Source: Gemmatimonadota bacterium (lineage in GTDB: Bacteria > Gemmatimonadota > Gemmatimonadetes > Gemmatimonadales > Gemmatimonadaceae). Taken from it: a DNA stretch of 64,000 nucleotides. Location: NCBI GenBank assembly GCA_028287235.1, contig JAQBQB010000018.1, positions 62,001 to 126,000 on the forward strand, given 5' to 3'. Each line of letters starts with the position of its first letter. The stretch's first letter is position 1. The position numbers were made by a program, and so were the translations under genes. This document shows, in pieces, positions 1-64,000 of the stretch. Below the pieces are notes generated by a model. The model did no database searches, was not told the origin of the DNA, and saw nothing but the letters and a program-made list of their open reading frames with translations.

Positions 1-121
1 CGAGCAGCTGCGCACGATGGAGAGCGCGGAGCAGGTGTGCCGGGCACTCGTCGACCGCGCCCTCGAGCGCGGCGGGTCCGACAACATCACGGTCGTCGTG
101 GGACGGGCGCGGAAGGCGTAG
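1..121 (+). CDS. PP2C-family protein phosphatase, C-terminal end (partial)
   Basis: The reading frame enters from the left edge and ends at TAG 119-121, giving 39 residues. They end in the closing motif of bacterial PP2C Ser/Thr phosphatases, RGGSDNITVVV, in which the Asp is one of the metal ligands of the family. The upstream helix (EQVCRALVDRAL) also fits the last helix of that fold. Such enzymes dephosphorylate Ser/Thr-phosphorylated proteins and often pair with an Hpk2-type kinase, which cannot be checked because the rest lies outside the window. The call rests on this short tail only. Confidence 0.8.
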   Translation, partial: EQLRTMESAEQVCRALVDRALERGGSDNITVVVGRARKA

Positions 122-125
122 CGGT

Positions 126-1010
126 TCAATTCCCCGCGTTCTTCAGCCGGTCGAGATGCTGCTGCGCGGGCTCGAAGTCGGGAAACTTGGCGACGACCTG
201 CTTGAACAGCTCGGCGGCCTTGGCGTGGTTCTTCTTGTCCATCTCGTCGAGCGCGTTCGAGTAGACCTTCATCGTCGAGATGTCGAGCTTCGTCTTCGAG
301 AGCTTCTGCGACACGGGCTTCGCGTACGTCTCAGCCTGCGCCACTCTGGTCGCGGGCGCCGGCGTGTGAACGGCAGCCGGAGCCGCCGCCGGCGCTGCCG
401 CCGGTGCGCCGGCCGGCGCGATGGCCGGCGCGGGCCCGATCTTCGGTGCAGCCTCGCCGGCGTCTCCCACGCGACGGCCCGGCTTGGCGTCGAGCTTCAT
501 GTTGGCGCCGAGCTTCGACGAGAGCTGGCCGATCATGCCGAGCACGTCGTCGGACTTGCCGGTGATCTTCTCGGGGTTCGCGATCTGCGTCGTCTCCATG
601 TCGACGGTGCGCCCCGTGAGCACCGCGTTGCCCTTGCCGTCCGACATGAAGCCGCCGATCACGGCGTACTGGGCGCCCATGATCTTGCCGAGGCGCACGG
701 CGGTGGCCGCGTCGATCTGGTTGGCCTTGACCATGTTCTGCTCGCGGAGCACCGCGTCGATGTTGCTCCGGTCCACGAGCCGGATCTTCGCGTTCGACGC
801 CATGTCGGTGATCAGCAGGTCCTGCACGCCGGTGGCGATGCCGTCGAACTCGGCGTGGCCGGTTCCGATCGAGCTGTTGGTGAACGTGAACACGACCACC
901 ACGGGACGGGTGTCCTGGGCGCGGAGCGCGGCCGGTCGCGCAGCGGACAACGCGAGCACGGCAGCGGCGGCGGCGGCGAAGCGAACAGCGTACGACGGCG
1001 TACGGAACAT
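126..1010 (-). CDS. CsgG/HfaB-like secreted protein with C-terminal repeat
   Basis: 294 residues. ATG at 1010 is preceded by AGGAG (1017-1021) with 6-base spacing, so I prefer it to an in-frame start 30 bases upstream. Residues 1-32 form a signal peptide ending in LRAQ. Residues about 36-165 resemble the CsgG/HfaB periplasmic alpha/beta domain: a VVVVFTF strand, LLITDMA, a VDRSNIDAVLREQ helix and a GAQYAVIGGF strand. An Ala/Pro-rich linker (about 190-235) leads to a C-terminal TPR-like helix pair (AAELFKQVVAKFPDF). CsgG proteins form curli export pores, but many relatives with only this domain have unknown envelope roles and no curli genes are nearby. It lies 50 bases downstream of the MBL gene on the same strand and is convergent with the phosphatase. 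Confidence 0.7.
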   Translation of the reverse strand: MFRTPSYAVRFAAAAAAVLALSAARPAALRAQDTRPVVVVFTFTNSSIGTGHAEFDGIATGVQDLLITDMASNAKIRLVDRSNIDAVLREQNMVKANQIDAATAVRLGKIMGAQYAVIGGFMSDGKGNAVLTGRTVDMETTQIANPEKITGKSDDVLGMIGQLSSKLGANMKLDAKPGRRVGDAGEAAPKIGPAPAIAPAGAPAAAPAAAPAAVHTPAPATRVAQAETYAKPVSQKLSKTKLDISTMKVYSNALDEMDKKNHAKAAELFKQVVAKFPDFEPAQQHLDRLKNAGN

Positions 1011-1060
1011 GGTGGTCTCCTGAGGTGCTGTAGCGAACACGAATTATCGAATACTCGTTA

Positions 1061-1966
1061 CTAAACGCTCAACGTCATTCCCTCGGCGGCGGCCCGGACT
1101 CGGAGCGTGCTCCCGTGCGCCGCCGCCTGCGCCTGGCAGTCGGCCACGCAGCGGTCCATCTCGTCGTCCGACCGCTCGGGCTTGTGGTGAAAGAGCAGCA
1201 GCTCCTGCACCTGTGCCTCGAGCGCCAGCGCCAGCGCCTCGTCCATCGTCGAATGTCCCCACCCGCGGTGCCGCTCGTACTCTCGCGGCGTGTACGTCGC
1301 GTCGTGCACCAGCAGCGTAGCCCCGCGCACGAACTCGATCAGCTCCTCCCTCCACCCGGCGTGGGCCGGATAGCCGTCCGCTGGACCGCCCCCGAGCTCG
1401 TTGTCCGAGATGTAGACGAACGAGCCCCCCTGCGCGGTTCGCCCGGCGAATCGGTAGCCCAGCGCCCCCCCCGGGTGCTGGACCCCGAATGCCGTCACCG
1501 CGTAACCATCCCCCTCGCGCCGCTCCCGCTCCCCGATCTCCGAAAAGTCGATCTGCGCCTTGAGCTCGCTGAACGACACTGGAAACACGGCCGGTCCCAT
1601 CTGATCGCGAATCACGTCGCCGATGCTCGTTCCGCCGCCCGCCGTTGTCGGCGCCGAGATCGTGAAGCGGTTGCCCGCCTGGAAGATCGGCGCGAAGAAG
1701 GGAATGCCTTGTACGTGATCCCAGTGCGCGTGCGTCAAAAAAATGTCGGCGGCAATGCCCCCCGTTGCACCGCCGCCATGCACTCTCCGTTCAGCAAGCA
1801 GCGAGCGGCCCAACTCGCGAATGCCCGTGCCCGCATCGAGAATCACCAGCCCGTTGCTCTCGGTTCGTACCTCCACGCACGGGGTGTTGCCGCCGTACCG
1901 AACCGTGTGAGGGCCTGGGCTTGGAATCGAGCCGCGCGTTCCCCAGAACCGCAGTCGCATAGTCAT
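1061..1966 (-). CDS. MBL-fold metallo-hydrolase (cyclic-nucleotide phosphodiesterase-like)
   Basis: 301 residues. The N-terminus RLRFWGTRGSIPSPG is typical of the MBL group related to phosphoribosyl cyclic phosphate and cyclic-nucleotide phosphodiesterases. The metal motif THAHWDH is at residues 78-84 (H79, H81, D83, H84). Further ligand regions are a His-Asp pair in LLVHDATY, a GWGHSTMDEA loop and FHHKPERSDD near the C-terminus, so the active site looks intact. A second ATG two codons downstream (1960) is an equally good start. No strong ribosome site is visible. The substrate cannot be told from the sequence. Confidence 0.8.
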   Translation of the reverse strand: MTMRLRFWGTRGSIPSPGPHTVRYGGNTPCVEVRTESNGLVILDAGTGIRELGRSLLAERRVHGGGATGGIAADIFLTHAHWDHVQGIPFFAPIFQAGNRFTISAPTTAGGGTSIGDVIRDQMGPAVFPVSFSELKAQIDFSEIGERERREGDGYAVTAFGVQHPGGALGYRFAGRTAQGGSFVYISDNELGGGPADGYPAHAGWREELIEFVRGATLLVHDATYTPREYERHRGWGHSTMDEALALALEAQVQELLLFHHKPERSDDEMDRCVADCQAQAAAHGSTLRVRAAAEGMTLSV

Positions 1967-2083
1967 GAACCAGGCGCCTCGGCGCGCTCAGGGGCAATCT
2001 TGGGAAACGGCGTCACAATCGGCAAGGAAGCGAGTCACGCCCCCGTTGTGACGGCGATCACAATGCGGAGCGGGGACGTCCGG

Positions 2084-2764
2084 TCAGAGTCGGGCTTGGG
2101 CGCGCTGCTCGAGCGCCGGACGGTCAGCGAGCGTGATGCGACGGCGCTCGACGCTCACCCAGTTGGCGTCCTGAAACTCCTTCATCGCGCGCGACACGGT
2201 CTCGCGGCTCGCGCCGATCATCTGCGCGATGGTCTGGTGCGTGAGCGCCTTCTCGATCGTGTTGCTCCCCGATTCTTCCGAGAGGTCGAGCAACAGCCGC
2301 GCGATGCGCCCCGGCACGTCGAGCAGCACGAGCCCGCCGATCTTCTCGTCGGCGCGGCGCAGCCGGCGCGACAGCTCGGTGAGCAGCGACCACGCCACGG
2401 CGGGCGACGACTCGACGCGGCGGCGGAAATCCTCGCGGCGCAGCACGAGCAGATGCGAGTCTTCCATGGCGATGACGTGCGCCGACCGCGGACGGTCGTC
2501 GATCAGCGCGAGCTCCCCGAAGTGCTCGCTCACGCCGAGCACGCCGAGGATCACTTCGCGTCCGTCTTCGCCGATCAGCACGACCTTCACCCGCCCCTGA
2601 CGCACGACGAACAGCGAGTCGCCCGGGTCGTTTTCGAACAGGATGACGCTGCCCTTGGGATAGAACTTCTCGCGCGTGAGCTCGCCGAAGCGCTGCAGCT
2701 CGGCGCGATCGAGACCGTTGAAGAGCGGAACCGTCGCCAGGAAGTCGGCTGTGGTGGTGGTCAC
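2084..2764 (-). CDS. Crp/Fnr-family transcriptional regulator
   Basis: 226 residues from GTG at 2764; the open frame runs further upstream, but only low-complexity sequence precedes this point. Residues about 10-120 form a cyclic-nucleotide-binding beta-roll (FYPKGSVILFENDPGDSLF, then FGELALIDDRPRSA). Residues about 155-215 form a Crp-type winged helix with recognition helix GASRETVSRAMKEF. The phosphate-binding cassette has FGELALIDDRPRSA, close to the cAMP-binding consensus, so a nucleotide ligand is possible. There are no cysteines of the Fnr Fe-S type. It is followed by the MBL gene on the same strand after about 117 bases. Confidence 0.88.
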   Translation of the reverse strand: MTTTTADFLATVPLFNGLDRAELQRFGELTREKFYPKGSVILFENDPGDSLFVVRQGRVKVVLIGEDGREVILGVLGVSEHFGELALIDDRPRSAHVIAMEDSHLLVLRREDFRRRVESSPAVAWSLLTELSRRLRRADEKIGGLVLLDVPGRIARLLLDLSEESGSNTIEKALTHQTIAQMIGASRETVSRAMKEFQDANWVSVERRRITLADRPALEQRAQARL

Positions 2765-2934
2765 GCGATCCGGGGCGGAGGGGAGCAAGGGAGTCGAGGG
2801 CGAAAGACCAGAGAGCGGCGGCGCCCTGCGTATGGTCGCGAAGTTAGACGGCGAGCCGGGTAGTGTCAAACCACGCGAAGCGGTTGTGATCTTGCGCACA
2901 CCGCGGCGAACGCGGCGAGCGAAGTGGGGTTGCT

Positions 2935-4104
2935 CTACGATCCCGACGCCGGGAGCCTCGCGATGCGGTAGACGATTCCGCTCGCCGCCGTGACGTAGAG
3001 CTCTCCGCTCGCGTCTTCGCCGAACGACGTGATGGCCCCGATCGCCGCAATACCCCAGTCGCGCGCATCGGTGGCCGTGCCCCCAATCACGCGGATGCTG
3101 CGCAGCCATCCGCTGCAGTAGTCCGAGTAGAAGTATGTCCCGGTCACTTCGGGGATGCGCGAGCCGCGATACACGAATCCTCCTGTGATCGAGCAGCCCT
3201 GCGAGTGGTCGTAGTCGAACACCGGCAGCGTGAGTCCCGTGCGGTTGCAGGTGGCGGCGGCGTAACAGCTCGTTCCTTCCATCACGTTCCAACCGTAGTT
3301 CACGCCGCCCTGAGTTGCGCGCACCGCGTCGATCTCCTCGCGCGCGCCCTGTCCCACGTCGGCGATGTACAACAGGCCCGCCACGCGATCGAACGCGAAG
3401 CGCCACGGGTTGCGCAGCCCCAACGCCCAGATCTCGCCGCGCGCGCCCGCCTGGCCGACGAACGGATTGTTCGCCGGCACGACATACGGCAGCGCGCCGT
3501 TCACGTCGATGCGCAGCAGCTTGCCCAGCAGCGCGTTTCGGTTCTGTGCGTTCCCAAGCGGATCGCCCGCCGAGCCGCCGTCGCCCATGCCGATGTACAG
3601 CATGCCATCGGGCCCGAACATGAGCAATCCGCCATTATGGTTCGCGAATGGCTGGGCGACGCCGAGGATCAGCGTGGTGCTCGCCGGGTCGGCGACGTTG
3701 CGGTCAGCCGAGACGTGAAAGCGCTCCACGCGCGTGTCGCCGTTGACGTCCGTGAAGTCGACGAAGAAGAAGCCATTGGTGGCGTACTGCGGATGAAAGG
3801 CGACGCTGAGCAGTCCGCGCTCGCCGCCGGTCGAGACGCGGGCACGGAGGTCGAGGAAGGGGGCGGTCAGTAGGGCGCCGTTGGCGACGATCCGGATGCG
3901 TCCGGTCTGCTCGACGATGAAGAGACGGGCGTCGTTCGGGGGCGACGCGACGTACAGCGGGCTGCTCAGGCCGGTGGCGACGGTGTCGAGCTTGAGCGTG
4001 ACGCTGTCGGGCGGCGCTGTGAGCCCGCCGGCAGAGCCGCCGCAGGCTGCGAGCGCGGCGCAGAGAAGAAGGTGTCGCACACCCGCCACCGCTGCGATTC
4101 CCAT
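2935..4104 (-). CDS. PQQ-dependent sugar (aldose/sorbosone) dehydrogenase lipoprotein
   Basis: 389 residues from ATG at 4104. A lipoprotein signal peptide ends in ALAAC with Cys21 as the lipidation site. The rest is a six-bladed beta-propeller of the soluble glucose dehydrogenase/YliI group: [13 protein letters not shown] with the catalytic-type His, NHNGG followed by [23 protein letters not shown], and [11 protein letters not shown]. Such proteins oxidise aldoses or aldehydes in the periplasm with PQQ. Not all members are active dehydrogenases and no PQQ synthesis genes are in the window. It is transcribed divergently from rpmE. Confidence 0.85.
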
Positions 4105-4130
4105 TCCGGCGGGCTCAAATCGTTGTCCGC

Positions 4131-4160
4131 TTGTCTCTTACGCCCAGAATCCGCTATATT
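4131..4160 (+). promoter_or_regulatory. Candidate sigma-70 promoter for the rpmE-prfA operon
   Basis: TTGTCT (4131-4136) and TATATT (4155-4160) are separated by 18 bases, about 85 bases upstream of the rpmE start in the divergent intergenic region. An overlapping TATAAG at 4161 is an alternative -10 element. Confidence 0.45.
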
Positions 4161-4244
4161 TATAAGCTGGCCCAAATCACGGAGCGACACCGTCGAGGCG
4201 GACGATACCTTCGACGCTCGCCCCCAATAATCCGAGAGGTTCCT

Positions 4245-4514
4245 GTGAAGAACGACATCCATCCCGAATACGCCACGGCCACCGTCAAGTGCGCCTGCGG
4301 TAATACGTTCCAGACGCGCTCGACCCAGGCGGAGATCCACACCGACGTGTGCGCCCAGTGCCACCCGTTCTTCACCGGCAAGCAGCGCCTCATGGATACC
4401 GCCGGACGCATCGAGCGCTTCCGTCAGAAGTTCGCGAAGCCGACCGCGGCCACCGCCCCTGCGGCCACCGCGGGCGCAGCTACTCCGGCAGCCACCGCCG
4501 CATCCGAGAGCTGA
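4245..4514 (+). CDS. rpmE: 50S ribosomal protein bL31
   Basis: 89 residues from GTG at 4245, preceded by GAGAGGT (4234-4240). The first residues, KNDIHPEY, match the family start. It carries the zinc-type ligand set, CAC near residue 16 and CAQC near residue 36, so this is the Zn-binding (C+) form. The [20 protein letters not shown] core is standard. The tail after about residue 66 is an Ala/Thr/Pro-rich extension not found in short homologues. It is the first gene of a run with prfA and prmC. Confidence 0.97.
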
Positions 4515-4521
4515 GGAGCCC

Positions 4522-5592
4522 CTGGCCCTCCGCGACCGGTTAGCGGCCGCACTCGCCCGCGCCGACGAAGTCGAGCGGGCGCTCGCCAATCCGACCGGAC
4601 TCCGCGACGCGAAGGAATTCGCGGAGCTCGGCCGAGAGCACAGCCGGCTGGTGCCGATTGTCGAGACCGCGGCGCACTTGCAGAAGGACGAGGACGAGCT
4701 CGCGCAGGTGCGCGAGCTCGTTTCCGTTGACGACCCCGAGATGGCCGCCGAAGCGCGCGCCGAACTGGCTCGCCTCGAGACGCACGTCGCCGGCCTCGAA
4801 GCGAAGCTCCTGCCCATGCTCGTCCCGCGCGACCCGCTCGACGACCGCAACTGCATCGTCGAGATTCGCGCCGGCGCCGGCGGCGACGAGGCGGCGCTCT
4901 TCGCCGCCGACCTGAACCGCATGTACACGCGCTTCTGCGAGCGCCAAGGCTGGCGCATCGAGATCATGTCGCTGTCCGACGCCACCCTCGGCGGCATTAA
5001 GGAAATCATATTCAAGGTCTTGGGGCCGAGTCCGTTCGGCACGATGCGCTTCGAGTCGGGCACGCACCGGGTGCAGCGCGTGCCCGCCACCGAGGCGCAG
5101 GGACGCATCCACACCTCGGCCGCCACGGTCGCCGTGCTCCCCGAAGCGGAAGAAGTCGACGTCAAGATCGAAGACAAGGACATCCGCATCGACGTGTTCC
5201 GCGCGTCGGGGCCCGGCGGGCAGAGCGTGAACACCACCGACTCGGCGGTGCGCATCACGCACATCCCGAGTGGGTTGGTCGTGAGCCAGCAGGATCAGAA
5301 GTCGCAGCTCCAGAACAAGCTCAAGGCCATGGAAGTGCTGCGCGCCCGGCTGCTCAAGCTCAAGATGGACGAGATGAACGCGGCGCGCGCCAAGCTGCGC
5401 AAGTCGCAGGTGGGCTCGGGCGACCGCTCCGACAAGATTCGCACGTACAACTATCCGCAGAGCCGCATCACCGATCATCGCATCGGCTGGACGACGCACG
5501 ACCTCCACGGCTTCCTCGACGGCGACATCGCGCCGCTCATCGACGCGCTCCGGCTCGCCGAAGTCGAGGAGCAGCTCGGCGAGGACGCGTGA
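4522..5592 (+). CDS. prfA: Peptide chain release factor 1
   Basis: RF1 reads UAA and UAG and releases the finished peptide. From CTG at 4522 it has 356 residues, the normal length. The PAT tripeptide in [14 protein letters not shown] is the stop-codon recognition motif, and GGQ in [15 protein letters not shown] is the peptidyl-tRNA hydrolysis motif. Both are intact, as is [19 protein letters not shown]. The first ATG/GTG/TTG in frame (GTG, 4651) would remove 43 residues, although the upstream codons still read as RF1 N-terminal coiled coil ([13 protein letters not shown]). CTG at 4522 is the only plausible initiator, with AGGAG at 4514-4518 just before it. It lies 7 bases after rpmE and overlaps prmC by 4. 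Confidence 0.93.
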
Positions 5593-6482
5593 CCACCGAG
5601 CGCGCCTCCGCGCCGGTCACGGTGAGCCAGCTCCTCGACGACACCGCGCGCCGGCTCAACGCGCGCGGCATCTCCGAGCCGTTCTCGGAGGCGCGGGAGA
5701 TGGTGTCGGCGCTCTACGACGTACCGCGCTTCTGGCCGCTCATGAACGGCGGTGTGGAAGTCGACGCGGCCATGCTCGCCCGCGCCTACGCCGCGGTCGC
5801 CAAACGGCTGCAGGGGGCGCCCCTCGCCTACGCCGTGGGCCGCGCGAGCTTCCGCCATCTGGTGCTCGACGTCGACGAGCGCGTGCTCATCCCGCGCCCG
5901 GAAACGGAGCACCTCGTGGAGCTCGTGCTCGACGCGATGTCCGGCACGCCGGGCGGCGTCGCGGTCGACGTGGGCACTGGCTCTGGTGCGATCGCCATTG
6001 CGCTTGCCGCTGAAGGAAATTTCGAGCGCGTGTACGGAACGGACATCTCGCTCGGTGCGCTCGCCGTCGCGGCGCGAAACGTCGAGCTGGCGGCGCGGCT
6101 GCGTGCGCCGGTCGAGCTTCTGCACGGGTCGCTGCTTGGTCCAGTGGCCGGCATGCGGGCGCGTGTCGTCGTGTCGAATCCGCCGTACATTGCATTGGGC
6201 GAGGCCCAGGCATTGCCAGCGAGCGTGCGCGATTGGGAGCCGGCGGTCGCGCTCTACAGCGGCGCGGACGGCATGACGGCGACGAGCCGGCTCGTGCGCG
6301 AGGCCGCGGCGGTGCTCGAGCCCGGCGGACTGCTGGCGTTGGAAGTCGACGTGCGGCGCGCGTCGATCGCAGCCGAATTGGTCAGTCGCGAGCGGCGCTT
6401 CGACTCCGTTCGCGTGGAGCTGGATCTCACAGGGCGCGAGCGCTTCGTGCTCGCCCGACGACAGGAGAGGGACGGGGCATGA
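5589..6482 (+). CDS. prmC: Release factor glutamine N5-methyltransferase
   Basis: 297 residues; GTG at 5589 overlaps the prfA stop in a GTGA. PrmC methylates the Gln of the GGQ motif in release factors, fitting its place directly after prfA. It has an N-terminal helical RF-binding domain (residues about 1-85), then a SAM-binding Rossmann fold with VDVGTGSGAIAIALA and the catalytic NPPYI motif. The line IPRPETEHLVE is the family signature. Everything needed for activity is visible. Confidence 0.96.
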   Translation: MTTERASAPVTVSQLLDDTARRLNARGISEPFSEAREMVSALYDVPRFWPLMNGGVEVDAAMLARAYAAVAKRLQGAPLAYAVGRASFRHLVLDVDERVLIPRPETEHLVELVLDAMSGTPGGVAVDVGTGSGAIAIALAAEGNFERVYGTDISLGALAVAARNVELAARLRAPVELLHGSLLGPVAGMRARVVVSNPPYIALGEAQALPASVRDWEPAVALYSGADGMTATSRLVREAAAVLEPGGLLALEVDVRRASIAAELVSRERRFDSVRVELDLTGRERFVLARRQERDGA

Positions 6483-6832
6483 CTGAGGAAAAGGCGAAGG
6501 AGCTCGGCCGCTTGATTGGGCAGAGCAATGAGTACAAGGCGGTGAAGCGCTCGAGCGACGCGCTCAACGAAGACAAGGACACCGTTGGCCTCCTCCAGAA
6601 GATGGAAGAGCTGCGGATGAACGCGCAGCGCATGATGCAGAAGGGCGAGCGCCCCACGGAAGAGATGGAGCGCGAGCTCGACAGCCTGCTCGGGCAGATT
6701 CAAACGCGGCCGACCTATCAGCGTTTGCTCGTGGCGCAGGAGAACTTCGACAAGATCATGTCGAAGGTGAACGATTGGATTCTCGAGGGCATCGAGAAGG
6801 GCGCCGCGAGCCCGATCATCACGCTAGGCTGA
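6479..6832 (+). CDS. YlbF/YmcA-family protein
   Basis: 117 residues; ATG at 6479 overlaps the prmC stop (ATGA). It is an all-helical protein resembling the YlbF/YmcA family: an N-terminal helix (KELGRLIGQSNEYKAVKRS), a central charged helix with LLQKMEEL, and a C-terminal FDKIMSKVNDWILEGI. In Bacillus these proteins form the RicAFT complex, which affects RNA processing and phosphorelay signalling. Whether this one does so is unknown, since no RicA/RicT partner is in the window. It is embedded between prmC and tmk. Confidence 0.75.
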   Translation: MTEEKAKELGRLIGQSNEYKAVKRSSDALNEDKDTVGLLQKMEELRMNAQRMMQKGERPTEEMERELDSLLGQIQTRPTYQRLLVAQENFDKIMSKVNDWILEGIEKGAASPIITLG

Positions 6833-6838
6833 TCGGCC

Positions 6839-7495
6839 ATGGCGCACGGACGGCTCGTCGTCCTGGAGGGGCCTGAAGGCGCGGGGAAGACGACGCAGCT
6901 CCGGCTGCTCGCCGAGCGGCTGAGCGCGCGCGGCGAAACGGTGATCGGCGTGCGCGAGCCGGGCGGCACGATCCTCGGCGACGAGATCCGCACGATTCTG
7001 CTTCACTCGGCGCTGGACATCGTACCGCGGGCCGAGGCGCTGCTGTTCATGGCGTCGCGCGCCCAGCTCGTGGAGCGCGAGATTCGCCCGGCGCTCGACG
7101 CCGGCGACACCGTGCTGCTCGATCGCTTTTTTCTCGCGACGTACGCCTACCAGGGCGTGGGCCGCGGTCTGCCGCCGAACGATCTGCGCGCCGCGAACGC
7201 GATCGCCACGAACGGGCTCGTGCCCCACCTCACGATCCTGCTGACGCTGCCCGCCGAAGTCGGGCTCGCGCGCGCCGCCGAGCGTGGTGGGCACGACCGC
7301 ATGGAGCGCGCGGAGCTGGCGTTTCACGAGCGCGTCGCGCGCGCCTACGAGGAATTCGCGACGCCCGAGTGGCAGCGAGCGCATCCCGAGTGTGGTCCGA
7401 TCGTGCTCGTCGACGCGACCGGGAGCGAGGCGGCGGTGTTCGATCGCGTGATGGCGGCGATCGACGAGCGGTGGCCCGCTTCTTCCCTTTCATAG
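6839..7495 (+). CDS. tmk: Thymidylate kinase
   Basis: 218 residues; phosphorylates dTMP to dTDP. The P-loop GPEGAGKTTQ is at residues about 11-20, and the substrate-binding REPGGT and catalytic DRFFLATYAYQG motifs follow. The lid region around AAERGGHDRME is short. The length is normal. It follows the YlbF-like gene by 6 bases and precedes the S41 protease by 5. Confidence 0.95.
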   Translation: MAHGRLVVLEGPEGAGKTTQLRLLAERLSARGETVIGVREPGGTILGDEIRTILLHSALDIVPRAEALLFMASRAQLVEREIRPALDAGDTVLLDRFFLATYAYQGVGRGLPPNDLRAANAIATNGLVPHLTILLTLPAEVGLARAAERGGHDRMERAELAFHERVARAYEEFATPEWQRAHPECGPIVLVDATGSEAAVFDRVMAAIDERWPASSLS

Positions 7496-7500
7496 GCGTC

Positions 7501-9090
7501 ATGCGTTCGCGGGCGATGTTGGCGATCGTGGTGCTGAGCAGTGCGCTCGTCTCGGGCGGCTGGCTGGTGCAACGGGGATTAGTGGGCGGCGGCGGTACGC
7601 GGTCGGCCGACCGCGCACGGCTGTTCGACGAGGTGTATCGGCACGTGTCGCGGGAGTACGTCGACACGCTGTCCGATTCCATTCTGTACACGCGGGCCGC
7701 CGAAGGATTGGTGCAGGAGTTGGGGGACCCGCACAGCAGCTATCTGTCGCCGGCGGTGCTCGCCCGGCTGTCGGAGCGTACGTCGGGCAAGTACGTCGGC
7801 GTAGGCGTGCAGATCGACGTGCGCGACGGATGGATCACGGTCGTGACGCCGCTGCCCGGCGGCCCGGCGATCGAGGCAGGCATTCAGGCGGGCGACCGTA
7901 TCACGGAAATGGACGGCAAGCCGATCCACGCGCAGGCGCTGGACGAGGCGCAGAAGGCGCTGCGCGGCGCACCCGGATCCGTGATGCGGCTGACGATCGA
8001 GCGTCCCGGCGTGAGCGCGCCGCTCAAGTTCGCGCTGACGCGCCGCGAGATTCGCACGCAATCGGTGCAGCACGGCGCGCTGCTGCGCGATGGCGTGGGC
8101 TACGTCGCGTTGACGATCTTCAGCGAAGCGTCGGCGCCGGAGCTGCAGCGCACGATCGACTCGCTGCGCGCGGCGGGGATGAAGTCATTGATCTTCGACC
8201 TCCGCGGCGATCCGGGCGGCCTGCTCGGCCAGGGCGTGGCGATCGCCGACCTGTTCCTCGACCCGGGCCAGCGGATCGTGTCGCTTCGCGGACGCACGCC
8301 GGATGCGTCACATGCCTATACCGATCGAGCCGGGCAGCCGTGGCCGCAGATGCCGGTGGCGCTGCTCGTCGATAGCAACAGCGCGAGCGCGGCGGAGATC
8401 GTGGCCGGTGCGCTGCAGGATCACGACCGCGCGCTGCTGGTCGGTACGACGACGTACGGGAAGGGAAGCGCGCAGAACGTGTTTCCTCTGCCTAACGGGG
8501 GCGCGGTGAAGCTGACGACCGCGCGCTGGTACACGCCGTCGGGCCGAAGCATCAACCGCCCGCGGCCGTCGGACGACGGCGGCGGCATGCCCAAGTCCGA
8601 CTCCGCCGCGCGTCCGCGATTCACCACCGACGGCGGCCGCACGGTGCTCGGCGGGGGTGGGATCACACCGGACATCCTGCTGCCCGCCGACTCGGCACCG
8701 CGGGGCGAGCTCGCGTTTCAGCGCGCGCTGGGCAAGCAGATTCCGCAATTCCGCTCGGCGCTCACCGAGTACGCGCTGTCGCTCAAGAACGCGCATGCCG
8801 TGACGTCGCCCAATTTCGCGGTAACGCCGGCGATGCGCGCCGAGCTGCGGCGGCGGATGCTGGTGCGGGGGATCGCGGTCGACTCGGGCACGATGGACGC
8901 GGCGCGGTCGCTGATCGACCGCCAGCTCGGCTACGAGATCGCGCGGGACGTGTTCGGAACGCCGGCGGAGTATGCGCGGCGGCTGCGCGACGACCCGGCG
9001 GTGACGCGCACCGTGTCGATCCTGGCGGGCGCCGCGACGCAGGCGGACCTGCTGAAGCGGGCTACGGCTTCGTCTGGTCCACGATCTTGA
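7501..9090 (+). CDS. S41-family C-terminal processing peptidase
   Basis: 529 residues from ATG at 7501. A membrane anchor or signal segment (residues 7-28) is followed by a PDZ domain (about 95-175) and the S41 protease core. The nucleophile Ser296 lies in DSNSASAAEIV and the general base Lys321 in TTYGKGSAQ, with the oxyanion-region FDLRGDPGG before them. CtpA/Prc relatives cut periplasmic proteins from their C-termini. An additional C-terminal helical region (about 425-529) has no motif I recognise. Its last 29 bases overlap the convergent LolA-like gene. Confidence 0.93.
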   Translation: MRSRAMLAIVVLSSALVSGGWLVQRGLVGGGGTRSADRARLFDEVYRHVSREYVDTLSDSILYTRAAEGLVQELGDPHSSYLSPAVLARLSERTSGKYVGVGVQIDVRDGWITVVTPLPGGPAIEAGIQAGDRITEMDGKPIHAQALDEAQKALRGAPGSVMRLTIERPGVSAPLKFALTRREIRTQSVQHGALLRDGVGYVALTIFSEASAPELQRTIDSLRAAGMKSLIFDLRGDPGGLLGQGVAIADLFLDPGQRIVSLRGRTPDASHAYTDRAGQPWPQMPVALLVDSNSASAAEIVAGALQDHDRALLVGTTTYGKGSAQNVFPLPNGGAVKLTTARWYTPSGRSINRPRPSDDGGGMPKSDSAARPRFTTDGGRTVLGGGGITPDILLPADSAPRGELAFQRALGKQIPQFRSALTEYALSLKNAHAVTSPNFAVTPAMRAELRRRMLVRGIAVDSGTMDAARSLIDRQLGYEIARDVFGTPAEYARRLRDDPAVTRTVSILAGAATQADLLKRATASSGPRS

Positions 9091-9724
9091 CGCCTTTGGG
9101 CACGACGAACGTGAAGGCGCCCCGGTCGATGGCCGCGTTCGGCTCGACGGTGGTGAGGTGGACGTGGCGCACCACGCCGCTCGACTCCGTCTCTTCGAAT
9201 TCTCGAATGAGAGAATCGTCGTCGTCGATCCAGACCGTTGCCGTCGTGAACACGCCGCCCGTGCCCTTCTTCGGCACGAGCGTCAGCGCGTGCGCGGCGT
9301 GGCCGTCGATCGTGCGCGTGCCCGCCGCGGTGATGTCGTACTTGGCGCGCGGCGCGTCGAGGAACTGGCCGGTGAGGTCGATCGGCACCGAGCTGCGGTC
9401 CGCGGCCGGACGCTTGACCACCTGGCCCGGCGCGCTGCTCGGCAGATAGATCCACACCGCACTGCCGTCGGCCACGATCGCGTCTGCCATCGGCGGCTGG
9501 AAGCGAATCGCCAGCCGGTTGGGACGCTCCTGCACGTAGGTGCCGCGCGCCGACGCCGCGGAGCCGGTGAGCGGATTGCTGACCGTCTGCTCGAACGTGC
9601 CGCGCACTGTCTTCACTTTCCCCCACGCCGCCACGGCGCGGTCGATCGTCGACTCCACCGACTGTGCGTGGAGAGGCAGGGCGGCGGCGAGCGCCAGGAC
9701 GGCGCAGATGGTCTTCGTTCGCAT
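9062..9724 (-). CDS. LolA-like outer-membrane lipoprotein carrier protein
   Basis: 220 residues from ATG at 9724. A signal peptide ends near LPLHAQS. The body shows the LolA/LppX beta-barrel pattern: KVKTVRGTFEQTVSN, then GTYVQERPNRLAIRFQPP, IVADGSAVWIYLPS, and a C-terminal AFTFVVPKGVKIVDQ. LolA shuttles lipoproteins across the periplasm. The protein sits at the end of the minus-strand run after aroF with only 8 bases between them, and overlaps the S41 protease gene tail to tail. Confidence 0.82.
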   Translation of the reverse strand: MRTKTICAVLALAAALPLHAQSVESTIDRAVAAWGKVKTVRGTFEQTVSNPLTGSAASARGTYVQERPNRLAIRFQPPMADAIVADGSAVWIYLPSSAPGQVVKRPAADRSSVPIDLTGQFLDAPRAKYDITAAGTRTIDGHAAHALTLVPKKGTGGVFTTATVWIDDDDSLIREFEETESSGVVRHVHLTTVEPNAAIDRGAFTFVVPKGVKIVDQTKP

Positions 9725-9732
9725 GCTAGATC

Positions 9733-10809
9733 CTACACGCGGGCCGCGGCCGCCGTTCCCGGCAGAGCCTGACGTGACATAGGGGGCGTCGACGCGACAG
9801 AGCGTCCGATCGCGCTCGTGATCGCCCGCAGCTCGATCACGAGGCGGGCGAACTGATCGGGGTAGAGCGACTGGCCGCCGTCGGAGAGTGCGCGGTCGGG
9901 CGTGGGGTGCACCTCGACCATGACGCCGTCGGCGCCGGCGGCAACGGCCGCGCGGGCCATCGGAATCACCTTGTCGCGTAACCCGGTGCCATGGCTCGGA
10001 TCGCCGATCATCGGCAGGTGCGACAGGCGCTGCACGATCGGAATGGCGGTGAGGTCGAACAGGTTCCGCGTGGTCGTGTCGAAGCTGCGGATGCCGCGCT
10101 CGCAGAGGATCACCTGCCCGTTGCCCTCGGCCAGGATGTACTCCGCGCTCATGAGCAAATCGGTAATCGTCGCCGCCATGCCGCGCTTGAGGAGGACCGG
10201 CTTGCCGATCCGGCCCACGGCGCGCAGCAGGGAGTAGTTCTGCATGTTGCGCGCGCCGATCTGGATGCAGTCGGCGTACTCGGCGACGAGGTGCGCGCCC
10301 TCTTCGTCGAGCGCTTCCGTCACGATCGGAAGACCGGTTTCGCGGCGGGCGAGCGCCAGCAGCTCGAGGCCGCGCTTGCCGAGTCCCTGGAACGAGTACG
10401 GCGAGCTGCGCGGCTTGAATGCGCCGCCGCGAAGCGCGGTGGCTCCGCCGTCGCGCACCGCGCGGGCGGCGCTCAGGATCTGCTCCTCCGACTCCACGGA
10501 GCACGGGCCGGCGATGATCACGATGTCGGTGCCGCCGAACGACACGCCGGGCGCGAGCGTGACGATCGTGTTCTCTTCCTTCCACTCGCGCGACACCTGC
10601 TTGTACGGCTTGCTGACGTGGATCACCTCGGCCACGCCGTCGAGCGACTCGATGCGCGACCCGTCGACGCGTCCGTCGTTGCCGACGAGACCCACCGTGG
10701 TGCGCGTCTCGCCCGGCATCGGCCGCGCGGCATAGCCCATCTCCTCTATCGTTTTCACGACGCGGTCGATCTGATCCGGCGTCGCGTGATTTTGCATGAC
10801 GACCAGCAT
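9733..10809 (-). CDS. aroF: 3-deoxy-7-phosphoheptulonate (DAHP) synthase
   Basis: 358 residues from ATG at 10809. It condenses PEP and erythrose-4-phosphate in the first step of the shikimate pathway. Residues 1-75 form a ferredoxin-like regulatory domain as in Thermotoga AroF (MLVVMQNHATPDQIDRVV), followed by the TIM barrel: IIAGPCSVES, KPRSSPYSFQGLG, IQIGARNMQNY, KPVLLKRGMAAT, CERGIRSF, DPSHGTG and EVHPTPDRALSDG. All metal and PEP ligands of the type I-beta family look present. The N-terminal domain suggests feedback inhibition by Tyr or Phe. A C-terminal tail of about 20 residues is extra. Its start overlaps the MBL gene stop by one base (TAATG). Confidence 0.96.
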   Translation of the reverse strand: MLVVMQNHATPDQIDRVVKTIEEMGYAARPMPGETRTTVGLVGNDGRVDGSRIESLDGVAEVIHVSKPYKQVSREWKEENTIVTLAPGVSFGGTDIVIIAGPCSVESEEQILSAARAVRDGGATALRGGAFKPRSSPYSFQGLGKRGLELLALARRETGLPIVTEALDEEGAHLVAEYADCIQIGARNMQNYSLLRAVGRIGKPVLLKRGMAATITDLLMSAEYILAEGNGQVILCERGIRSFDTTTRNLFDLTAIPIVQRLSHLPMIGDPSHGTGLRDKVIPMARAAVAAGADGVMVEVHPTPDRALSDGGQSLYPDQFARLVIELRAITSAIGRSVASTPPMSRQALPGTAAAARV

Positions 10810-11582
10810 TACACGTCCTCGGTCTCGAAGTCCCACCCCCACCCATCGACGGCCAGCGTGATGGGTCCCGCGTACCGCGCGCCGACGAGCGTGCGGATGT
10901 CGACCTGCTCGACGGGGGGATAAAAATGCGTCAGCGCCAAATGCTTCGGCGCCGCCGCGGCGGCGAGCTCGCCGCACTGCTCGGGCGTGAGATGCTCGGG
11001 AATGCCCATCCCCGTGGGCAGCGAGCACTCGCAGACGAGGAGATCACATCCCCGCGCCCACGCCGCGAGCGCGTCGGACGGCCCGGTATCCCCGGTATAG
11101 ACGATCCGCCTCCCGCCGCGCTCCATGGAATATGCCACACTCTCAGGCGTGTGGGGAACCGGATGGCAGCGAAAACGCACGCCGCCCGGTAGCTCGATCG
11201 TCTCTTCCGGCGTGATCTCGCGGACGGTCAGCGGGAACCCGGGCCCCGTGACCCACTCGCCGTACGCCGCGGCGAGGCGCGCCAGCAGATCCGCCGTCCC
11301 CACGGGCCCGATGACCTCGACCGGCTCCGTGCGCGCCGGAAGGAAGCCGTACTTCCACGCGAAGATGAGCGTCGGCAGGTCGCCGTGGTGATCGATGTGG
11401 AAGTGCGTGAGGGCGACGTGGGTGATCGTCTGCCATTCGATTCCGAGCTCGGCCAGCCGGCGCGTGATGCCGCTGCCGCAGTCGATCAACAGTCGAAACC
11501 CCGGCGCTTCGAGCAGGTAGCCGGCGCAGCTCCGCGCCGGCGACAGCGAGATCGTGCCCGTGCCGAGCGTCGTGAAGCGCAC
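10809..11582 (-). CDS. RNase Z-like MBL-fold hydrolase
   Basis: 257 residues from GTG at 11582, two bases after the TAA of the preceding gene. The N-terminus RFTTLGTGTISLSPARS and the motif LTHFHIDHHGDLPTLIF (H60, H62, D64, H65) place it in the RNase Z-like MBL group. VYTGDTGPSD and the late LTHFYPP supply the remaining metal ligands. It lacks the long exosite arm of true tRNase Z, so tRNA 3' processing is possible but not shown. Its stop overlaps the aroF start. Confidence 0.8.
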   Translation of the reverse strand: MRFTTLGTGTISLSPARSCAGYLLEAPGFRLLIDCGSGITRRLAELGIEWQTITHVALTHFHIDHHGDLPTLIFAWKYGFLPARTEPVEVIGPVGTADLLARLAAAYGEWVTGPGFPLTVREITPEETIELPGGVRFRCHPVPHTPESVAYSMERGGRRIVYTGDTGPSDALAAWARGCDLLVCECSLPTGMGIPEHLTPEQCGELAAAAAPKHLALTHFYPPVEQVDIRTLVGARYAGPITLAVDGWGWDFETEDV

Positions 11583-11584
11583 GG

Positions 11585-12637
11585 TTACGGTCCTTTGAAG
11601 AGGATCTTCTTGGAGGTCGTGACGCCGTCGCCCTTGAAGATCGCGAGGTACACGCCGAGGGGCACGAAGCGGCCGGCGTCGTCGCGGCCGTCCCACGCGA
11701 GCGCGTCGTCGCAGCCGGTGCCGCCGCTCCGGCGGAGCGCCGGGTACGCGCCCACCGCGAGCTTGCCGTCGCCCAGCCGCCCGGGGATGATGCTGCGCAC
11801 CGGGCGCAGGCTGATGTTGTAGATCGTGAGTGTCACGGTGGACGCGTGCGCGAGGTCGAACCAGAAGCAGGTCGTACCCGTACGCGTGCCGCGCCCGAAC
11901 GGATTTGGAAAGTTCTGATAGAACAGCGTGACCGTGGGCTGGTCGGGCGACGCAATGACGAACGTCGCGGCGCTCGTCGCGGTGACCTGATCGCTCGGCG
12001 GTCCGTTCTCGGCCCGCGCACGGACCTGCCAGCGATACGAGGTGCTGGACTCGAGCGGCTGCGGAAAGACGTACGACGTGTCCTGCAGCGCCTGCACGGT
12101 GAAATCCGCCTGGCCGGTGCGGGTGTTGATGATGCTGAGATCGTAGCTCCAGAGACCCGGGCCCACCGTGATCGCCGGGCTGCTCCACACGAACCGCGGA
12201 CTGCGCGTGGGCAGCTGGGTCACCGTGAGGTCGGCGGGCGACACGAGCCGCAGCCAGCTGCGCACCGGATGCTGGTCGCGCGTTTCGGCCACGACGTTTC
12301 CGAAGCGATCCGCCAATCGCGCGCGAAAGAATACCACCGTGCGCTCCGGCAAGAGCGAGTCGATCGTAAAGATCGCGCTCTCGTTGCTGTTCGTCCGCGC
12401 GTAGAACGGCGTGCGGAACTGCGACTCGAGCGACAACTCCAACGAGATCGAATACGGTCCGAGCTGCGGCTGGTTCTGGAAGCCCGTCACCGTCATGGAC
12501 GGCGCGGGCGACGCGCTGTCGCCCACCGTCGCCGACAGCGACAGCCGCACGCTCTGGCTCTCCAATCGCGACGCACCAACGCCCCACGCCAACGCGGCCG
12601 CCACGAGATACGCCGCCGCGCGGCGCCACACCATCAT
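11585..12637 (-). CDS. Secreted protein with Ig/fibronectin-like body and FlgD-type C-terminal domain
   Basis: 350 residues from ATG at 12637, overlapping the smc stop (ATGA). An N-terminal signal segment (residues about 5-24) is followed by beta-rich sequence with Fn3-like pieces (STSYRWQVRARAENGPPSD). Residues about 245-350 begin with FYQNFPNPF and end with FVPLGVYLAIFKG, the pattern of the FlgD-like Ig domain often found at the C-terminus of secreted proteins in FCB-group bacteria, where related tails act as sorting or attachment signals. There is no catalytic motif, so the function is unknown. The coupling to smc is positional only. Confidence 0.65.
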   Translation of the reverse strand: MMVWRRAAAYLVAAALAWGVGASRLESQSVRLSLSATVGDSASPAPSMTVTGFQNQPQLGPYSISLELSLESQFRTPFYARTNSNESAIFTIDSLLPERTVVFFRARLADRFGNVVAETRDQHPVRSWLRLVSPADLTVTQLPTRSPRFVWSSPAITVGPGLWSYDLSIINTRTGQADFTVQALQDTSYVFPQPLESSTSYRWQVRARAENGPPSDQVTATSAATFVIASPDQPTVTLFYQNFPNPFGRGTRTGTTCFWFDLAHASTVTLTIYNISLRPVRSIIPGRLGDGKLAVGAYPALRRSGGTGCDDALAWDGRDDAGRFVPLGVYLAIFKGDGVTTSKKILFKGP

Positions 12638-15600
12638 ACCGTCGTCGCCACCGCGCCGTTGACCGCCGCCTGCACCAGCGCCTCGTCCACCGCCGGCGCG
12701 CCGCGCATGCGCACGCTGACGAGCGAGGACACGCCGGGCTCCTGCATCGTCACGCCGTACACGGCGTCCGCGGCTTCCGTCGTGGTGCGCGGATTGTGCG
12801 TGATGACGATGAACTGCGTGCGCGACTTGAACTGGGTGAGCATCCGCACGAACCGGCCGACGTTGGCGTCGTCGAGCGGCGCGTCCACTTCGTCGAGCAG
12901 GCAGAACGGGCTCGGCTTCGTGAGGAAGATGCCGAAGAGCAGCGACAGCGCCACGAGCGCGCGCTCGCCGCTCGAGAGCAGGTGGATGCGCTGCGTGCGC
13001 TTGCCGCGCGGCGACGCGTGAATCTCGATGTCGCAGTCGAGCGGCGCGTCAGGATTCTCCAGCCGCAGGTCGCACTCGCCGCCGCCGAACAGCGACATGA
13101 AGATCTGGCGGAAGTTCTCGCGCACCTGCGTGAACGTGGCGAGAAACAGGTCCTTGGCTGTCCCATCGATCTCCCGGATGGCCTGCAGCAGCTGCTGCTT
13201 GGCGTCGGCGAGGTCGGTGCGTTGGCCGGTGAGAAAATCTTGTCTCTTGAGCGTTTCCTCATGCTCCTCGATCGCCAGCACGTTCACCGGGCCGAGGCGC
13301 TCGAGCTCCTGGCGCAGCCCTTCGGCTTCGGCGCGCAGCGAGTCGTCGTCGAGATCGATCTCCTGTGCTTCGGCGAGCATGTCGTCGAGCGGGCGGCGCC
13401 ACTCGGTCTCGAGCCGCTCGCGGATGGCCGCACGCCGGCCGCCCAACTCCGTGTGGCGCAGCTCGGCGTGGTGGAGCTCCTCGCTGTGGCTCTGCGCCTG
13501 GCGGCGTGAGTCGTCGAGGCCGTGCTCGACCGTCGTCAGCTGCTCGTCGGCGGCGCGCACGGCACCTTCGGCCGCGTCGAGACGAGCCTCGCCGTCGGCG
13601 AGAGTCGCTTCGCGCGTTTCGAGGTCCATCTGCCAGGTGGCCATCTGCTCGGCCAGCGCGGAGTCTGCCTGCGAGAGGTCGGTGAGCTCGGCGCGCAGTG
13701 ACTCGAGCCGCGCCGCCGCCGACTGATGCTCCTCGGCGAGACGCCGCTCGCGATCCTGCGCCACCTGCACGCGGGCCTTCGACTGCGCCTCCTCGACCTG
13801 CGCAGACGTCCGCGCTTCGCGCGCCTCTTCCTGACCGCGCTCGGCGACCGTGAGATGCTCGCGCGCCTGCGCTACGGCTTCCGTGCGCGCCGCCAGCGAC
13901 TCCGTGAGCGTGCGGCTCTCTTCGTCGAGGCGCGACAGCTGCTCGGCGAGCGAGTCGCGGCGGACCGTGAGACGTTCGGACAGCGCGTCGGCTTCCTGCA
14001 CTTCGCGTTCGGCGCGCTGGCGGCGGCGGTCGAGCTCCCCTTGCTGCTCGGCGGCGCGGCGCGCGTCTACCTGTGCGGCTTCGAGCGCGGCGGATGCTTC
14101 CGCGGCCAGACGTTCGGTCTCCAACGCCGCGGCGCGGAGCGCGTCGGCGGCGGTCATCGCTACAGCGCGTGCCTGCTCGGTGGCGGTGAGCTCGGCGCGC
14201 AGCGCGAACAGCTCGGCGCGCCGGCGCAGCGGTCCTGGACCAGCTGTGCTTCCCGGCAGCCACACTGCGCCGCGAGCGTCGATGAACGCCGTGCCTCCGT
14301 CGACCGGATGCGCATGGCCGAGCAGTGCGCGCACCCAGGTGCGCGCCGGACCGGCGGCGTCTACGCTGTGCGACAGCGCGTCGGGAATCTCCTCGCCGAT
14401 CTGCTCTTCGCTCAACGCGTCGAGCGGCAGGAGAAGAAGGGGACCGGGGTTCGCCGTGGCGTGCCAGGCGCGTACCGCTTCCGCCGCGGCGCGGTCGCGC
14501 ACCAACACCGCGTGCACGGTGGCGCCGAGGAAGCGCTCGACGAGTAGCGCCGACGCCTGATCGGCGCTGATGAAATCGCTCAACGGGCCGAGCACGGCGC
14601 TGTCGCCGAATTGCTCCTTTTCGCGAAGCAACCGCGCCGCCGCGGGCGCGAGTCCCACGCGCTCCCGCTCCAGCGCGTCGAGCGCGTTGACCTTGCCCTG
14701 CAACGAGGTATGCGCCTCATCGGCGCGGAATAGCTCAGCGCGTGCGGCCGCCTCACGGTCGCGCGTCTCGCGATCGGCCGCGCGGGCTTCGTCGAGCGTG
14801 ATCGCCGCGCTCGCGGAACGCATCCGCGCTTCCTCGAGCGCGACGGCGGCACTCTCCAGCTCCCGCATCACAACGGCGAGCGCATCGGCGAGCTGGGCGC
14901 GCTCCTGCGCGAGCTGGTCGACGCGTTGCGTCAGCTCGTCGCTCTCGCGGCGTGCGCGCTCGCGATCGATCTCGACGCGGCGCGCGCGGTCCTGCAGCTC
15001 GCGATGATGCCGCTCGGCTTCCTCGAGACCCGCGCGCATCTCGGCGACGGCATGCCGGGTCTCGTCCTCCTCCCGCTGGCGGACGGCCAGCGTTTCGCGC
15101 GCCACGCCGAGCTGCGCCTCGTACTGCGCGCGATCGGACACCGCTTGCTCGCGGTCGGTGGAGATGCGAGCGCCGTAGGCTTCGCCTTCGTTCGCCTCGA
15201 GCTCCGCGCGCTGGCGTCGGGCCATGGCGTTGCGCTGGCGCTCTTCGGCCACGGCCATCTCGCCGCGAATCTGCTGCACGAGCTCGCGCTGCGTGGAGAC
15301 GAGGCGGAGCAACTCGGTGCGCTGCGCTTCGGCGGCGGCGCGGTTGCCGTGCGCCGTGTCGCGCGCCTGCTCGGCGGCGAGCACCGCCTCTTCGGTGCGC
15401 GGGCCGCTCTCGCGCAACGTGCGCACGCGCTCGTCGAGGCGCTGGAGCTCATCGTGCCAGGCGACCATCTCGCGCTTCGCGAGCGCGATCTCGATGGTGA
15501 AGCGGCGGCCCATGAGCTCCGAGTAGCGCTCGGCGCGCTTCCGTTGGCGGGCGAGGGAGCGGACCTGGCTCTGCACTTCGGAGATGAGATCGTCGAGGCG

Positions 15601-16167
15601 CTGCAGGTCGACGGTCGTCTCTTCAAGGCGGCGCTCCGTGGTGCGGCGGCGGTCGCGATAGAGACCGACGCCGGCCGCCTCCTCGAACAGCTCGCGCCGG
15701 TCGTCGGGACGGTCGGAGAGGAGCGCGTCGATCATCTTGCTCTCGATCACGACGCCGGTATCGGCGCCCAAGCCGGTGCCGCGAAGCAGATCGGAGATGT
15801 CGCGCAGGCGGCAGGGCGCGCGATTGAGGAAATACTCACTCTCGCCCGACCGCGAGAGCCGGCGCGTGATGACGACTTCCTGGAAGGCGACCGGGAGAAC
15901 GCCGTCTTCGTTGGAGAAGTGCAGCGACACTTCGGCCACGTTCACCGCCCGGCGGGCGGAGGAGCCCTGGAAGATGACCTCTTCCATCTTTGCGCCGCGC
16001 AACAGCCGCGCGCGCTGCTCGCCGAGCACCCAGCGCACGGCGTCGGAAACGTTCGATTTTCCGCAGCCGTTCGGTCCAACGATCGCGGTCACTCCCGGAT
16101 TGAACACCATTTCCGTGTTGTCCGCGAACGACTTGAAGCCGTGCATCTCGAGCTTGGTCAGCTGCAC
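12634..16167 (-). CDS. smc: Chromosome segregation ATPase SMC
   Basis: 1177 residues, full length, from GTG at 16167. The N-terminal head has Walker A GPNGCGKSN (residues 31-39). Two long coiled-coil arms flank a hinge around residues 510-650. The C-terminal head has the ABC signature LLSSGERALVALSLLF and Walker B FCLLDEVDAPLDD. SMC with ScpAB loops and condenses DNA; ScpA and ScpB are not in this window. Its start overlaps the stop of the SPOR-like gene by one base and its stop overlaps the FlgD-tail gene by four. Confidence 0.97.
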   Translation of the reverse strand: MQLTKLEMHGFKSFADNTEMVFNPGVTAIVGPNGCGKSNVSDAVRWVLGEQRARLLRGAKMEEVIFQGSSARRAVNVAEVSLHFSNEDGVLPVAFQEVVITRRLSRSGESEYFLNRAPCRLRDISDLLRGTGLGADTGVVIESKMIDALLSDRPDDRRELFEEAAGVGLYRDRRRTTERRLEETTVDLQRLDDLISEVQSQVRSLARQRKRAERYSELMGRRFTIEIALAKREMVAWHDELQRLDERVRTLRESGPRTEEAVLAAEQARDTAHGNRAAAEAQRTELLRLVSTQRELVQQIRGEMAVAEERQRNAMARRQRAELEANEGEAYGARISTDREQAVSDRAQYEAQLGVARETLAVRQREEDETRHAVAEMRAGLEEAERHHRELQDRARRVEIDRERARRESDELTQRVDQLAQERAQLADALAVVMRELESAAVALEEARMRSASAAITLDEARAADRETRDREAAARAELFRADEAHTSLQGKVNALDALERERVGLAPAAARLLREKEQFGDSAVLGPLSDFISADQASALLVERFLGATVHAVLVRDRAAAEAVRAWHATANPGPLLLLPLDALSEEQIGEEIPDALSHSVDAAGPARTWVRALLGHAHPVDGGTAFIDARGAVWLPGSTAGPGPLRRRAELFALRAELTATEQARAVAMTAADALRAAALETERLAAEASAALEAAQVDARRAAEQQGELDRRRQRAEREVQEADALSERLTVRRDSLAEQLSRLDEESRTLTESLAARTEAVAQAREHLTVAERGQEEAREARTSAQVEEAQSKARVQVAQDRERRLAEEHQSAAARLESLRAELTDLSQADSALAEQMATWQMDLETREATLADGEARLDAAEGAVRAADEQLTTVEHGLDDSRRQAQSHSEELHHAELRHTELGGRRAAIRERLETEWRRPLDDMLAEAQEIDLDDDSLRAEAEGLRQELERLGPVNVLAIEEHEETLKRQDFLTGQRTDLADAKQQLLQAIREIDGTAKDLFLATFTQVRENFRQIFMSLFGGGECDLRLENPDAPLDCDIEIHASPRGKRTQRIHLLSSGERALVALSLLFGIFLTKPSPFCLLDEVDAPLDDANVGRFVRMLTQFKSRTQFIVITHNPRTTTEAADAVYGVTMQEPGVSSLVSVRMRGAPAVDEALVQAAVNGAVATTV

Positions 16168-17585
16168 TAGAACGTTCTCCCTTTACGATACACGAGCACC
16201 GGTTTGATTCCCGATGCGCGAAGCGATTCGGCATACAACGACGACTGCTCGAGGGATTCGAACGCTCCCGCGAGCAGCCAAGCGGTTCCATCGGGTTGGA
16301 GCAGTGCGTAGACCGGTTGTCCCTGGTCCGCCCACTGTGCCACCATGCCGGCCACCGCCGTCGCCCGCACCCCGGATTCGATCAGAAACGCGTACGGCAG
16401 CCGCACCACCGTTCCGCTCCCGCCGTCGAGCACCCTGCGGCGCCTCAACCCGGCAAGCAGCGAATCCGCGTCGGCGCGGTTGGCGAAAGCTCCGCCGATC
16501 ACCTTGAACCAGCGGGCCCCCTGAATCAACACCGGCGCAAAGGTCGCGGCCGGCAGATTCTTGCCGTCTTGTTGCAGCTTCAAGATAGCACCCGCCTGCG
16601 TATTCGCAGCCATCAGTTCCACGGCAAACGGGGCGGCCGTGGCAGAGTCGCCGGGGTTCTTGACGGTGAGCAAACCGGTCGTCGCGCCCGCGGCGCTGGT
16701 GTCGGCGCCCGAGTCGCGAATCGCGGTGTCCGGACCCGGCGGCGCGATCACCTTCGTCAGGCCCTTGGTTGTATCCGGCTTGGCACGGATGACCGGCCGA
16801 GAGCTGCGAGCGAGCGGCCGATATGCGAGCCAAGCCCCGCCCCCCGCGAGGACGAGCGTGAGCACGATGCCCGCCACCGATGCCCAGCGCCGCCGCCTCG
16901 ACCACGATGGCGCCTTGGCCGCCGGTGTTGGCGCTGGAGCGGGCGGAGGAGGGGCGAGCACCGGCGTTGCCTTTCTCGCCGCGTCCGCGGTGCGTGCCGC
17001 GGGCGCGGCGGGCCCGGCGGGCGTAGGCAGCCCGGCGGCCGGCTCGCGAACCGACGCGATGACGCGCGACACCGGGAGCAGTCGCGGCACCGCATCGCCC
17101 ACGAGAACCGCCCCGTCGGCCACGGCGACGAGGGTCTCGATGTGCGGCGCGTTCGCCGGCGCGGCGAGAACGAGGAGCGCGCCGACCTCGCGAAAGCCGG
17201 CCGTGAGCCGATGCCAGCGCGGGCTGGGAAGAATCTCCTCGTAATTGGGAGGCTCCGACCCGCTTGGCATCACGAACAGCTGGCCCGATCCCGGCACCTC
17301 GTAGGCGATCCGACTCAGCGACACGCCGTAGAGAAAGCTGTCCACGAGTCCGTGCGGGTCGTCGGTGTTCACGAGCGCCTGGATGGGCGGCGACTCGGCG
17401 AACAGGTCGCCGACGGCCACCCGTCGCTTGAATGACTGGCCGCGCGCGATGCCGATGGCGACGCGACCGGTGATGTCCGGATCGGTGCCGATGACGACGA
17501 TCGCGTGATAGGCGCCGAGCGTCTCTCCCAGATCGCGGCCGGCGAGCTCCCAGTCGAATCCGTGTACGCGATAGGAGTTGATCAC
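16167..17585 (-). CDS. Membrane-anchored protein with C-terminal SPOR-like repeats
   Basis: 472 residues from GTG at 17585, overlapping the upstream gene by 4 bases (GTGA). Residues 1-190 form a cytoplasmic alpha/beta domain (AYHAIVVIGTDPDITGRVA, then GALLVLAAPANA) that I do not recognise. It resembles the shape of a nucleotide-binding or CpsD-like fold but has no P-loop. A Pro/Ala-rich stretch and one membrane segment (about 238-258) follow. The periplasmic part ends in two SPOR-like units, VIGGAFANRADADSLLAGL and LLAGAFESLEQSSLYAESL. SPOR domains bind denuded peptidoglycan at division sites, which would place it at the septum. Confidence 0.6.
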   Translation of the reverse strand: MINSYRVHGFDWELAGRDLGETLGAYHAIVVIGTDPDITGRVAIGIARGQSFKRRVAVGDLFAESPPIQALVNTDDPHGLVDSFLYGVSLSRIAYEVPGSGQLFVMPSGSEPPNYEEILPSPRWHRLTAGFREVGALLVLAAPANAPHIETLVAVADGAVLVGDAVPRLLPVSRVIASVREPAAGLPTPAGPAAPAARTADAARKATPVLAPPPPAPAPTPAAKAPSWSRRRRWASVAGIVLTLVLAGGGAWLAYRPLARSSRPVIRAKPDTTKGLTKVIAPPGPDTAIRDSGADTSAAGATTGLLTVKNPGDSATAAPFAVELMAANTQAGAILKLQQDGKNLPAATFAPVLIQGARWFKVIGGAFANRADADSLLAGLRRRRVLDGGSGTVVRLPYAFLIESGVRATAVAGMVAQWADQGQPVYALLQPDGTAWLLAGAFESLEQSSLYAESLRASGIKPVLVYRKGRTF

Positions 17586-19036
17586 GGCGAGCCGGCGTAC
17601 ACGTAGTAGGTCTGACCCGACGCTTTTCCGACGCGATCGGCTTCGTCGCGCGTGGGATACGGGCCGAGGACGACGCGATAGACCGCGGTGCCGTCGGTCA
17701 CGTTCGTCACCACGCGCGCCGCCTCGCCGTTCACGTTGATCTTCGCCGCCTGCTCGCGTGCCTTCGTCTCGTTGAGGAGCGCCGCGAACGACACGGTGAA
17801 GCCGAGCTTCGCCGAATCGGGAGACGGGGCGGGTCGCGCGTGGACGACTGTGTCGGCTGCCGGCGGCGGCGCGACGTGCGCGCTCGTGTCCGTGTCCTTG
17901 GGCGCCGGCGGAGGCTGATCGAGCGATGCGGCGCGCGGACGGAGGCCGATCCAGACGAACGGATACCAGAAGTCGGATGCGCCGCCCGCGGCGCGCCGAA
18001 TCTCGCGCGGCGATGCGGCGCTGCCGAACGAGACGTCCGCACCGTCAAGCACCGCGACCGCACCGTCGGCGGCGACGAACGGCACGTCACTGCGCCAGGC
18101 CGAGCGCACGGTGCCCACGACTTTGTTCGCGCCGATGCCGACGATCCACACCGAGTCGCCGACCGCGGCGCGCACCAACACGTATCGGCCGAACGGATCG
18201 ACGCGCAGATCCCGCGGGCGCCCCGGCATCTCGATGCGCGCGGTGACACGATCCTGATATCGGTCGATGACGCTCACCGTCTGCGACGAATCCGTCAACA
18301 CGTACAACCGGTCGCCGCTCGGCGTCGACGCGACGGCGCGGATCAAGTGATCGAACGCGATGGGCTGACCCCTCGCCAGCGTCCGCGAGTGCACGCCCGT
18401 GAGCGTGCGTCCACCGGACAGGAAGTACACGCGGTCGCCGAGCGGCGCGCCGGTGCCGCTCGTGACGTTGGGCAGCAGCAGGGAATCGAGCACCTTCGTT
18501 TCGGGCGGATGCATGCGCCACACCCGAGCTGTCTCCCCCCGGCCGCCGAGCACGAGCAGTGTTCCGTTCAACTGCGGAAACACCGCGATGGCCGGCAGCG
18601 GCGTTTTGAATACGCCGTTGCCCGAGGGCGTGAAGCGGACGACGGCGCCGTCGGCGCCAACGCCGTAGATGGTGGTGCCGTCGACCGACACCAGCCCGCG
18701 CAGCTTGCCGCGGTTGGGGATGGTGACGGAGCCGACTCGCAGATCGAGCCAGAGCGGAAAGCCGCGCGTATCGACGGCGGCGATCAATCCGGCGTCAGCA
18801 TCGAAGGCGAGGACGCGATCGAGCGCCGGAGCGGCGTCGGTGGCGGTCCAGACGGTGGAGTCGACGTTGGGGTACGCCGTAACTCGCGCCACGCCCCCGT
18901 TCCGCGGCGACCGCAGCACGAGTGCGTCGGGTCCGCGCTGCGTCGGCGGCGACGAGCTGCGGGAAGCCGGAAGGTCGGAGCGATCGCTGCCCCTGCAAGC
19001 AGCGAGCGCGAGCGCAAACGCGATGAGCGAGCGCAC
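17582..19036 (-). CDS. Lipoprotein with beta-propeller-like body and C-terminal SPOR domain
   Basis: 484 residues from GTG at 19036. The signal peptide ends in ALALAAC, a lipobox. The middle (residues about 60-350) has repeating strands like a beta-propeller (YPNVDSTVWTATDAAP, DRLYVLTDSSQTVSVID, PRDLRVDPFGRYVLVR). A Pro-rich linker leads to a SPOR domain (about 410-484): FTVSFAALLNETKAREQAAK, then YRVVLGPYPTRDEADRVGK. Likely an outer-membrane-anchored, peptidoglycan-binding protein. It overlaps the membrane SPOR-like gene and thereby the smc transcript. Confidence 0.65.
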   Translation of the reverse strand: MRSLIAFALALAACRGSDRSDLPASRSSSPPTQRGPDALVLRSPRNGGVARVTAYPNVDSTVWTATDAAPALDRVLAFDADAGLIAAVDTRGFPLWLDLRVGSVTIPNRGKLRGLVSVDGTTIYGVGADGAVVRFTPSGNGVFKTPLPAIAVFPQLNGTLLVLGGRGETARVWRMHPPETKVLDSLLLPNVTSGTGAPLGDRVYFLSGGRTLTGVHSRTLARGQPIAFDHLIRAVASTPSGDRLYVLTDSSQTVSVIDRYQDRVTARIEMPGRPRDLRVDPFGRYVLVRAAVGDSVWIVGIGANKVVGTVRSAWRSDVPFVAADGAVAVLDGADVSFGSAASPREIRRAAGGASDFWYPFVWIGLRPRAASLDQPPPAPKDTDTSAHVAPPPAADTVVHARPAPSPDSAKLGFTVSFAALLNETKAREQAAKINVNGEAARVVTNVTDGTAVYRVVLGPYPTRDEADRVGKASGQTYYVYAGSP

Positions 19037-19091
19037 GGGACTAAGATAGTCTGTCGTGGGGGAAGTGCTGCTGCAGCGAGCAGTCACCGGC

Positions 19092-22000
19092 TTAAAAACT
19101 GGGCCAGAGGGACCACGTCCACACCCCTTTCCTCCCCACCTGATCGACCGGAATCGCGTAGTCCCACCGCACGATGGCGTAGTTGAACAGATTGAGCCGC
19201 AGGCCAAAGCCGTAGCTCCGCAGCGGGTAGCGCTGTTTCGCGATGTCGTAATTCGCCGGCCGAGCCCCGTACACGGACTGGCCGCGGGACCAAGCGAGGC
19301 CGGCGTCGTAGAAGAAGAGACCGTCGAGCGGCGGAAGCTCGCCAGGCAGGAAGCCGAGCTCCAGGTGGCGGATGAGCGGAAACCGGAGCTCGGCGTTGGC
19401 CACGGCGACGCGACTGCCGAGGAGTTGGACGGCGCTGCAGTTCGTGGGATTCGCGCCGATGACCGGGCAGCTCAGGTAGAAGGTGCTGTTGCGATCGTAG
19501 CCGCGCACGTAGTCGGGGCGCGCGATGTATTTCGGGAAAGCATTTTCGTCGGGGCCGATCGAGAGATCGGTGTAGAGGCGAGTGGCGAGCGTGAGGTAGT
19601 TGAAGAAGATCGGGTCGTAGCGGCGGTAGTCGGCGAGATATTGCACCCAGTCGTACGAGCCGGTGACCGGGCTGACTTGCAATCGGTATCGGCGACCCAT
19701 CACCGGGCCGGTGTACCCAAAGAGCGTGTTGTCGGAGACGAGCGCGACCTGACCATCGATGTAATTCAGCGTAGGATCGCGATGGGTGCTGTCGATCGAG
19801 TAAGCGCCGGCCGAGCTGCCGTTGAAGATCTTGCGCGTGACGAACGAGCGGCTGCGGTCGATGTTGTTGAAGCCGGCGCCGAACTCGACCCGCGTGAAGC
19901 GGCTGAGCGGATACGCCGTGACTCCGAACGCCTGCCGCGCGACGTACGTCGTGATTTCCTGGTTCTCGAGCGCGACGCCCGCGTCGCGGGTGTTCGACAG
20001 CGAGTCGGACGACAGGAAATAGTACGGCGCTTGCGACAGCACCGTGGAGTATTGCCAGCGGTTCGACAGGTTGGTGTAGCCGATGAACGCGCGCGCTTCG
20101 CTCGCGCGCCCGTTGATCTCGCCCGAGAGCGCGAGGTGGTTGTTGCCGAGCATGTCGCTCAGCACCACCGTCGTGCCGCCGAACACGCTGCGTCCGTAGG
20201 CGTCGGGCACGTAGCCGATGCTGGGGCGCGTGGCGTAGTCGGGTTGGAAGCGGACGTGGTAGGAGGCGGTGCGGAATTTCGTCGTGTCGGGGAGGCCGAT
20301 GTCGACAGAGTCGAGCAGGGCGGACACCGACACCGTTTTCACCGTGCTGTCGCCGCCGGGTGCTGCGGCGATCACGGGGCGCGGCGGCTCACGGTACGGC
20401 GCCTTCTTGAGCCCGCGCGGATTGTTCAGCGTCCAGATGGTGAACTTCGAGTCCTCGTAATACGTGAACGCCAACCGGTCGGCCGATCGCGCCCAGCTGA
20501 TCGACGGGCTGTACTCCGTGAGCGCCGAGACCGCGCCCGCGACGTTGGTGAGCTGGTAGTGTTCCTTGGCGTCGAGGTCGTAGAGAAAGATGTTCGCCGT
20601 GCCGTTCCGGTTGGACACGTAGGCGATCGACCGCCCGTCAGGCGCCCACTGCGGGTTGAGGTTCAACCCGGCTTGGCCTGGCAGCACCGTGATCGCGCGC
20701 GTCGCGACGTCCAGCACCGTGATCCGCCACGGCTTGAGGCGCAACAGATCCAGGCTGGCGCTGTCTCGGTCGCTGGCGAAGGCGATCGTCTTGCCGTCGG
20801 GCGACCACTGCGGCTGCAGGTCGCCGAACTTGTCGTTCGTGAGTCGCCGCAAGCCCGTGCCATCAGCGTTTACTATATAAAGATCTGTAATGCCGCCGAG
20901 GTTGCCGCTGAAGGCCAGTTGGCGGCCGTCGGGCGACCAGGTGGGGCTCGTCGCGCCTTCCAGGTCGAGGGCGAAGCGGCGCGTCTCCTTGTGCGTGCGC
21001 ACGTCGAACAGGTACAGCACGTCTTTGCCGTGGCGCTGGGCAGTCAGCGCGAGCGTGCGCCCGTCGGGCGAGAAGGCGCTCTGCGAGTAGAGCAGTCGCA
21101 GCTCCTCGAAATTCGGATCGAGCGCGCTCTTCACCAGCCGCGTGACGCGCTTGCCCGTCTCGCCGTCGGCGAGCCACAGGTCGATGAACACCTGGCCGCG
21201 CAGGAAGCTGCCGTTCGCCAGAAACGCGATCGTCTTCCCGTCGCTCGAGAGGGCCGGCGCGAGAAAGATCTCGCCGCCGCTCCGCTTGGGCGTGAGCAGC
21301 GGCTGGGCGAATCGCCGCGGACGGTCGAGCGTGCCGACGGCCGGAAGGAGGCGCGTTTGCAGATCCTCGCGCCATTCGTCGCCCAGGTCCTCGAACGAGA
21401 TGCCGAGCTCGCGGCGGAACGCGCGCTCCACGCCCACGCTCGGCACCGCGTTCATGATCTGGCCAATGACCTCGTCGCCCCACTTCTGGCCGATGTACGC
21501 CCAGAGCGAATGCCCGTAGCGGTACGGGAAGTACTGGTCGGGGTCGTCGGTGAGCTGCTTGATCGTGGGGATCTTGCCATTGAGCGCCGCGTCGCGCATC
21601 CACGACGTCGTGAACGCGTCGTCGGGTCCGAGCGACAGGTATTCGGCCATGCCTTCGGCGAACCAAAGCGGCGGGAGGAACTGGGAGAGTGCCCCGAGGC
21701 CGTTGCCCGCCTTGCCGCGCGCGAAGATGTCGTACTGGAAGGCGTGCACCATCTCGTGCATGAGCACGTGCTCGAAGCTCTTGTAGTCGCCGGTGAAGTT
21801 GAGGAGCATGCGGTGGCGGAGCGCTTCCGTCACGCCGCTCGTGACTTCACCCAGGTCGCCCGTGACATTGTTCTGCCCGAAGTCCGCGCGCGACGCGAAG
21901 AGCATGATCGGCTTCTTCTCGCGGAACTGATGGTCGAGCATGCGCGAGAGCCGGGCGTACGCGCGCTCGGCCATCCGCGCCGCGTCGACCGTGGCCTTCC

Positions 22001-22175
22001 GCTCTTCGGGGTAGTGATAGATGAGGAAGTGTTCGGTCTCGAGGATCTCCCACTTGAACCGGTCGTACTGCACCTGGTTCTGACCGAAATAGTTCTGCGC
22101 CGCGGCGGGCGTACCTCCGGCGACGAGGAGCGCGAGACTCGCGACGAATCGCAGACTCCCGCGCCCGAAACTCAC
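19092..22175 (-). CDS. Gluzincin-like metalloprotease, TolB propeller and BamA-like beta-barrel fusion
   Basis: 1027 residues from GTG at 22175, overlapping the rsfS stop (GTGA). A signal peptide ends near PAAAQ. Residues about 45-250 are a peptidase-MA-like domain with HEMVH (H140, E141, H144) and the third ligand in WFAEGMAEYL (E174). Residues about 320-640 carry TolB/PD40 propeller repeats (SPDGRTLALTA, WSPDGRQLAFSG, WSPDGKTIAFAS, WAPDGRSIAYVS). The last 330 or so residues look like an outer-membrane barrel of BamA/TamA type, ending in DQVGRKGVWTWSLWPSF with a terminal Phe. The zinc site appears intact. The role is unknown; processing or folding of surface proteins is a guess. Confidence 0.75.
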   Translation of the reverse strand: MSFGRGSLRFVASLALLVAGGTPAAAQNYFGQNQVQYDRFKWEILETEHFLIYHYPEERKATVDAARMAERAYARLSRMLDHQFREKKPIMLFASRADFGQNNVTGDLGEVTSGVTEALRHRMLLNFTGDYKSFEHVLMHEMVHAFQYDIFARGKAGNGLGALSQFLPPLWFAEGMAEYLSLGPDDAFTTSWMRDAALNGKIPTIKQLTDDPDQYFPYRYGHSLWAYIGQKWGDEVIGQIMNAVPSVGVERAFRRELGISFEDLGDEWREDLQTRLLPAVGTLDRPRRFAQPLLTPKRSGGEIFLAPALSSDGKTIAFLANGSFLRGQVFIDLWLADGETGKRVTRLVKSALDPNFEELRLLYSQSAFSPDGRTLALTAQRHGKDVLYLFDVRTHKETRRFALDLEGATSPTWSPDGRQLAFSGNLGGITDLYIVNADGTGLRRLTNDKFGDLQPQWSPDGKTIAFASDRDSASLDLLRLKPWRITVLDVATRAITVLPGQAGLNLNPQWAPDGRSIAYVSNRNGTANIFLYDLDAKEHYQLTNVAGAVSALTEYSPSISWARSADRLAFTYYEDSKFTIWTLNNPRGLKKAPYREPPRPVIAAAPGGDSTVKTVSVSALLDSVDIGLPDTTKFRTASYHVRFQPDYATRPSIGYVPDAYGRSVFGGTTVVLSDMLGNNHLALSGEINGRASEARAFIGYTNLSNRWQYSTVLSQAPYYFLSSDSLSNTRDAGVALENQEITTYVARQAFGVTAYPLSRFTRVEFGAGFNNIDRSRSFVTRKIFNGSSAGAYSIDSTHRDPTLNYIDGQVALVSDNTLFGYTGPVMGRRYRLQVSPVTGSYDWVQYLADYRRYDPIFFNYLTLATRLYTDLSIGPDENAFPKYIARPDYVRGYDRNSTFYLSCPVIGANPTNCSAVQLLGSRVAVANAELRFPLIRHLELGFLPGELPPLDGLFFYDAGLAWSRGQSVYGARPANYDIAKQRYPLRSYGFGLRLNLFNYAIVRWDYAIPVDQVGRKGVWTWSLWPSF

Positions 22176-22567
22176 GCACCCGTTCCCTTGTCGCCCTCGA
22201 CCGGGATTTGCTCCGCATCGGCCCAGAGGCGCTCGAGCTGATAGAAGTTGCGCAGCGTCGGATGGAAGATGTGCACGACGAAGTCGACGAAATCCACCAG
22301 CACCCACCGTCCCTTCTCGAGCCCTTCGACGTGGTTCGCGCGGAAGCCTTCTTTCTTCATCTCCTCCATGATGTGTTCGCCGATCGCGCGGGCATGCGTG
22401 TCGGACGTTCCACTGGCGATGAGGAAGAAGTCGGTCATGTCGGTCACCCCGCGAAGATCGAGGAGGACGACGTCGAGCGCTTTGGTGTCGAGCGCGATTT
22501 GCGCGGCGCGCTGTACGAGGGCGAGAGAGTTGGAGGTCTTGGAAGTCGTCGCGGTATTCGATGGCAT
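22172..22567 (-). CDS. rsfS: Ribosomal silencing factor RsfS
   Basis: 131 residues from ATG at 22567. RsfS (DUF143) binds uL14 and blocks subunit joining during starvation. The family core is clear: ALDVVLLDLRGVTDMTDFF, LIASGTSDTHARAIGEHI, GRWVLVDFVDFVVHIFHP and FYQLERLWADA. The nearest AAGGAG lies 16 bases upstream, rather far. The downstream gene starts inside its stop codon. Confidence 0.95.
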   Translation of the reverse strand: MPSNTATTSKTSNSLALVQRAAQIALDTKALDVVLLDLRGVTDMTDFFLIASGTSDTHARAIGEHIMEEMKKEGFRANHVEGLEKGRWVLVDFVDFVVHIFHPTLRNFYQLERLWADAEQIPVEGDKGTGA

Positions 22568-22830
22568 GAAGTCGGGCTCGGTGCTCCTTGATCGTGACGG
22601 GGCCGGCCGCGAGGGCCGCTCCCGTAGAATAACGCGCTGACCAGCCTTTGTAGAGCTTTGTGGGGCTTTGGAGTGCGCGTCGAAGGTGATACCCCGAAGC
22701 CGGGTTTTTCGGCCCCCACGAGCGTCGCCGATCGAATAGCTGAGGCTGACCAAGCTCCGTCGGCCCAAAGCCTGCCATTACGCGCGGGTTGAACGCGCAA
22801 CCCACTCACTGCCGAACGAGGAACGCAGCA

Positions 22831-23322
22831 ATGGAACTGGAAACCCTCAAAGACCTGTACGTCGACGAGCTCAAGGACCTGTATAGCGCCGAGAATCAGA
22901 TTCTCAAGGCGCTTCCCCGTATGATCAAGGTGTCGACCCATCCGCAGCTCAAGAGGGCGTTCACGACCCACGAGCGGCAGACGCGCGAGCACGTGAAGCG
23001 CCTCGAGCGCATCTGCAAGGAGCTCGGTGTGTCGCCCAAGGGAAAGAAGTGCGAGGGCATGGAAGGCCTGCTCAAGGAGGGCAAGAGCCTCATTGCCGAA
23101 AAGCCCGATCCCGAGGTGCTCGATGCCGGCCTGCTCTCCGCCGCGCAGCACGTGGAGCACTACGAGATGGCCGGCTACGGAACGGTGCGTACCTATGCGC
23201 GCCAGCTCGGCTACGAGAACCAGGCGGAGCTGCTCCAGCGGACGCTGAATGAGGAAGGGGAGACGGACCATCTCCTCACCGCGCTGGCCGAGAGCTCGAT
23301 CAACGTCGACGCCGAAGAGTAG
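22831..23322 (+). CDS. Ferritin-like DUF892 (YciE/YciF-type) protein
   Basis: 163 residues from ATG at 22831, with GAGGAA (22818-22823) upstream. It is an all-helical ferritin-like fold: TLKDLYVDELKDLYSAENQ, then HERQTREHVKRLERI, LDAGLLSAAQHVEHYEMAGY and LNEEGETDHLLTALAE. Glu and His residues are spaced as di-iron ligands (E..E..H and E..E..H type). YciF proteins are stress-induced and of unsettled function. It stands alone between divergent rsfS and the convergent permease. A GGGTT/AACCC inverted repeat (22786-22803) lies 28 bases upstream of the start. Confidence 0.9.
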   Translation: MELETLKDLYVDELKDLYSAENQILKALPRMIKVSTHPQLKRAFTTHERQTREHVKRLERICKELGVSPKGKKCEGMEGLLKEGKSLIAEKPDPEVLDAGLLSAAQHVEHYEMAGYGTVRTYARQLGYENQAELLQRTLNEEGETDHLLTALAESSINVDAEE

Positions 23323-23336
23323 TTCGACGCGGCGCG

Positions 23337-24581
23337 CTATCTCCTGATCAGCACTCTTCGCTCGTCGTCATCGCGCTCGCCGAGAAATTCGCCGAGCGCG
23401 GCGAGCGACGCAATGTTGTCGCAGAAGATCTTGAGTGTCGCCATCAACGGCACGGCGACGAACGCGCCGGGCACGCCCCAGATCCAGAAGAAAAACGTCA
23501 GGCCAACGAAGATCGCCACCGGGTTGAGCGTGAGCCGGTGGCCGAGGAGCATCGGCGTCACGAGGTTCGCCTGCACGAGGTTCACCGCGAGAAAGCTCGC
23601 CGGCACGAGCAGCGCATGGCCCACGGTGTCGAAGGTCGTGAGGCCGGCGAGCCCGAGAATTATCACCGCGGCGAGCGCGCCAAGATACGGAATGAACTCC
23701 AGGCACGCGATCAGCGCGCCCCAGAGCGCGGGGCTCGGCATCTTGAGCAGCCAGAGCACCAGGGCGAGGACGGCGCCCTCGACGAGGTTGACGATGAACG
23801 CCGTCGACAGATAGGCCGAGACGGCCGCCTCGGTCGCCCGCGCGATCTCGACGGCCTTTCGCTTGTCGCCCGAGTGCGGAAGCACCTTGATGAACTTCTG
23901 AAGAAAGAGGTCGCCGCCGGCGAGCAGGAAGTACAGCAGGATCACGATCTCGAGAATCGCCGCGACGAGCTTCTGCGTGGTGCCGAAGATGCGCGACGAG
24001 ATCGTGGGCCCCGTGTTCACCACCACCTGTCGCGGCGGCCGCTGTCCCGCGGAGTCGCCCAGTGTTCCTGCCGCGCGCTCGACCTGGTTCGTGGCGTTCT
24101 GCACGGGACGGATGAGCTTTCGCAGCTTCTTGTTGGCATTCGCCAACGTCTCCGGAGCGGTTGCGGCAAACTGCTGCGCCGGTCCGGCGAGCGCGTACAC
24201 GCCGCCGCCCACCGCCCCGAGCAGCACCGCCACCACGATCGCCGCGCCGGCCGGTGTCGGGATCTTCACGCGCGCCAGCGCTCGCAGCACGGGGCTCAAC
24301 AGAAAGTTGAGCAGAATCGCGAAGACGATCGGGATGAAGAAGTCGCGCGCGAAATAGAGCGTGTACAGCACCGCCAGCACGGCGAGCACCATGACGCTCG
24401 CCGACCGCGCGCCGAGGGTCTCGACCGCCGCTTCGGTGCGCGAGAGATCGGGCGCCGGCTCGCCATGCTCGCCAACGTACCCGCGGTCCGCCGAATCGAC
24501 GTTCGGCGTCAAGACCGAGCCGGCCGATCGCGCCGCGCGGGCCGCGATGTCGGCCACTACACCCGATTCATCCTGTGTCAT
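23337..24581 (-). CDS. AI-2E-family (UPF0118/PerM-type) transporter
   Basis: 414 residues from ATG at 24581. About eight membrane segments: two near residues 65-115, one around 120, and the rest in 200-385, ending with FVGLTFFFWIWGVPGAFVAVPLMA, the family's C-terminal pattern. The N-terminal 60 residues are an extra cytoplasmic stretch. Family members include AI-2 exporters and Na+(Li+)/H+ antiporters, so the substrate is open. It is convergent with the ferritin-like gene, with 14 bases between stops. Confidence 0.88.
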   Translation of the reverse strand: MTQDESGVVADIAARAARSAGSVLTPNVDSADRGYVGEHGEPAPDLSRTEAAVETLGARSASVMVLAVLAVLYTLYFARDFFIPIVFAILLNFLLSPVLRALARVKIPTPAGAAIVVAVLLGAVGGGVYALAGPAQQFAATAPETLANANKKLRKLIRPVQNATNQVERAAGTLGDSAGQRPPRQVVVNTGPTISSRIFGTTQKLVAAILEIVILLYFLLAGGDLFLQKFIKVLPHSGDKRKAVEIARATEAAVSAYLSTAFIVNLVEGAVLALVLWLLKMPSPALWGALIACLEFIPYLGALAAVIILGLAGLTTFDTVGHALLVPASFLAVNLVQANLVTPMLLGHRLTLNPVAIFVGLTFFFWIWGVPGAFVAVPLMATLKIFCDNIASLAALGEFLGERDDDERRVLIRR

Positions 24582-24603
24582 TCATGCTCCATGTCTCAAA
24601 CGA

Positions 24604-24631
24604 CAAAGACCCCGACACGTCGGGGTCTTTG
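24604..24631 (-). terminator. Terminator of the rpsF-rpsR-DUF2232-rplI operon
   Basis: A perfect 12-bp stem, CAAAGACCCCGA pairing with TCGGGGTCTTTG, around a CACG loop, 43 bases after the rplI stop. Read on the minus strand it is followed by TCGTTT. The symmetrical hairpin also lies upstream of the permease gene. Confidence 0.85.
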
Positions 24632-24673
24632 CCGTAATCAGATCGCAACCGACAGCTGCGCCCTCACTCCTGA

Positions 24674-25117
24674 CTACTGCTTGATGACCCAGACGCGCAC
24701 TTCCGGCTTCACGTCGGCGTGCAAGCGAACCGGCACGCGATAGACGCCGAGCGCCTTGATCGGCTCGTGCAGGTCGATCTGACGCTTCTCGATGTGGAAG
24801 CCCTGCTTCTCGAGCTCCACCTGAATGTCCGCGGACGTCACGGAACCAAACAGCTTGCCCTCTTCGCCGACGCGCGCCGAGAAGGTGAGCGAGACCTGCT
24901 CGAGCTTTTCGGCGATCGAGCTCGCCGCGCCGCGGCGCTCGTTTTCAGCCGCGTCGAGCCGGTCGCGCTCCTGCTTGATGCGCTTGAGGTTGCCCGGCGT
25001 CGCCTCGTAGGCGAGCCCGTGCGGGAGCAGATAGTTGCGCGCGTAGCCCGACTTCACCTTCACTACGTCGCCCGGAGAGCCGAGGTTCTCGACTGCCTGG
25101 CGGAGAATGATTTCCAT
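24674..25117 (-). CDS. rplI: 50S ribosomal protein bL9
   Basis: 147 residues from ATG at 25117, with GGAG a few bases upstream. The N-terminal domain has EIILRQAVENLGSPGDVVKVKSGYARNYLLPHGLA in two adjoining signature pieces. The connecting helix runs about 40-75, and the C-terminal domain has LFGSVTSADI. The length is normal. It is the last gene of the operon that starts with rpsF. Confidence 0.97.
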   Translation of the reverse strand: MEIILRQAVENLGSPGDVVKVKSGYARNYLLPHGLAYEATPGNLKRIKQERDRLDAAENERRGAASSIAEKLEQVSLTFSARVGEEGKLFGSVTSADIQVELEKQGFHIEKRQIDLHEPIKALGVYRVPVRLHADVKPEVRVWVIKQ

Positions 25118-25152
25118 GATTGACTCCGATCGATTTAGAAAAGTCTAAAAAC

Positions 25153-26262
25153 CTACGGTGTGGAGCGCGCGCGGCTGCGCCAATCCGCCCAGGTGTCGCC
25201 CAGTCCCAACGCGAGCGACGCGACGCCGGCCATGATGAAGGCCAGCACCGCGAACACGTTGAGGAACGGCAGACAGAGCATGATGAAGCCGACCCCGAGC
25301 GTGATACCGAGGCTCCCTGGCGCCATGAACCAGGTGAGCACTCCGAATCCGCGCACGGCGTAGAGCGCACCGAAAAAGACGAGGAGATTCTTTCCCGCAC
25401 CGCGCATGCTGGTGAGGGTGGGAACGAGCATGATCGTCAACCCGACGATCAGCCCCCAGACGAGTTGGTCGTTGAAGCGAAATTCACGAAGCGGGCGAAG
25501 CGGGGCGCCGAGACGCGCGCGTCCGAGCCGGTGGTACGTGGCCCAGGCGAGCGCCAACGCCGCGAGCGACTGCAGCGCGAGAAGAGCAGGGAAGACGGCG
25601 AGTCCCCACCCCGACAGCACGGTGAGCTCCTTGTCCGTTTCCGCCGGCAGCTCGGCCAACTTCGGCACTTTGGCGGAAAGGTCGGCCCACTCCTTCGGGT
25701 GCGATTGGATGACGGCGTTCAACATCGCCATGGTCTCCGTGTTGCGGCGCGTGAATTCCGCGGCAACCGTCTTGGACGCCTGACGCAGCGTCACCGGACC
25801 GATGAGACTCATGACCATCGCCAGCACCATCGTGATGCCGAGCGCGAGCAACGATCGAACGAAGAGCGGACGACGCAGGCTGAAGAGGCACACCAGCCCG
25901 AACGATCCGGCGAGCAGCAGACTCCAGCCGCGCACGAGATTGTAGAACGGGCTGGGCGCGGCGCCGGCTTGCATCGTCATCAACGTCGCGATGGCGACCC
26001 ACGCCACCGCCATGAACGCGCGGCCGCCCGCCCACCAGCCCACGAGCGCGCAGGTCGCCACCGCCGGAACGAACAGCAACATCGTCTGATCGATCGGCAA
26101 CAGCGCTTTCAACTGCGGAATCGTGGGAATGAACAGGAACGCGACGATCGCGAGCAGGAGCTTTCCCCACCCACGTTCGGTCGGCGCCGACGGCGCCACC
26201 GGTCCCGCGCTGGGCGGGATGGTCACGTCGATCGACGGCACGGGCGCGTCCGGCAGCGTCAT
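25153..26262 (-). CDS. DUF2232 (YybS-like) integral membrane protein
   Basis: 369 residues from ATG at 26262, 3 bases after rpsR. About eight hydrophobic segments start at residue 34 (LLLAIVAFLFIPTIP) and end near 350 (LAFIMAGVASLALGLG). The C-terminal half resembles DUF2232/YybS proteins, which in many bacteria sit between rpsR and rplI exactly as here. The function of the family is unknown. The N-terminal 30 residues are Pro-rich and probably cytoplasmic. Confidence 0.75.
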   Translation of the reverse strand: MTLPDAPVPSIDVTIPPSAGPVAPSAPTERGWGKLLLAIVAFLFIPTIPQLKALLPIDQTMLLFVPAVATCALVGWWAGGRAFMAVAWVAIATLMTMQAGAAPSPFYNLVRGWSLLLAGSFGLVCLFSLRRPLFVRSLLALGITMVLAMVMSLIGPVTLRQASKTVAAEFTRRNTETMAMLNAVIQSHPKEWADLSAKVPKLAELPAETDKELTVLSGWGLAVFPALLALQSLAALALAWATYHRLGRARLGAPLRPLREFRFNDQLVWGLIVGLTIMLVPTLTSMRGAGKNLLVFFGALYAVRGFGVLTWFMAPGSLGITLGVGFIMLCLPFLNVFAVLAFIMAGVASLALGLGDTWADWRSRARSTP

Positions 26263-26265
26263 GCG

Positions 26266-26487
26266 TTACGCCTGCAGCCCGCGGATGTACGGGATGATGG
26301 CGAGGTAGCGGGCGCGCTTGATCGCCGTCGACAGCTGGCGCTGGTGACGGGCGCACACGCCGCTCAAGCGGCTCGGCAAAATCTTGCCGTGATCGGTGAT
26401 GAAGCGGCCGAGCGTGCGATCGTCCTTGTAGTCGACGAAGCGGACGCGGGTCTCGCAGAATGGGCAGGTCTTGTTTGGGCGTCTCAT
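26266..26487 (-). CDS. rpsR: 30S ribosomal protein bS18
   Basis: 73 residues from ATG at 26487. The N-terminus [11 protein letters not shown] has the CxxC of the zinc-binding form, with a further Cys in SGVCARHQR. The ending RYLAIIPYI is standard. It lies 3 bases downstream of rpsF. Confidence 0.97.
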
Positions 26488-26490
26488 AGT

Positions 26491-26856
26491 CTACTCCTCG
26501 TCCTCGTCGTCGTCATCGCGGCGAGCGCGGGCCAGGGCCAGCTCTTCCTCGGACATCGGCGGTGCGCCGACTTCGTGCTCGAAGAGCGTGATGAGGTGGC
26601 GGATGATGCCGTCCTCGAGCTTGATCGCACGCTCGTACTCGGGCAGCGCAGTGGGCTCGGCGCCGAAGCGCGCGATCACGTAGTAGCCGGACTCACGACG
26701 TCCGATGGGATACGCGAGCTGGCGGCGGCCCCAGTGATTCAGCGTGAGGTCCCCGGGGTTGCCGAGGAGACCGTGGAACTTACCGAGCTTGTCGGTGATG
26801 GCGGCGTCTTCGAGCGCTGAGTCGAAGACGTAGACCGCCTCATATTGGCGCGTCAT
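26491..26856 (-). CDS. rpsF: 30S ribosomal protein bS6
   Basis: 121 residues from ATG at 26856. The motifs RQYEAVYVFDSAL, HWGRRQLAYPIGRRESGYYV and EDGIIRHLITL define bS6. The C-terminus is an acidic Asp/Glu run. It is the first gene of the operon and has a strong promoter 117-145 bases upstream, leaving a leader that could hold the usual S6:S18 feedback site, which I cannot fold with confidence. Confidence 0.97.
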   Translation of the reverse strand: MTRQYEAVYVFDSALEDAAITDKLGKFHGLLGNPGDLTLNHWGRRQLAYPIGRRESGYYVIARFGAEPTALPEYERAIKLEDGIIRHLITLFEHEVGAPPMSEEELALARARRDDDDEDEE

Positions 26857-26972
26857 GCGTTGGCAATCCTCCCTTTGGTCATAGCCGCCTCTCGCTGGTT
26901 GCCTGAGCGAAAGGAGGGGAAGTTGTTCGGCGGTGGCCGCTGAGCGCGGCACCCGTTCCGATGGAACCCCTA

Positions 26973-27001
26973 ATTATAGCAGTGACAACGGATTATCTCA
27001 A
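26973..27001 (-). promoter_or_regulatory. Sigma-70 promoter of the rpsF operon
   Basis: On the minus strand, TTGAGA (27001-26996) and a consensus TATAAT (26978-26973) are separated by exactly 17 bases. The nearest downstream gene is rpsF, about 117 bases away. Confidence 0.8.
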
Positions 27002-27074
27002 GTCGGGCTTCCTTCCGCGGCGCCCACAGCCGCGCGGCACTAGCCATGCTTCGTTACGGGAACGATCAATGGCC

Positions 27075-27112
27075 GATGCCTGGGGGCATCCGTCGGAGTA
27101 ACCGGTTTCCGG
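27075..27112 (+). other. Structured leader upstream of a small lipoprotein gene
   Basis: Two short inverted repeats follow one another: GATGCC-TGGG-GGCATC (27075-27090) and CCGG-TTT-CCGG (27102-27112), ending just before the ribosome site at about 27116-27121. It may be a regulatory leader or chance pairing. I could not match it to a known riboswitch. Confidence 0.25.
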
Positions 27113-27128
27113 CTTGGGAGGATTGGGT

Positions 27129-27530
27129 ATGCGTGGAATGCGTGGAACGCGTTTGATGGTCGGTCTGCTGGCAGCGGCTGCGACGCTCGGGTCGGCGACC
27201 GCCTGCTCCAGGAGCAGCGAGTACGAGGCCGCGGGCGACATCGCGCCGGCGAACAAGATTGCGGTGCATGTCCAGAACGACAATTTCCTCGACGTGGACG
27301 TCTTCGCGGTGTCGGAAGGGATTGCGACCCGCCTGGGCACGGTGACGGGCAACGGTTCGCGCACGTTCGTGGTCGATCCCTCGTTAGCGGCGCAAGACTT
27401 CCGCGTCGTGGCGACGCCGATTGGCGGCAACGGTCGCGCGTCGACAGGCTCCATCGTGGTGGGACCCGGGCAGACGGTTGATTTCCGGGTGGGCTCGACG
27501 TTGCGGAACAGCAGCGTGATCATCCGCTAA
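27129..27530 (+). CDS. Small lipoprotein of unknown function
   Basis: 133 residues from ATG at 27129, with GGGAGG at 27116-27121. The signal peptide ends in GSATAC, a lipobox (cleavage before Cys). The mature part (about 110 residues) is beta-rich (KIAVHVQNDNFLDVDVFAV, DFRVVATPIGGNG, VGPGQTVDFRVG) and resembles a small Ig-like or transthyretin-like sandwich. No enzymatic motif is seen. It is a single-gene unit, convergent with the next gene. Confidence 0.7.
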   Translation: MRGMRGTRLMVGLLAAAATLGSATACSRSSEYEAAGDIAPANKIAVHVQNDNFLDVDVFAVSEGIATRLGTVTGNGSRTFVVDPSLAAQDFRVVATPIGGNGRASTGSIVVGPGQTVDFRVGSTLRNSSVIIR

Positions 27531-27561
27531 GCGGAGTTCCGCGCCGGCCGCCGGGGCGCAG

Positions 27562-27903
27562 TTACTCGGCGGTCGACGGACGCGGGCTCGGGTCGATCGA
27601 CGGCGCCACCGGTGCGGCGATGTCGAGCATCACGCGGAGCACGCCGTCGGGCAGCTCTGTCCATTGCGGCGGAATCGGCGCGAATCGCCGGCGCTCGGTG
27701 CCGGCCTGGAAGCAGAGCCAGCCTTGCTCGAGCTCGGAGGCGAGCATCGGCACCGGGTCCGTTGGTCCCGTCGGCGCTGTGGCGCCGACCGGACGCGCCG
27801 GCGTCCGCCGGTCGTAGGCCGACTGGCCCACGGCGTCTCTCGGGAAGACGTCCCAGACGTCCCAGGCCGTGCCGTGCTGATCCTTGATCTGGCGATTGGC
27901 CAT
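27562..27903 (-). CDS. Hypothetical protein
   Basis: 113 residues if it starts at ATG 27903 (MANRQIKDQHGTAWDVWDV). The frame stays open upstream to a TTG at 27972, giving 136. The sequence has a short N-terminal beta-pattern (GTAWDVWDVFPR), a Pro-rich middle and a second conserved-looking block, LEQGWLCFQAGTERRRFAPI. I do not recognise the family. No clear ribosome site is seen for either start. Confidence 0.5.
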   Translation of the reverse strand: MANRQIKDQHGTAWDVWDVFPRDAVGQSAYDRRTPARPVGATAPTGPTDPVPMLASELEQGWLCFQAGTERRRFAPIPPQWTELPDGVLRVMLDIAAPVAPSIDPSPRPSTAE

Positions 27904-28015
27904 GAGTTCGGTGTGCAAGTGAAGGTGCTTCACCGAATTGCAATGGCCGTGCCCGGTCTGTGGATCAGTCAAAAATGTGATGTCGTCGTGAGGGATTGCT
28001 CGGCGATGGTAGGGC

Positions 28016-29116
28016 TCACACGTTGAACCGAAACAACATCACGTCGCCGTCCTTCACGACGTACTCCTTTCCTTCCGATCGCACCGCGCCCTTCTCGCGC
28101 GCGCCCTTCCACCCGCCGTGCGTGAGGAAATCCTCATACCCCACCGTCTCGGCGCGAATGAACCCGCGCTCGAAGTCGGTGTGAATCACGCCCGCCGCCT
28201 GCGGCGCGGTGTCGCCGTGGTGGATCGTCCACGCCCGCACTTCCTGCTCGCCCGCCGTGAAGTAGGTCTGCAATCCGAGCAGGTGATAGCCGCCGCGGAT
28301 CAGGCGGTCGAGTCCCGCCGACTCGAGGCCCAGCGACTCGAGAAAGCCGCGGCGATCGTCCTCGGGCAGCTCCGCGAGCTCGGCTTCGATCTTGGCCGAG
28401 AAGGGAACGATCTCGGCGTGCTCGCCGCTCGACGCGATCGCGCCGCGAAGCGCCTTGATGTGCGCGCCTTCCTCGCCCGCGAGTTCGGCGTCGGTGACGT
28501 TGGCGGCGTAGAGGATCGGCTTGAGGGTGAGCAGCGAGAGTGGCGCGAGCACGGCACGCTCTTCGGCCGAAAGGTTCTCATGCCAGAGCGCGCGGCCCTC
28601 GGTGAGCGCGGCGTTCGCCTTCTCCAGCGCCGGCAGCTCCGCGAGGGCGTCCTTGTCGCCGGTCTTCGACGAGCGCTTCACCTTGTCGAGCCGCTTCTCC
28701 ACGACCGACAGGTCGGCGAGGGCGAGCTCGAACTCGATCACTTCGCGGTCGCGCACGGGATCGACGGAGCCCATCACGTGCAGCACGTCGTCGTCGTCGA
28801 AGGCGCGGACGACGTGGACGATCGCGTCGGTCTCACGGATGTTGGCAAGGAACTGGTTGCCCAGCCCTTCACCCTGCGACGCGCCTTTCACGAGGCCGGC
28901 GATGTCGACGAACTCCACCGCGGCGGGCACCGTGCGCTGCGGCTCGACGATCTTCGCCAGCTCGTCGAGGCGCGGGTCGGGCACGTTCACCCGGCCCACG
29001 TTGGGGTCTTTCGTGGCGAACGGGTAGTTGGCCGCCAGGACGTTGGCCGACGTGAGGGCGTTGAACAGCGTGGACTTTCCCACGTTCGGCAAGCCGACGA
29101 TTCCGAGCCTGAGCAT
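28016..29116 (-). CDS. ychF: Redox-regulated ATPase YchF (Obg family)
   Basis: 366 residues from ATG at 29116. G1 is GLPNVGKSTLFNAL near the N-terminus, followed by a switch region (FATKDPNVGRV, FVDIAGLVKGASQGEGLGN). A helical insert follows, and a C-terminal TGS-like domain ends with VVKDGDVMLFRFNV. YchF/OLA1 prefers ATP over GTP and associates with ribosomes. The order prs-rplY-pth-ychF is widely conserved and supports the call. Confidence 0.97.
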   Translation of the reverse strand: MLRLGIVGLPNVGKSTLFNALTSANVLAANYPFATKDPNVGRVNVPDPRLDELAKIVEPQRTVPAAVEFVDIAGLVKGASQGEGLGNQFLANIRETDAIVHVVRAFDDDDVLHVMGSVDPVRDREVIEFELALADLSVVEKRLDKVKRSSKTGDKDALAELPALEKANAALTEGRALWHENLSAEERAVLAPLSLLTLKPILYAANVTDAELAGEEGAHIKALRGAIASSGEHAEIVPFSAKIEAELAELPEDDRRGFLESLGLESAGLDRLIRGGYHLLGLQTYFTAGEQEVRAWTIHHGDTAPQAAGVIHTDFERGFIRAETVGYEDFLTHGGWKGAREKGAVRSEGKEYVVKDGDVMLFRFNV

Positions 29117-29149
29117 TCGAGAACTGTGTTAAGAGAACTGTAACAGGAC

Positions 29150-29731
29150 CTATTCCTGCGGGTCGCCGGTGAAGCGGTTCATCACCGGCACGATGCCTTC
29201 CTTGAGCCACACGTCGAGCGCCGTCGTGAGCGTCGGCAGCAGCTCGCGCACCACGGCCTCCTCGCGCTTGCCGAACTCGTCGAGCACGTAGTCCTTGAGC
29301 ACGCCGCGCCGGGCCGGGTCGTCCGGCGCGATGCCGACGCGCAGCCGCGAATACTCCTGCGACTTCACCGCCGACTCGATGCTCTTGAGCCCATTGTGGC
29401 CGCCGGCGCTTCCCTTGGCGCGAAAGCGATAGCGGCCGAGCGGCAGGGCGACTTCGTCGACGGCGATCATGAGATCGGTCGCCGCCGACCAGAACGGGCG
29501 CCGCATGTACGGCCGCAGCACGGCGCCGCTCAGGTTCATGTAGGTGAGAGGCTTGATGAGCCGCACTTTCGTGCCGCCCACGGTGCCGCTCGCGACACGC
29601 GACTCGCCGTCTTTCTTCCAGCCGTCAAAACGCCAAACGTCGGCGAGGTGGTCGACGACCCACCAGCCGACGTTGTGACGCGTCCGCTCGTATTCCTTGC
29701 CCGGGTTGCCCAATCCAACGATGACTTTCAT
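29150..29731 (-). CDS. pth: Peptidyl-tRNA hydrolase
   Basis: 193 residues from ATG at 29731 (KVIVGLGNPGKEYERTRHN). An in-frame GTG at 29794, just after the rplY stop, would add 21 residues. The catalytic His is in RHNVGWWVVD, and the substrate-binding motifs KPLTYMNLSG and GSAGGHNGLKSIE are present. It frees tRNA from dropped-off peptidyl-tRNA. It lies between rplY and ychF. Confidence 0.96.
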   Translation of the reverse strand: MKVIVGLGNPGKEYERTRHNVGWWVVDHLADVWRFDGWKKDGESRVASGTVGGTKVRLIKPLTYMNLSGAVLRPYMRRPFWSAATDLMIAVDEVALPLGRYRFRAKGSAGGHNGLKSIESAVKSQEYSRLRVGIAPDDPARRGVLKDYVLDEFGKREEAVVRELLPTLTTALDVWLKEGIVPVMNRFTGDPQE

Positions 29732-29802
29732 CGGCTCGTCGTCGCGCGCCGCTGATGGTTTGGATTGGCCATGCCCGAACAGGAACCGGAGCACTAACTG
29801 GC

Positions 29803-30462
29803 TTACTTCTTGGCCGCCTCGTCCTCGTCAGCCTTGGCCTTGCGAATGAGCTCCGGCTCGCCCGCCGCCGGCGTCTCGCCTTCACCCGGAGTCGCTTCGA
29901 CAGCGGCCTTCGGCGCGGCGACCAGACACACGGTGGCGCCCGGCTCGTCGAGCACGGCCACGCCTTCCGGCAGCTGCAGATCGCGCACGTGGAGGTTGTG
30001 CCCGATCGTCAGCGGCGTCACGTCGACGTCGATGTGATCGGGGATCTGCGACGGATCGACGCGGAGGTGCACCTGGTGCATCGTCTCTTCGAGGATACCG
30101 CCGGCGATGCGCACGCCGTCGGGGGTTCCGTGGAAGCGGAGCGGCACGCTCACGGTGACCTTCTCACCGGCCACGAGCTGCTGGAAGTCGATGTGGACGA
30201 TGTGGCGCTTGACCGGGTGGCGCTGGATCTCGCGGATCAGCGTCTTGGCGGTGGTGCCGTCGACGGTGAGCTCGATGACCGTGCTCGCCGCCGCGTACTG
30301 GCTGAGGAGCTTGTCGATCTCGCGGGTGTTGATGACGAGCGACTGTGCGTCGCGGCCATGCCCGTAGATGACCGCCGGAACGGAGCCGGCCTGACGCAGC
30401 TTGCGGGCGACGCCGGTGCCGCGCTCGGTGCGCGGGGTGGCGTTCAATGATGCTGTTGCCAT
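29803..30462 (-). CDS. rplY: 50S ribosomal protein bL25 (general stress protein Ctc form)
   Basis: 219 residues from ATG at 30462. The N-terminal 5S rRNA-binding domain has RKLRQAGSVPAVIYGHG. The C-terminal TL5/Ctc beta-domain (about 95-185) contains HIDFQQLVAGEKVTVSVPL. The tail is Glu/Ala/Lys-rich. This is the long two-domain form. It has its own promoter-like sequence about 20-47 bases upstream. Confidence 0.96.
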   Translation of the reverse strand: MATASLNATPRTERGTGVARKLRQAGSVPAVIYGHGRDAQSLVINTREIDKLLSQYAAASTVIELTVDGTTAKTLIREIQRHPVKRHIVHIDFQQLVAGEKVTVSVPLRFHGTPDGVRIAGGILEETMHQVHLRVDPSQIPDHIDVDVTPLTIGHNLHVRDLQLPEGVAVLDEPGATVCLVAAPKAAVEATPGEGETPAAGEPELIRKAKADEDEAAKK

Positions 30463-30480
30463 TGTTCGAATACCAGTTTG

Positions 30481-30509
30481 ATAACAATACCTTCGCAGCC
30501 TGCTCGCAA
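30481..30509 (-). promoter_or_regulatory. Candidate promoter of rplY
   Basis: Minus strand: TTGCGA (30509-30504), a 17-base spacer, then TGTTAT (30486-30481). Each hexamer matches the consensus at four of six positions. The bL25 start codon lies 18 bases downstream of the -10. Confidence 0.35.
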
Positions 30510-30571
30510 CGGTCCGTCTCTACTCTCGGGAGGCTGCGTCCTCCCTACCATGAGACCATCGAGAGATCCAA

Positions 30572-31525
30572 CTAATCGAACAGCGAGCTGACCGACTGCT
30601 CGCTGTGAGTGAAGCGGATCGCCTTGGAGATCAGCTCGCCCACCGACAACATGAACAAATTCTTCGGCCGCCGTTCCTCGGGAATCGCGATCGTGTCCGT
30701 GAGCGCGATCTCCTTGATCGGGGCGTCGTTCAACCGCTTCACGGCCGGACCCGACAGCAGCGCGTGCGTCGCGCAGATGTAGATGTCCTTGGCGCCCAGT
30801 CCCTTGAGCGCGCGCGCCGCTTCCGTCACCGTTCCCGCCGTGTCGATCATGTCGTCGACGAGAATACAATCGTGTCCTTCCACGTCGCCGACCACGTTCA
30901 CCACCTCCGACACGTTCGCCTGGGGGCGCCGCTTGTCGATGATCGCCAGCGAGGCGTTGAGGCGCTTCGCGAATCCTCGCGCCATCTTCGCCGAGCCCAC
31001 ATCGGGCGCGACGACGACGGGGTCGTTCAGCTGCATCTTGCGGTAATGCGCCGTGAACACCGGCATCGCGTACAGGTGGTCCACCGGCACATCGAAAAAG
31101 CCTTGCAGTTGATGCTGGTGAAAATCCACGCCCAGCACCCGGTCCACGCCAGCGGCGGTGATCATGTTCGCCACGAGCTTGGCGCCAATCGGCACGCGCG
31201 GCTGGTCCTTGCGGTCCTGTCGCGCATATCCGTAGTACGGCATCACACAGGTGATGCGAGCCGCCGACGCGCGGCGCGCCGCGTCGATCAGCAACAGCAA
31301 CTCCAACAAGTTCTCGGCGGGCGGGTTCGTGGGCTGCAAGATGAAGACATCGTTGCCGCGCACGTTCTCGTCGATGCGAACCGAGATCTCCCCATCGGCG
31401 AACCGGCCGAGGTTCACTCGGCAGAGGTCGATGCCGAGGTTCCGGGCGATCTCTTCCGCGAGTCCTCGATTGGCGGTGCCGGACAACAGCTTGAGGCCGT
31501 GACTCGGTACAGCTAGTCCGTCCAT
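30572..31525 (-). CDS. prs: Ribose-phosphate pyrophosphokinase
   Basis: 317 residues from ATG at 31525. Makes PRPP from ribose-5-phosphate and ATP. Family motifs are all present: LGRFADGEISVRIDENVRG, the ATP flexible loop with MPYYGYARQDRKD, the DFHQHQLQGFF region, the catalytic loop KRRPQANVSEV and the PRPP-binding DDMIDTAGTV. Length and motifs are those of the class I enzyme. It lies between tRNA-Gln and rplY. Confidence 0.97.
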   Translation of the reverse strand: MDGLAVPSHGLKLLSGTANRGLAEEIARNLGIDLCRVNLGRFADGEISVRIDENVRGNDVFILQPTNPPAENLLELLLLIDAARRASAARITCVMPYYGYARQDRKDQPRVPIGAKLVANMITAAGVDRVLGVDFHQHQLQGFFDVPVDHLYAMPVFTAHYRKMQLNDPVVVAPDVGSAKMARGFAKRLNASLAIIDKRRPQANVSEVVNVVGDVEGHDCILVDDMIDTAGTVTEAARALKGLGAKDIYICATHALLSGPAVKRLNDAPIKEIALTDTIAIPEERRPKNLFMLSVGELISKAIRFTHSEQSVSSLFD

Positions 31526-31590
31526 CGGGGAGCCTTGTAAGATAAGCAGTGGGAAGGGCTTGTGGTAGCTCGGTCGTTGCGACCAGCGAA

Positions 31591-31661
31591 TTGCCCCCGG
31601 TGGATTCGAACCACCATTCTCGGATCCAAAGACCGATGTCCTGCCATTGGACGAGGGGGCA
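31591..31661 (-). tRNA. tRNA-Gln (anticodon UUG)
   Basis: A 71-nt cloverleaf on the minus strand. The acceptor pairs TGCCCCC with GGGGGCA, the D stem GTCC with GGAC, and the T arm is GGTGG-TTCGAAT-CCACC. The anticodon loop CTTTGGA carries UUG. The anticodon stem has a U31-U39 mismatch at its base. The discriminator is A and CCA is not encoded. It lies 14 bases downstream of ispE and upstream of prs. Confidence 0.93.
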
Positions 31662-31675
31662 GCAGGCCCCGAAAG

Positions 31676-32560
31676 CTACTGGGCGAGGTCTACTCGTACA
31701 ACTCGCTCGCTCGTACTCGTCAGCACGGTGGTGAGACCCGTGCTGCGCGTCACGGTTGCCAGATCGGGCGGCTCGGCGAAGACGCCGAATACCGTGGACC
31801 CCGAGCCGCTCATCATCGCGATCATCGCGTCGGCGGAGACCAGCTCGTCGACGAGCTCCGCGATCACTGGATGACGCCTCGCCACGACTCGCTCGAAGTC
31901 GTTCGTCGCGACGGCCGCGAGCGCTTCCCAGGTGGCGAGCGATTCGGGAGCGAGAATTTCGCCGGTGGGCTCGTATCGCCCTCGGTCGGACGCGAGCCAT
32001 CCATATGCGTCCGCCGTCCCCACGCCGAAGCTGGGCACGATCAGCGCGACCGGGCGGCGGTCGAGCGCGCGAAGAGGCAACAGGCGCTCGCCGCGTCCCC
32101 AGGCGAGCGCCATGGGGCTCTCCATGGCCATGAACGGTACGTCGGCGCCTAGAGGTGCGGCGATCTCGACGAGCCGCGGCCCGAGCGGCGACGGCGACAG
32201 CGCGTCGAGCGCGCGCAGCACGGCACCGGCGTCGGCGCTGCCGCCGCCCAGGCCGCCGCCCACGGGAATGCGCTTGGTGACTTCGATCGCGAAGCCGTTC
32301 GGCCAGCCCGTCGCGTCGGCGTATGCGACGGCCGCGCGATAGGCCAGGTTGCGGTCGGTCGGACCCAGGCCCGCGGCCGGCATGGCGGGTCCGTCGCAAT
32401 CGAGCGAGCGTCCGCCGGCGAGCCGGACGCAGACGTCGTCGCCCAGATCGAGGCGGAGGAATACCGTCTCGATCGAGTGGTAGCCGCTCTCTTCGCGGCC
32501 GAGCACGCGGAGGAGCAGATTGACCTTCGCCTGCGCGACGACCCGGGCCGACGTGGTCAC
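31676..32560 (-). CDS. ispE: 4-diphosphocytidyl-2-C-methyl-D-erythritol kinase
   Basis: 294 residues from GTG at 32560. This GHMP kinase acts in the MEP isoprenoid pathway. It has the N-terminal AKVNLLLRVLGREESGYHSIE, the ATP-binding PVGGGLGGGSADAGAV and the C-terminal MSGSGSTVFGVF. The length is normal. The ispE-tRNA-Gln-prs order is common and helps confirm it. The gene lies 12 bases after the UPF0104-type gene. Confidence 0.95.
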   Translation of the reverse strand: MTTSARVVAQAKVNLLLRVLGREESGYHSIETVFLRLDLGDDVCVRLAGGRSLDCDGPAMPAAGLGPTDRNLAYRAAVAYADATGWPNGFAIEVTKRIPVGGGLGGGSADAGAVLRALDALSPSPLGPRLVEIAAPLGADVPFMAMESPMALAWGRGERLLPLRALDRRPVALIVPSFGVGTADAYGWLASDRGRYEPTGEILAPESLATWEALAAVATNDFERVVARRHPVIAELVDELVSADAMIAMMSGSGSTVFGVFAEPPDLATVTRSTGLTTVLTSTSERVVRVDLAQ

Positions 32561-32572
32561 GCCCTCACGCCC

Positions 32573-33592
32573 TCACGCGCTCTTGTCGCCCGCGGCCGAG
32601 CCGAGGTCGCCCATCGTCAGACCAGCGCGCGCGAAGTAGTACGCGCCGATGAGCGTGATCGGGATCGCCGAAATGATATGGAACACGAGCGCCCACGTGC
32701 CCGCGGCGGTCTGGTCGATACCGAACACGCCGAGGGCCGCCACGCCGCCGGCCTCGAAGACGCCGACGAAGCCGGGCGTCGACGGTACGGAGACGAGAAT
32801 GACGATGACGCCTTGGACGAAGAGCGTCGCCTCCCACGGTACGGCGATGCCGAAGGCGCGAAAGCCCAGCCAGAACGCGAGCGGCTGGAGCAGCCAGTGC
32901 AGCAGCGTCCAGACGAACACGGCGACGAAGTGGCGCGGATTGCGCAGCACGCCAAGGCCGTCGGCGAAGCGGCGCAACATCTCGCTCCCTTTGGCCTCGA
33001 CGACGGGATGCACGCGCCGCGCGATCAGTTCGAAAAGTCTAATCAGCCGGTCGGGGAAGAAAACCAACGCGTACGACACGATCAACGCGGCGAGCGGCAC
33101 GATCGCGAAGGCGCGAGCGAAGTGCGAGATCGGTTGGCCGAGGATCTGCGCGCCGGCGGGGAAATCGGGCGACAGCATCGCCACCGCGAGGAGCAGGAGC
33201 ACGACCATCGCGTCGAAGACCCGGTCGACCACGACGGAGGCGAGCCCCATGGAGAAGGGAACCGCCGGCACCTCGCGCGCCAGTGCGATGGGGCGCGCGA
33301 CTTCGCCGGCGCGCGCCGGCAGAATGTTGGTGAGCATCACGCCGATCGCCGTCGCGCGCCACAACGGGCCAAACGGCACGTTCGGCGCGACCGGGTCGAG
33401 GATCGTGCGCCAGCGTCGCGCGCGCAGCGGGAACATGCCCGTGGAGGCCACGGTCGCAAGCAGGAGCAATCCATAGTTCGCGTGCTTCGCGAGCTGGACC
33501 GCCTGCGCCCATTGGAAGTTCCGGAAGGCGAAGTACAGGCACACCGCGCTGATGACGAGACCGAGCGCGCCCTTCCATCCGAACTTCTTCAC
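32573..33592 (-). CDS. Lysylphosphatidylglycerol synthase TM-region (UPF0104) family membrane protein
   Basis: 339 residues from GTG at 33592. The ribosome site GGAG (33599-33602) sits against the stop codon of the upstream gene, giving tight coupling. About eight membrane segments carry the family's marks: RARRWRTIL after the second segment, a LTNILPARAGEVARP motif, and the late PSTPGFVGVFEAG loop. This is the flippase-like half of MprF without the synthase half. Stand-alone members occur in lipid and glycan modification, and the substrate cannot be read from the sequence. Confidence 0.85.
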   Translation of the reverse strand: MKKFGWKGALGLVISAVCLYFAFRNFQWAQAVQLAKHANYGLLLLATVASTGMFPLRARRWRTILDPVAPNVPFGPLWRATAIGVMLTNILPARAGEVARPIALAREVPAVPFSMGLASVVVDRVFDAMVVLLLLAVAMLSPDFPAGAQILGQPISHFARAFAIVPLAALIVSYALVFFPDRLIRLFELIARRVHPVVEAKGSEMLRRFADGLGVLRNPRHFVAVFVWTLLHWLLQPLAFWLGFRAFGIAVPWEATLFVQGVIVILVSVPSTPGFVGVFEAGGVAALGVFGIDQTAAGTWALVFHIISAIPITLIGAYYFARAGLTMGDLGSAAGDKSA

Positions 33593-33595
33593 GGG

Positions 33596-35242
33596 CTACT
33601 CCGCTCGCGCGAGCTCGAGCAGATCGAAGAGCTCCTCGAGCGCCGCCGGATTGCCGGCCGGCGCGGCACGCAGCTCGTCGCGGATCGCGACCGCGCGATC
33701 GAGCGCCGATCGGCCCCGATAGAGCAGGGATTCGATCGGCACCACGTCGTCTTCGGGAAGGTGTACCGGCTCGCTGAAGGGCATCGACTCCAACGAGTCG
33801 AGCGCGGCGATGGTGGAGTCGATCAGCGCTGCCGACGAGGAATCGAGCACTTCGCGCGCGCGCGGTTGCTCGGCGATGCGCGGCTGCTCGACAGTACGCG
33901 GCGGTTCGACGACAGGCGCGGGCGCGGTGGCAACGGTGGCCGACGCAGCCATCGCGTCGACGAGCGATTGCAACGGCTGTCCGCTCGGCGCGGGCTCCTC
34001 ATTGCCGAATCCGGCGCCGATCGAGTCCGTGAGGTCGCGGTTGCCCACGATCTCACGCAGGCGCGCGCTGAGCCGCTCGCCCTGCGCGCCCGGTTCGGCG
34101 AGCAACGATGCGAGGTCCTCGAGCGCGGCGAGTCCGAGAAAGTCGATGTGCTCCGTCGACTCCACGTGGCTGCCGATGAAATTGGCCACGTCGCGCTCAC
34201 CAAAGCTCTCGGCCGCCGCCTGCAGGGCGTGCAGCGCGCGGCGAAGGTCGCGGCGCGCGCGGGTGTTCGAGCCGGCATCCGTCGCGCGGCGCGCGCCGTC
34301 GACGACCTGGCGCAGGTGCTCGCCGAGACTGACCAGCTCGAGCCGGAAGCGCTGCGACGCCGAGGTCGGCGGATTCGGCGACGTCTCGACGACGCCCGGC
34401 GCGCCATCGGCGTAGAACAGGTCGGAGATCGGCACGACGCGCTCGGGCTCACCTTCACGCCCGCTCCATGCTTCGTGCGCGGTCGTGAACGCGTCGCGCT
34501 CTGCGCTCGGCCCGTTGACATCGGCGCCGGAGCGCAGGATGGCGGAAAGCGCGCGCAGATAGGCGGCCGCGGATTCGAGCACGGTGCGCGCTTCGGCGCT
34601 CATCGGCCCTTCGCCCGACTCCAGGCCGCGCGCCGCTTCCTCGGTGCCCTCGAGCGTGTCGGCGAGCGGCGCGACTTCCTTCACGCCGGCCACACCGCGA
34701 AGGGCGCGCACGCGGCGCAGCACGTTCGCGGCGGTCTCGGGATCGCCGGCGCGTGTCGTGAGCAGCTCGAGACCCGCGGCGATGTTCGCGGCTTCGGTCG
34801 CGAGGAACGAGGAGCCCACGGCGGGGCTCGACGCCGTGCCGGCAGCCGGTGTGGCCGCGGGCGGTTTGGCCGGCGCGAATCGTGACAACTCCGCCGCGCG
34901 AGCGCTAGCGCGCTGGTCGTCGGCGGCGGACCAGGTTCGCGCGGAGTGGAGCAGCGTCTTGAGGTCGTCGATGGCACCGGTGAGCGCTCCGCCGATGGCC
35001 GGGTTCCACTGTACGGCTCCTTCCTGAATCGCGCGGCCGACGCGTTCGACGCTCGACGCGAGCTCGGCGAACGACGGCATCTTGGCCATCGTCGCGGTGC
35101 CGCGGAGCGCGCGAGCAACGCGTTGGACAGCGTCCGCGTCGGGACCCGTCGAGCCGCCGCCCAGCAGGAGGCCGTCGAGCTGTTCGACGTAGTCGCTTGC
35201 TTCGAGAATGAAGAATTCGAAGAACCCTGCCGCTCCGCTCAT
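33596..35242 (-). CDS. HPt-like helical protein without phospho-acceptor histidines
   Basis: 548 residues from ATG at 35242. Residues about 8-100 (FFILEASDYVEQLDGLLLGG, then VARALRGTATMAKMPSFAELA) and 150-245 (VLRRVRALRGVAGVKEVAPLA) follow the helix pattern of HPt domains of CheA-type proteins. A third such pair may lie at 310-400 (LRRALHALQAAAESFGE). At the position where HPt domains have the phosphorylated His (H-x-L-K-G), the first two copies read RALRG. The C-terminal 120 residues are Pro/Ala-rich with a final helical block. It may be a scaffold derived from HPt domains. No kinase or receiver gene is adjacent. Confidence 0.5.
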   Translation of the reverse strand: MSGAAGFFEFFILEASDYVEQLDGLLLGGGSTGPDADAVQRVARALRGTATMAKMPSFAELASSVERVGRAIQEGAVQWNPAIGGALTGAIDDLKTLLHSARTWSAADDQRASARAAELSRFAPAKPPAATPAAGTASSPAVGSSFLATEAANIAAGLELLTTRAGDPETAANVLRRVRALRGVAGVKEVAPLADTLEGTEEAARGLESGEGPMSAEARTVLESAAAYLRALSAILRSGADVNGPSAERDAFTTAHEAWSGREGEPERVVPISDLFYADGAPGVVETSPNPPTSASQRFRLELVSLGEHLRQVVDGARRATDAGSNTRARRDLRRALHALQAAAESFGERDVANFIGSHVESTEHIDFLGLAALEDLASLLAEPGAQGERLSARLREIVGNRDLTDSIGAGFGNEEPAPSGQPLQSLVDAMAASATVATAPAPVVEPPRTVEQPRIAEQPRAREVLDSSSAALIDSTIAALDSLESMPFSEPVHLPEDDVVPIESLLYRGRSALDRAVAIRDELRAAPAGNPAALEELFDLLELARAE

Positions 35243-35272
35243 TCGCGCTCCGTTGGTTGGCGCGTCACGAAG

Positions 35273-36001
35273 TTAGGAGAACGCCCGAGCGGCGTCCATG
35301 GCCGCGCGCAGCTCGCGCACCGCGTCCGCGAGCCCGATGAAAATTGCACGACTCACCACCGAGTGCCCGATGTTCAATTCTTCGATCTCCGGAATCGCGG
35401 CGACGGGTTGCACGTTCTCCACGGTGAGCCCATGCCCCGCGTGCACCGCCAATCCAATCGACGCACCGTGGCGCGACGCGTCACGAAGCGCGCGCAGCGT
35501 GGCGGGATCGGAGGCCCCGTGCGCGTACGGGCCAGTGTGCAGCTCGATCGCCGCTGCGCCCAGGGCCAACGAGCGGTCCACGGCATGGAGATCGGGCGCG
35601 ATGAAGAGGCTCGTGCGAATTCCGGCGGCGTTGAGGCGCGCTAGCCCGTCGGCGATGCGGGCCGGATCGTGCGACACGTCCAGACCGCCCTCGGTGGTGA
35701 CCTCCTCGCGGCGCTCGGGCACGAGGGTGACCTGGTGGGGACGAAGACGCTCGGCGAGGGCGAGCATCTCGTCGGTGCACGCCATCTCGAGGTTGAACAC
35801 CGTGGTGATGGCGGTGGCGAGCCGCTCGACGTCGTCGTCCTGAATGTGACGGCGGTCCTCGCGTAAATGTGCGGTGATTCCGTCGGCTCCGGCGCGCTCG
35901 CAGGCGATCGCGCCCTCGACTGGATCGGGGCTTGCTCCGCGACGCGCTTGGCGGACGGTCGCGATGTGATCGATGTTGATATAGAGGCGCTGATGCTTCA
36001 T
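35273..36001 (-). CDS. pdxJ: Pyridoxine 5'-phosphate synthase
   Basis: 242 residues from ATG at 36001. Last step of DXP-dependent vitamin B6 synthesis. It is a TIM barrel with LYINIDHIATVRQARRG, DGITAHLREDRRHIQDDD, VTLVPERREEVTTEGGLDV, IELHTGPYA, VHAGHGLTVENV and EELNIGHSVVSRAIF. All catalytic positions of the family are visible. It is divergent from the lipoprotein gene at 36080, with 78 bases between. Confidence 0.97.
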   Translation of the reverse strand: MKHQRLYINIDHIATVRQARRGASPDPVEGAIACERAGADGITAHLREDRRHIQDDDVERLATAITTVFNLEMACTDEMLALAERLRPHQVTLVPERREEVTTEGGLDVSHDPARIADGLARLNAAGIRTSLFIAPDLHAVDRSLALGAAAIELHTGPYAHGASDPATLRALRDASRHGASIGLAVHAGHGLTVENVQPVAAIPEIEELNIGHSVVSRAIFIGLADAVRELRAAMDAARAFS

Positions 36002-36079
36002 GCCGCGGATCTCCGGGACCGTTGCTGCGGGAAAAACCAACCGTCCTACAGTACACCCCTGCACGATGGAGCTGATGGA

Positions 36080-36541
36080 GTGAAAAAACTAATCACGGCG
36101 GTTTCCCTGGTTCTTGTCGCCGCTTGTCGTTCGACGACGTCGACCACCACGACCTCTTCTCCCGTGATGAGCGGCAGCCAGACGGGCGCCTCCGACGCGG
36201 TCGCGGCGATTCGCGCCTTCATGGCCGCGGCGAAGTCACAAGACCTCCAGGCGATGGGCGCGCTTTGGGGAGGCCCGGACGGCCCGGCGCGCGATCAGAT
36301 GGATCGCGGCGAGCTCGAGAAACGCGAGTTCGTCATGATGTGCTACCTCAAGCACGATCGCTACGACATCATCGGCGACGCGCCGAACCCCGGCGGCGCG
36401 CGGGCGTTCGCCGTGAACCTCTGGCTCGGGGACTTGACGCGCTCGACTAGCTTTCAAGTCGTGCAAGGCCCCGGGGGCCGCTGGTACGTGAAGGACGTCG
36501 ACCTCAGCAAGCTCCAGGAGTTCTGCGCCCGTCGCGGATGA
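36080..36541 (+). CDS. Small lipoprotein of unknown function
   Basis: 153 residues from GTG at 36080. A short signal peptide ends in LVLVAAC. A Ser/Thr-rich spacer precedes a folded domain of about 120 residues (AVAAIRAFMAAAKSQDLQAM, KREFVMMCYLKHDRYDIIG, RWYVKDVDLSKLQEFC), whose alpha-then-beta layout resembles the NTF2/SnoaL-like cone. I cannot assign a ligand. The start has only a weak ribosome site (GATGGAG overlapping). Confidence 0.65.
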   Translation: MKKLITAVSLVLVAACRSTTSTTTTSSPVMSGSQTGASDAVAAIRAFMAAAKSQDLQAMGALWGGPDGPARDQMDRGELEKREFVMMCYLKHDRYDIIGDAPNPGGARAFAVNLWLGDLTRSTSFQVVQGPGGRWYVKDVDLSKLQEFCARRG

Positions 36542-36611
36542 CGCCCAGTCCGTATGTTTCGGAGTGGGTTCGAGTGGGTTCAACTCGGTTCTACGCTCGG
36601 TTGGTGCTCGG

Positions 36612-37022
36612 TCAGTGCTCGGTCAGCTCGACGAGGACGCCGGACGTCGACGACGGATGTAAGAAGGCGATCCGTTTTCCTTCGGCGCCAACGCGCGGTG
36701 TCTCGTCGATGAGGCGGACGCCGGCAGCGCGGCAGCGATCGAGGGTGGCGTCGAGGTCGTCAACGGAGAAGCAGACGTGATGGATGCCCGGTCCGCGTTT
36801 CGCGACGAACTTCGCGATCGGCGAGTCGGGCGACTCCGCTTCGAGGAGCTCGACGAGCGAAGTTCCGGCTGCGAGGCCGACGATCTTGGCGCCGTCGGCG
36901 TCGTCGAGGGGGACGTCAGCGAGCCCGAGCACGTCGCGGTAGAAGGAGACGCTGTCGTCAAGGCCGCGAACGGCGATCCCGATGTGGGCGATTCGGGTGC
37001 CGGACTGGGAAGTGTTTTGCAT
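36612..37022 (-). CDS. mce: Methylmalonyl-CoA epimerase
   Basis: 136 residues from ATG at 37022; a TTG two codons upstream is possible. It is a VOC-fold protein with two beta-alpha-beta3 units. IAHIGIAVRGLDDSVSFYRD gives the first metal His, GIHHVCFSVDDL the second, and LVELLE and SGVLVELTEH the Glu ligands. It interconverts the epimers of methylmalonyl-CoA in propionate metabolism. The mutase genes are not in the window. Divergent from trxA. Confidence 0.92.
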   Translation of the reverse strand: MQNTSQSGTRIAHIGIAVRGLDDSVSFYRDVLGLADVPLDDADGAKIVGLAAGTSLVELLEAESPDSPIAKFVAKRGPGIHHVCFSVDDLDATLDRCRAAGVRLIDETPRVGAEGKRIAFLHPSSTSGVLVELTEH

Positions 37023-37071
37023 GGTCAATTAATTTAAGGCGAACGCCGCTCGCCAAATACAGGAGTACTAC

Positions 37072-37398
37072 ATGTCGAATGTTCTTGCCGTCACCGACGC
37101 CAACTTCGAGGAAGAGGTCGAGAAGCACGGCGGCCTGACGATCGTTGATTTCTGGGCCACCTGGTGCGGACCGTGCCGCATGATCGCGCCGATCCTCGAC
37201 CAGCTCTCGACGGAATACGAGGGCAAGGTGAAGGTCACGAAGCTCGACGTGGACGCGAACATCAAGACCGGGTCGCGCTTCAACGTCCGCTCGATTCCCA
37301 CGTTGCTGTTCTTCAAGGAAGGCAAGGTCGTCGATCAGATCATCGGCGCGGTGCCGAAGACGCACATCGAGTCGAAGCTGCAGCAGCACTCTGCGTGA
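37072..37398 (+). CDS. trxA: Thioredoxin
   Basis: 108 residues from ATG at 37072, with AGGAG (37061-37065) 6 bases upstream. The active site WCGPC follows VDFWAT, and the cis-Pro is in RSIPTLLFF. No signal peptide, so it is cytoplasmic. It is followed by a strong hairpin, which makes it a single-gene unit. Confidence 0.97.
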   Translation: MSNVLAVTDANFEEEVEKHGGLTIVDFWATWCGPCRMIAPILDQLSTEYEGKVKVTKLDVDANIKTGSRFNVRSIPTLLFFKEGKVVDQIIGAVPKTHIESKLQQHSA

Positions 37399-37411
37399 GC
37401 GGGGAGAACGG

Positions 37412-37454
37412 AGAGGGGAGAGGGGAGACCGAGTTGATCTCCCCTCTCCCCTCT
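37412..37454 (+). terminator. Long polypurine/polypyrimidine hairpin after trxA
   Basis: A perfect 17-bp stem: AGAGGGGAGAGGGGAGA (37412-37428) pairs with its complement at 37438-37454 across a 9-base loop. It begins 13 bases after the trxA stop and is followed by a T-rich stretch (GTCGTGTTCGTTCTTCATTTT). It probably acts as a terminator. Confidence 0.65.
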
Positions 37455-37483
37455 GTCGTGTTCGTTCTTCATTTTAGGGCCTA

Positions 37484-38461
37484 ATGCCCCCTTCGACCGC
37501 CGCTCTGCGTTTTCCGTTCAGCCGCGTACTCCTTCCACGCACGCGGCTCGCGTACATCCATCTGCGCAACTTGCTCACGGACGCGAAGCGCGACCGTGCG
37601 GCGCGCATCTCCGGCTACGTCGCGGTGTCGCTCCCCGACGAGCTCGTGATGTTGTATCTCGTCGGCGGTGAGGTAGCCAACGCCACCGTCCGCGACGCGA
37701 AGGGTGCACGCGCGGTGGCGATCGCCACGGCGCTCGAGCAGGTGCCGCCCGAGCCCGAGTATGGTGAGATCTGCTTCCACGAAGCCGACGCCGAACAGCT
37801 CGCGTGCATGTTCTCGACGCAGTCCACCTCGGCCGAGCCGTGGCCCGCGGGCATGGTGGCGCAGGATCCGGCGGCGCTCTTTCCGTACCTGATGTCCACG
37901 GTGTTCGACGGCGTGCTGGAGATCATCGCCAACGACAACGTCAACTACCTGAGCTTCAAGAACGGCAGCGTGGCGCGGACGTTTCTGTCCAGCGCACACC
38001 ACGGCACCGTCGTCGACCGCGTGGCGAAGCTGTTCTCGCGCGACGGGCGCTCGGGCGATCTCCGCGTCACCCGGTGGGGCGTACCGGGCCCACTGCCGAT
38101 GCAGGCGCCGCCGCCGCTGGTGCAGGCCTACCGCGATCTGACGTCGCACCTCGTGCAGCGGCTCGTCGACCACGGGCGCGACAGCGCGCCGGCCATCGCC
38201 GAGCATGCGCGCCAGAATCTGCTCGGCAAGCATCCGGAGCTCGACTGCTTCTCCTTCTCCGGCCGGCCGACCAAGGAGCCGCTCGCCGACACGGCCGCGC
38301 TCACCGAATGCGTGGCGGCGTGGATTCGCGAGGTGATGTGGACCGCGGTGGATCACGACGCGCTCGCGCCGGAGACGCTGCTTCGCGAGCTCACCTGGGA
38401 TCGCCGGCACATGTTCCAGTCCGCGGGGTTGTACGAGCGTCTGCCGTGGAAGGTGATGTGA
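37484..38461 (+). CDS. Conserved-looking protein of unknown function
   Basis: 325 residues from ATG at 37484. No signal peptide or membrane segment. Residues about 15-80 form an alpha/beta block (AYIHLRNLLTDAKRDRAARI, VSLPDELVMLYLVGGEVANA) resembling the effector-type domains that bind or sense a small ligand. Residues 120-190 have PYLMSTVFDGVLEIIANDN and a LSFKNGSVARTFLS strand. A helical C-terminal third ends with MFQSAGLYERLPWKVM. I do not recognise the family. Its stop overlaps the rsmI start (GTGA), so the two are translationally coupled. Confidence 0.6.
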   Translation: MPPSTAALRFPFSRVLLPRTRLAYIHLRNLLTDAKRDRAARISGYVAVSLPDELVMLYLVGGEVANATVRDAKGARAVAIATALEQVPPEPEYGEICFHEADAEQLACMFSTQSTSAEPWPAGMVAQDPAALFPYLMSTVFDGVLEIIANDNVNYLSFKNGSVARTFLSSAHHGTVVDRVAKLFSRDGRSGDLRVTRWGVPGPLPMQAPPPLVQAYRDLTSHLVQRLVDHGRDSAPAIAEHARQNLLGKHPELDCFSFSGRPTKEPLADTAALTECVAAWIREVMWTAVDHDALAPETLLRELTWDRRHMFQSAGLYERLPWKVM

Positions 38462-39336
38462 CCGGCGACGAGACGCCTGCCTCCGCGGGAACGCTCTACG
38501 TCGTCAGCACCCCCATCGGCAACATGGGGGATTTTTCTTTTCGTGCGGTCGAGGTACTCAAGTCGGTGAGCGGCATTCTCGCCGAGGACACGCGGCACAC
38601 ACGGCATCTGCTCGACCGGTACGAGATCAAGACGGCGACGACCTCGTATCACGAGCACAACGAAGCGAAGATGACGCCGGTGCTCGTCGCGCGGTTGCGC
38701 GGCGGTGAGTCGCTCGCGCTCGTGTCCGACGCCGGCACGCCATTGATCTCCGATCCGGGCGCGCGACTGATCGCCGCGGCCATCGAGGCGGAGGTGTCGG
38801 TGGTGCCGGTGCCTGGCGCGTCGGCCATGCTCGCTGCGCTCGTGGCGTCGGGCCTCGACGCCGAGCGGTTCACCTTTTTCGGATTCCTTACACGCACGGG
38901 GAGTGAGCGGCGCGGTGCATTGGACGAGATTACGACTCTGCGTCACACGGCCGTGCTCTACGAGGCTCCAAATCGCGTGGCCGACACGCTCCGCGATCTC
39001 GAGGAGCGGGGAGGGGGCGGTCGAGCAGCAGTCGTGGCCCGCGAAATGACCAAGCAATTCGAGGAGCTGCGGAGGGGAACGGTAAGCGAGCTCCGCGCGT
39101 ACTATGAGGAGAAGCCTCCTCGGGGTGAGATCGTGCTGGTGATCGGCGCGGCGGTCCAGGTCGCGGCGACGGACGAGGCCGTTCGCGACAGAGTTCGCGC
39201 GCTGCGCGCGTCGGGGATGAGTGCTCGCGACGCGTCGGCTGCCGTCGCCGAGGAGCTTGGGGTGCCGAAACGATTGGCGTATCGGTACGCGCAGGAGACC
39301 GGTGGGGATCAGGAAGGGGGAGGCAGCGGCGAATGA
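38458..39336 (+). CDS. rsmI: 16S rRNA (cytidine1402-2'-O)-methyltransferase
   Basis: 292 residues from GTG at 38458. A tetrapyrrole-methylase-fold enzyme that 2'-O-methylates C1402 in the decoding centre. Diagnostic pieces are LYVVSTPIGNMGDFSFRA, GILAEDTRHTRHLLDRY, LVSDAGTPLISDPGA, VVPVPGASAMLAAL and VLYEAPNRVADTL. The C-terminal helix-turn-helix (SAAVAEELGVPKRLAYRYA) is typical. It overlaps genes on both sides by 4 bases. Confidence 0.95.
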   Translation: MTGDETPASAGTLYVVSTPIGNMGDFSFRAVEVLKSVSGILAEDTRHTRHLLDRYEIKTATTSYHEHNEAKMTPVLVARLRGGESLALVSDAGTPLISDPGARLIAAAIEAEVSVVPVPGASAMLAALVASGLDAERFTFFGFLTRTGSERRGALDEITTLRHTAVLYEAPNRVADTLRDLEERGGGGRAAVVAREMTKQFEELRRGTVSELRAYYEEKPPRGEIVLVIGAAVQVAATDEAVRDRVRALRASGMSARDASAAVAEELGVPKRLAYRYAQETGGDQEGGGSGE

Positions 39337-40022
39337 TCGGCTTCACGTGGCGTCGTGCTCGAACATTGGCTGCGGCAGCGTTGCTTTCGCTCGTCGGCAG
39401 CGCCGCGCGCCCCGCGCCCATCCTCACCGTGGCGCGGTTGCAATACGACGGCGGCGGCGATTGGTACGCCAACCCCTCGAGCTTGCCCAACCTGCTCGCC
39501 GCGATCCGCCAGCGCACCTCGCTCCAGGTGGACAAGACCGAAGCGCGCGTCACGCTGATGGACGACAAGCTGTGGGACTATCCGTTCATCCATGTGACTG
39601 GCCACGGCAACATCCACTTCAGCGATTCGGAGGTCACGCGCCTGCGCGAGTATCTGCAGCGCGGCGGCTTTCTGCACGTCGACGACAACTACGGCCTCGA
39701 CGAAAGCTTTCGGCGCGAGATCAAGCGCGTGTTTCCCGACCGTCCGCTCATCGACGTTCCGCTGTCGCATCCGATCTATCACATCGTCTACGACATGCCC
39801 AAGGGCTTGCCGAAGATTCACGAGCACGACGGCGCTCCGGCGCGCGGGTTCGGCATCTTTCTCGGCGACCGCCTCGCGGTGTATTACAGCTTTTCGAGCG
39901 ACCTGGGGAACGGCTGGGAAGATTCCGAGGTCTATCACGACCCGCCGGAGCTGCACGAAGCGGCGCTGCGCATGGGCGTGAACCTGTTCGTCTACGCCGT
40001 CACGAGCCGCCCCACACCATGA
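39333..40022 (+). CDS. DUF4159 secreted protein (amidotransferase-like fold)
   Basis: 229 residues from ATG at 39333 (ATGA overlap with rsmI). A signal peptide (residues about 8-28) precedes a single DUF4159 domain: LTVARLQYDGGGDWYANPSS, then FIHVTGHGNIHFSDSEV, LREYLQRGGFLHVDDNYG, VPLSHPIYHIVYDM and a final AALRMGVNLFVYAV. DUF4159 shares the class I glutamine-amidotransferase-like Rossmann layout but there is no nucleophile Cys at the elbow (HVDDN instead), so it is unlikely to be a hydrolase. Coupled to the DUF4175-like gene by another ATGA. Confidence 0.85.
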   Translation: MIGFTWRRARTLAAAALLSLVGSAARPAPILTVARLQYDGGGDWYANPSSLPNLLAAIRQRTSLQVDKTEARVTLMDDKLWDYPFIHVTGHGNIHFSDSEVTRLREYLQRGGFLHVDDNYGLDESFRREIKRVFPDRPLIDVPLSHPIYHIVYDMPKGLPKIHEHDGAPARGFGIFLGDRLAVYYSFSSDLGNGWEDSEVYHDPPELHEAALRMGVNLFVYAVTSRPTP

Positions 40023-43000
40023 CCGTCATCGAGCTGGTAGACCGCGAGCGCGCGCGCCTGCGGCGGATGCATCTGCTCGTCGGCGTCGCGCTCGCCATGG
40101 GCGCCACGTGCCTGCTGCTCGCGCTCGGCGCGTCGGCACTGGGCAGCGGCCGCTGGATGCTGTTGGCGCGCCCGGTGCCGTTCCTCGTCTGGTTGATCGT
40201 GCTCGCCGCGGACGTCGCCGTAATTCTGTGGACCGTGCGCCAGCTCGGCCGGCGCACCACGCGGGCTAGCGTGGCCCAGACGATCGAGCGCGAACAGTCG
40301 CTGCGCGCCGGCGCGCTGCGCGGCGCGATGGAAGTGTCGGAGTCGGGCGCGCTCGGCCGGCGCGCGGCGGCGGCGGTGAGTGAACAGCTCGCGCCCGCGG
40401 GGCCGCGGCTCGTTCCAGCCGAGCAGCGGGCGGTGCGCCGCGGTGCGATGCAGGCGGCCGTGGCCGCGGCGATCGCGCTCGCCGCGCTGCTCTTCGCCGC
40501 GCCGAATTTCAACGATGGACTGCTGGCGATCCTGCGGCCCGTGCAAGCGTGGAAGGGAACGCTGCTACCGCGGCTCAGCTTCGCGAACCTTCCGCCCGCC
40601 GTGCTCCGCGGCGAGACGATGCGCTTGCAGGTGGCCGCGCCGCGCCGCGGCACGGTGATGCTGTCGCAGCGCGTTCCGGGTGAAGCGTGGACGACGCAAA
40701 CGGTGAGCGTGAACCCGCGCACCGGTATCGCGACGATCGAAGTGGGACCGCTGCGCGGCGATCTGAGCATAGTCGCGACCGACGGCCGGTCGGTGAGCGA
40801 CACGGTGGTGGTGAAGGTGACGGACCGTCCGTTCGTCGGCGCGGTGTCGATGCGCGCCACGTATCCGGCCTACCTCGGCCGCGCGGCGGAGAACCTCGCG
40901 GCCGGTGAGCCCGCGCGCGTGCCGCAAGGAACGGTGATCGACGTGGCCGGCCGCGCGTCGACCGCGCTGCGCGACGTGCGGCTGGGCATGGGCACGGACA
41001 GCGTGTCGCTGCGCGTGAACGACCACGCGTTCGACGGACGCTTCGAGGCGAAGAAGACCGGCCGCTACGCCTGGGTGGCGAACGGCACAGGCGGTCCGAT
41101 CGCCGACGTTCCGCCGCCGCTCGAGCTCGAGGTCGTGCCCGATTCCGCGCCGCACGTGGAGCTGGTCTCTCCGGCGATCGACACGATCGTCGCCGGCGAC
41201 GACAAGATCGCACTGCGCGCCACGGCGAGCGACGACCACGGCATCTCGCGCGTGGAGCTCGTGAGCTGGAAGACCGGATCGACCGGCGGCGTTGCGCCGA
41301 GCGTGACGCAACGGCTTGCCGACGGCTCGTCCACCGTGTGGGACGGCTCGGCGGTGCTCGACCTCGCGCCGCGCGGCCTCAAGCCGGGGGACGCGCTCCA
41401 CATCAAGATCGTCGCGACGGACAATTCGCCCTGGAGCCAGCGCGGAGAAAGTCGCGAACTGCTATTAAAGATTCCTACTATGGAGGAGCGCCGGGCAATC
41501 GCCCGCTCGTCCATGGATTCGGCGGTGAGCCAGGCGCGCGCCGCGGCCCAGGCCGAGAAGTCGCTCCAACAGCGGACGAGCGACGCGGCGCGCGATCGCA
41601 GCCAGCGGAATTCGGCCGACGCACCGAGCAACGCGGCGGGCGCCGACAAGAAGGGCTCGATGAGCTACGACGCGGCCGAAAAAGCCAAGGCGGTGGCGAA
41701 GGACCAGCGCGCGCTGGCCGACCAGGTGAAGCAGCTCCAACAGACCGCGGCCGCGCTCGAGCAGCAGCTCAAGAACGCCGGTGCCCTCGACAGCAGCCTC
41801 GCGCGCCAGTTGCAGGAAGCGCAGGCGCTGCTGCGCGACGCGTTGACGCCGGAGCTGCTCGCGCAGATGAACAAGCTCGACAACGCCACGCAGCAGCTGT
41901 CGAAGGAGCAGTCGCAGACGTCGCTCAAGGATTTGCAGGCGATGCAGGAGAAGCTGCGCGAGCAGCTCGAGAAGAGCGCCGAAATGCTCAAGCGCGCCGC
42001 GATGGAAGGTGCGATGCAGACGCTCAAGGACGAAGCCAAGGACATCGCCGACCGCGACAAGGCGCTCGCCGACTCGGCGGCCGGAAAGCGGAACGATCCC
42101 TCCAAGACCGACGCGCAAAAAGCCGACGCGAAGAATCTCGCCGACCGTTCGCAGCGCTTCGAGGATGAGCTGAAGAAGCTGCAGGATCGCCTGGAGAAGG
42201 ACAAAGCCGATGCCGGCGCGTCGGGCACGGAAGAGGCGCGCAAGCACGCCGACGCCGCGCAGGAGAAAATGCGGCAGGCAGCCGGCCAGCAGAAACAGGG
42301 TGACAAGCAGCAGCAGGGCGACAAGCCGCAGCAGGGTGCAAAAGGCGACAGCACCGCGGCTAAGTCGCAGAGCGGGCAAGGCGACAAAAAGGACGGGCAG
42401 CCGCAACAGAAGCCTGGCGATTCGCCGAAGCAGGGCGGGCAGTCGCAGAGTCAGAGCGGCCAGTCGCAGAGCAAGGATGGCCAGGGGAACAAGGGCGATC
42501 AGCAGCAGTCGGGCCAACAGGGAGGCGACGTCGAGCAGAACGCGCGCGACGCCGCCTCGCAGATGGAGCGCGCTTCCGACGCGATGAAGCAGGCGCGCGA
42601 GTCGCAGGTGAACGAATGGAAGTCGGAGCTGACCAACGCGCTCGATCAATCCATTCAAGAGATGCTGCAGATGGCGCGGCAGGAGCAGCAGCTGCAGCAA
42701 AAGGCCAAGTCGGGCCAGTCGAAGCCGGAAGAGTTACGCGGCGAACAGAGCGCCGTGAAGCAGGGCCTCGACAACGCAGCGGCCAAGCTCCAGCAAGAAG
42801 GACAAAAGACGTCGCTGCTCTCCGGTCGCTCGCAGCGCTCGGTGGCAGAGGCGCAGCAGAAGGTGTCCGACGCGATGCAGCAGACCAGCGATGCGCGCGG
42901 TGGACAACAGGCGGCCGGCGCGATGGGCGACGCCGCCGACGCATTGAATCGCGCGGCCGCATCGCTCGCGCGCGATCGCGAAAAAGCCAACTCGTCGAAC

Positions 43001-43543
43001 TCGGCCACCGGGTTCGCTGAAATGATGCAGCAGCTGCAGGATGCCGCGAAGAAGCAGGGCTCGATCAACGCGCAGGCGCAAGGCATGATGCCCGGCATGG
43101 GCCAGCCGATGTCGTCGCAGCAGCAAGCGACGTCGCGCGCGCTGGCGCGCGAGCAGCGCCAGGTGGCGCAGCAGCTCGACGAAGTCGGCGACGCGGTGGG
43201 TGGCGATCGCGCGGCACAACTCGCCAAGGAAGCAAAGCAGTTGGCCGACGCGCTCGAGGGTGGACGCATCGACGCGACGACCGTGGCCCGGCAGCAGCAG
43301 CTCTTCCGCCGTCTCCTCGACGCCGGACGTTCGCTGGAGAAGGAAGAGCGCGAAGACACCAACAAGCGCGAAGCGAAGTCGGCGAAGGCCGGAAACGAAT
43401 TGAAGCCGGACAACACGAACGCGTCGGGAAGAGCCGCGATGAAATTCCGCGAGCCCAGCTGGGAAGAGCTGCGCGGCTTGAGCGCCGACGAGCGCCGCGC
43501 GATCCTCGAGTACTTCAAGCGGATCAATGCCGGGAATCCGTAG
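40019..43543 (+). CDS. DUF4175-like large membrane protein with Gln/Lys-rich coiled coil
   Basis: 1174 residues from ATG at 40019. Two membrane segments near residues 20-70 and a third near 143-165 are followed by Ig-like beta domains (about 180-480: TYPAYLGRAAENLA, VVPDSAPHVELVSPA, RATASDDHGISRVELV, IKIVATDNSPWSQRGES). From about residue 490 it is helical and coiled coil. Residues about 755-840 are a low-complexity Gln/Lys/Gly/Ser tract (QQKQGDKQQQGDKPQQ), and the last 330 are coiled coil again. This layout matches DUF4175 proteins, large periplasmic proteins of unknown role. Coupled to DUF4159 and, by a 17-base overlap, to the TPR gene. Confidence 0.72.
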   Translation: MTVIELVDRERARLRRMHLLVGVALAMGATCLLLALGASALGSGRWMLLARPVPFLVWLIVLAADVAVILWTVRQLGRRTTRASVAQTIEREQSLRAGALRGAMEVSESGALGRRAAAAVSEQLAPAGPRLVPAEQRAVRRGAMQAAVAAAIALAALLFAAPNFNDGLLAILRPVQAWKGTLLPRLSFANLPPAVLRGETMRLQVAAPRRGTVMLSQRVPGEAWTTQTVSVNPRTGIATIEVGPLRGDLSIVATDGRSVSDTVVVKVTDRPFVGAVSMRATYPAYLGRAAENLAAGEPARVPQGTVIDVAGRASTALRDVRLGMGTDSVSLRVNDHAFDGRFEAKKTGRYAWVANGTGGPIADVPPPLELEVVPDSAPHVELVSPAIDTIVAGDDKIALRATASDDHGISRVELVSWKTGSTGGVAPSVTQRLADGSSTVWDGSAVLDLAPRGLKPGDALHIKIVATDNSPWSQRGESRELLLKIPTMEERRAIARSSMDSAVSQARAAAQAEKSLQQRTSDAARDRSQRNSADAPSNAAGADKKGSMSYDAAEKAKAVAKDQRALADQVKQLQQTAAALEQQLKNAGALDSSLARQLQEAQALLRDALTPELLAQMNKLDNATQQLSKEQSQTSLKDLQAMQEKLREQLEKSAEMLKRAAMEGAMQTLKDEAKDIADRDKALADSAAGKRNDPSKTDAQKADAKNLADRSQRFEDELKKLQDRLEKDKADAGASGTEEARKHADAAQEKMRQAAGQQKQGDKQQQGDKPQQGAKGDSTAAKSQSGQGDKKDGQPQQKPGDSPKQGGQSQSQSGQSQSKDGQGNKGDQQQSGQQGGDVEQNARDAASQMERASDAMKQARESQVNEWKSELTNALDQSIQEMLQMARQEQQLQQKAKSGQSKPEELRGEQSAVKQGLDNAAAKLQQEGQKTSLLSGRSQRSVAEAQQKVSDAMQQTSDARGGQQAAGAMGDAADALNRAAASLARDREKANSSNSATGFAEMMQQLQDAAKKQGSINAQAQGMMPGMGQPMSSQQQATSRALAREQRQVAQQLDEVGDAVGGDRAAQLAKEAKQLADALEGGRIDATTVARQQQLFRRLLDAGRSLEKEEREDTNKREAKSAKAGNELKPDNTNASGRAAMKFREPSWEELRGLSADERRAILEYFKRINAGNP

Positions 43544-45263
43544 GGTCGTGCGCGGGGCGCGGGGCGTGGGGCGCTTGATCGTGCTGGTTGCGATCGCCAT
43601 CCACGCACCGCGCTCCATGCGTGCCCAGGCCGCCGCGGACACCATGGCCTTTTACAAGGCCCTCGATCTCGAAGCAGCAGGGAAGTACCGCGACGCCGTG
43701 CCGCTCTTCCGCACCGCGCTGCGCACCTCCGCGAGCGTGAACGCGCTGCTGGGCCTCGAGCGAGTCTACGCGGAGCTCGGCCGATCGGATTCACTGCTGG
43801 CGCCGCTCGATACGCTGATCGCCGCGAGCCCGAACGAAGAGACGTACCGCACCGTGCAGCTGCGCACGCTCCAGGGGTTGGGGCGTGACGCCGATTTGCA
43901 GCGCGCATTCGACCGGTGGGTGCACGACAAGCCCGAAAGCGCCGCACCGTATCGCGAGTACGCTCGGCTGTTGCTGCAGAAAAACCGCTCTGCTGCGGCG
44001 GACAGCGTGCTCGCGCGCGCCAAGCAGGCGTTGGGATCCACGAAGGATCTTCAGCTCGAGCTGGCGCAAGCGCGCGCCGCGCAGGGGCAGTGGGTGGAAT
44101 CGGCGCAGGCATGGCGGCTCGCCCTCATCTCGGCCGACTATCTCGTGCAGGCCGCCGCGTACGCGCTGGCGCCCACGCCGTCGTCGGCGCGGCAGCAGAT
44201 CCGCGACATCTTTCTCGCCCCGCCGATCGACGTGCCGTCGCGCCGCGCGCTGGCCGAGCTCGAGACGGGTTGGGGCTCGCCGAGCGACGGATGGAACGCG
44301 CTCAAAGACATTCCCGCCGACAGCGTCGGCGCCGACGCATGGTCTGAGTTCGCGCGGCGCGCCGAGTCGGAGGAGCGGTGGACGGTCGCGCGCGAGGCGC
44401 TCGAGTCGGCGCTGCGCTGGAAGCGGACCCCCGATCTGGCGATCCGCGCCGCCACCGCGGCGATGAACGCCGGCGACGCGCCGGCCGCGCTCCGTCTCGC
44501 GCCGCTGAGCGACGCGAAGGGCGACTCGGCGGCGATCGCGCGCTCGTATCTGCCGTTGCATGCGCGGGCGCTCGCGGCGCTCGGCCGGCCGTCGGAGGCC
44601 GAGCGTCTGGTCGAACGGTACGATCGCTTCCTGTCGCCGGGCGCCAAGAATTCTCTCACGCGCACGATCGCGTGGGGATGGGTGCGCACGGGGGACATGA
44701 ATCGCGCCCGCGCCGCCCTCGCGGCCACCGGCGCCGAGGGCGACTCGAGCGATGCCGCCGGGTGGCTGGCGCTTTATGAGGGAAACCTAAAGGCGGCGCG
44801 CGGGCTGCTGCGTGGCGGCACCGAGAGCTCGCCGGAGCTGGCGCTGGCGCTCGGGCTCGTCGCGCGGCTCAAGGTCGACAGCGCGCCGGACATCGGCCGC
44901 GCCTTCCTCGCGCTCGCCCGCGGCGATAGCGCTGGCGCGGCGGCGCAGTTCGTCGCTGCCGGCGAGAAGACGCCGGCCGTTCGCTCGCTGTTGCTCTCCA
45001 CCGCCGCGCAGTTGCAGGCGGCGCTCAAGCACGATACCGACGCGGTCGCACTCTGGACGCGCATCGTCGACACCGAAAAGGACACGCCCGAAGCGCCACA
45101 GGCGGAGCTCGAGTGGGCGCGTCTGCTTCGCCGCAAAGGCGACGTCGCGAGCGCGACGACGCATCTCGAGCATATGATTCTCGCATACCCACAGAGCGCG
45201 CTCGTGCCGCAGGCTCGGCGCGAGCTCGAGCTGGCCAAGAGCGCCATTCCGCCAACAGGCTGA
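43527..45263 (+). CDS. Secreted TPR-repeat protein
   Basis: 578 residues from ATG at 43527. A signal segment (residues about 15-33) is followed by TPR helical pairs almost to the end: FYKALDLEAAGKYRDAVPLF, RVYAELGRSDSLLAPLDTLI, ALAALGRPSEAERLVERYD, LRRKGDVASATTHLEHMIL. No catalytic motif. Probably a periplasmic scaffold. Its stop shares one base with the next start (TGATG), so the four genes from DUF4159 onward are translated in relay. Confidence 0.75.
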   Translation: MPGIRRVVRGARGVGRLIVLVAIAIHAPRSMRAQAAADTMAFYKALDLEAAGKYRDAVPLFRTALRTSASVNALLGLERVYAELGRSDSLLAPLDTLIAASPNEETYRTVQLRTLQGLGRDADLQRAFDRWVHDKPESAAPYREYARLLLQKNRSAAADSVLARAKQALGSTKDLQLELAQARAAQGQWVESAQAWRLALISADYLVQAAAYALAPTPSSARQQIRDIFLAPPIDVPSRRALAELETGWGSPSDGWNALKDIPADSVGADAWSEFARRAESEERWTVAREALESALRWKRTPDLAIRAATAAMNAGDAPAALRLAPLSDAKGDSAAIARSYLPLHARALAALGRPSEAERLVERYDRFLSPGAKNSLTRTIAWGWVRTGDMNRARAALAATGAEGDSSDAAGWLALYEGNLKAARGLLRGGTESSPELALALGLVARLKVDSAPDIGRAFLALARGDSAGAAAQFVAAGEKTPAVRSLLLSTAAQLQAALKHDTDAVALWTRIVDTEKDTPEAPQAELEWARLLRRKGDVASATTHLEHMILAYPQSALVPQARRELELAKSAIPPTG

Positions 45264-46528
45264 TGTTTTCCAAGAATCTTTCAAGCGCGTGTGTCATCCT
45301 GCTGCTTGCCGCCGCGACCGCCGGCGCGCAGCGGTTGCTCGTTCCGATGGACGACGCGCAGCAGAACCATCTCAAGGCGTACGGCCTGACGTACAACGCG
45401 ATCAAGTCCGGCGCGTCGGCTGAATGGCTGCTCAACTATCGCGGCGGGTCGTTCCTCCTCGCCGATACGCCGGAGCTGCGGCGGCAGGCGGGACTGAGCG
45501 GCATCACCATCGAGCCGATCGACAACGGCAGGCTCGGCTCCATTCGCGCCGAGATCGCGGCGAACAACATGGAAGCCGTGCCGCTGGAGAAGGCGCCGAA
45601 GATCGCCGTCTACACGCCGACCGACGCGCTGCCATGGGACGACGCGGTGACCATTGCGCTCAAGTACGCGGGAATCGACTACACGTCGATCTACGACGAC
45701 GAGATCGAGCGCGGCGACCTGAGCAAGTACGACTGGGTGCATCTGCACCATGAAGACTTCACCGGCCAGCTCAACAAGTTCTATCTGAGCTACCGGGACT
45801 TTCCGTGGTTCATCGACCTGCTTCAGAAGAACACGGCGGCGGCGAAGCGGCTCGGCTACGCGAACATGCCGGGGTTGAAGAAGGACGTCGCGATGAAGAT
45901 TCGTGATTTCGTCGAGCGCGGCGGCTTTCTCTTCGCGATGTGCGGAGCGACGGAGACGCTCGAGCTGGCGATCGCCGGCCACAACGTGGACATCGCGCAG
46001 AGCTTCATCGACGGCACGCCCATGGATCCCGACGCCGATCGCAAGATGGATTGGCGCGGCACCTTCGCCTTTCACGACGCGCATCTCGAGCAGTCGCCGT
46101 TCGTGAACTCGATGAGCGACATCGACGGGCATCAGGTCAACGTTCCCGGCCGACGCCAGCCGCTCGGTACGTTCACGCTGTTCAACTTCTCGGCGAAGTT
46201 CGATCCGGTGCCGTCGATGCTCGTGCAGAACCACCGCGCGGTGGTGAACGACTTCTACGGCGTGACGACCAGCTTCACGAAGAGTGTGATCAAGTCGGGC
46301 GTCACCGTGCTGGCGAACGAGGAGGGCGCGCCGTGGGTGAAGTACCTGCATGGCGACTACGGCAAGGGTACCTGGACCTACTACGGCGGTCACGATCCGG
46401 AAGATCCGCAGCACCAGATCGGCAATCCGCCCACCGATCTCTCATTGTTCAAGAACTCGCCGGGATATCGGTTGATTCTGAATAACGTGTTGTTTCCGGC
46501 CGCGAAGAAGAAGCCTCTGAAGACGTGA
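45263..46528 (+). CDS. Secreted amidotransferase-like protein (family often labelled asparagine synthetase B)
   Basis: 421 residues from ATG at 45263. A signal peptide ends near GAQ (residue 23). The rest resembles, from memory, a Bacteroidetes family that databases name asparagine synthetase B although no glutaminase or synthetase domain is visible. Blocks: LLVPMDDAQQNHLKAYGLTY, SAEWLLNYRGGSF, KAPKIAVYTP, DWVHLHHEDFTGQ, then IRDFVERGGFLFAMCGATE, where Cys227 sits at a nucleophile-elbow-like position, and a C-terminal GTWTYYGGHDPEDPQH. The fold looks like class I glutamine amidotransferase/ThuA. The biological role is unknown. Last gene of the coupled block. Confidence 0.65.
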   Translation: MFSKNLSSACVILLLAAATAGAQRLLVPMDDAQQNHLKAYGLTYNAIKSGASAEWLLNYRGGSFLLADTPELRRQAGLSGITIEPIDNGRLGSIRAEIAANNMEAVPLEKAPKIAVYTPTDALPWDDAVTIALKYAGIDYTSIYDDEIERGDLSKYDWVHLHHEDFTGQLNKFYLSYRDFPWFIDLLQKNTAAAKRLGYANMPGLKKDVAMKIRDFVERGGFLFAMCGATETLELAIAGHNVDIAQSFIDGTPMDPDADRKMDWRGTFAFHDAHLEQSPFVNSMSDIDGHQVNVPGRRQPLGTFTLFNFSAKFDPVPSMLVQNHRAVVNDFYGVTTSFTKSVIKSGVTVLANEEGAPWVKYLHGDYGKGTWTYYGGHDPEDPQHQIGNPPTDLSLFKNSPGYRLILNNVLFPAAKKKPLKT

Positions 46529-46601
46529 GACGGCGCTCCACAGCGCGCGCGAAGCCCCGGGAACCCCGAACAAACCCCGTTCCGGGCATTAGATTGTCTC
46601 T

Positions 46602-49103
46602 ATGCCCCCCTCCGTCGCCGCCGCCAAAGACGCACGGCTGAGTCAATCGGCGGCTCTCGCCATCCGAGCGGCCATTCGGCTCGCCGGGGGGCGCGAAGTC
46701 TGTTTCGTCTGCACGCTGGACTCGGACGGCGTGGTCACCACGGCCCGGGTGGTAGCGCGCGGCGACGTGCAGAGCGTGTTGGCGCTGCCCGGGTTCGCCA
46801 GCCGTGGCGAGATGCTGGTGCACAACCACCCGTCGGGCGTGCTGGATCCGTCGAATCCCGACCTCGAGGTGGCGGCGCGCATCCATGACGACGGCATCGG
46901 CTTCGGCATCGTCAACAACGATGCCTCGGAGCTGTACGTCGTCGTCGAAGTGCCGGCCCGGGCCGAATTCCACGCGCTCAATTTCGAGCACATCGACGGC
47001 GATCTCGGACCCGGAGGAGGCATCGCGGCGCAGCACGCGCGCTATGAGGACCGGCCGAGCCAGCGGGCGATGGCGGTGGAGATCGCGCGTCTGTACAACG
47101 ACGGCGGCGTCGGCCTGCTCGAGGCGGGCACCGGCGTCGGCAAGTCGCTCGGCTACCTCGTGCCGGCGCTCCGCTGGGCCGCGGCGAACGGCGAGCGCAC
47201 GGTCGTGTCGACGAACACGATCAACTTGCAGGAGCAGCTCGTGGCGAAGGATCTGCCCTTTCTCGCGCGGGCGCTGAGCGACCAGAAAGTGCGGTTCGCC
47301 CTGCTCAAGGGGTGGCGCAACTACCTCTGTCTCGTGCGACTGGAGCAGGCGCGGGTGTCGGGCAATGCATTGTTCGAGGACGGGCTGCAGCAGGAGCTCA
47401 ACACGATTCAGGCGTGGGCCGACCGCACGCGCGACGGCTCGTTGAGCGACTTGCCTGTCGCGCCGCGTCCCGAAGTGTGGGACGAGGTCGCGGCAGAGCC
47501 CGATCTCTGCCAGCGCGCGCGGTGCCCCGTGTACGACAAGTGCTTTTTGTTCAAAGCGCGGAAGGAGGCGGCGCAGGCCGACGTCATCGTCGTCAATCAT
47601 CATCTGCTCCTCTCCGATCTCGCCGTGCGCCGCGCATCGGGGAACTGGGGTGAGTCGGCGGTGCTGCCCGCCTACACGCGCCTCGTGGTCGACGAGGGGC
47701 ATCACCTCGAAGACGCGGCCGCCGCGCACCTGGGCGCGACCGTGTCGCGCCGGTCGCTGCAGCGGTTGTTCAACCGGCTCGACCGTCGTGGGAAAGGCTT
47801 GCTGTCGGCGCTCATCGCGCGGCTCGCGGTGGGGAACGACCTGCTGAGCGTGGCGAGCCTGGACCTCGTGCAGTCGCGCCTGTCGCCCGGTGTGCACGCG
47901 GTGCGCGACAAAAGCGCGATGGTGTTCGACCTGCTCGACACATTTCTGCACGAGGCGGGCGGCGCGGTGGTGCGCTTGACCGACGACTTCGCCGCGCATC
48001 CCATCTGGCGCGGCGGGCTGCGCGTCGCGCTCGAGGATACGCTGGGCGAGATCGACCTGCTGGCCGACGGGCTTCAGCTCGTGCGCGAACGATTAGAGAG
48101 TGCTAATCGCCCCGACGACGCCGTGATGCCGCTGCTCAACGAGATGCGCGCCGTCACGCGGCGGCTGCAGACGGCGGGCGACGGCCTGCGCCGCGCGCTC
48201 GACCCCGCGCGCGGCGAGGCCACCGTGCGCTGGATCGAGGCGAAGGGCCGCGAGCGCGCGGTGAGCGTGTCGACGGTGCCGCTCGATCTCGCGCCGATCC
48301 TTCGCGAGGATCTGTTCAAGCGCGCGGCCACGACCGTCGTGACGAGCGCCACGCTGGCAACCGACGGCCGGTTCGACTTTCTGGCCGCGCGGCTCGGGCT
48401 GAACGACCGCGAGCTCGCGCCGCGCACGGGAATTTTTCCGTCGCCATTTCGTTACAAAGAGCAAGCGATCCTCGCGGTGCCGAGCGACGTGCCGGCGCCG
48501 AACGTGAATCCCGCGGCGCATTTCAGCGCCGTGGCCCGCGTGACGATGGACCTCGCCGACGCCGCCAACGGCGGAATGTTCGTGCTCTTCACGAGCCACA
48601 AGGACGTGCGCGCGATGGCGGCCGAGCTCCGCGCGCGCGGCGCCGAGCGTCGCTGGCCGCTGCTCGTGCACGGCGACGAGACGCGCGACGCGCTGCTCAC
48701 GCGCTTCCGCGAGGCAGGGCAGGCGATTCTCATCGGCACGGCCTCGTTCTGGGAAGGCGTGGACGTGCCGGGCGATGCCTTGCATGCCCTTCTCATCGCC
48801 AAGCTCCCGTTCCGCGTGCCGACCGAGCCCATCACGGCGGCGCACTGCGAGGCCATCGAGGCGCGGGGCGGCGACGCGTTCAAGGAGTACATGCTCCCGC
48901 ACGCGTCGCTCCGTCTCAAACAGGGGTTTGGCCGGCTCGTTCGCACGAGCGCCGATCGCGGCGTAGTGGTGATCGCGGACCCCCGTGTCGTCACCAAAGG
49001 ATATGGGCGCGGTTTGCTGGAGGGATTGCCGCCGGCGCGACGAATCATCGGAAAATGGGCCGATCTGCTCGCTCCAATACGCGACTTCTACCAGATTTCG
49101 TGA
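46602..49103 (+). CDS. DinG/XPD-type helicase with an N-terminal JAMM (RadC-like) domain
   Basis: 833 residues from ATG at 46602. Residues about 15-125 are a JAB/MPN domain with the complete JAMM motif: Glu32, His74-x-His76 in HNHPSG, Ser84 and Asp87. Residues 150-833 are a superfamily 2 XPD/DinG helicase: Walker A GTGVGKS (176-182), four Fe-S cysteines (C243, C303, C308, C314), DEGH (364-367), then FTSHKDVRAMA, SFWEGVDVPGDAL and the arginine finger in QGFGRLVR. DinG unwinds D-loops, R-loops and G-quadruplex DNA 5' to 3'. Some Firmicute DinG proteins have an exonuclease at this end; here a putative metallo-isopeptidase or RadC-like domain replaces it. Confidence 0.88.
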   Translation: MPPSVAAAKDARLSQSAALAIRAAIRLAGGREVCFVCTLDSDGVVTTARVVARGDVQSVLALPGFASRGEMLVHNHPSGVLDPSNPDLEVAARIHDDGIGFGIVNNDASELYVVVEVPARAEFHALNFEHIDGDLGPGGGIAAQHARYEDRPSQRAMAVEIARLYNDGGVGLLEAGTGVGKSLGYLVPALRWAAANGERTVVSTNTINLQEQLVAKDLPFLARALSDQKVRFALLKGWRNYLCLVRLEQARVSGNALFEDGLQQELNTIQAWADRTRDGSLSDLPVAPRPEVWDEVAAEPDLCQRARCPVYDKCFLFKARKEAAQADVIVVNHHLLLSDLAVRRASGNWGESAVLPAYTRLVVDEGHHLEDAAAAHLGATVSRRSLQRLFNRLDRRGKGLLSALIARLAVGNDLLSVASLDLVQSRLSPGVHAVRDKSAMVFDLLDTFLHEAGGAVVRLTDDFAAHPIWRGGLRVALEDTLGEIDLLADGLQLVRERLESANRPDDAVMPLLNEMRAVTRRLQTAGDGLRRALDPARGEATVRWIEAKGRERAVSVSTVPLDLAPILREDLFKRAATTVVTSATLATDGRFDFLAARLGLNDRELAPRTGIFPSPFRYKEQAILAVPSDVPAPNVNPAAHFSAVARVTMDLADAANGGMFVLFTSHKDVRAMAAELRARGAERRWPLLVHGDETRDALLTRFREAGQAILIGTASFWEGVDVPGDALHALLIAKLPFRVPTEPITAAHCEAIEARGGDAFKEYMLPHASLRLKQGFGRLVRTSADRGVVVIADPRVVTKGYGRGLLEGLPPARRIIGKWADLLAPIRDFYQIS

Positions 49104-49164
49104 GCTTGCAGCGTCCGGGGCTCAGCGCCCCGCCATTTGACGCCCACTCCACACCCCAGCCCCC

Positions 49165-49785
49165 TTGCTCGTGAATCGACCCGGAAAGATCGTGTGCCTC
49201 GGCCGCAACTACCGCGACCATGCCGCCGAAATGGGAAATGACGTGCCCACGGAGCCGCTAATTTTTCTCAAGCCTCCCTCGAGCGTGATCGGCTCGGGCG
49301 ACGCGATCCTGCTCCCTCCGCAGTCCTCGCAGGTGGAGCACGAAGGGGAAATCGGGATCGTCATCGGTCGGCGGCTCCGGCGCGTATCCTCAGAGGAGGC
49401 GCGCACCGCGGTGAAGAGCATCGTGGCGGCCAACGACGTGACGGCGCGCGACTTACAGCGCTCCGATTCGCAGTGGACGAGGGCCAAGGGCTTCGACACG
49501 TTCTGCCCGCTCGGAGAGCCGGTCGATCCGCCGGCGGATCTGTCGGGTATCACCGTCGTGACCCGGGTCAACGGCGTGGAACGGCAGCGGGGCGTCGTCT
49601 CCGACATGGTCTTCTCGATTCCAGATGCGCTGGCGTATATCTCTCATGTGATGACTCTGGAGCCCGGTGACCTGGTTCTCACGGGAAGTCCGGCCGGTGT
49701 GGGGAAACTCTCGCCGGGAGACGAGGTAGAAGTGGAGGTACTCGGCCTCAGCCGGGTGCGGAACCCTGTGACAGTGGAAGGCTAG
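49165..49785 (+). CDS. Fumarylacetoacetate hydrolase (FAH) family protein
   Basis: 206 residues from TTG at 49165, or 204 from GTG at 49171; neither has a clear ribosome site. The FAH fold shows KIVCLGRNYRDHAAEMG, PLIFLKPPSSVIG, the metal ligands in VEHEGEIGIVIG and the VAANDVTARDLQ loop, KGFDTFCPLG and LTGSPAGVGKLSPGDEVEVEV. Members hydrolyse acylpyruvates or decarboxylate oxaloacetate. The exact substrate is not evident. Its stop shares one base with the aminotransferase start (TAGTG). Confidence 0.9.
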   Translation: MLVNRPGKIVCLGRNYRDHAAEMGNDVPTEPLIFLKPPSSVIGSGDAILLPPQSSQVEHEGEIGIVIGRRLRRVSSEEARTAVKSIVAANDVTARDLQRSDSQWTRAKGFDTFCPLGEPVDPPADLSGITVVTRVNGVERQRGVVSDMVFSIPDALAYISHVMTLEPGDLVLTGSPAGVGKLSPGDEVEVEVLGLSRVRNPVTVEG

Positions 49786-50966
49786 TGCCGAAGCTCGCTG
49801 GTCGATTCCGGACTCTGCCCGAATATCCGTTGGCGTTGATCCCGCAGAAGAAGCGCGAGCTCATCGCGCGCGGTGTCGACGTCATCGACCTTGGCGCCGG
49901 CGACGCGGATCTCGCGCCGCCGCCCAAGGCGGTCGAGGCCCTCGCCAAGGCCGTGCACACGCCCGCCATGAACCGCTACGGCTTCGGTATGGGCCTGGTG
50001 GCGTATCGTGAAGCGGCGTCCGCCTGGATGACGAAGCGCTTCGGTCTGCGCTTCGATCCGATGACGGAGATCGTGCCGCTCATCGGCTCCAAGGAAGGCA
50101 TCTCGCACCTCGCGCTCGCGTATCTCGAGCCGGGTGGTATCGCGATCATTCCCGAGCCGGGCTACAACGCCTACCAGGGCGGCACGCTGCTGGCGAGTGG
50201 AGAGCCGTATCGCTACGCGCTCCGCCCGCGGACGAACTTCCTCGTGGACCTCGACGAGATTCCGCGCGACACGCTCGCGCAAACGCGAATTCTCTATTTA
50301 AACTATCCGAACAATCCGACGGCCGCGATCGCACCGCGCGATTATCTCGAGCGCGTGGTGGCGAACTGTCGCGAGCACGACATCCTGCTCGTGTACGACA
50401 ACGCCTACTCGGAGCTCGCGTTCGACGGCTACGTGCCGCCGAGCATCTTCGAGATCGACGGCGCGCGCGACGTGGCAATCGAGTTTCATTCGCTCTCCAA
50501 GACGTACAACATGACGGGCTGGCGGTGCGGCTGGGCGGTCGCGTCGCCGCAGATTTCGTCGGTGTTGACGAAGGTGAAGTCGTTCACCGACACGGGACAG
50601 TTCATGGCGGTGCAGGCCGCCGGCGTCGCGGCGCTCGAGAGCTACGACGAGTTCGTGCCCGGAAACGTCGCCGTGTTCAAGGCGCGACGCGACGCGGCGG
50701 TGAAAGCGTTCCAGGAGGCGGGCTTCTCCTGCGAGGTGCCGCGCGCGACGATGTATCTCTGGATCGCGCTGCCCGACGGCATACCGAGCGCGCTGTTCGC
50801 CGACCGGCTGCTCGACGAAGAGGGTGTGGTGGTGATGGCCGGCTCGGGATTCGGGGCGGGTGGAGAAGGATTCTTCCGCATTTCGTTCATCACGTCGCCC
50901 GAGCGCATCGCGGAAGCCGCGCAGCGCGCGGGCCGCGTGCTGGCATCGATGGGAGTCGAGGTCTGA
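49785..50966 (+). CDS. Class I/II aminotransferase (LL-diaminopimelate aminotransferase-like)
   Basis: 393 residues from GTG at 49785. A PLP-dependent fold type I enzyme: GAGDADLAPPPKAVEALAKA, RYGFGMGLVAYREA, the YLNYPNNPTAA motif, VYDNAYSELAFDGY with the PLP-contacting Asp and Tyr, and SLSKTYNMTGWRCGWAVAS with the PLP lysine. The closest pattern I recall is the DapL-like group with alanine or diaminopimelate as substrate. The sequence alone does not fix specificity. One-base overlap with the next gene (TGATG). Confidence 0.88.
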   Translation: MPKLAGRFRTLPEYPLALIPQKKRELIARGVDVIDLGAGDADLAPPPKAVEALAKAVHTPAMNRYGFGMGLVAYREAASAWMTKRFGLRFDPMTEIVPLIGSKEGISHLALAYLEPGGIAIIPEPGYNAYQGGTLLASGEPYRYALRPRTNFLVDLDEIPRDTLAQTRILYLNYPNNPTAAIAPRDYLERVVANCREHDILLVYDNAYSELAFDGYVPPSIFEIDGARDVAIEFHSLSKTYNMTGWRCGWAVASPQISSVLTKVKSFTDTGQFMAVQAAGVAALESYDEFVPGNVAVFKARRDAAVKAFQEAGFSCEVPRATMYLWIALPDGIPSALFADRLLDEEGVVVMAGSGFGAGGEGFFRISFITSPERIAEAAQRAGRVLASMGVEV

Positions 50967-51814
50967 TGAGAGCAACGCTGCACGAGAAACGGCGAGCCAA
51001 CCGAGGCTCGATTGCCTTCTCGATTGCGGCGCACGTCGTCGCGATCGCGCTGATCGCGTCGATCACCTTCCGCTACCCGCTCAGCGCCTTCTTCGCGAAG
51101 GACAAGATCGTCGCGGAAAAGATTCAGTACGTGGATGTGCGTCCGAGGCCGGTGCAGTCGATCGGCAACGGCGCGGAAGAAAAGGTCAAGCCGAAGAAGG
51201 CCCTGAAGCCGGCGCCGCTCATCGCGCCGACATCCACGCCGACCGAGCTGCCGCCCGTTGCGCCACCCTCGGTCAGCGCCGGAGCAATCTCGGGGACGGG
51301 CACGGGCTCGGGTGGCGCGCCGGTGGGCATCGCCACGGGTGTCGAGCCGGCGATGCCCGATTCGCGCATCGAGCTCAAGCCGAATACGCTGCGCCTGCCC
51401 CTGTCGACGGCGCAGAAGAACGACAGCGCCGTGAAGGCGATCTACATGGCGTGGCGCGAGGCGGAGATCGCCGCGGAAGACAGTCGCCCGCGCAGCCCCA
51501 AGGATTGGACGGTCGAGCGAAATGGACAGAAGTTCGGGCTGGACTCGCAGTACATCTACCTCGGCAAGTTCAAGGTTCCGTCGGCCATTCTCGCGGCGCT
51601 GCCGTTCAACACGGGCGGCGTGGACGGAAGCCGGATCATCGCCGGCCGTAACGCCGACTGGATTCGCAACGACATCTACTCGCACTCTCAGGGCTTGAGC
51701 GAGGACGATTTCCGCGCCGCCGTCAAGCGCATCCGCGAACGGAAGGATCGGGAGCGGAAGGAAGCGGAGGACGAAAAAAAGGCGTCGCAAAAAGCGACGC
51801 CTGTCGTACCCTAA
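50966..51814 (+). CDS. TonB-like single-pass membrane protein of unknown function
   Basis: 282 residues from ATG at 50966. An N-terminal membrane segment (residues about 16-36, SIAFSIAAHVVAIALIASIT) is followed by a Pro/Lys-rich stretch (KVKPKKALKPAPL) and Gly/Ser-rich linker. This is the layout of TonB/energy transducer proteins, but no TonB C-terminal beta-alpha-beta domain is recognisable. The C-terminal domain (about 150-250: DWTVERNGQKFGLDSQYIYL) is unassigned. The final Lys-rich tail contains a minus-strand terminator that serves lexA. Confidence 0.55.
   Translation: MRATLHEKRRANRGSIAFSIAAHVVAIALIASITFRYPLSAFFAKDKIVAEKIQYVDVRPRPVQSIGNGAEEKVKPKKALKPAPLIAPTSTPTELPPVAPPSVSAGAISGTGTGSGGAPVGIATGVEPAMPDSRIELKPNTLRLPLSTAQKNDSAVKAIYMAWREAEIAAEDSRPRSPKDWTVERNGQKFGLDSQYIYLGKFKVPSAILAALPFNTGGVDGSRIIAGRNADWIRNDIYSHSQGLSEDDFRAAVKRIRERKDRERKEAEDEKKASQKATPVVP
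51774..51802 (-). terminator. Terminator of lexA, inside the 3' end of the convergent gene
   Basis: A 9-bp stem (AGGCGTCGC with GCGACGCCT, loop of five A on the plus strand), preceded on the plus strand by seven A, which on the minus strand read as a T7 tract directly after the stem. It starts 36 bases after the lexA stop. Confidence 0.8.
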
Positions 51815-51837
51815 CTGCGCCGTGACTCTCGCCGCGA

Positions 51838-52506
51838 TCAGTTGATCGGCAGCTCGTCGGTCGTCGGCAACATGGTCGGCTGCGGGTCCTGCTCCCAGAA
51901 CGGCCGGAAGACACCGCAAACCACACCGAGCACCGCGAAGTCGTCTTTCGGTCCGACTTCGATCGAGCGATCGGCATCGTTCGCCGGCTCGAGGACCACG
52001 GCCGATCCGCGATGGGTCAGCGTCTTGACCGTCGCTTCGTCGCCCAGCCGCGCGGCGATGATGTCGCCGTCTTTCGGGCGAGCCGATGGCGTGATCATCA
52101 CGAAGTCGCCGTCGAGGATGCCGCGGCCGATCATGCTGTCGCCTTTCACCTTCAGCGCGAAGGTGTCGTCGCTCGGCAGAAAGCGGCGGTCCACCGTGAG
52201 AAACCCCTTACGGTGCTCGGCGAGGAGCATCGGTTCGCCGGCGTGGATGCGGCCGTAGAAGGGAATCGGCTGCGTGGTGCCCGCCGCGGCAAATCCGAGC
52301 AGCCGAACGCCGCGCGAACGCGACTCGTCCCGCTCGATGTACCCTTTGCTCTCCAGCGCGTGCAACAGGTCCGAGACCGTCTTGGTCGACTTAATTCGAA
52401 ACTTGCGTGCAATCTCGCGGATGCTCGGCTGGTACGTATTCTCCGCGAGGAAGTCTATCATGTAGTGATAGACCCGCTGTTCGAGCTGTGTGAGTGGCTC
52501 CGACAT
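51838..52506 (-). CDS. lexA: SOS repressor LexA
   Basis: 222 residues from ATG at 52506. The N-terminal winged helix (residues 1-68: PSIREIARKFRIKSTKTVSD) binds operators. The C-terminal domain has the self-cleavage bond Ala89-Gly90 (RIHAGEP), the nucleophile Ser124 in KGDSMIGRGI and Lys161 in ATVKTL. All are intact, so RecA-stimulated autocleavage is expected. The 110 bases between lexA and gltX contain inverted repeats that are candidate operators. Convergent with the TonB-like gene. Confidence 0.96.
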   Translation of the reverse strand: MSEPLTQLEQRVYHYMIDFLAENTYQPSIREIARKFRIKSTKTVSDLLHALESKGYIERDESRSRGVRLLGFAAAGTTQPIPFYGRIHAGEPMLLAEHRKGFLTVDRRFLPSDDTFALKVKGDSMIGRGILDGDFVMITPSARPKDGDIIAARLGDEATVKTLTHRGSAVVLEPANDADRSIEVGPKDDFAVLGVVCGVFRPFWEQDPQPTMLPTTDELPIN

Positions 52507-52515
52507 AAGCCCCCT

Positions 52516-52601
52516 TCAGCGTACGAGGACGCCGAGATTTCAGTTTGCTGAAAGTCAGCGTACCCCAGTTGCGGCCAAATGTACGCTACCGCACCGTAGC
52601 G
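52516..52601. promoter_or_regulatory. Candidate LexA operator region
   Basis: Upstream of lexA are two perfect inverted repeats, TTTCAG-TTTG-CTGAAA (52538-52553) and CGCTAC-N6-GTAGCG (52584-52601), and a direct repeat TCAGCGTAC at 52516 and 52555. LexA usually represses its own gene, so one of these is probably its box, though which one cannot be said from one site. Confidence 0.4.
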
Positions 52602-52616
52602 GGTCAACGACCTGTG

Positions 52617-54065
52617 TCAAGCGTGCTGTGTGATGTAACGCACAGCGCCGTCAATTCGTTCCAGCGATCGGTCGCGGCCGAGCATCACGAGCACGTCGAA
52701 GATGCCCGGGCTCGCCGCGCTGCCGGTGAGCGCGACACGGAGCGGCTGAAAAAGCTTTCCGGCTCCCATGCTCCGCGACTCGGCGAGCCCGCGTAGCGCG
52801 TCTTCCAGCGGTTGGGCCTCCCAGAGAGCGGCCGCCGCGAGCGCGGCGCGCGTCGCTTGCAAGATGTCGCGCGACGCCTCGCGATCCTTCCACTGCTTCG
52901 CGACCGCGTCGGGGTCGTAGTCGATCGGATCGCGGAGATACGGGATGGCCTGACGCACGATCTCGTCGGTAGTACGGGCGCGGATCTTCAACAGCTCGAT
53001 CAACGCAAGCAGCCAGGGCTCGCGCGCCTTCAGATCGGCCTCGGTGGCCAGCCCGGCGGCCACGATTCCGCGAATGACGAGCGGCGCCAGCTCCGCGGCG
53101 GCCATCAGCGCGAGATGCTGGCCGTTCATCCACTCCAGCTTTTTCGTATCGAAGATCGCGGCCTTCTTCGACAGGTCGTCGGCCGAGAACAGCTCGATCA
53201 TCTGCGGCACGGTCATCACCTCGATGTCGTTGCCCGGCGACCAGCCGAGGAGCGCGAGGAAGTTGAGCATCGCCTGCGGCAGAATGCCCATGTGCTGGTA
53301 GTCGCCCACCGCGGTGGCGCCGTGGCGCTTGCTCAGCTTCTTCCCGTCCATGCCGTGGATCATCGGCAGGTGCGCGAACTGCGGCAGCGGCTTGCCGAGC
53401 GCCTCGTACAACAGGATTTGCTTCGGCGTGTTCGAGATGTGATCGTCGCCGCGCATCACGACGGTGATGCCCATGGCAATGTCGTCGGACACCACCGCGA
53501 GGTTGTAGATGGGCGTGCCGTCGGTGCGCAGGATGATGAAATCGCCCTCGCCGATGTCCTTGTTCGGAAAGGTGATCGGGCCATGCACCAAGTCCGTCCA
53601 CGACGTCTCGCCCTCGCGCACGCGAAAGCGAACGACGAACGGCTCGCCGGCGGCGACGCGGCGCGTGACCTCGTCGGCCGGCAAATGGGCGCATCGTCCG
53701 TCATACCGGAACGCCTCGCCGCGCGCCTCGGCTGCCTTGCGCTGTTCGTCGAGCTCGGCCTGGGTACAGAAGCAGCGATAGGCCTTGCCGGCTTCGACGA
53801 GCTGTGCGACGTCGGCCCGATGGCGCGCCAGGTTCGCGCCCTGGTAGACCACGTCCTCGTCCCAATCCAACCCCAGCCACTCGAGACCCTCGAAGATGGC
53901 GCGCGTGCTGTCGTCGGTGCTGCGGGCGCGGTCGGTATCTTCGACGCGCAGCAGGAACTGGCCGCCGTATTTCTTGACGAAGAGCCAGTTGAAGAGGGCG
54001 GTGCGGGCGCCGCCGACGTGCAGGTAGCCGGTCGGGGAGGGGGCGAAGCGGAGGCGGTGGGGCAT
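52617..54065 (-). CDS. gltX: Glutamate-tRNA ligase
   Basis: 482 residues from ATG at 54065 (PHRLRFAPSPTGYLHVGGA, the HIGH-type motif as YLHVG). The KMSKS equivalent is KKLSKRHGA. The zinc-region pattern CFCTQAELDEQRK is present and the C-terminal anticodon-binding helices follow. It is of normal GluRS length. Whether it is discriminating cannot be said without the anticodon-domain residues being aligned. Confidence 0.96.
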   Translation of the reverse strand: MPHRLRFAPSPTGYLHVGGARTALFNWLFVKKYGGQFLLRVEDTDRARSTDDSTRAIFEGLEWLGLDWDEDVVYQGANLARHRADVAQLVEAGKAYRCFCTQAELDEQRKAAEARGEAFRYDGRCAHLPADEVTRRVAAGEPFVVRFRVREGETSWTDLVHGPITFPNKDIGEGDFIILRTDGTPIYNLAVVSDDIAMGITVVMRGDDHISNTPKQILLYEALGKPLPQFAHLPMIHGMDGKKLSKRHGATAVGDYQHMGILPQAMLNFLALLGWSPGNDIEVMTVPQMIELFSADDLSKKAAIFDTKKLEWMNGQHLALMAAAELAPLVIRGIVAAGLATEADLKAREPWLLALIELLKIRARTTDEIVRQAIPYLRDPIDYDPDAVAKQWKDREASRDILQATRAALAAAALWEAQPLEDALRGLAESRSMGAGKLFQPLRVALTGSAASPGIFDVLVMLGRDRSLERIDGAVRYITQHA

Positions 54066-54107
54066 GACGCGAAAGGTAATGGCCGACGGGCAGCTCACCC
54101 GAAACGA

Positions 54108-54137
54108 CAAAGGCCCGCCGGTTCAGGCGGGCCTTTG
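54108..54137 (-). terminator. Terminator between tRNA-Ser and gltX
   Basis: A perfect 12-bp stem, CAAAGGCCCGCC pairing with GGCGGGCCTTTG, across a 6-base loop. It lies 10 bases after the tRNA-Ser 3' end on the minus strand and before the gltX start, so it ends the tRNA transcript. Confidence 0.8.
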
Positions 54138-54146
54138 TGTGGAGCA

Positions 54147-54236
54147 CGGGAGAGGGGGGATTCGAACCCCCGATAGGGCTTTTGACCCTATAACGGTTTA
54201 GCAAACCGCCGCCTTCAGCCTCTCGGCCACCCCCCC
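54147..54236 (-). tRNA. tRNA-Ser (anticodon GCU)
   Basis: 90 nt on the minus strand. The acceptor 5' strand is seven G pairing with CTCTCCC (two G-U pairs). The TGGCCGAGAGGCTGAAGGC D arm is serine-type, the anticodon loop TTGCTAA gives GCU, there is a long variable arm (TATAGGGTCAAAAGCCCTATC), and the T arm is GGGGG-TTCGAAT-CCCCC. The discriminator is G and CCA is not encoded. It stands alone between the fused MFS gene (divergent) and gltX. Confidence 0.95.
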
Positions 54237-54314
54237 ACGAACCTCACCAATTTACCGAACGCGCGGGAGTCCGCACAAGTGTTACGGGCTCCGCCGGTTT
54301 CCAGTCGAGAGGGC

Positions 54315-57300
54315 ATGCTCCCTCTCCTGTATGCCGTCTTCATTCTCTCCGGCGCCGCGGGGCTCATCTACGAGTCCATCTGGACGCGGTACCTGGGATT
54401 GTTCGTGGGCCATAGCGCGTACGCGCAGGTCATCGTGCTCGTCATCTTCCTCGGTGGAATGTCGATCGGCGCGCTCGTCGTGGGACGGCGCACCGAACGG
54501 CTCCGGCGGCCGCTCTACTGGTACGCGGCAGTCGAGCTGCTCACGGGATTGATCGGGCTCGTCTTTCACGACGTCTTCGTGGCGACGACGAGCTTTGCCT
54601 ACGACAGCGTGTTCCCGTCGGTGGGGCTCGGAGCCGCGCAGACGATCGCCAAATGGGGCATTGCGAGCTTGCTCATTCTGCCCCAGTCGATCCTGCTCGG
54701 GATGACCTTTCCGCTGATGAGTGCCGGCGTCGTACGTCGCGTGCCGCGAGAGGCGGGCCGGGCGTTGGCGATGCTCTACTTCGCCAACAGCCTCGGCGCC
54801 GCAGCCGGCGTGCTCGTGGCGGGCTTTTGGCTCGTCGCGCTCGCCGGCCTGCCCGGTACGCTGCTCGTCGCGGCGATGATCAACATTCTGGTGGCGGCCA
54901 TCGTCGTCGTGACGCTGCGCGCGCGCGCCGACGCGGAGCCGGAGGCGGCGACGATCGCTGCGCCGGCCGCCGACGTCTCGGGCCTGTCGCGGCCGCGGCT
55001 CTGGCGCCTGCTGTTGCTCGTGAGCTTTGGGACGGCGCTCTCGAGCTTCGTTTACGAGATCGGCTGGATCCGGATGCTCGCGCTCGTGCTGGGTAGTGCG
55101 ACGCACTCGTTCGAGCTGATGCTCTCGGCGTTCATCCTCGGCCTGTCGCTCGGTGCGCTCTGGGTGCGGCGGCGCGCCGACGAGCGCGCGGACTCGCTGC
55201 GACTGCTCGGCTACGTGCAGCTGGCGATGGGATCGCTGGCCATCGCGACGCTGCCGGTGTATCTCGCGTCGTTCGGATGGATGGTCGACTTGCTCGCGGC
55301 GTTCGCCAAGACGCCGGAGGGGTACACGCTGTTCAGCGTGTCGCGCTACGTGCTCTGCCTCGCCGTGATGCTGCCGGCCACGTTCTGCGCGGGAATGACG
55401 CTGCCGCTCATCACGCGCGTGCTGGTGGGAGCCGGAGTCGGCGAGCGGGCGATCGGACAGGTGTACGGCGTGAATACGTTCGGCTCGATCGTCGGCGCCG
55501 GCATTGCCGGTCTGGTGCTGATGCCGTTGCTCGGGCTCAAGTGGCTGCTCGTCGCCGGCGCGTCGGTCGACATCGTGCTCGGCGTGGTGCTGCTCGGCCC
55601 GGAGTGGCGGCAGATCTTCGCCGTGGAGCGGTCTCGGCGCGGGCTGCGCGTCGGCGCCGCCGCGGCGCTCGCGCTGCTCGTCATCGCGGTCGCGCTGCGC
55701 ACCGACTTCGATCACACGGTGCTGACGAGCGGCGTCTATCGCTACGGCACCGTGCAGGCGGCGGGATCGCGAAAAGTATTGTTCTACAAGGATGGACGCA
55801 CGGCCACGGTGAGTGTTCGACGGATGCCGGACACGGGTGGTCTCACGCTCGGTACCAACGGCAAGCCCGACGCGTCGCTCGGTCCCGAGTGGCTCAACCC
55901 CAATGACGGACGCAACCCGGGCGCATTCACCCACGACGCGCCGACGCAGCTCTTCGTGCCGCTCGTTCCGCTGGCACACGTGCCGCACGTGCGCGAAGCC
56001 GCGGTGATCGGGTTCGGATCGGGCATGACGTCGCACGCGCTGCTTGGCAGTCCCGCGCTGCAGCACCTCGTCACGATCGAGATCGAGCCGGAGATGATCA
56101 AGGCGGCGCGGAACTTCTACCCGGCGAACAGGCGCGCTTTCGACGATCCGCGCTCGCGTTTCGTGATCGACGACGCGCGCTCCTATTTCGCGGCGAGCGG
56201 ACAGAAGTTCGATCTCATCGTGTCCGAGCCGTCGAACCCGTGGGTGTCGGGCGTCTCCGGCCTGTTCACCACGGAGTTCTACGGGCGCGTGAAGCGGTAC
56301 CTCACGCCGAACGGCGTGTTCGCGCAGTGGCTCCATCTCTATGAGATCGACGACGGCCTCGTGCTCGGCGTGATCGCGGCGCTGTCGCAGCACTTTCCCA
56401 CGTACTCGATCTTTCAGCTCTCGGGGCGCGACATCCTCATCGTTGCCACCGCCGGTCCCGCGCTCGCCGCGCCGGATTGGTCGATCTTTCAGTACCCCGG
56501 GCTTGCCGACGACCTCAAGCGCGTCTGGCCGATCACGCCGCACACGATGGAGACACTGCGCGTTGCCGACCAGAAGTCGCTCGAGCCGCTCGTTCGCTCC
56601 GGTGGCGTTCCGAATTCCGATTTTTATCCCACGCTCGACCTCAACGCCGAGCGGACGCGATACATGAAGAGCGAGGCAACGGGCTTTGCCGGGCTTGCGT
56701 CGGGGCGGGTGAACTTCGCGGCGATGGTCGACGGCCGCCGGAACGGGTTGGGGGACTCGTACGCCGTGGTGACCGGTATTCCGCGGCTGCAGGCGATGGC
56801 CGTCGCGGCTGCGATGCGCAACGGCGACGTGCGCGGTGGACAGACGGCAACCGTCGCCATGGCGCGGAAACATCTGCTCGATGAGGAAATGCTCACAGGC
56901 CGTGCGCCCTCCGACTGGCGGGTGTGGGTGCAGTCGGTGGCCGGCGTGGAAGACGCCCTGCACGGCGGCATGGCGGGTGTCGCGGATTCCGCATTCTACG
57001 CGTCGCTGCGCACGTATCTCGCGCGGACGAACCCGCCGATCCTCGCCCGCGCGTCCGTGGATTTTCTGCACGGCATGGCGGCGTGGGACTTCACCGAAGC
57101 GTCGCGCGCCGCCAACCCGCTGGTCGTCGCCGCGGCATCGGGCGACGCGTGGCTCGACGCCGATGCGCTGCGCGACGGCGCCGTGATGGCGAAGCTCGAG
57201 GTGGGCGACCGCGGCGCGGCCCGCGAAGTGTTCCGCGCGCTCCTGCATCAATCGACGCGCGACATCACCGACCTGCGGACGCGGTTGCTGTTCGCCTATA

Positions 57301-57344
57301 TCGCCGATACGACGCGCGGCGGCACGGTAGCGATTCGTCGCTAG
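54315..57344 (+). CDS. Fused membrane transporter/spermidine-synthase-like protein
   Basis: 1009 residues from ATG at 54315. The N-terminal half (residues about 1-460) has 12 or more membrane segments, the first with LSGAAGLIYESIWTRYLG, a signature of fused MFS/spermidine synthase proteins. Residues about 480-720 are a SAM-binding-type domain: AVIGFGSGMTSHALLG, VTIEIEPEMIKAARNFYP, DARSYFAASGQKFDLIVSEPSNPWV and FTTEFYGRVKRYL. The polyamine-synthase Asp pair is not clearly conserved. The C-terminal 280 residues are helical and TPR-like. The substrate is unknown. Confidence 0.82.
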   Translation: MLPLLYAVFILSGAAGLIYESIWTRYLGLFVGHSAYAQVIVLVIFLGGMSIGALVVGRRTERLRRPLYWYAAVELLTGLIGLVFHDVFVATTSFAYDSVFPSVGLGAAQTIAKWGIASLLILPQSILLGMTFPLMSAGVVRRVPREAGRALAMLYFANSLGAAAGVLVAGFWLVALAGLPGTLLVAAMINILVAAIVVVTLRARADAEPEAATIAAPAADVSGLSRPRLWRLLLLVSFGTALSSFVYEIGWIRMLALVLGSATHSFELMLSAFILGLSLGALWVRRRADERADSLRLLGYVQLAMGSLAIATLPVYLASFGWMVDLLAAFAKTPEGYTLFSVSRYVLCLAVMLPATFCAGMTLPLITRVLVGAGVGERAIGQVYGVNTFGSIVGAGIAGLVLMPLLGLKWLLVAGASVDIVLGVVLLGPEWRQIFAVERSRRGLRVGAAAALALLVIAVALRTDFDHTVLTSGVYRYGTVQAAGSRKVLFYKDGRTATVSVRRMPDTGGLTLGTNGKPDASLGPEWLNPNDGRNPGAFTHDAPTQLFVPLVPLAHVPHVREAAVIGFGSGMTSHALLGSPALQHLVTIEIEPEMIKAARNFYPANRRAFDDPRSRFVIDDARSYFAASGQKFDLIVSEPSNPWVSGVSGLFTTEFYGRVKRYLTPNGVFAQWLHLYEIDDGLVLGVIAALSQHFPTYSIFQLSGRDILIVATAGPALAAPDWSIFQYPGLADDLKRVWPITPHTMETLRVADQKSLEPLVRSGGVPNSDFYPTLDLNAERTRYMKSEATGFAGLASGRVNFAAMVDGRRNGLGDSYAVVTGIPRLQAMAVAAAMRNGDVRGGQTATVAMARKHLLDEEMLTGRAPSDWRVWVQSVAGVEDALHGGMAGVADSAFYASLRTYLARTNPPILARASVDFLHGMAAWDFTEASRAANPLVVAAASGDAWLDADALRDGAVMAKLEVGDRGAAREVFRALLHQSTRDITDLRTRLLFAYIADTTRGGTVAIRR

Positions 57345-57395
57345 AGGCGGGCGGCGAATACGCGCACGGGTTGGCCGGGTCCGTACCTTTGACGG

Positions 57396-59306
57396 ATGGC
57401 TTCTCCGATGATGGTCGCGGGTATGGGCATGGGCCGGCGCGGTCCAAACGTGCCGCGTCCGCCGCTGCGCGAACGGCTCGCCGCGCTGCGGCTCGTGCCG
57501 CGGCTGCTGCGCCTCGTGTGGGAGACGCAGCCCGCCTACACCGCAACGATGATCGTGCTGCGCCTCGTGCGCTCCCTCGTGCCAGTCGCGAACCTCTGGG
57601 TCGCGAAGCTGATCATCGACGAGGTGATCCGCCTGGCGCGCGCCGGCGGCTCGCCGCACCACCTCTGGGTGCTCGTGGCCATCGAGATGGCGACGGTGGT
57701 GGGGGGCGAGCTGCTGGCGCGCGTATCGGGATTGATCGAAGGCCTGCTGAGCGATCTCTTCACGAACCGGATCAGCATCCGCATCATGGAGCACGCGGCG
57801 ACGCTCGACCTGCACATGTTCGAGGATCCGAAGTTCTACGACCATCTCGAGCGGGCGCGGCAGGGCACGACGGGCCGCGTGGCGCTGCTCTCGCAGCTGC
57901 TCGGCATCGGCCAAAGCGCGCTCACGCTGGCGTCGCTCAGCATTGGGTTGGCGGCGCAGGCGCCGTGGCTGCTCCTGCTGCTTGCCGTGGCGGTGCTGCC
58001 GAGCTTCGTCGGGGAAACGCACTTCGCGGCGCTCTCCTATTCGCTGCTCTTCCGGCGGACGCCGCAGCGCCGGCAGCTCGACTACATCCGGTACGTCGGC
58101 GCGAGCGACGAGACGGCGAAGGAAGTCCAGATGTTCGGCCTCGCGCCCTGGCTCATCGCGCGGTATCGCGGGCTGTCGGACCGTTTCTACGACGAGAGCC
58201 GCACGTTGGCGATCCGGAAAGCGCTCGTCAGCTCGGGGCTCTCGCTGCTCGGCACCGTCGGCTACTACGCGGCGTACGCGATCGTCCTGCTCCGGGCCGT
58301 CGGCGGCGCGATCAGCATCGGCACGCTGACCTTCCTCGCGGCGTCGTTCCGGCAGAGCCGCGACCTGATCCAGCAGCTGCTCATGTCGGCCAGTGGGATC
58401 TATGAGCAGAGTTTATATCTAAAAGACTTATTCGACTTTTTTGATATGAAGTCGTCGATCCAGAGCGCGCCCGGGGCGCTGCCGGTGCCGCGGCCCATCC
58501 GTCAGGGTTTCGTCTTCGAGGACGTCGGCTTCCAGTATCCGGGCAGCGACCGCTGGGCCGTCCGGCATCTCAGCTTCACCCTCGGCGCGGGGGAACGGGT
58601 GGCCCTCGTCGGCGAGAACGGCGCGGGCAAGACCACGCTCACCAAGCTCCTCGCGCGGCTCTACGAGCCCACCGAGGGCCGAATCCTCCTCGACGGCCTC
58701 GACCTGCGCGACTACGACGTGGCCGACGTGCGTCGCTCCATCGGCGTCATCTTCCAGGACTTCGTCCAGTACGACATGCGCTTCGACGAAAACGTCGGCG
58801 TGGGCGAGGTCGAGTCGGTGCGAGCGTATCTCGACGCCGAGCTGGCGCCGGGCGACGGCGCCGCGGCGAACGGTGAGCCACCGGCCGCCATCGCCGCGGC
58901 GTCGGAGAAGTCGCTGGCCGCGTCGCTCCTGCCGCGGCTGCCCGGCGCCTACCGCCAGATGCTTGGCCGCCGCTTCGAGCAGGGTGTCGACCTGTCGGGC
59001 GGCGAGTGGCAGAAGGTCGCGCTGGCGCGCGCCTACATGCGCGACGCCCAGGTGTTGATCCTCGACGAGCCCACCGCCGCGCTGGACGCGCGCGCCGAGT
59101 ACGACGTGTTCGTCCGCTTCAATGCGCTGATGGCCGGGCGCATGGCCGTCGTCATCTCGCACCGCTTCTCCACGGTGCGCATGGCCGACCGCATCATCGT
59201 GCTGCGGAACGGCGAGATCGTGGAGCAGGGAACCCACGAGGCGCTCGTGGGCGCCGGCGGGTTGTACGCCGAGCTGTTCGCGATGCAGGCGGCGGGCTAC
59301 CGCTGA
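57396..59306 (+). CDS. ABC exporter (permease-ATPase fusion)
   Basis: 636 residues from ATG at 57396. Six membrane segments lie between residues about 50 and 330 (VAKLIIDEVIRLA, FTNRISIRIMEHAATLDLHMFEDPKFYD). The ATPase follows from about 365: Walker A GENGAGKTTL, the Q loop in GVIFQDFVQYDM, signature LSGGEWQKVALARA, Walker B VLILDEPTAALD and the switch His in VISHRFSTV. A helical insert of about 40 residues (AAANGEPPAAIAAASEKS) sits before the signature. It works as a dimer of half-transporters. The exported substrate is not known. Confidence 0.92.
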   Translation: MASPMMVAGMGMGRRGPNVPRPPLRERLAALRLVPRLLRLVWETQPAYTATMIVLRLVRSLVPVANLWVAKLIIDEVIRLARAGGSPHHLWVLVAIEMATVVGGELLARVSGLIEGLLSDLFTNRISIRIMEHAATLDLHMFEDPKFYDHLERARQGTTGRVALLSQLLGIGQSALTLASLSIGLAAQAPWLLLLLAVAVLPSFVGETHFAALSYSLLFRRTPQRRQLDYIRYVGASDETAKEVQMFGLAPWLIARYRGLSDRFYDESRTLAIRKALVSSGLSLLGTVGYYAAYAIVLLRAVGGAISIGTLTFLAASFRQSRDLIQQLLMSASGIYEQSLYLKDLFDFFDMKSSIQSAPGALPVPRPIRQGFVFEDVGFQYPGSDRWAVRHLSFTLGAGERVALVGENGAGKTTLTKLLARLYEPTEGRILLDGLDLRDYDVADVRRSIGVIFQDFVQYDMRFDENVGVGEVESVRAYLDAELAPGDGAAANGEPPAAIAAASEKSLAASLLPRLPGAYRQMLGRRFEQGVDLSGGEWQKVALARAYMRDAQVLILDEPTAALDARAEYDVFVRFNALMAGRMAVVISHRFSTVRMADRIIVLRNGEIVEQGTHEALVGAGGLYAELFAMQAAGYR

Positions 59307-59340
59307 TGGGTGCGGTGCGAGGGAAAGCGATCCTTCGCTT

Positions 59341-59445
59341 CGCTCAGGATGACATGGGTGTCGCTCAGGATGACATGGATGTCGCTCAGGATGACATGGA
59401 TGTCGCGCAGGATGACATGGGTGTCGCGCAGGACGACATGGGTGT
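59341..59445 (+). repeat. Five-unit 21-bp tandem repeat
   Basis: Five head-to-tail 21-base units at 59341, 59362, 59383, 59404 and 59425, each close to CGCTCAGGATGACATGG plus ATGT or GTGT. Units 1-3 have CGCTCAGG, units 4-5 CGCGCAGG. They differ by one or two substitutions and no indels. The array starts 35 bases after the ABC gene stop and its last base is the first base of the convergent gene's stop codon. Confidence 0.95.
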
Positions 59446-59981
59446 CACGGCCGGCCGCCGCCCATCCGCTCGCTCAGCAGCTTCTCCGTCTCCTGTTGCT
59501 GCTTGGCGAGCAGATCCTTCGCTTTGCTCTGTTGGTCGGCATCGAGCGACGTGATGGCCGCCTTACCCGCCTCGTCGTAGCTCGTGCGGATCGCGACGAG
59601 CACCGTCATCAGGCTCACGCGCGCGTCGCGGAGCCGCGTGCGCTCTTCCGCCGACGAGTTGCCGCTGGGGCGCAGCTCGTGCACCAGCGAATCCACGGCC
59701 TTGAGCAGCGGCGCATCGGTCTCCTTCAGCTTCGGCTCGGCGTCCTTGAGCGTCGACAGTTGCGCATCGGTGAGCTTGAGATCCTTTCGCTTGTCAATGA
59801 GCAGCTTTAGAGGACTCTGATCCTCGAGATCGCGGGCGCGAAGGCTCGGGCCTTTCGGCATCGAATCCTTGCCGAAGAGCTCCGTGCGTTTATCGGCCTG
59901 GGAGCGCGTGCCGCCCCCGCGTTGGCCTGCGGCGAGCGACGGCAGAACGAGCAAGGCGACGAGCAGCAGACGGCGGGACAT
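59445..59981 (-). CDS. Small periplasmic helical protein (Spy/CpxP-like layout)
   Basis: 178 residues from ATG at 59981, with AGGAG (59989-59993) upstream. The signal peptide (residues 1-20, LLLVALLVLPSLAAGQ) precedes an all-helical mature part: LKLLIDKRKDLKLTDAQLS, DAPLLKAVDSLVHEL, and a long C-terminal AKDLLAKQQQETEKLLSERM. This layout is like Spy/CpxP-type LTxxQ chaperones (LTDAQLSTLKD), although the two LTxxQ boxes are not both clear. Its stop codon abuts the 21-bp repeat array. Confidence 0.65.
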   Translation of the reverse strand: MSRRLLLVALLVLPSLAAGQRGGGTRSQADKRTELFGKDSMPKGPSLRARDLEDQSPLKLLIDKRKDLKLTDAQLSTLKDAEPKLKETDAPLLKAVDSLVHELRPSGNSSAEERTRLRDARVSLMTVLVAIRTSYDEAGKAAITSLDADQQSKAKDLLAKQQQETEKLLSERMGGGRP

Positions 59982-60155
59982 GGCGAAACTCCTCGGAAGG
60001 AACGGAATGAAGCGCTAATCTATCGCGCCGACAGCTTGGCGTAAGGCCGCCGCGACCGTTACGCAGCTGTTGAGAAAGCGTCATCGGACGCACGCGTTTC
60101 GCCGGCAAACTGCTCCCCGCAACTCTCTTCACACCTTTTGCGGGGACTCGTCGCC

Positions 60156-62564
60156 ATGCCGTCGATACCACTTCATCATATCGCCGCGCTGCTCGCCGGC
60201 GCATTTCTCGTCGCTGCCTCGCCCGGGCGCCTCCAGGCGCAGCAGGGCGGAGCCGAAGGATCCATCCGCGGCCGAGTCGCCGACGCCGCGAAGACCGGTG
60301 TGCCGGCCGTGACACTCCACGTCAACGGGACGCGCCTCGGCGCGTACTCCGACACGCAGGGTGAGTACGTCGTCGCCCACGTTCCTGTCGGGTCCTATAC
60401 GGTGAGCGTGCGTCGCACCGGCTTCGCGCCCGACTCGTTCTCCGTCGACGTGCATGCGGGCGAGGTGGTGACGCACGACGTCGCCCTTCGTGCCGCGGCG
60501 CAGTCGCTCGGCCCGGTGCTGATCAGCGCTTCGCCGCGACTCAACGAAACGAAGGAACAGGCCCTCGAGAAGCAGCGGAACGCCGACAACTTCATCGTCA
60601 TTCTGTCCGGTGACGTGATCCGCGCGCTGCCGAGCGCGAATGCTGCCGAGGCCGCGGCACGCCTTCCCGGTGTCTCGACGGAGCGCGACGAAGGCGAAGG
60701 AAAGTTCGTGCAGATTCGCGGCACGGAGCCGCGCCTGTCGAACGTCACGGTGAACGGCGTCCACATTCCCGGCACCCAGGCGGGCAGCCGCGTCACGAAG
60801 CTCGACGACGTCCCGACCGATCTGCTGTCGGCGATCGAAGTCTCCAAGACGCTCACGGCCGACCAGGACGCCGACGCGATCGGCGGATCCGTGAATCTCG
60901 TGACGAAGACTCCGGAGGGCGCGCCCCGCGGGTACATCGCCGGCCAACTCGGCCAGGCAACATTGGAGCAGCGGCGGCAGGGGCAGGGGAGCGCCATGTG
61001 GGGCGGCCGCTTCGGCGAGCAGCGCAAGCTCGGCTTTCTCGCCGGCGCCACGTACGACCACAACAATCGCGGCATCAACGACGTCGAGCTGGCGTGGGAC
61101 ACGAACGCCGAGGGCACACCCATCCCGATCGAATGGGATCAGCGCGACTATCTCTACGACCGCACGCGATTCGGCGCCAACACGGCGCTCGATTACCGCT
61201 TCGACGACGGCTCCACGATGTTCATGCGGGGCGCGTGGACCAAGTTCCAGAACTTCGGCGTCGTCTACCGGTACGACGTCGCGGCGAATGGCGATTCATC
61301 GCAGGCGTCGTCGGGCGCCGCGGGCATCGGCACCGGCGCCGATCTCACGCGCAACACGTCGAACCGCACGCCCATCGAGCAGCTGTTCAGTCTCAACGGC
61401 GGCGGAAAGAAACTGTTCGGCACCGTTGAAGTGAACTATGGCCTGAACTACTCCGGCACACGTTCGACGTCGGCCGACGCCAACTCGAGCGCCTTCACGT
61501 ATAGCGGCCTCAATGTCCGCTACGACGGTACCAATCACAATTATCCGAGCTACAGCTACCTCTCGAGCGCCGACCAGGCGATCGCGACGTCGCCGTCGAG
61601 CTACAAGTTCAAGTCGGCGTCGATTGGCGCGGGCCGAACGAAAGCCGACGAAACCGGCGGCCAGCTCGATGCGCTTTTCCACTACGTCATGGGTGGAAGC
61701 GAGGCGCAGCTCAAGATCGGCGCGAAGTATCGCGACGAGAGTCGGGACAACGTGAACCTCAACCGCAGCTTCGTCGCGAACGGTAACTTGCCGCTCACCC
61801 AGGTGCTCGGAAGCTTCACCGACGCGAACTTCTATCAGGACCTCGCGAAAGGCTACGACATCGGCCCGCAGGCGAACCACAGCACCCTGCGCGCCTTCGA
61901 GTCGGCGAACCCGTCGATGTTCAAGGAGACGACCAAGCCGCTCTCGGATTCGCTCAGCAACTTTACCGGCGGCGAGAAGGTCGCCGCGCTGTTCGCGATG
62001 CACACCATGGATCGCGGCCCCGTACGACTCAACGTCGGCCTCCGCATGGAGAACACCGACGTGAATTTCAGCGGCAACGCCGCAACCACGCCGGCCGAGG
62101 CCAACGGCAAGGCGACCGGCCCGCAGGTGGTGCGCCGGGTGACGGGCACGCAGAACTACACGGATTTGTTTCCGAGCGCGCAATTTCGTATCGCCGCGGA
62201 CGAGAACAGCAACATTCGCTTTGCCGTGACGCGCGGAATCGCGCGCGCCAACTATTCGGATCTGGCGCCGCACGTCGCCGGCGAAGCGTGCTCGAGCTGC
62301 GCGCTCCGATTCAACAACCTCAGCGTGGGCAACCCCGACCTCAAGCCGCAAGGCGAACGCCGAGGAGCGCGTGTCACTGGAGCACCTCGCGCGGCCGTCG
62401 CCGGAACCCGGGGCGAATCCGTTTCACTACGTGATCGTGCACGTCGACGGCGACAAGATCAGCACCGAAGTGGTCGGCGTCGACTGGGGGAAGGGATTCG
62501 AGCCGTATCGATCAAGCTCGGCGTCGTTGGACTCCAAGCCGTAGGCAGAGCGACTATGACGTGA
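60156..62564 (+). CDS. TonB-dependent receptor, C-terminally truncated
   Basis: 802 codons from ATG at 60156. A signal peptide ends near LQAQ. Residues about 35-110 are a carboxypeptidase-like pre-domain (IRGRVADAAKTGVPAVTLH), then the plug (about 135-250: GVSTERDEGEGKFVQIRGT, DDVPTDLLSAIEVSKTL, GGSVNLVTKTPEGAP), then barrel strands. The recognisable receptor ends at GNPDLKPQ (about 62,351). The remaining ~70 codons are Arg-rich and do not look like receptor, and a normal receptor would continue for about another 200 residues. The barrel would be open, so the protein is probably non-functional. See the finding on the junction. Confidence 0.75.
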   Translation: MPSIPLHHIAALLAGAFLVAASPGRLQAQQGGAEGSIRGRVADAAKTGVPAVTLHVNGTRLGAYSDTQGEYVVAHVPVGSYTVSVRRTGFAPDSFSVDVHAGEVVTHDVALRAAAQSLGPVLISASPRLNETKEQALEKQRNADNFIVILSGDVIRALPSANAAEAAARLPGVSTERDEGEGKFVQIRGTEPRLSNVTVNGVHIPGTQAGSRVTKLDDVPTDLLSAIEVSKTLTADQDADAIGGSVNLVTKTPEGAPRGYIAGQLGQATLEQRRQGQGSAMWGGRFGEQRKLGFLAGATYDHNNRGINDVELAWDTNAEGTPIPIEWDQRDYLYDRTRFGANTALDYRFDDGSTMFMRGAWTKFQNFGVVYRYDVAANGDSSQASSGAAGIGTGADLTRNTSNRTPIEQLFSLNGGGKKLFGTVEVNYGLNYSGTRSTSADANSSAFTYSGLNVRYDGTNHNYPSYSYLSSADQAIATSPSSYKFKSASIGAGRTKADETGGQLDALFHYVMGGSEAQLKIGAKYRDESRDNVNLNRSFVANGNLPLTQVLGSFTDANFYQDLAKGYDIGPQANHSTLRAFESANPSMFKETTKPLSDSLSNFTGGEKVAALFAMHTMDRGPVRLNVGLRMENTDVNFSGNAATTPAEANGKATGPQVVRRVTGTQNYTDLFPSAQFRIAADENSNIRFAVTRGIARANYSDLAPHVAGEACSSCALRFNNLSVGNPDLKPQGERRGARVTGAPRAAVAGTRGESVSLRDRARRRRQDQHRSGRRRLGEGIRAVSIKLGVVGLQAVGRATMT
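62350..62544 (+). pseudogene. C-terminal remnant of a metallophosphoesterase-like protein
   Basis: In the frame one base away from the receptor, a protein-like sequence of 64 codons (KANAEERVSLEHLARPSP...NPFHYVIVHVDGDKISTE) reads to TAG 62542-62544. The strand pattern FHYVIVHVDGDKISTEVVG is like the C-terminal beta domain of secreted metallophosphoesterases. There is no start and no catalytic region. It directly abuts the truncated receptor, so a deletion has probably joined two neighbouring genes. Confidence 0.5.
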
Positions 62565-63111
62565 CGCTCGGGGCGATGACGGTTTCCTTCACCCCGAGCC
62601 GTCCGCCGTCGTTATGGTAGCTCAGCACCGCCTCGCCATCGGCGCGCTCGGCGCACAGTTGGCCCACCGTCCCGAAGACAGTCTTGAGCTCGTTCTCGTT
62701 GCACGTCGGCAGATACGCGCGCAACACGCGCGGGTCGTAGTAGCGGAACACGAGCCGCCGGCCGGCTTCGTCACGCACGCGGAGAAAGCGGCGAAAGTGC
62801 ACGCGGAGCGTTTCCATCGGCTCCGTGGTGCGCACGAAGATTCCCCAGCTCTGCCCCCAGCCCAACGAGAGCAGCTCGCGCGTCCACGACTCGCGGCGGT
62901 ACAGATGGACGAGATACGGCGCGCAGCGGTCGAGCACGGGCGCGATCGGTCCACGATACAAGCTCGTGTAGTCCAGTGCGCGCCGCTTGATCCACGGGTG
63001 GATGCGGGTGTCGCGCGCGCAATCGAGAATCACGTAGACGTCGAGCCCCGGAACGTCGGTCCAGAGCGCGGCGGCGATTCGGTCGACGCGCGGCGCGTCT
63101 AGCGTCGTCAC
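62554..63111 (-). CDS. DUF4123 protein (type VI secretion effector adaptor-like)
   Basis: 185 residues from GTG at 63111. DUF4123 blocks are well preserved: VYVILDCARDTRIHPWI, LYRGPIAPVLDRCAPYLVHL, LLSLGWGQSWGIFVR, HFRRFLRVRDEAG, FRYYDPRVLRAYLP. DUF4123 proteins (Tap/TEC group) load toxins onto VgrG spikes in type VI and related contractile systems. No VgrG, PAAR or toxin is visible in the window. Its start overlaps the preceding gene's stop (GTGA). It is convergent with the receptor remnant, with 9 bases between stops. Confidence 0.85.
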   Translation of the reverse strand: MTTLDAPRVDRIAAALWTDVPGLDVYVILDCARDTRIHPWIKRRALDYTSLYRGPIAPVLDRCAPYLVHLYRRESWTRELLSLGWGQSWGIFVRTTEPMETLRVHFRRFLRVRDEAGRRLVFRYYDPRVLRAYLPTCNENELKTVFGTVGQLCAERADGEAVLSYHNDGGRLGVKETVIAPSVTS

Positions 63112-63704
63112 GCCGCCTGGTCCTGGGGCCCATCGGCGGCGGCAGCCTCGCGCTGCTTCTTGCGCTTCTCGCACTCCTCGCAGAACGGTACGCCCGACTC
63201 GGCCGCCTGTTGCAGCACGGCGGCCTGCGCTTCCGCGTCGACTGCGGCGTCGTCGGCCTGAGCCGCTTCGGCGGCCGCGGCAGCGGCGACTGTCGCGGCA
63301 CTCGGTGGGGGAGCGGGCGCGGGCGCGGCGGTTGCCGTTGCGGCTGCACTCGTCGACGTCGCACCCGCGCTGCTGCTGTCGGAGCTCGCGCCGGCGCCGC
63401 CGCCGCTTCCGCCACCGCCGCGCATCCGGCGGCGCATGCCGATCACGATGCGGCCGCTCGCGACGTGGCGGGCGAGCGTGGTGAGCAGCTCGGTGTTCAT
63501 CATCCGCGCGACGTCGGTGCGCGGGTCAGTGTCCGTCAGGATCTTTCGAATCTGGGTGGTCGTCTGCGAATCGACGTCGAGCGACCGGAGGAAGTCGAGC
63601 GCGGCCTCGGGATCCCGAAACTGGAACGACGTGTCCGTATCCTGCTGTTTGTGGCTCGGCAGGAGGACGATGTCACCGAATCGGATCGGGAGGGGCGTCG
63701 GCAT
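63108..63704 (-). CDS. Unknown partner of the DUF4123 gene, Cys-x-x-Cys tail
   Basis: 198 residues from ATG at 63704 (no clear ribosome site). Residues 1-92 are a compact alpha/beta-looking domain with RFGDIVLLPSHKQQ at the start and LLTTLARHVASGRIVIGMRRR at its end. Residues 95-165 are a Gly/Ser/Ala/Pro linker. The C-terminus has CEECEKRKK (Cys175, Cys178), a possible metal-binding knuckle. I do not recognise the family; the coupling to DUF4123 (GTGA) suggests a role in the same secretion or effector module. Confidence 0.55.
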   Translation of the reverse strand: MPTPLPIRFGDIVLLPSHKQQDTDTSFQFRDPEAALDFLRSLDVDSQTTTQIRKILTDTDPRTDVARMMNTELLTTLARHVASGRIVIGMRRRMRGGGGSGGGAGASSDSSSAGATSTSAAATATAAPAPAPPPSAATVAAAAAAEAAQADDAAVDAEAQAAVLQQAAESGVPFCEECEKRKKQREAAAADGPQDQAA

Positions 63705-63751
63705 GCCGGAATGAATGGTGAGGCGGACAATCGACGGCGGGAGACCGCCAA

Positions 63752-63803
63752 CGGAGGGCGAGGGATTCGAACCCCCAAGTCCTTGCGGACGCCAGTTTTC
63801 AAG
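63752..63803 (-). other. tRNA-Ser 3' fragment, putative attachment site
   Basis: On the minus strand, an anticodon loop (CTTGAAA, UGA), the 3' stem half ACTGG, a variable arm (GGCGTCCGCAAGGACTT), a T arm (GGGGG-TTCGAAT-CCCTC), the 3' acceptor strand GCCCTCC and discriminator G. The sequence upstream does not pair with ACTGG and no D arm or 5' acceptor strand (GGAGGGC) is present in the remaining 200 bases. It is the displaced 3' end of a tRNA-Ser(UGA) gene, as left by site-specific integration. Confidence 0.75.
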
Positions 63804-63884
63804 TTCGTGATGTGCGTTTGCGTACTGTTGCGACGTGCTGCGTTCGCTTCTAGAGACGCCCTTAGCGCGCGTTGGCATTTCGAT

Positions 63885-64000
63885 CTAATGCTCCGCCAAT
63901 GCGCGCGTTTTGTCGGCCAATGGCCCAGCAGCGGCCCCGACCAGACTGAGCGTCGGTGGAGGCTCAACGAGGGAACGCAGGTGTTCGCGCGAAAGATGAG
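63885..64000 (-). CDS. Probable tyrosine recombinase (integrase), C-terminal end (partial)
   Basis: The frame enters from the right edge and ends at TAG (63885-63887), giving 37 residues. It begins with HLSREHLRSLVEP, matching the YAHL/YSHL-x-x-EHL segment directly after the catalytic Tyr of tyrosine recombinases. The preceding partial codon (NCT) fits the Ala/Ser/Thr expected there, so the Tyr lies just outside the window. The last 24 residues are a loose tail. It reads toward the tRNA-Ser fragment 81 bases away. Confidence 0.5.
   Translation of the reverse strand, partial: HLSREHLRSLVEPPPTLSLVGAAAGPLADKTRALAEH

Follow-up and report, generated by a model that had tools for sequence, protein, structure and literature searches.

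A tRNA-Ser(UGA) gene of a Gemmatimonadota bacterium as the probable site of two successive insertions of small mobile elements

Integration at tRNA genes is well documented in Islander, which holds 3,919 tDNA islands; 3,760 of these have 3' fragments, 2,083 are centred on the anticodon, and 125 tandems comprise two or more members (PMC4383910). Among phage satellites, PLE11 of Vibrio cholerae builds chimeric tails with its own tape measure (PMC12987554). According to the same 2026 paper, no satellite besides PLE11 has been reported to encode a tape measure, and putative cases are listed in PLE-like elements and cf-PICIs (PMC12987554). We analyzed a stretch of 64,000 nucleotides (hereafter the window), corresponding to bases 62,001-126,000 of the 314-kb contig C11 in a 5.73-Mb Gemmatimonadota genome of 31 contigs; window coordinates equal C11 coordinates minus 62,000, and the architecture to the right of position 64,000 was read from the continued contig. 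The end of the window is very probably the outer edge of two small mobile elements that were inserted successively into one tRNA-Ser gene, an outer element 1 (4.1 kb) and an inner element 2 (12.5 kb).

The attachment core at the window end (att copy 1, Table 1) reads CTTGAAAACTGGCGTCCGCAAGGACTTGGGGGTTCGAATCCCTCGCCCTCCGTTGG on the minus strand, and its 56 bp are identical to the 3' part of the intact tRNA-Ser(UGA) (E 1e-22; 100% over query positions 32-87). Because ARAGORN calls no tRNA at this position, the sequence is a fragment without a 5' half. It had been recognized as such in a first-pass annotation made from the letters of the window, which placed the core at 63,752-63,803; the real core extends four bases further at the tRNA 3' side. 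A genome-wide search returned exactly two further perfect copies of the core, at C11:129,847 and C11:142,394, and all three have the same orientation. Copy 2 is a second displaced fragment, and copy 3 belongs to an intact tRNA-Ser(UGA) (C11:142398-142480), the sole intact one found in the genome; the first-pass annotation had predicted such a tRNA to the right, identical in its 3' half. Read rightward, the spacing is 4,099 bp from copy 1 to copy 2 and 12,547 bp from copy 2 to the intact tRNA. Since two more identical copies were found, one a fragment and one within an intact tRNA, the array consists of two tandem elements and not one. To the right, where the element body was anticipated, there are two elements with a displaced fragment between them.

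Three perfect copies of 56-59 bp in one orientation, one of them an intact gene, are far beyond chance, and elsewhere in the adjacent DNA the core aligns no better than shuffled sequences do. A fourth, decayed tRNA fragment was sought to the left of 63,748 and 5' of the tRNA, and was rejected as the best alignments did not exceed the shuffled-core scores. An additional element-like arm, GACTTACGGCG, is common to copies 2 and 3 in their 3' flanks. An 11-base string, TTGGACTTACG, follows the tRNA 3' end both in the flanks of att copies 2 and 3 (L013) and at the tRNA-Cys of L136 (genome G204), and is perhaps an integrase arm site.

Table 1. Features of the integration site, in window coordinates unless prefixed by the contig name
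Feature	Position	Strand	Description
Conserved chromosomal gene	59445..59981	-	Directly follows tRNA-Ser(UGA) in G002 and G003; ancestral 3' neighbour
Interposed 3.77 kb	59982..63747	.	Separates att copy 1 from the conserved chromosome (tblastn synteny, Pfam, alignment scan with shuffles)
att copy 1	63748..63803	-	Displaced tRNA-Ser(UGA) 3' half that starts with the CTTGAAA anticodon loop and extends 5 bp beyond the gene; marks the outer limit of element 1
Element 1 arm	63804..63884	.	81 bp, from the crossover side of the att core to the integrase stop codon (sequence)
Element 1 tyrosine integrase, C-terminal remnant	63885..64000	-	Runs on to ~64,130 outside the window
att copy 2	C11:129847-129902	As copies 1 and 3	Second displaced 3' fragment with identical core

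The recombinase end noted 81 bases from the fragment corresponds to a minus-strand frame that ends at 63,885. This frame encodes ...HDLRHRRV...GHADLRTTMGYTHLSREHLRSLVE..., and the continued contig shows a Tyr directly preceding THLSREHL, where the first-pass annotation had predicted it. The remnant matches the Pfam family Phage_integrase over the C-terminal 65 positions (E 9.3e-9) and a PHROG integrase profile (1.2e-11), which bears out its assignment as the C-terminus of a tyrosine recombinase, and it is 53% identical to the intact integrase of element 2 over their common part. The gene is cut at ~64,130 by an IS5-family element, leaving ~70-80 C-terminal residues, and no integrase N-terminus was recognized beyond the insertion. 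The IS5-family element has two transposase frames matching DUF4096 and DDE_Tnp_1 (Pfam), ends that are inverted repeats, and a 3-bp TTA flanking it on both sides. Of the full integrase that had been expected to the right, element 2 supplies an intact version, but the one beside the fragment is a dead remnant, and its site specificity is unreadable from the truncated protein. Element 1 also carries a RelE-family toxin gene beside an HTH antitoxin-like gene. The G+C contents of the elements are 61.5% and 64.0%, versus 67-68% for the chromosome.

The congeners G002 and G003 provide an empty site, which supports integration: the ortholog of the conserved chromosomal gene (Table 1) starts ~40 bp after tRNA-Ser(UGA), with no element between them. 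The tblastn matches of this gene (L086:1381-1848 and L087:8962-9414) lie ~100 bp beyond the ends of the respective tRNAs (L086:1282 and L087:8864). On the 5' side, the tRNA in G003 and other genomes is preceded by an ortholog of the gene at 92,191-94,566 on the window scale. Since the conserved gene directly follows the tRNA in these congeners, the 3.77 kb interposed between it and att copy 1 is not the ancestral 3' flank of the tRNA, and the earlier reading of the DNA to the left of the fragment as the old chromosomal flank did not hold.

The interposed DNA holds a truncated TonB-dependent receptor gene, a DUF4123 gene and a gene for a 195-residue protein; nothing equivalent adjoins the tRNA in the congeners examined, and a scan against shuffled sequences found no further tRNA core inside it. 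An older insertion, a rearrangement or a lineage-specific flank could account for this DNA. The receptor frame (60138-62564) seems to have its barrel end cut near 62,350 and joined to unrelated sequence, and this junction appears to be a rearrangement scar. The DUF4123 gene (62554-63174, E 3e-30) belongs to a family that usually accompanies type VI secretion effectors; a partner gene was not recognized here. On the other side, the 11.7 kb located 5' of the tRNA (L013:18481 to L014:10190) also lack a counterpart in the congeners and encode a DUF5996 protein, MFS transporters, an HtrA-like protease, a heavy-metal P-type ATPase and a Na/H antiporter. No copy of the tRNA 5' half was found within this block, and integration at tRNA 3' ends does not account for it. 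Because both the 3.77 kb on the left and the 11.7 kb on the right are non-syntenic, the history of the site is more complex than two insertions. Synteny was established by protein searches, because antisense matches in GC-rich DNA overwhelmed a six-frame tblastx comparison of relatives with the contig.

We are highly confident that the outer attachment junction of a two-element tandem array in tRNA-Ser(UGA) forms the end of the window. In the proposed course of events, tyrosine recombinases of one clade, presumably the elements' own, would cross over within the 7-bp anticodon loop. At every integration the element's own 3' half would rebuild the tRNA, and the host 3' half would be displaced outward as a fragment. 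With a complete tRNA regenerated each time and the earlier 3' half left at the distal end, the most recent arrival would be the element closest to the tRNA. Element 1 would therefore have entered first and later decayed, its integrase being reduced to the C-terminus beside the IS5-family insertion, and element 2 would then have entered the restored tRNA and displaced element 1 outward. The decay of the outer integrase and the integrity of the inner one agree with element 2 as the later arrival. The element 2 integrase is located ~2.9 kb from the tRNA and not right at the element end, which counts against this model.

Related integrases were found at E <= 1e-40 in 16 of 395 genomes of the phylum, this genome included, and the named relatives are Gemmatimonadota MAGs. 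At the loci with an intact tRNA in the stretch examined around the integrase, this tRNA is tRNA-Ser(UGA) in G342 and MAG RYN_359, tRNA-Cys at six loci (G391, G172, G059, G326, G204, and G021), and tRNA-Leu in G336. In MAG HOG88, a tRNA-Cys 3' fragment starting from the anticodon loop was seen by eye beyond the integrase C-terminus, in the same layout as at 63,748-63,885. Paired cores were identified in G326 (45 bp, 14,027 bp apart) and G204 (46 bp, 3.87 kb apart), in both cases as a duplicated 3' half from the anticodon loop; therefore, this integrase clade duplicates tRNA 3' halves from the anticodon loop. The integrase tree was mostly unresolved for tRNA choice versus clade.

The complete G326 element (14.0 kb) encodes an integrase, a terminase large subunit, an excisionase-like protein, a primase/helicase, a tape measure and an AbiZ-like protein, and no match to capsid, portal or tube was found in it. 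Its tape measure (626 residues; phrog_1535, E 2.9e-17) matched annotated phage tape measures at 6e-19, has no match in this genome, and is dissimilar in sequence to that of element 2. The G342 locus at tRNA-Ser(UGA) includes integrase, primase, both terminase subunits and regulators, followed by apparently chromosomal genes; a second core was not found there. Judged by gene content, the gene sets of the G326 element and the G342 locus are satellite-like. Across the related loci, an integrase with an excisionase/HTH-like gene recurs in several, and terminase occurs in G326, G342 and L054.

Several side observations were made at other loci. The loci L158, L159 and L160 (G228, G175, and G039, respectively), which hold relatives of the G326 terminase, have no capsid or portal gene obvious by eye. 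Just past the outer tRNA-Cys core of G326 (L142, 4910-5647) there are 3.2 tandem copies of a 232-bp unit, each unit with pieces of the tRNA-Cys T-arm and acceptor in both orientations. In L094 (G006:C46), three near-identical ~47-bp tRNA-Ser 5' halves, extending through the anticodon loop, are scattered among efflux and transport genes at 3870, 16548 and 18767; the corresponding intact tRNA is at the end of another contig, and no integrase was recognized by eye beside the copies. Fragments of 5' halves are rare in Islander, being found in 159 of its 3,919 islands (PMC4383910).

Element 2 extends from att copy 2 to the intact tRNA and encodes an intact integrase of 391 residues. Its other genes encode a DUF1376/primosomal replication protein, an HNH nuclease, a Cro/C1-type regulator, a SWIM-domain protein and small HTH-like proteins, and a 1,490-residue protein is encoded at its outer end. 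Pfam searches for relaxase and type IV secretion genes, which would point to an integrative conjugative element, gave no match among the element genes scanned. The 1,490-residue protein has no direct Pfam or PHROG match, and its homology was therefore taken from positional homologs in prophages. Genome searches revealed homologs in G004, G020 and G034 (29-41% identity, E down to 5e-40). The G004 homolog sits between matches to the tail chaperone and Dit, in a prophage that encodes terminase, portal and major head protein as well, and the G020 and G034 homologs have a phrog_290 tail gene upstream. The C-terminus carries a GGDFAGGARVVGEHGPELEV motif, which we take to be common in tape-measure proteins. 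We conclude that the 1,490-residue protein is a tape-measure protein. No relatives were found in IMG/VR viral contigs for either the integrase or the tape measure of element 2, nor in GenBank phages for the tape measure. The proteins encoded just upstream of the tape measure (10,760-11,576 of L013) are mutually paralogous; they were considered as tail chaperones and rejected, having no match to the proteins at that position in G004, G034 or G020. In G020 there are four near-identical tape-measure genes (C1:7325, C2:885, C2:5308901, and C3:32010), three of them near contig ends, which suggests a multi-copy prophage that breaks the assembly.

It is an even call whether element 2 is a prophage worn down by deletion, which has kept its integrase, replication genes and a leftover tape-measure gene. 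The homologs point that way, as the one in G004 lies in a full tail module and those in G020 and G034 adjoin tail genes; moreover, among the terminase, portal, capsid and tail genes of a complete prophage, element 2 contains the tape-measure homolog only, with no PHROG match to terminase, portal, capsid or tube. However, element 2 has perfect att cores, and its 1,490-residue frame and integrase are intact, as are most of its remaining frames; in addition, the complete G326 element independently joins an integrase, a terminase, a primase and a different tape measure, with capsid and portal undetected. Element 2 likewise has the gene set of a satellite, i.e., an integrase, a regulator and replication genes without a full virion set. 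It can tentatively be speculated, at somewhat less than an even chance, that element 2 and its relatives represent an undescribed family of phage satellites in Gemmatimonadota, which would reside at the 3' halves of tRNA-Ser(UGA), tRNA-Cys and tRNA-Leu and carry terminase and/or tape measure to redirect helper packaging or to set the length of chimeric tails.

With regard to the array as a whole, a single composite element of 16.6 kb, mobilized as a unit and containing the third att copy internally, would also be bounded by identical cores, as both intervals are, and its outer pair could excise jointly. We consider it very unlikely, as both intervals have an integrase gene or remnant of their own, the extra arm is present on copies 2 and 3 as if each ended a separate element, and the related complete element of G326 has one core pair. 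Duplication of a tRNA fragment by chance or recombination beside a housekeeping Xer-type recombinase, without site-specific integration, is extremely improbable: recombination can duplicate tRNA pieces, and Xer recombinases also typically have the C-terminal motif GYTHLSREHLR, but the anticodon loop is the precise starting point of the fragments in every copy as well as in two unrelated elements, the recombinase matches phage integrase PHROGs and has relatives that adjoin tRNAs, the region is absent from the congeners, and no close integrase homolog was found in them, as expected if it is not vertically conserved in the genus.

Integration into a tRNA gene is in itself ordinary and of the textbook kind. 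As in Islander islands, the displaced 3' fragment is identical to the 3' half of the intact tRNA and in the same orientation, the core is anticodon-centred, and an integrase is found in each interval (intact in element 2, a C-terminal remnant in element 1); the tRNA with its fragment, the integrase in the interval and the empty site that characterize such islands are all present. Each member of the tandem has its own tRNA fragment and integrase, one of them intact and one truncated. Unlike in Islander islands, the integrase of the outer element is destroyed here and more non-syntenic DNA is present on both sides. The junction delimits both elements exactly and is evidence of an integration hot spot at tRNA-Ser(UGA) within the genus.

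The prophage on contig C71 of G004 shares with element 2 the tape-measure homolog (~29-35% identity over shared regions), whereas that prophage has matches to terminase, portal, capsid, tail, chaperone and Dit, none of which were detected in element 2 with PHROGs. The possible satellite family is an interesting lead. By gene content, element 2 differs from the phage satellites (PICI, P4-like, and PLE) in having no terminase and in its host phylum, Gemmatimonadota, and resembles them in being compact and att-bounded, with an integrase, a repressor and a replication gene and with capsid undetected; its relatives carry terminase, and PLE11 encodes a tape measure (PMC12987554). If they are satellites, the G326 element and element 2 would extend the tape-measure observation made on PLE11 to another phylum, as a further lineage doing what PLE11 does in Vibrio cholerae.
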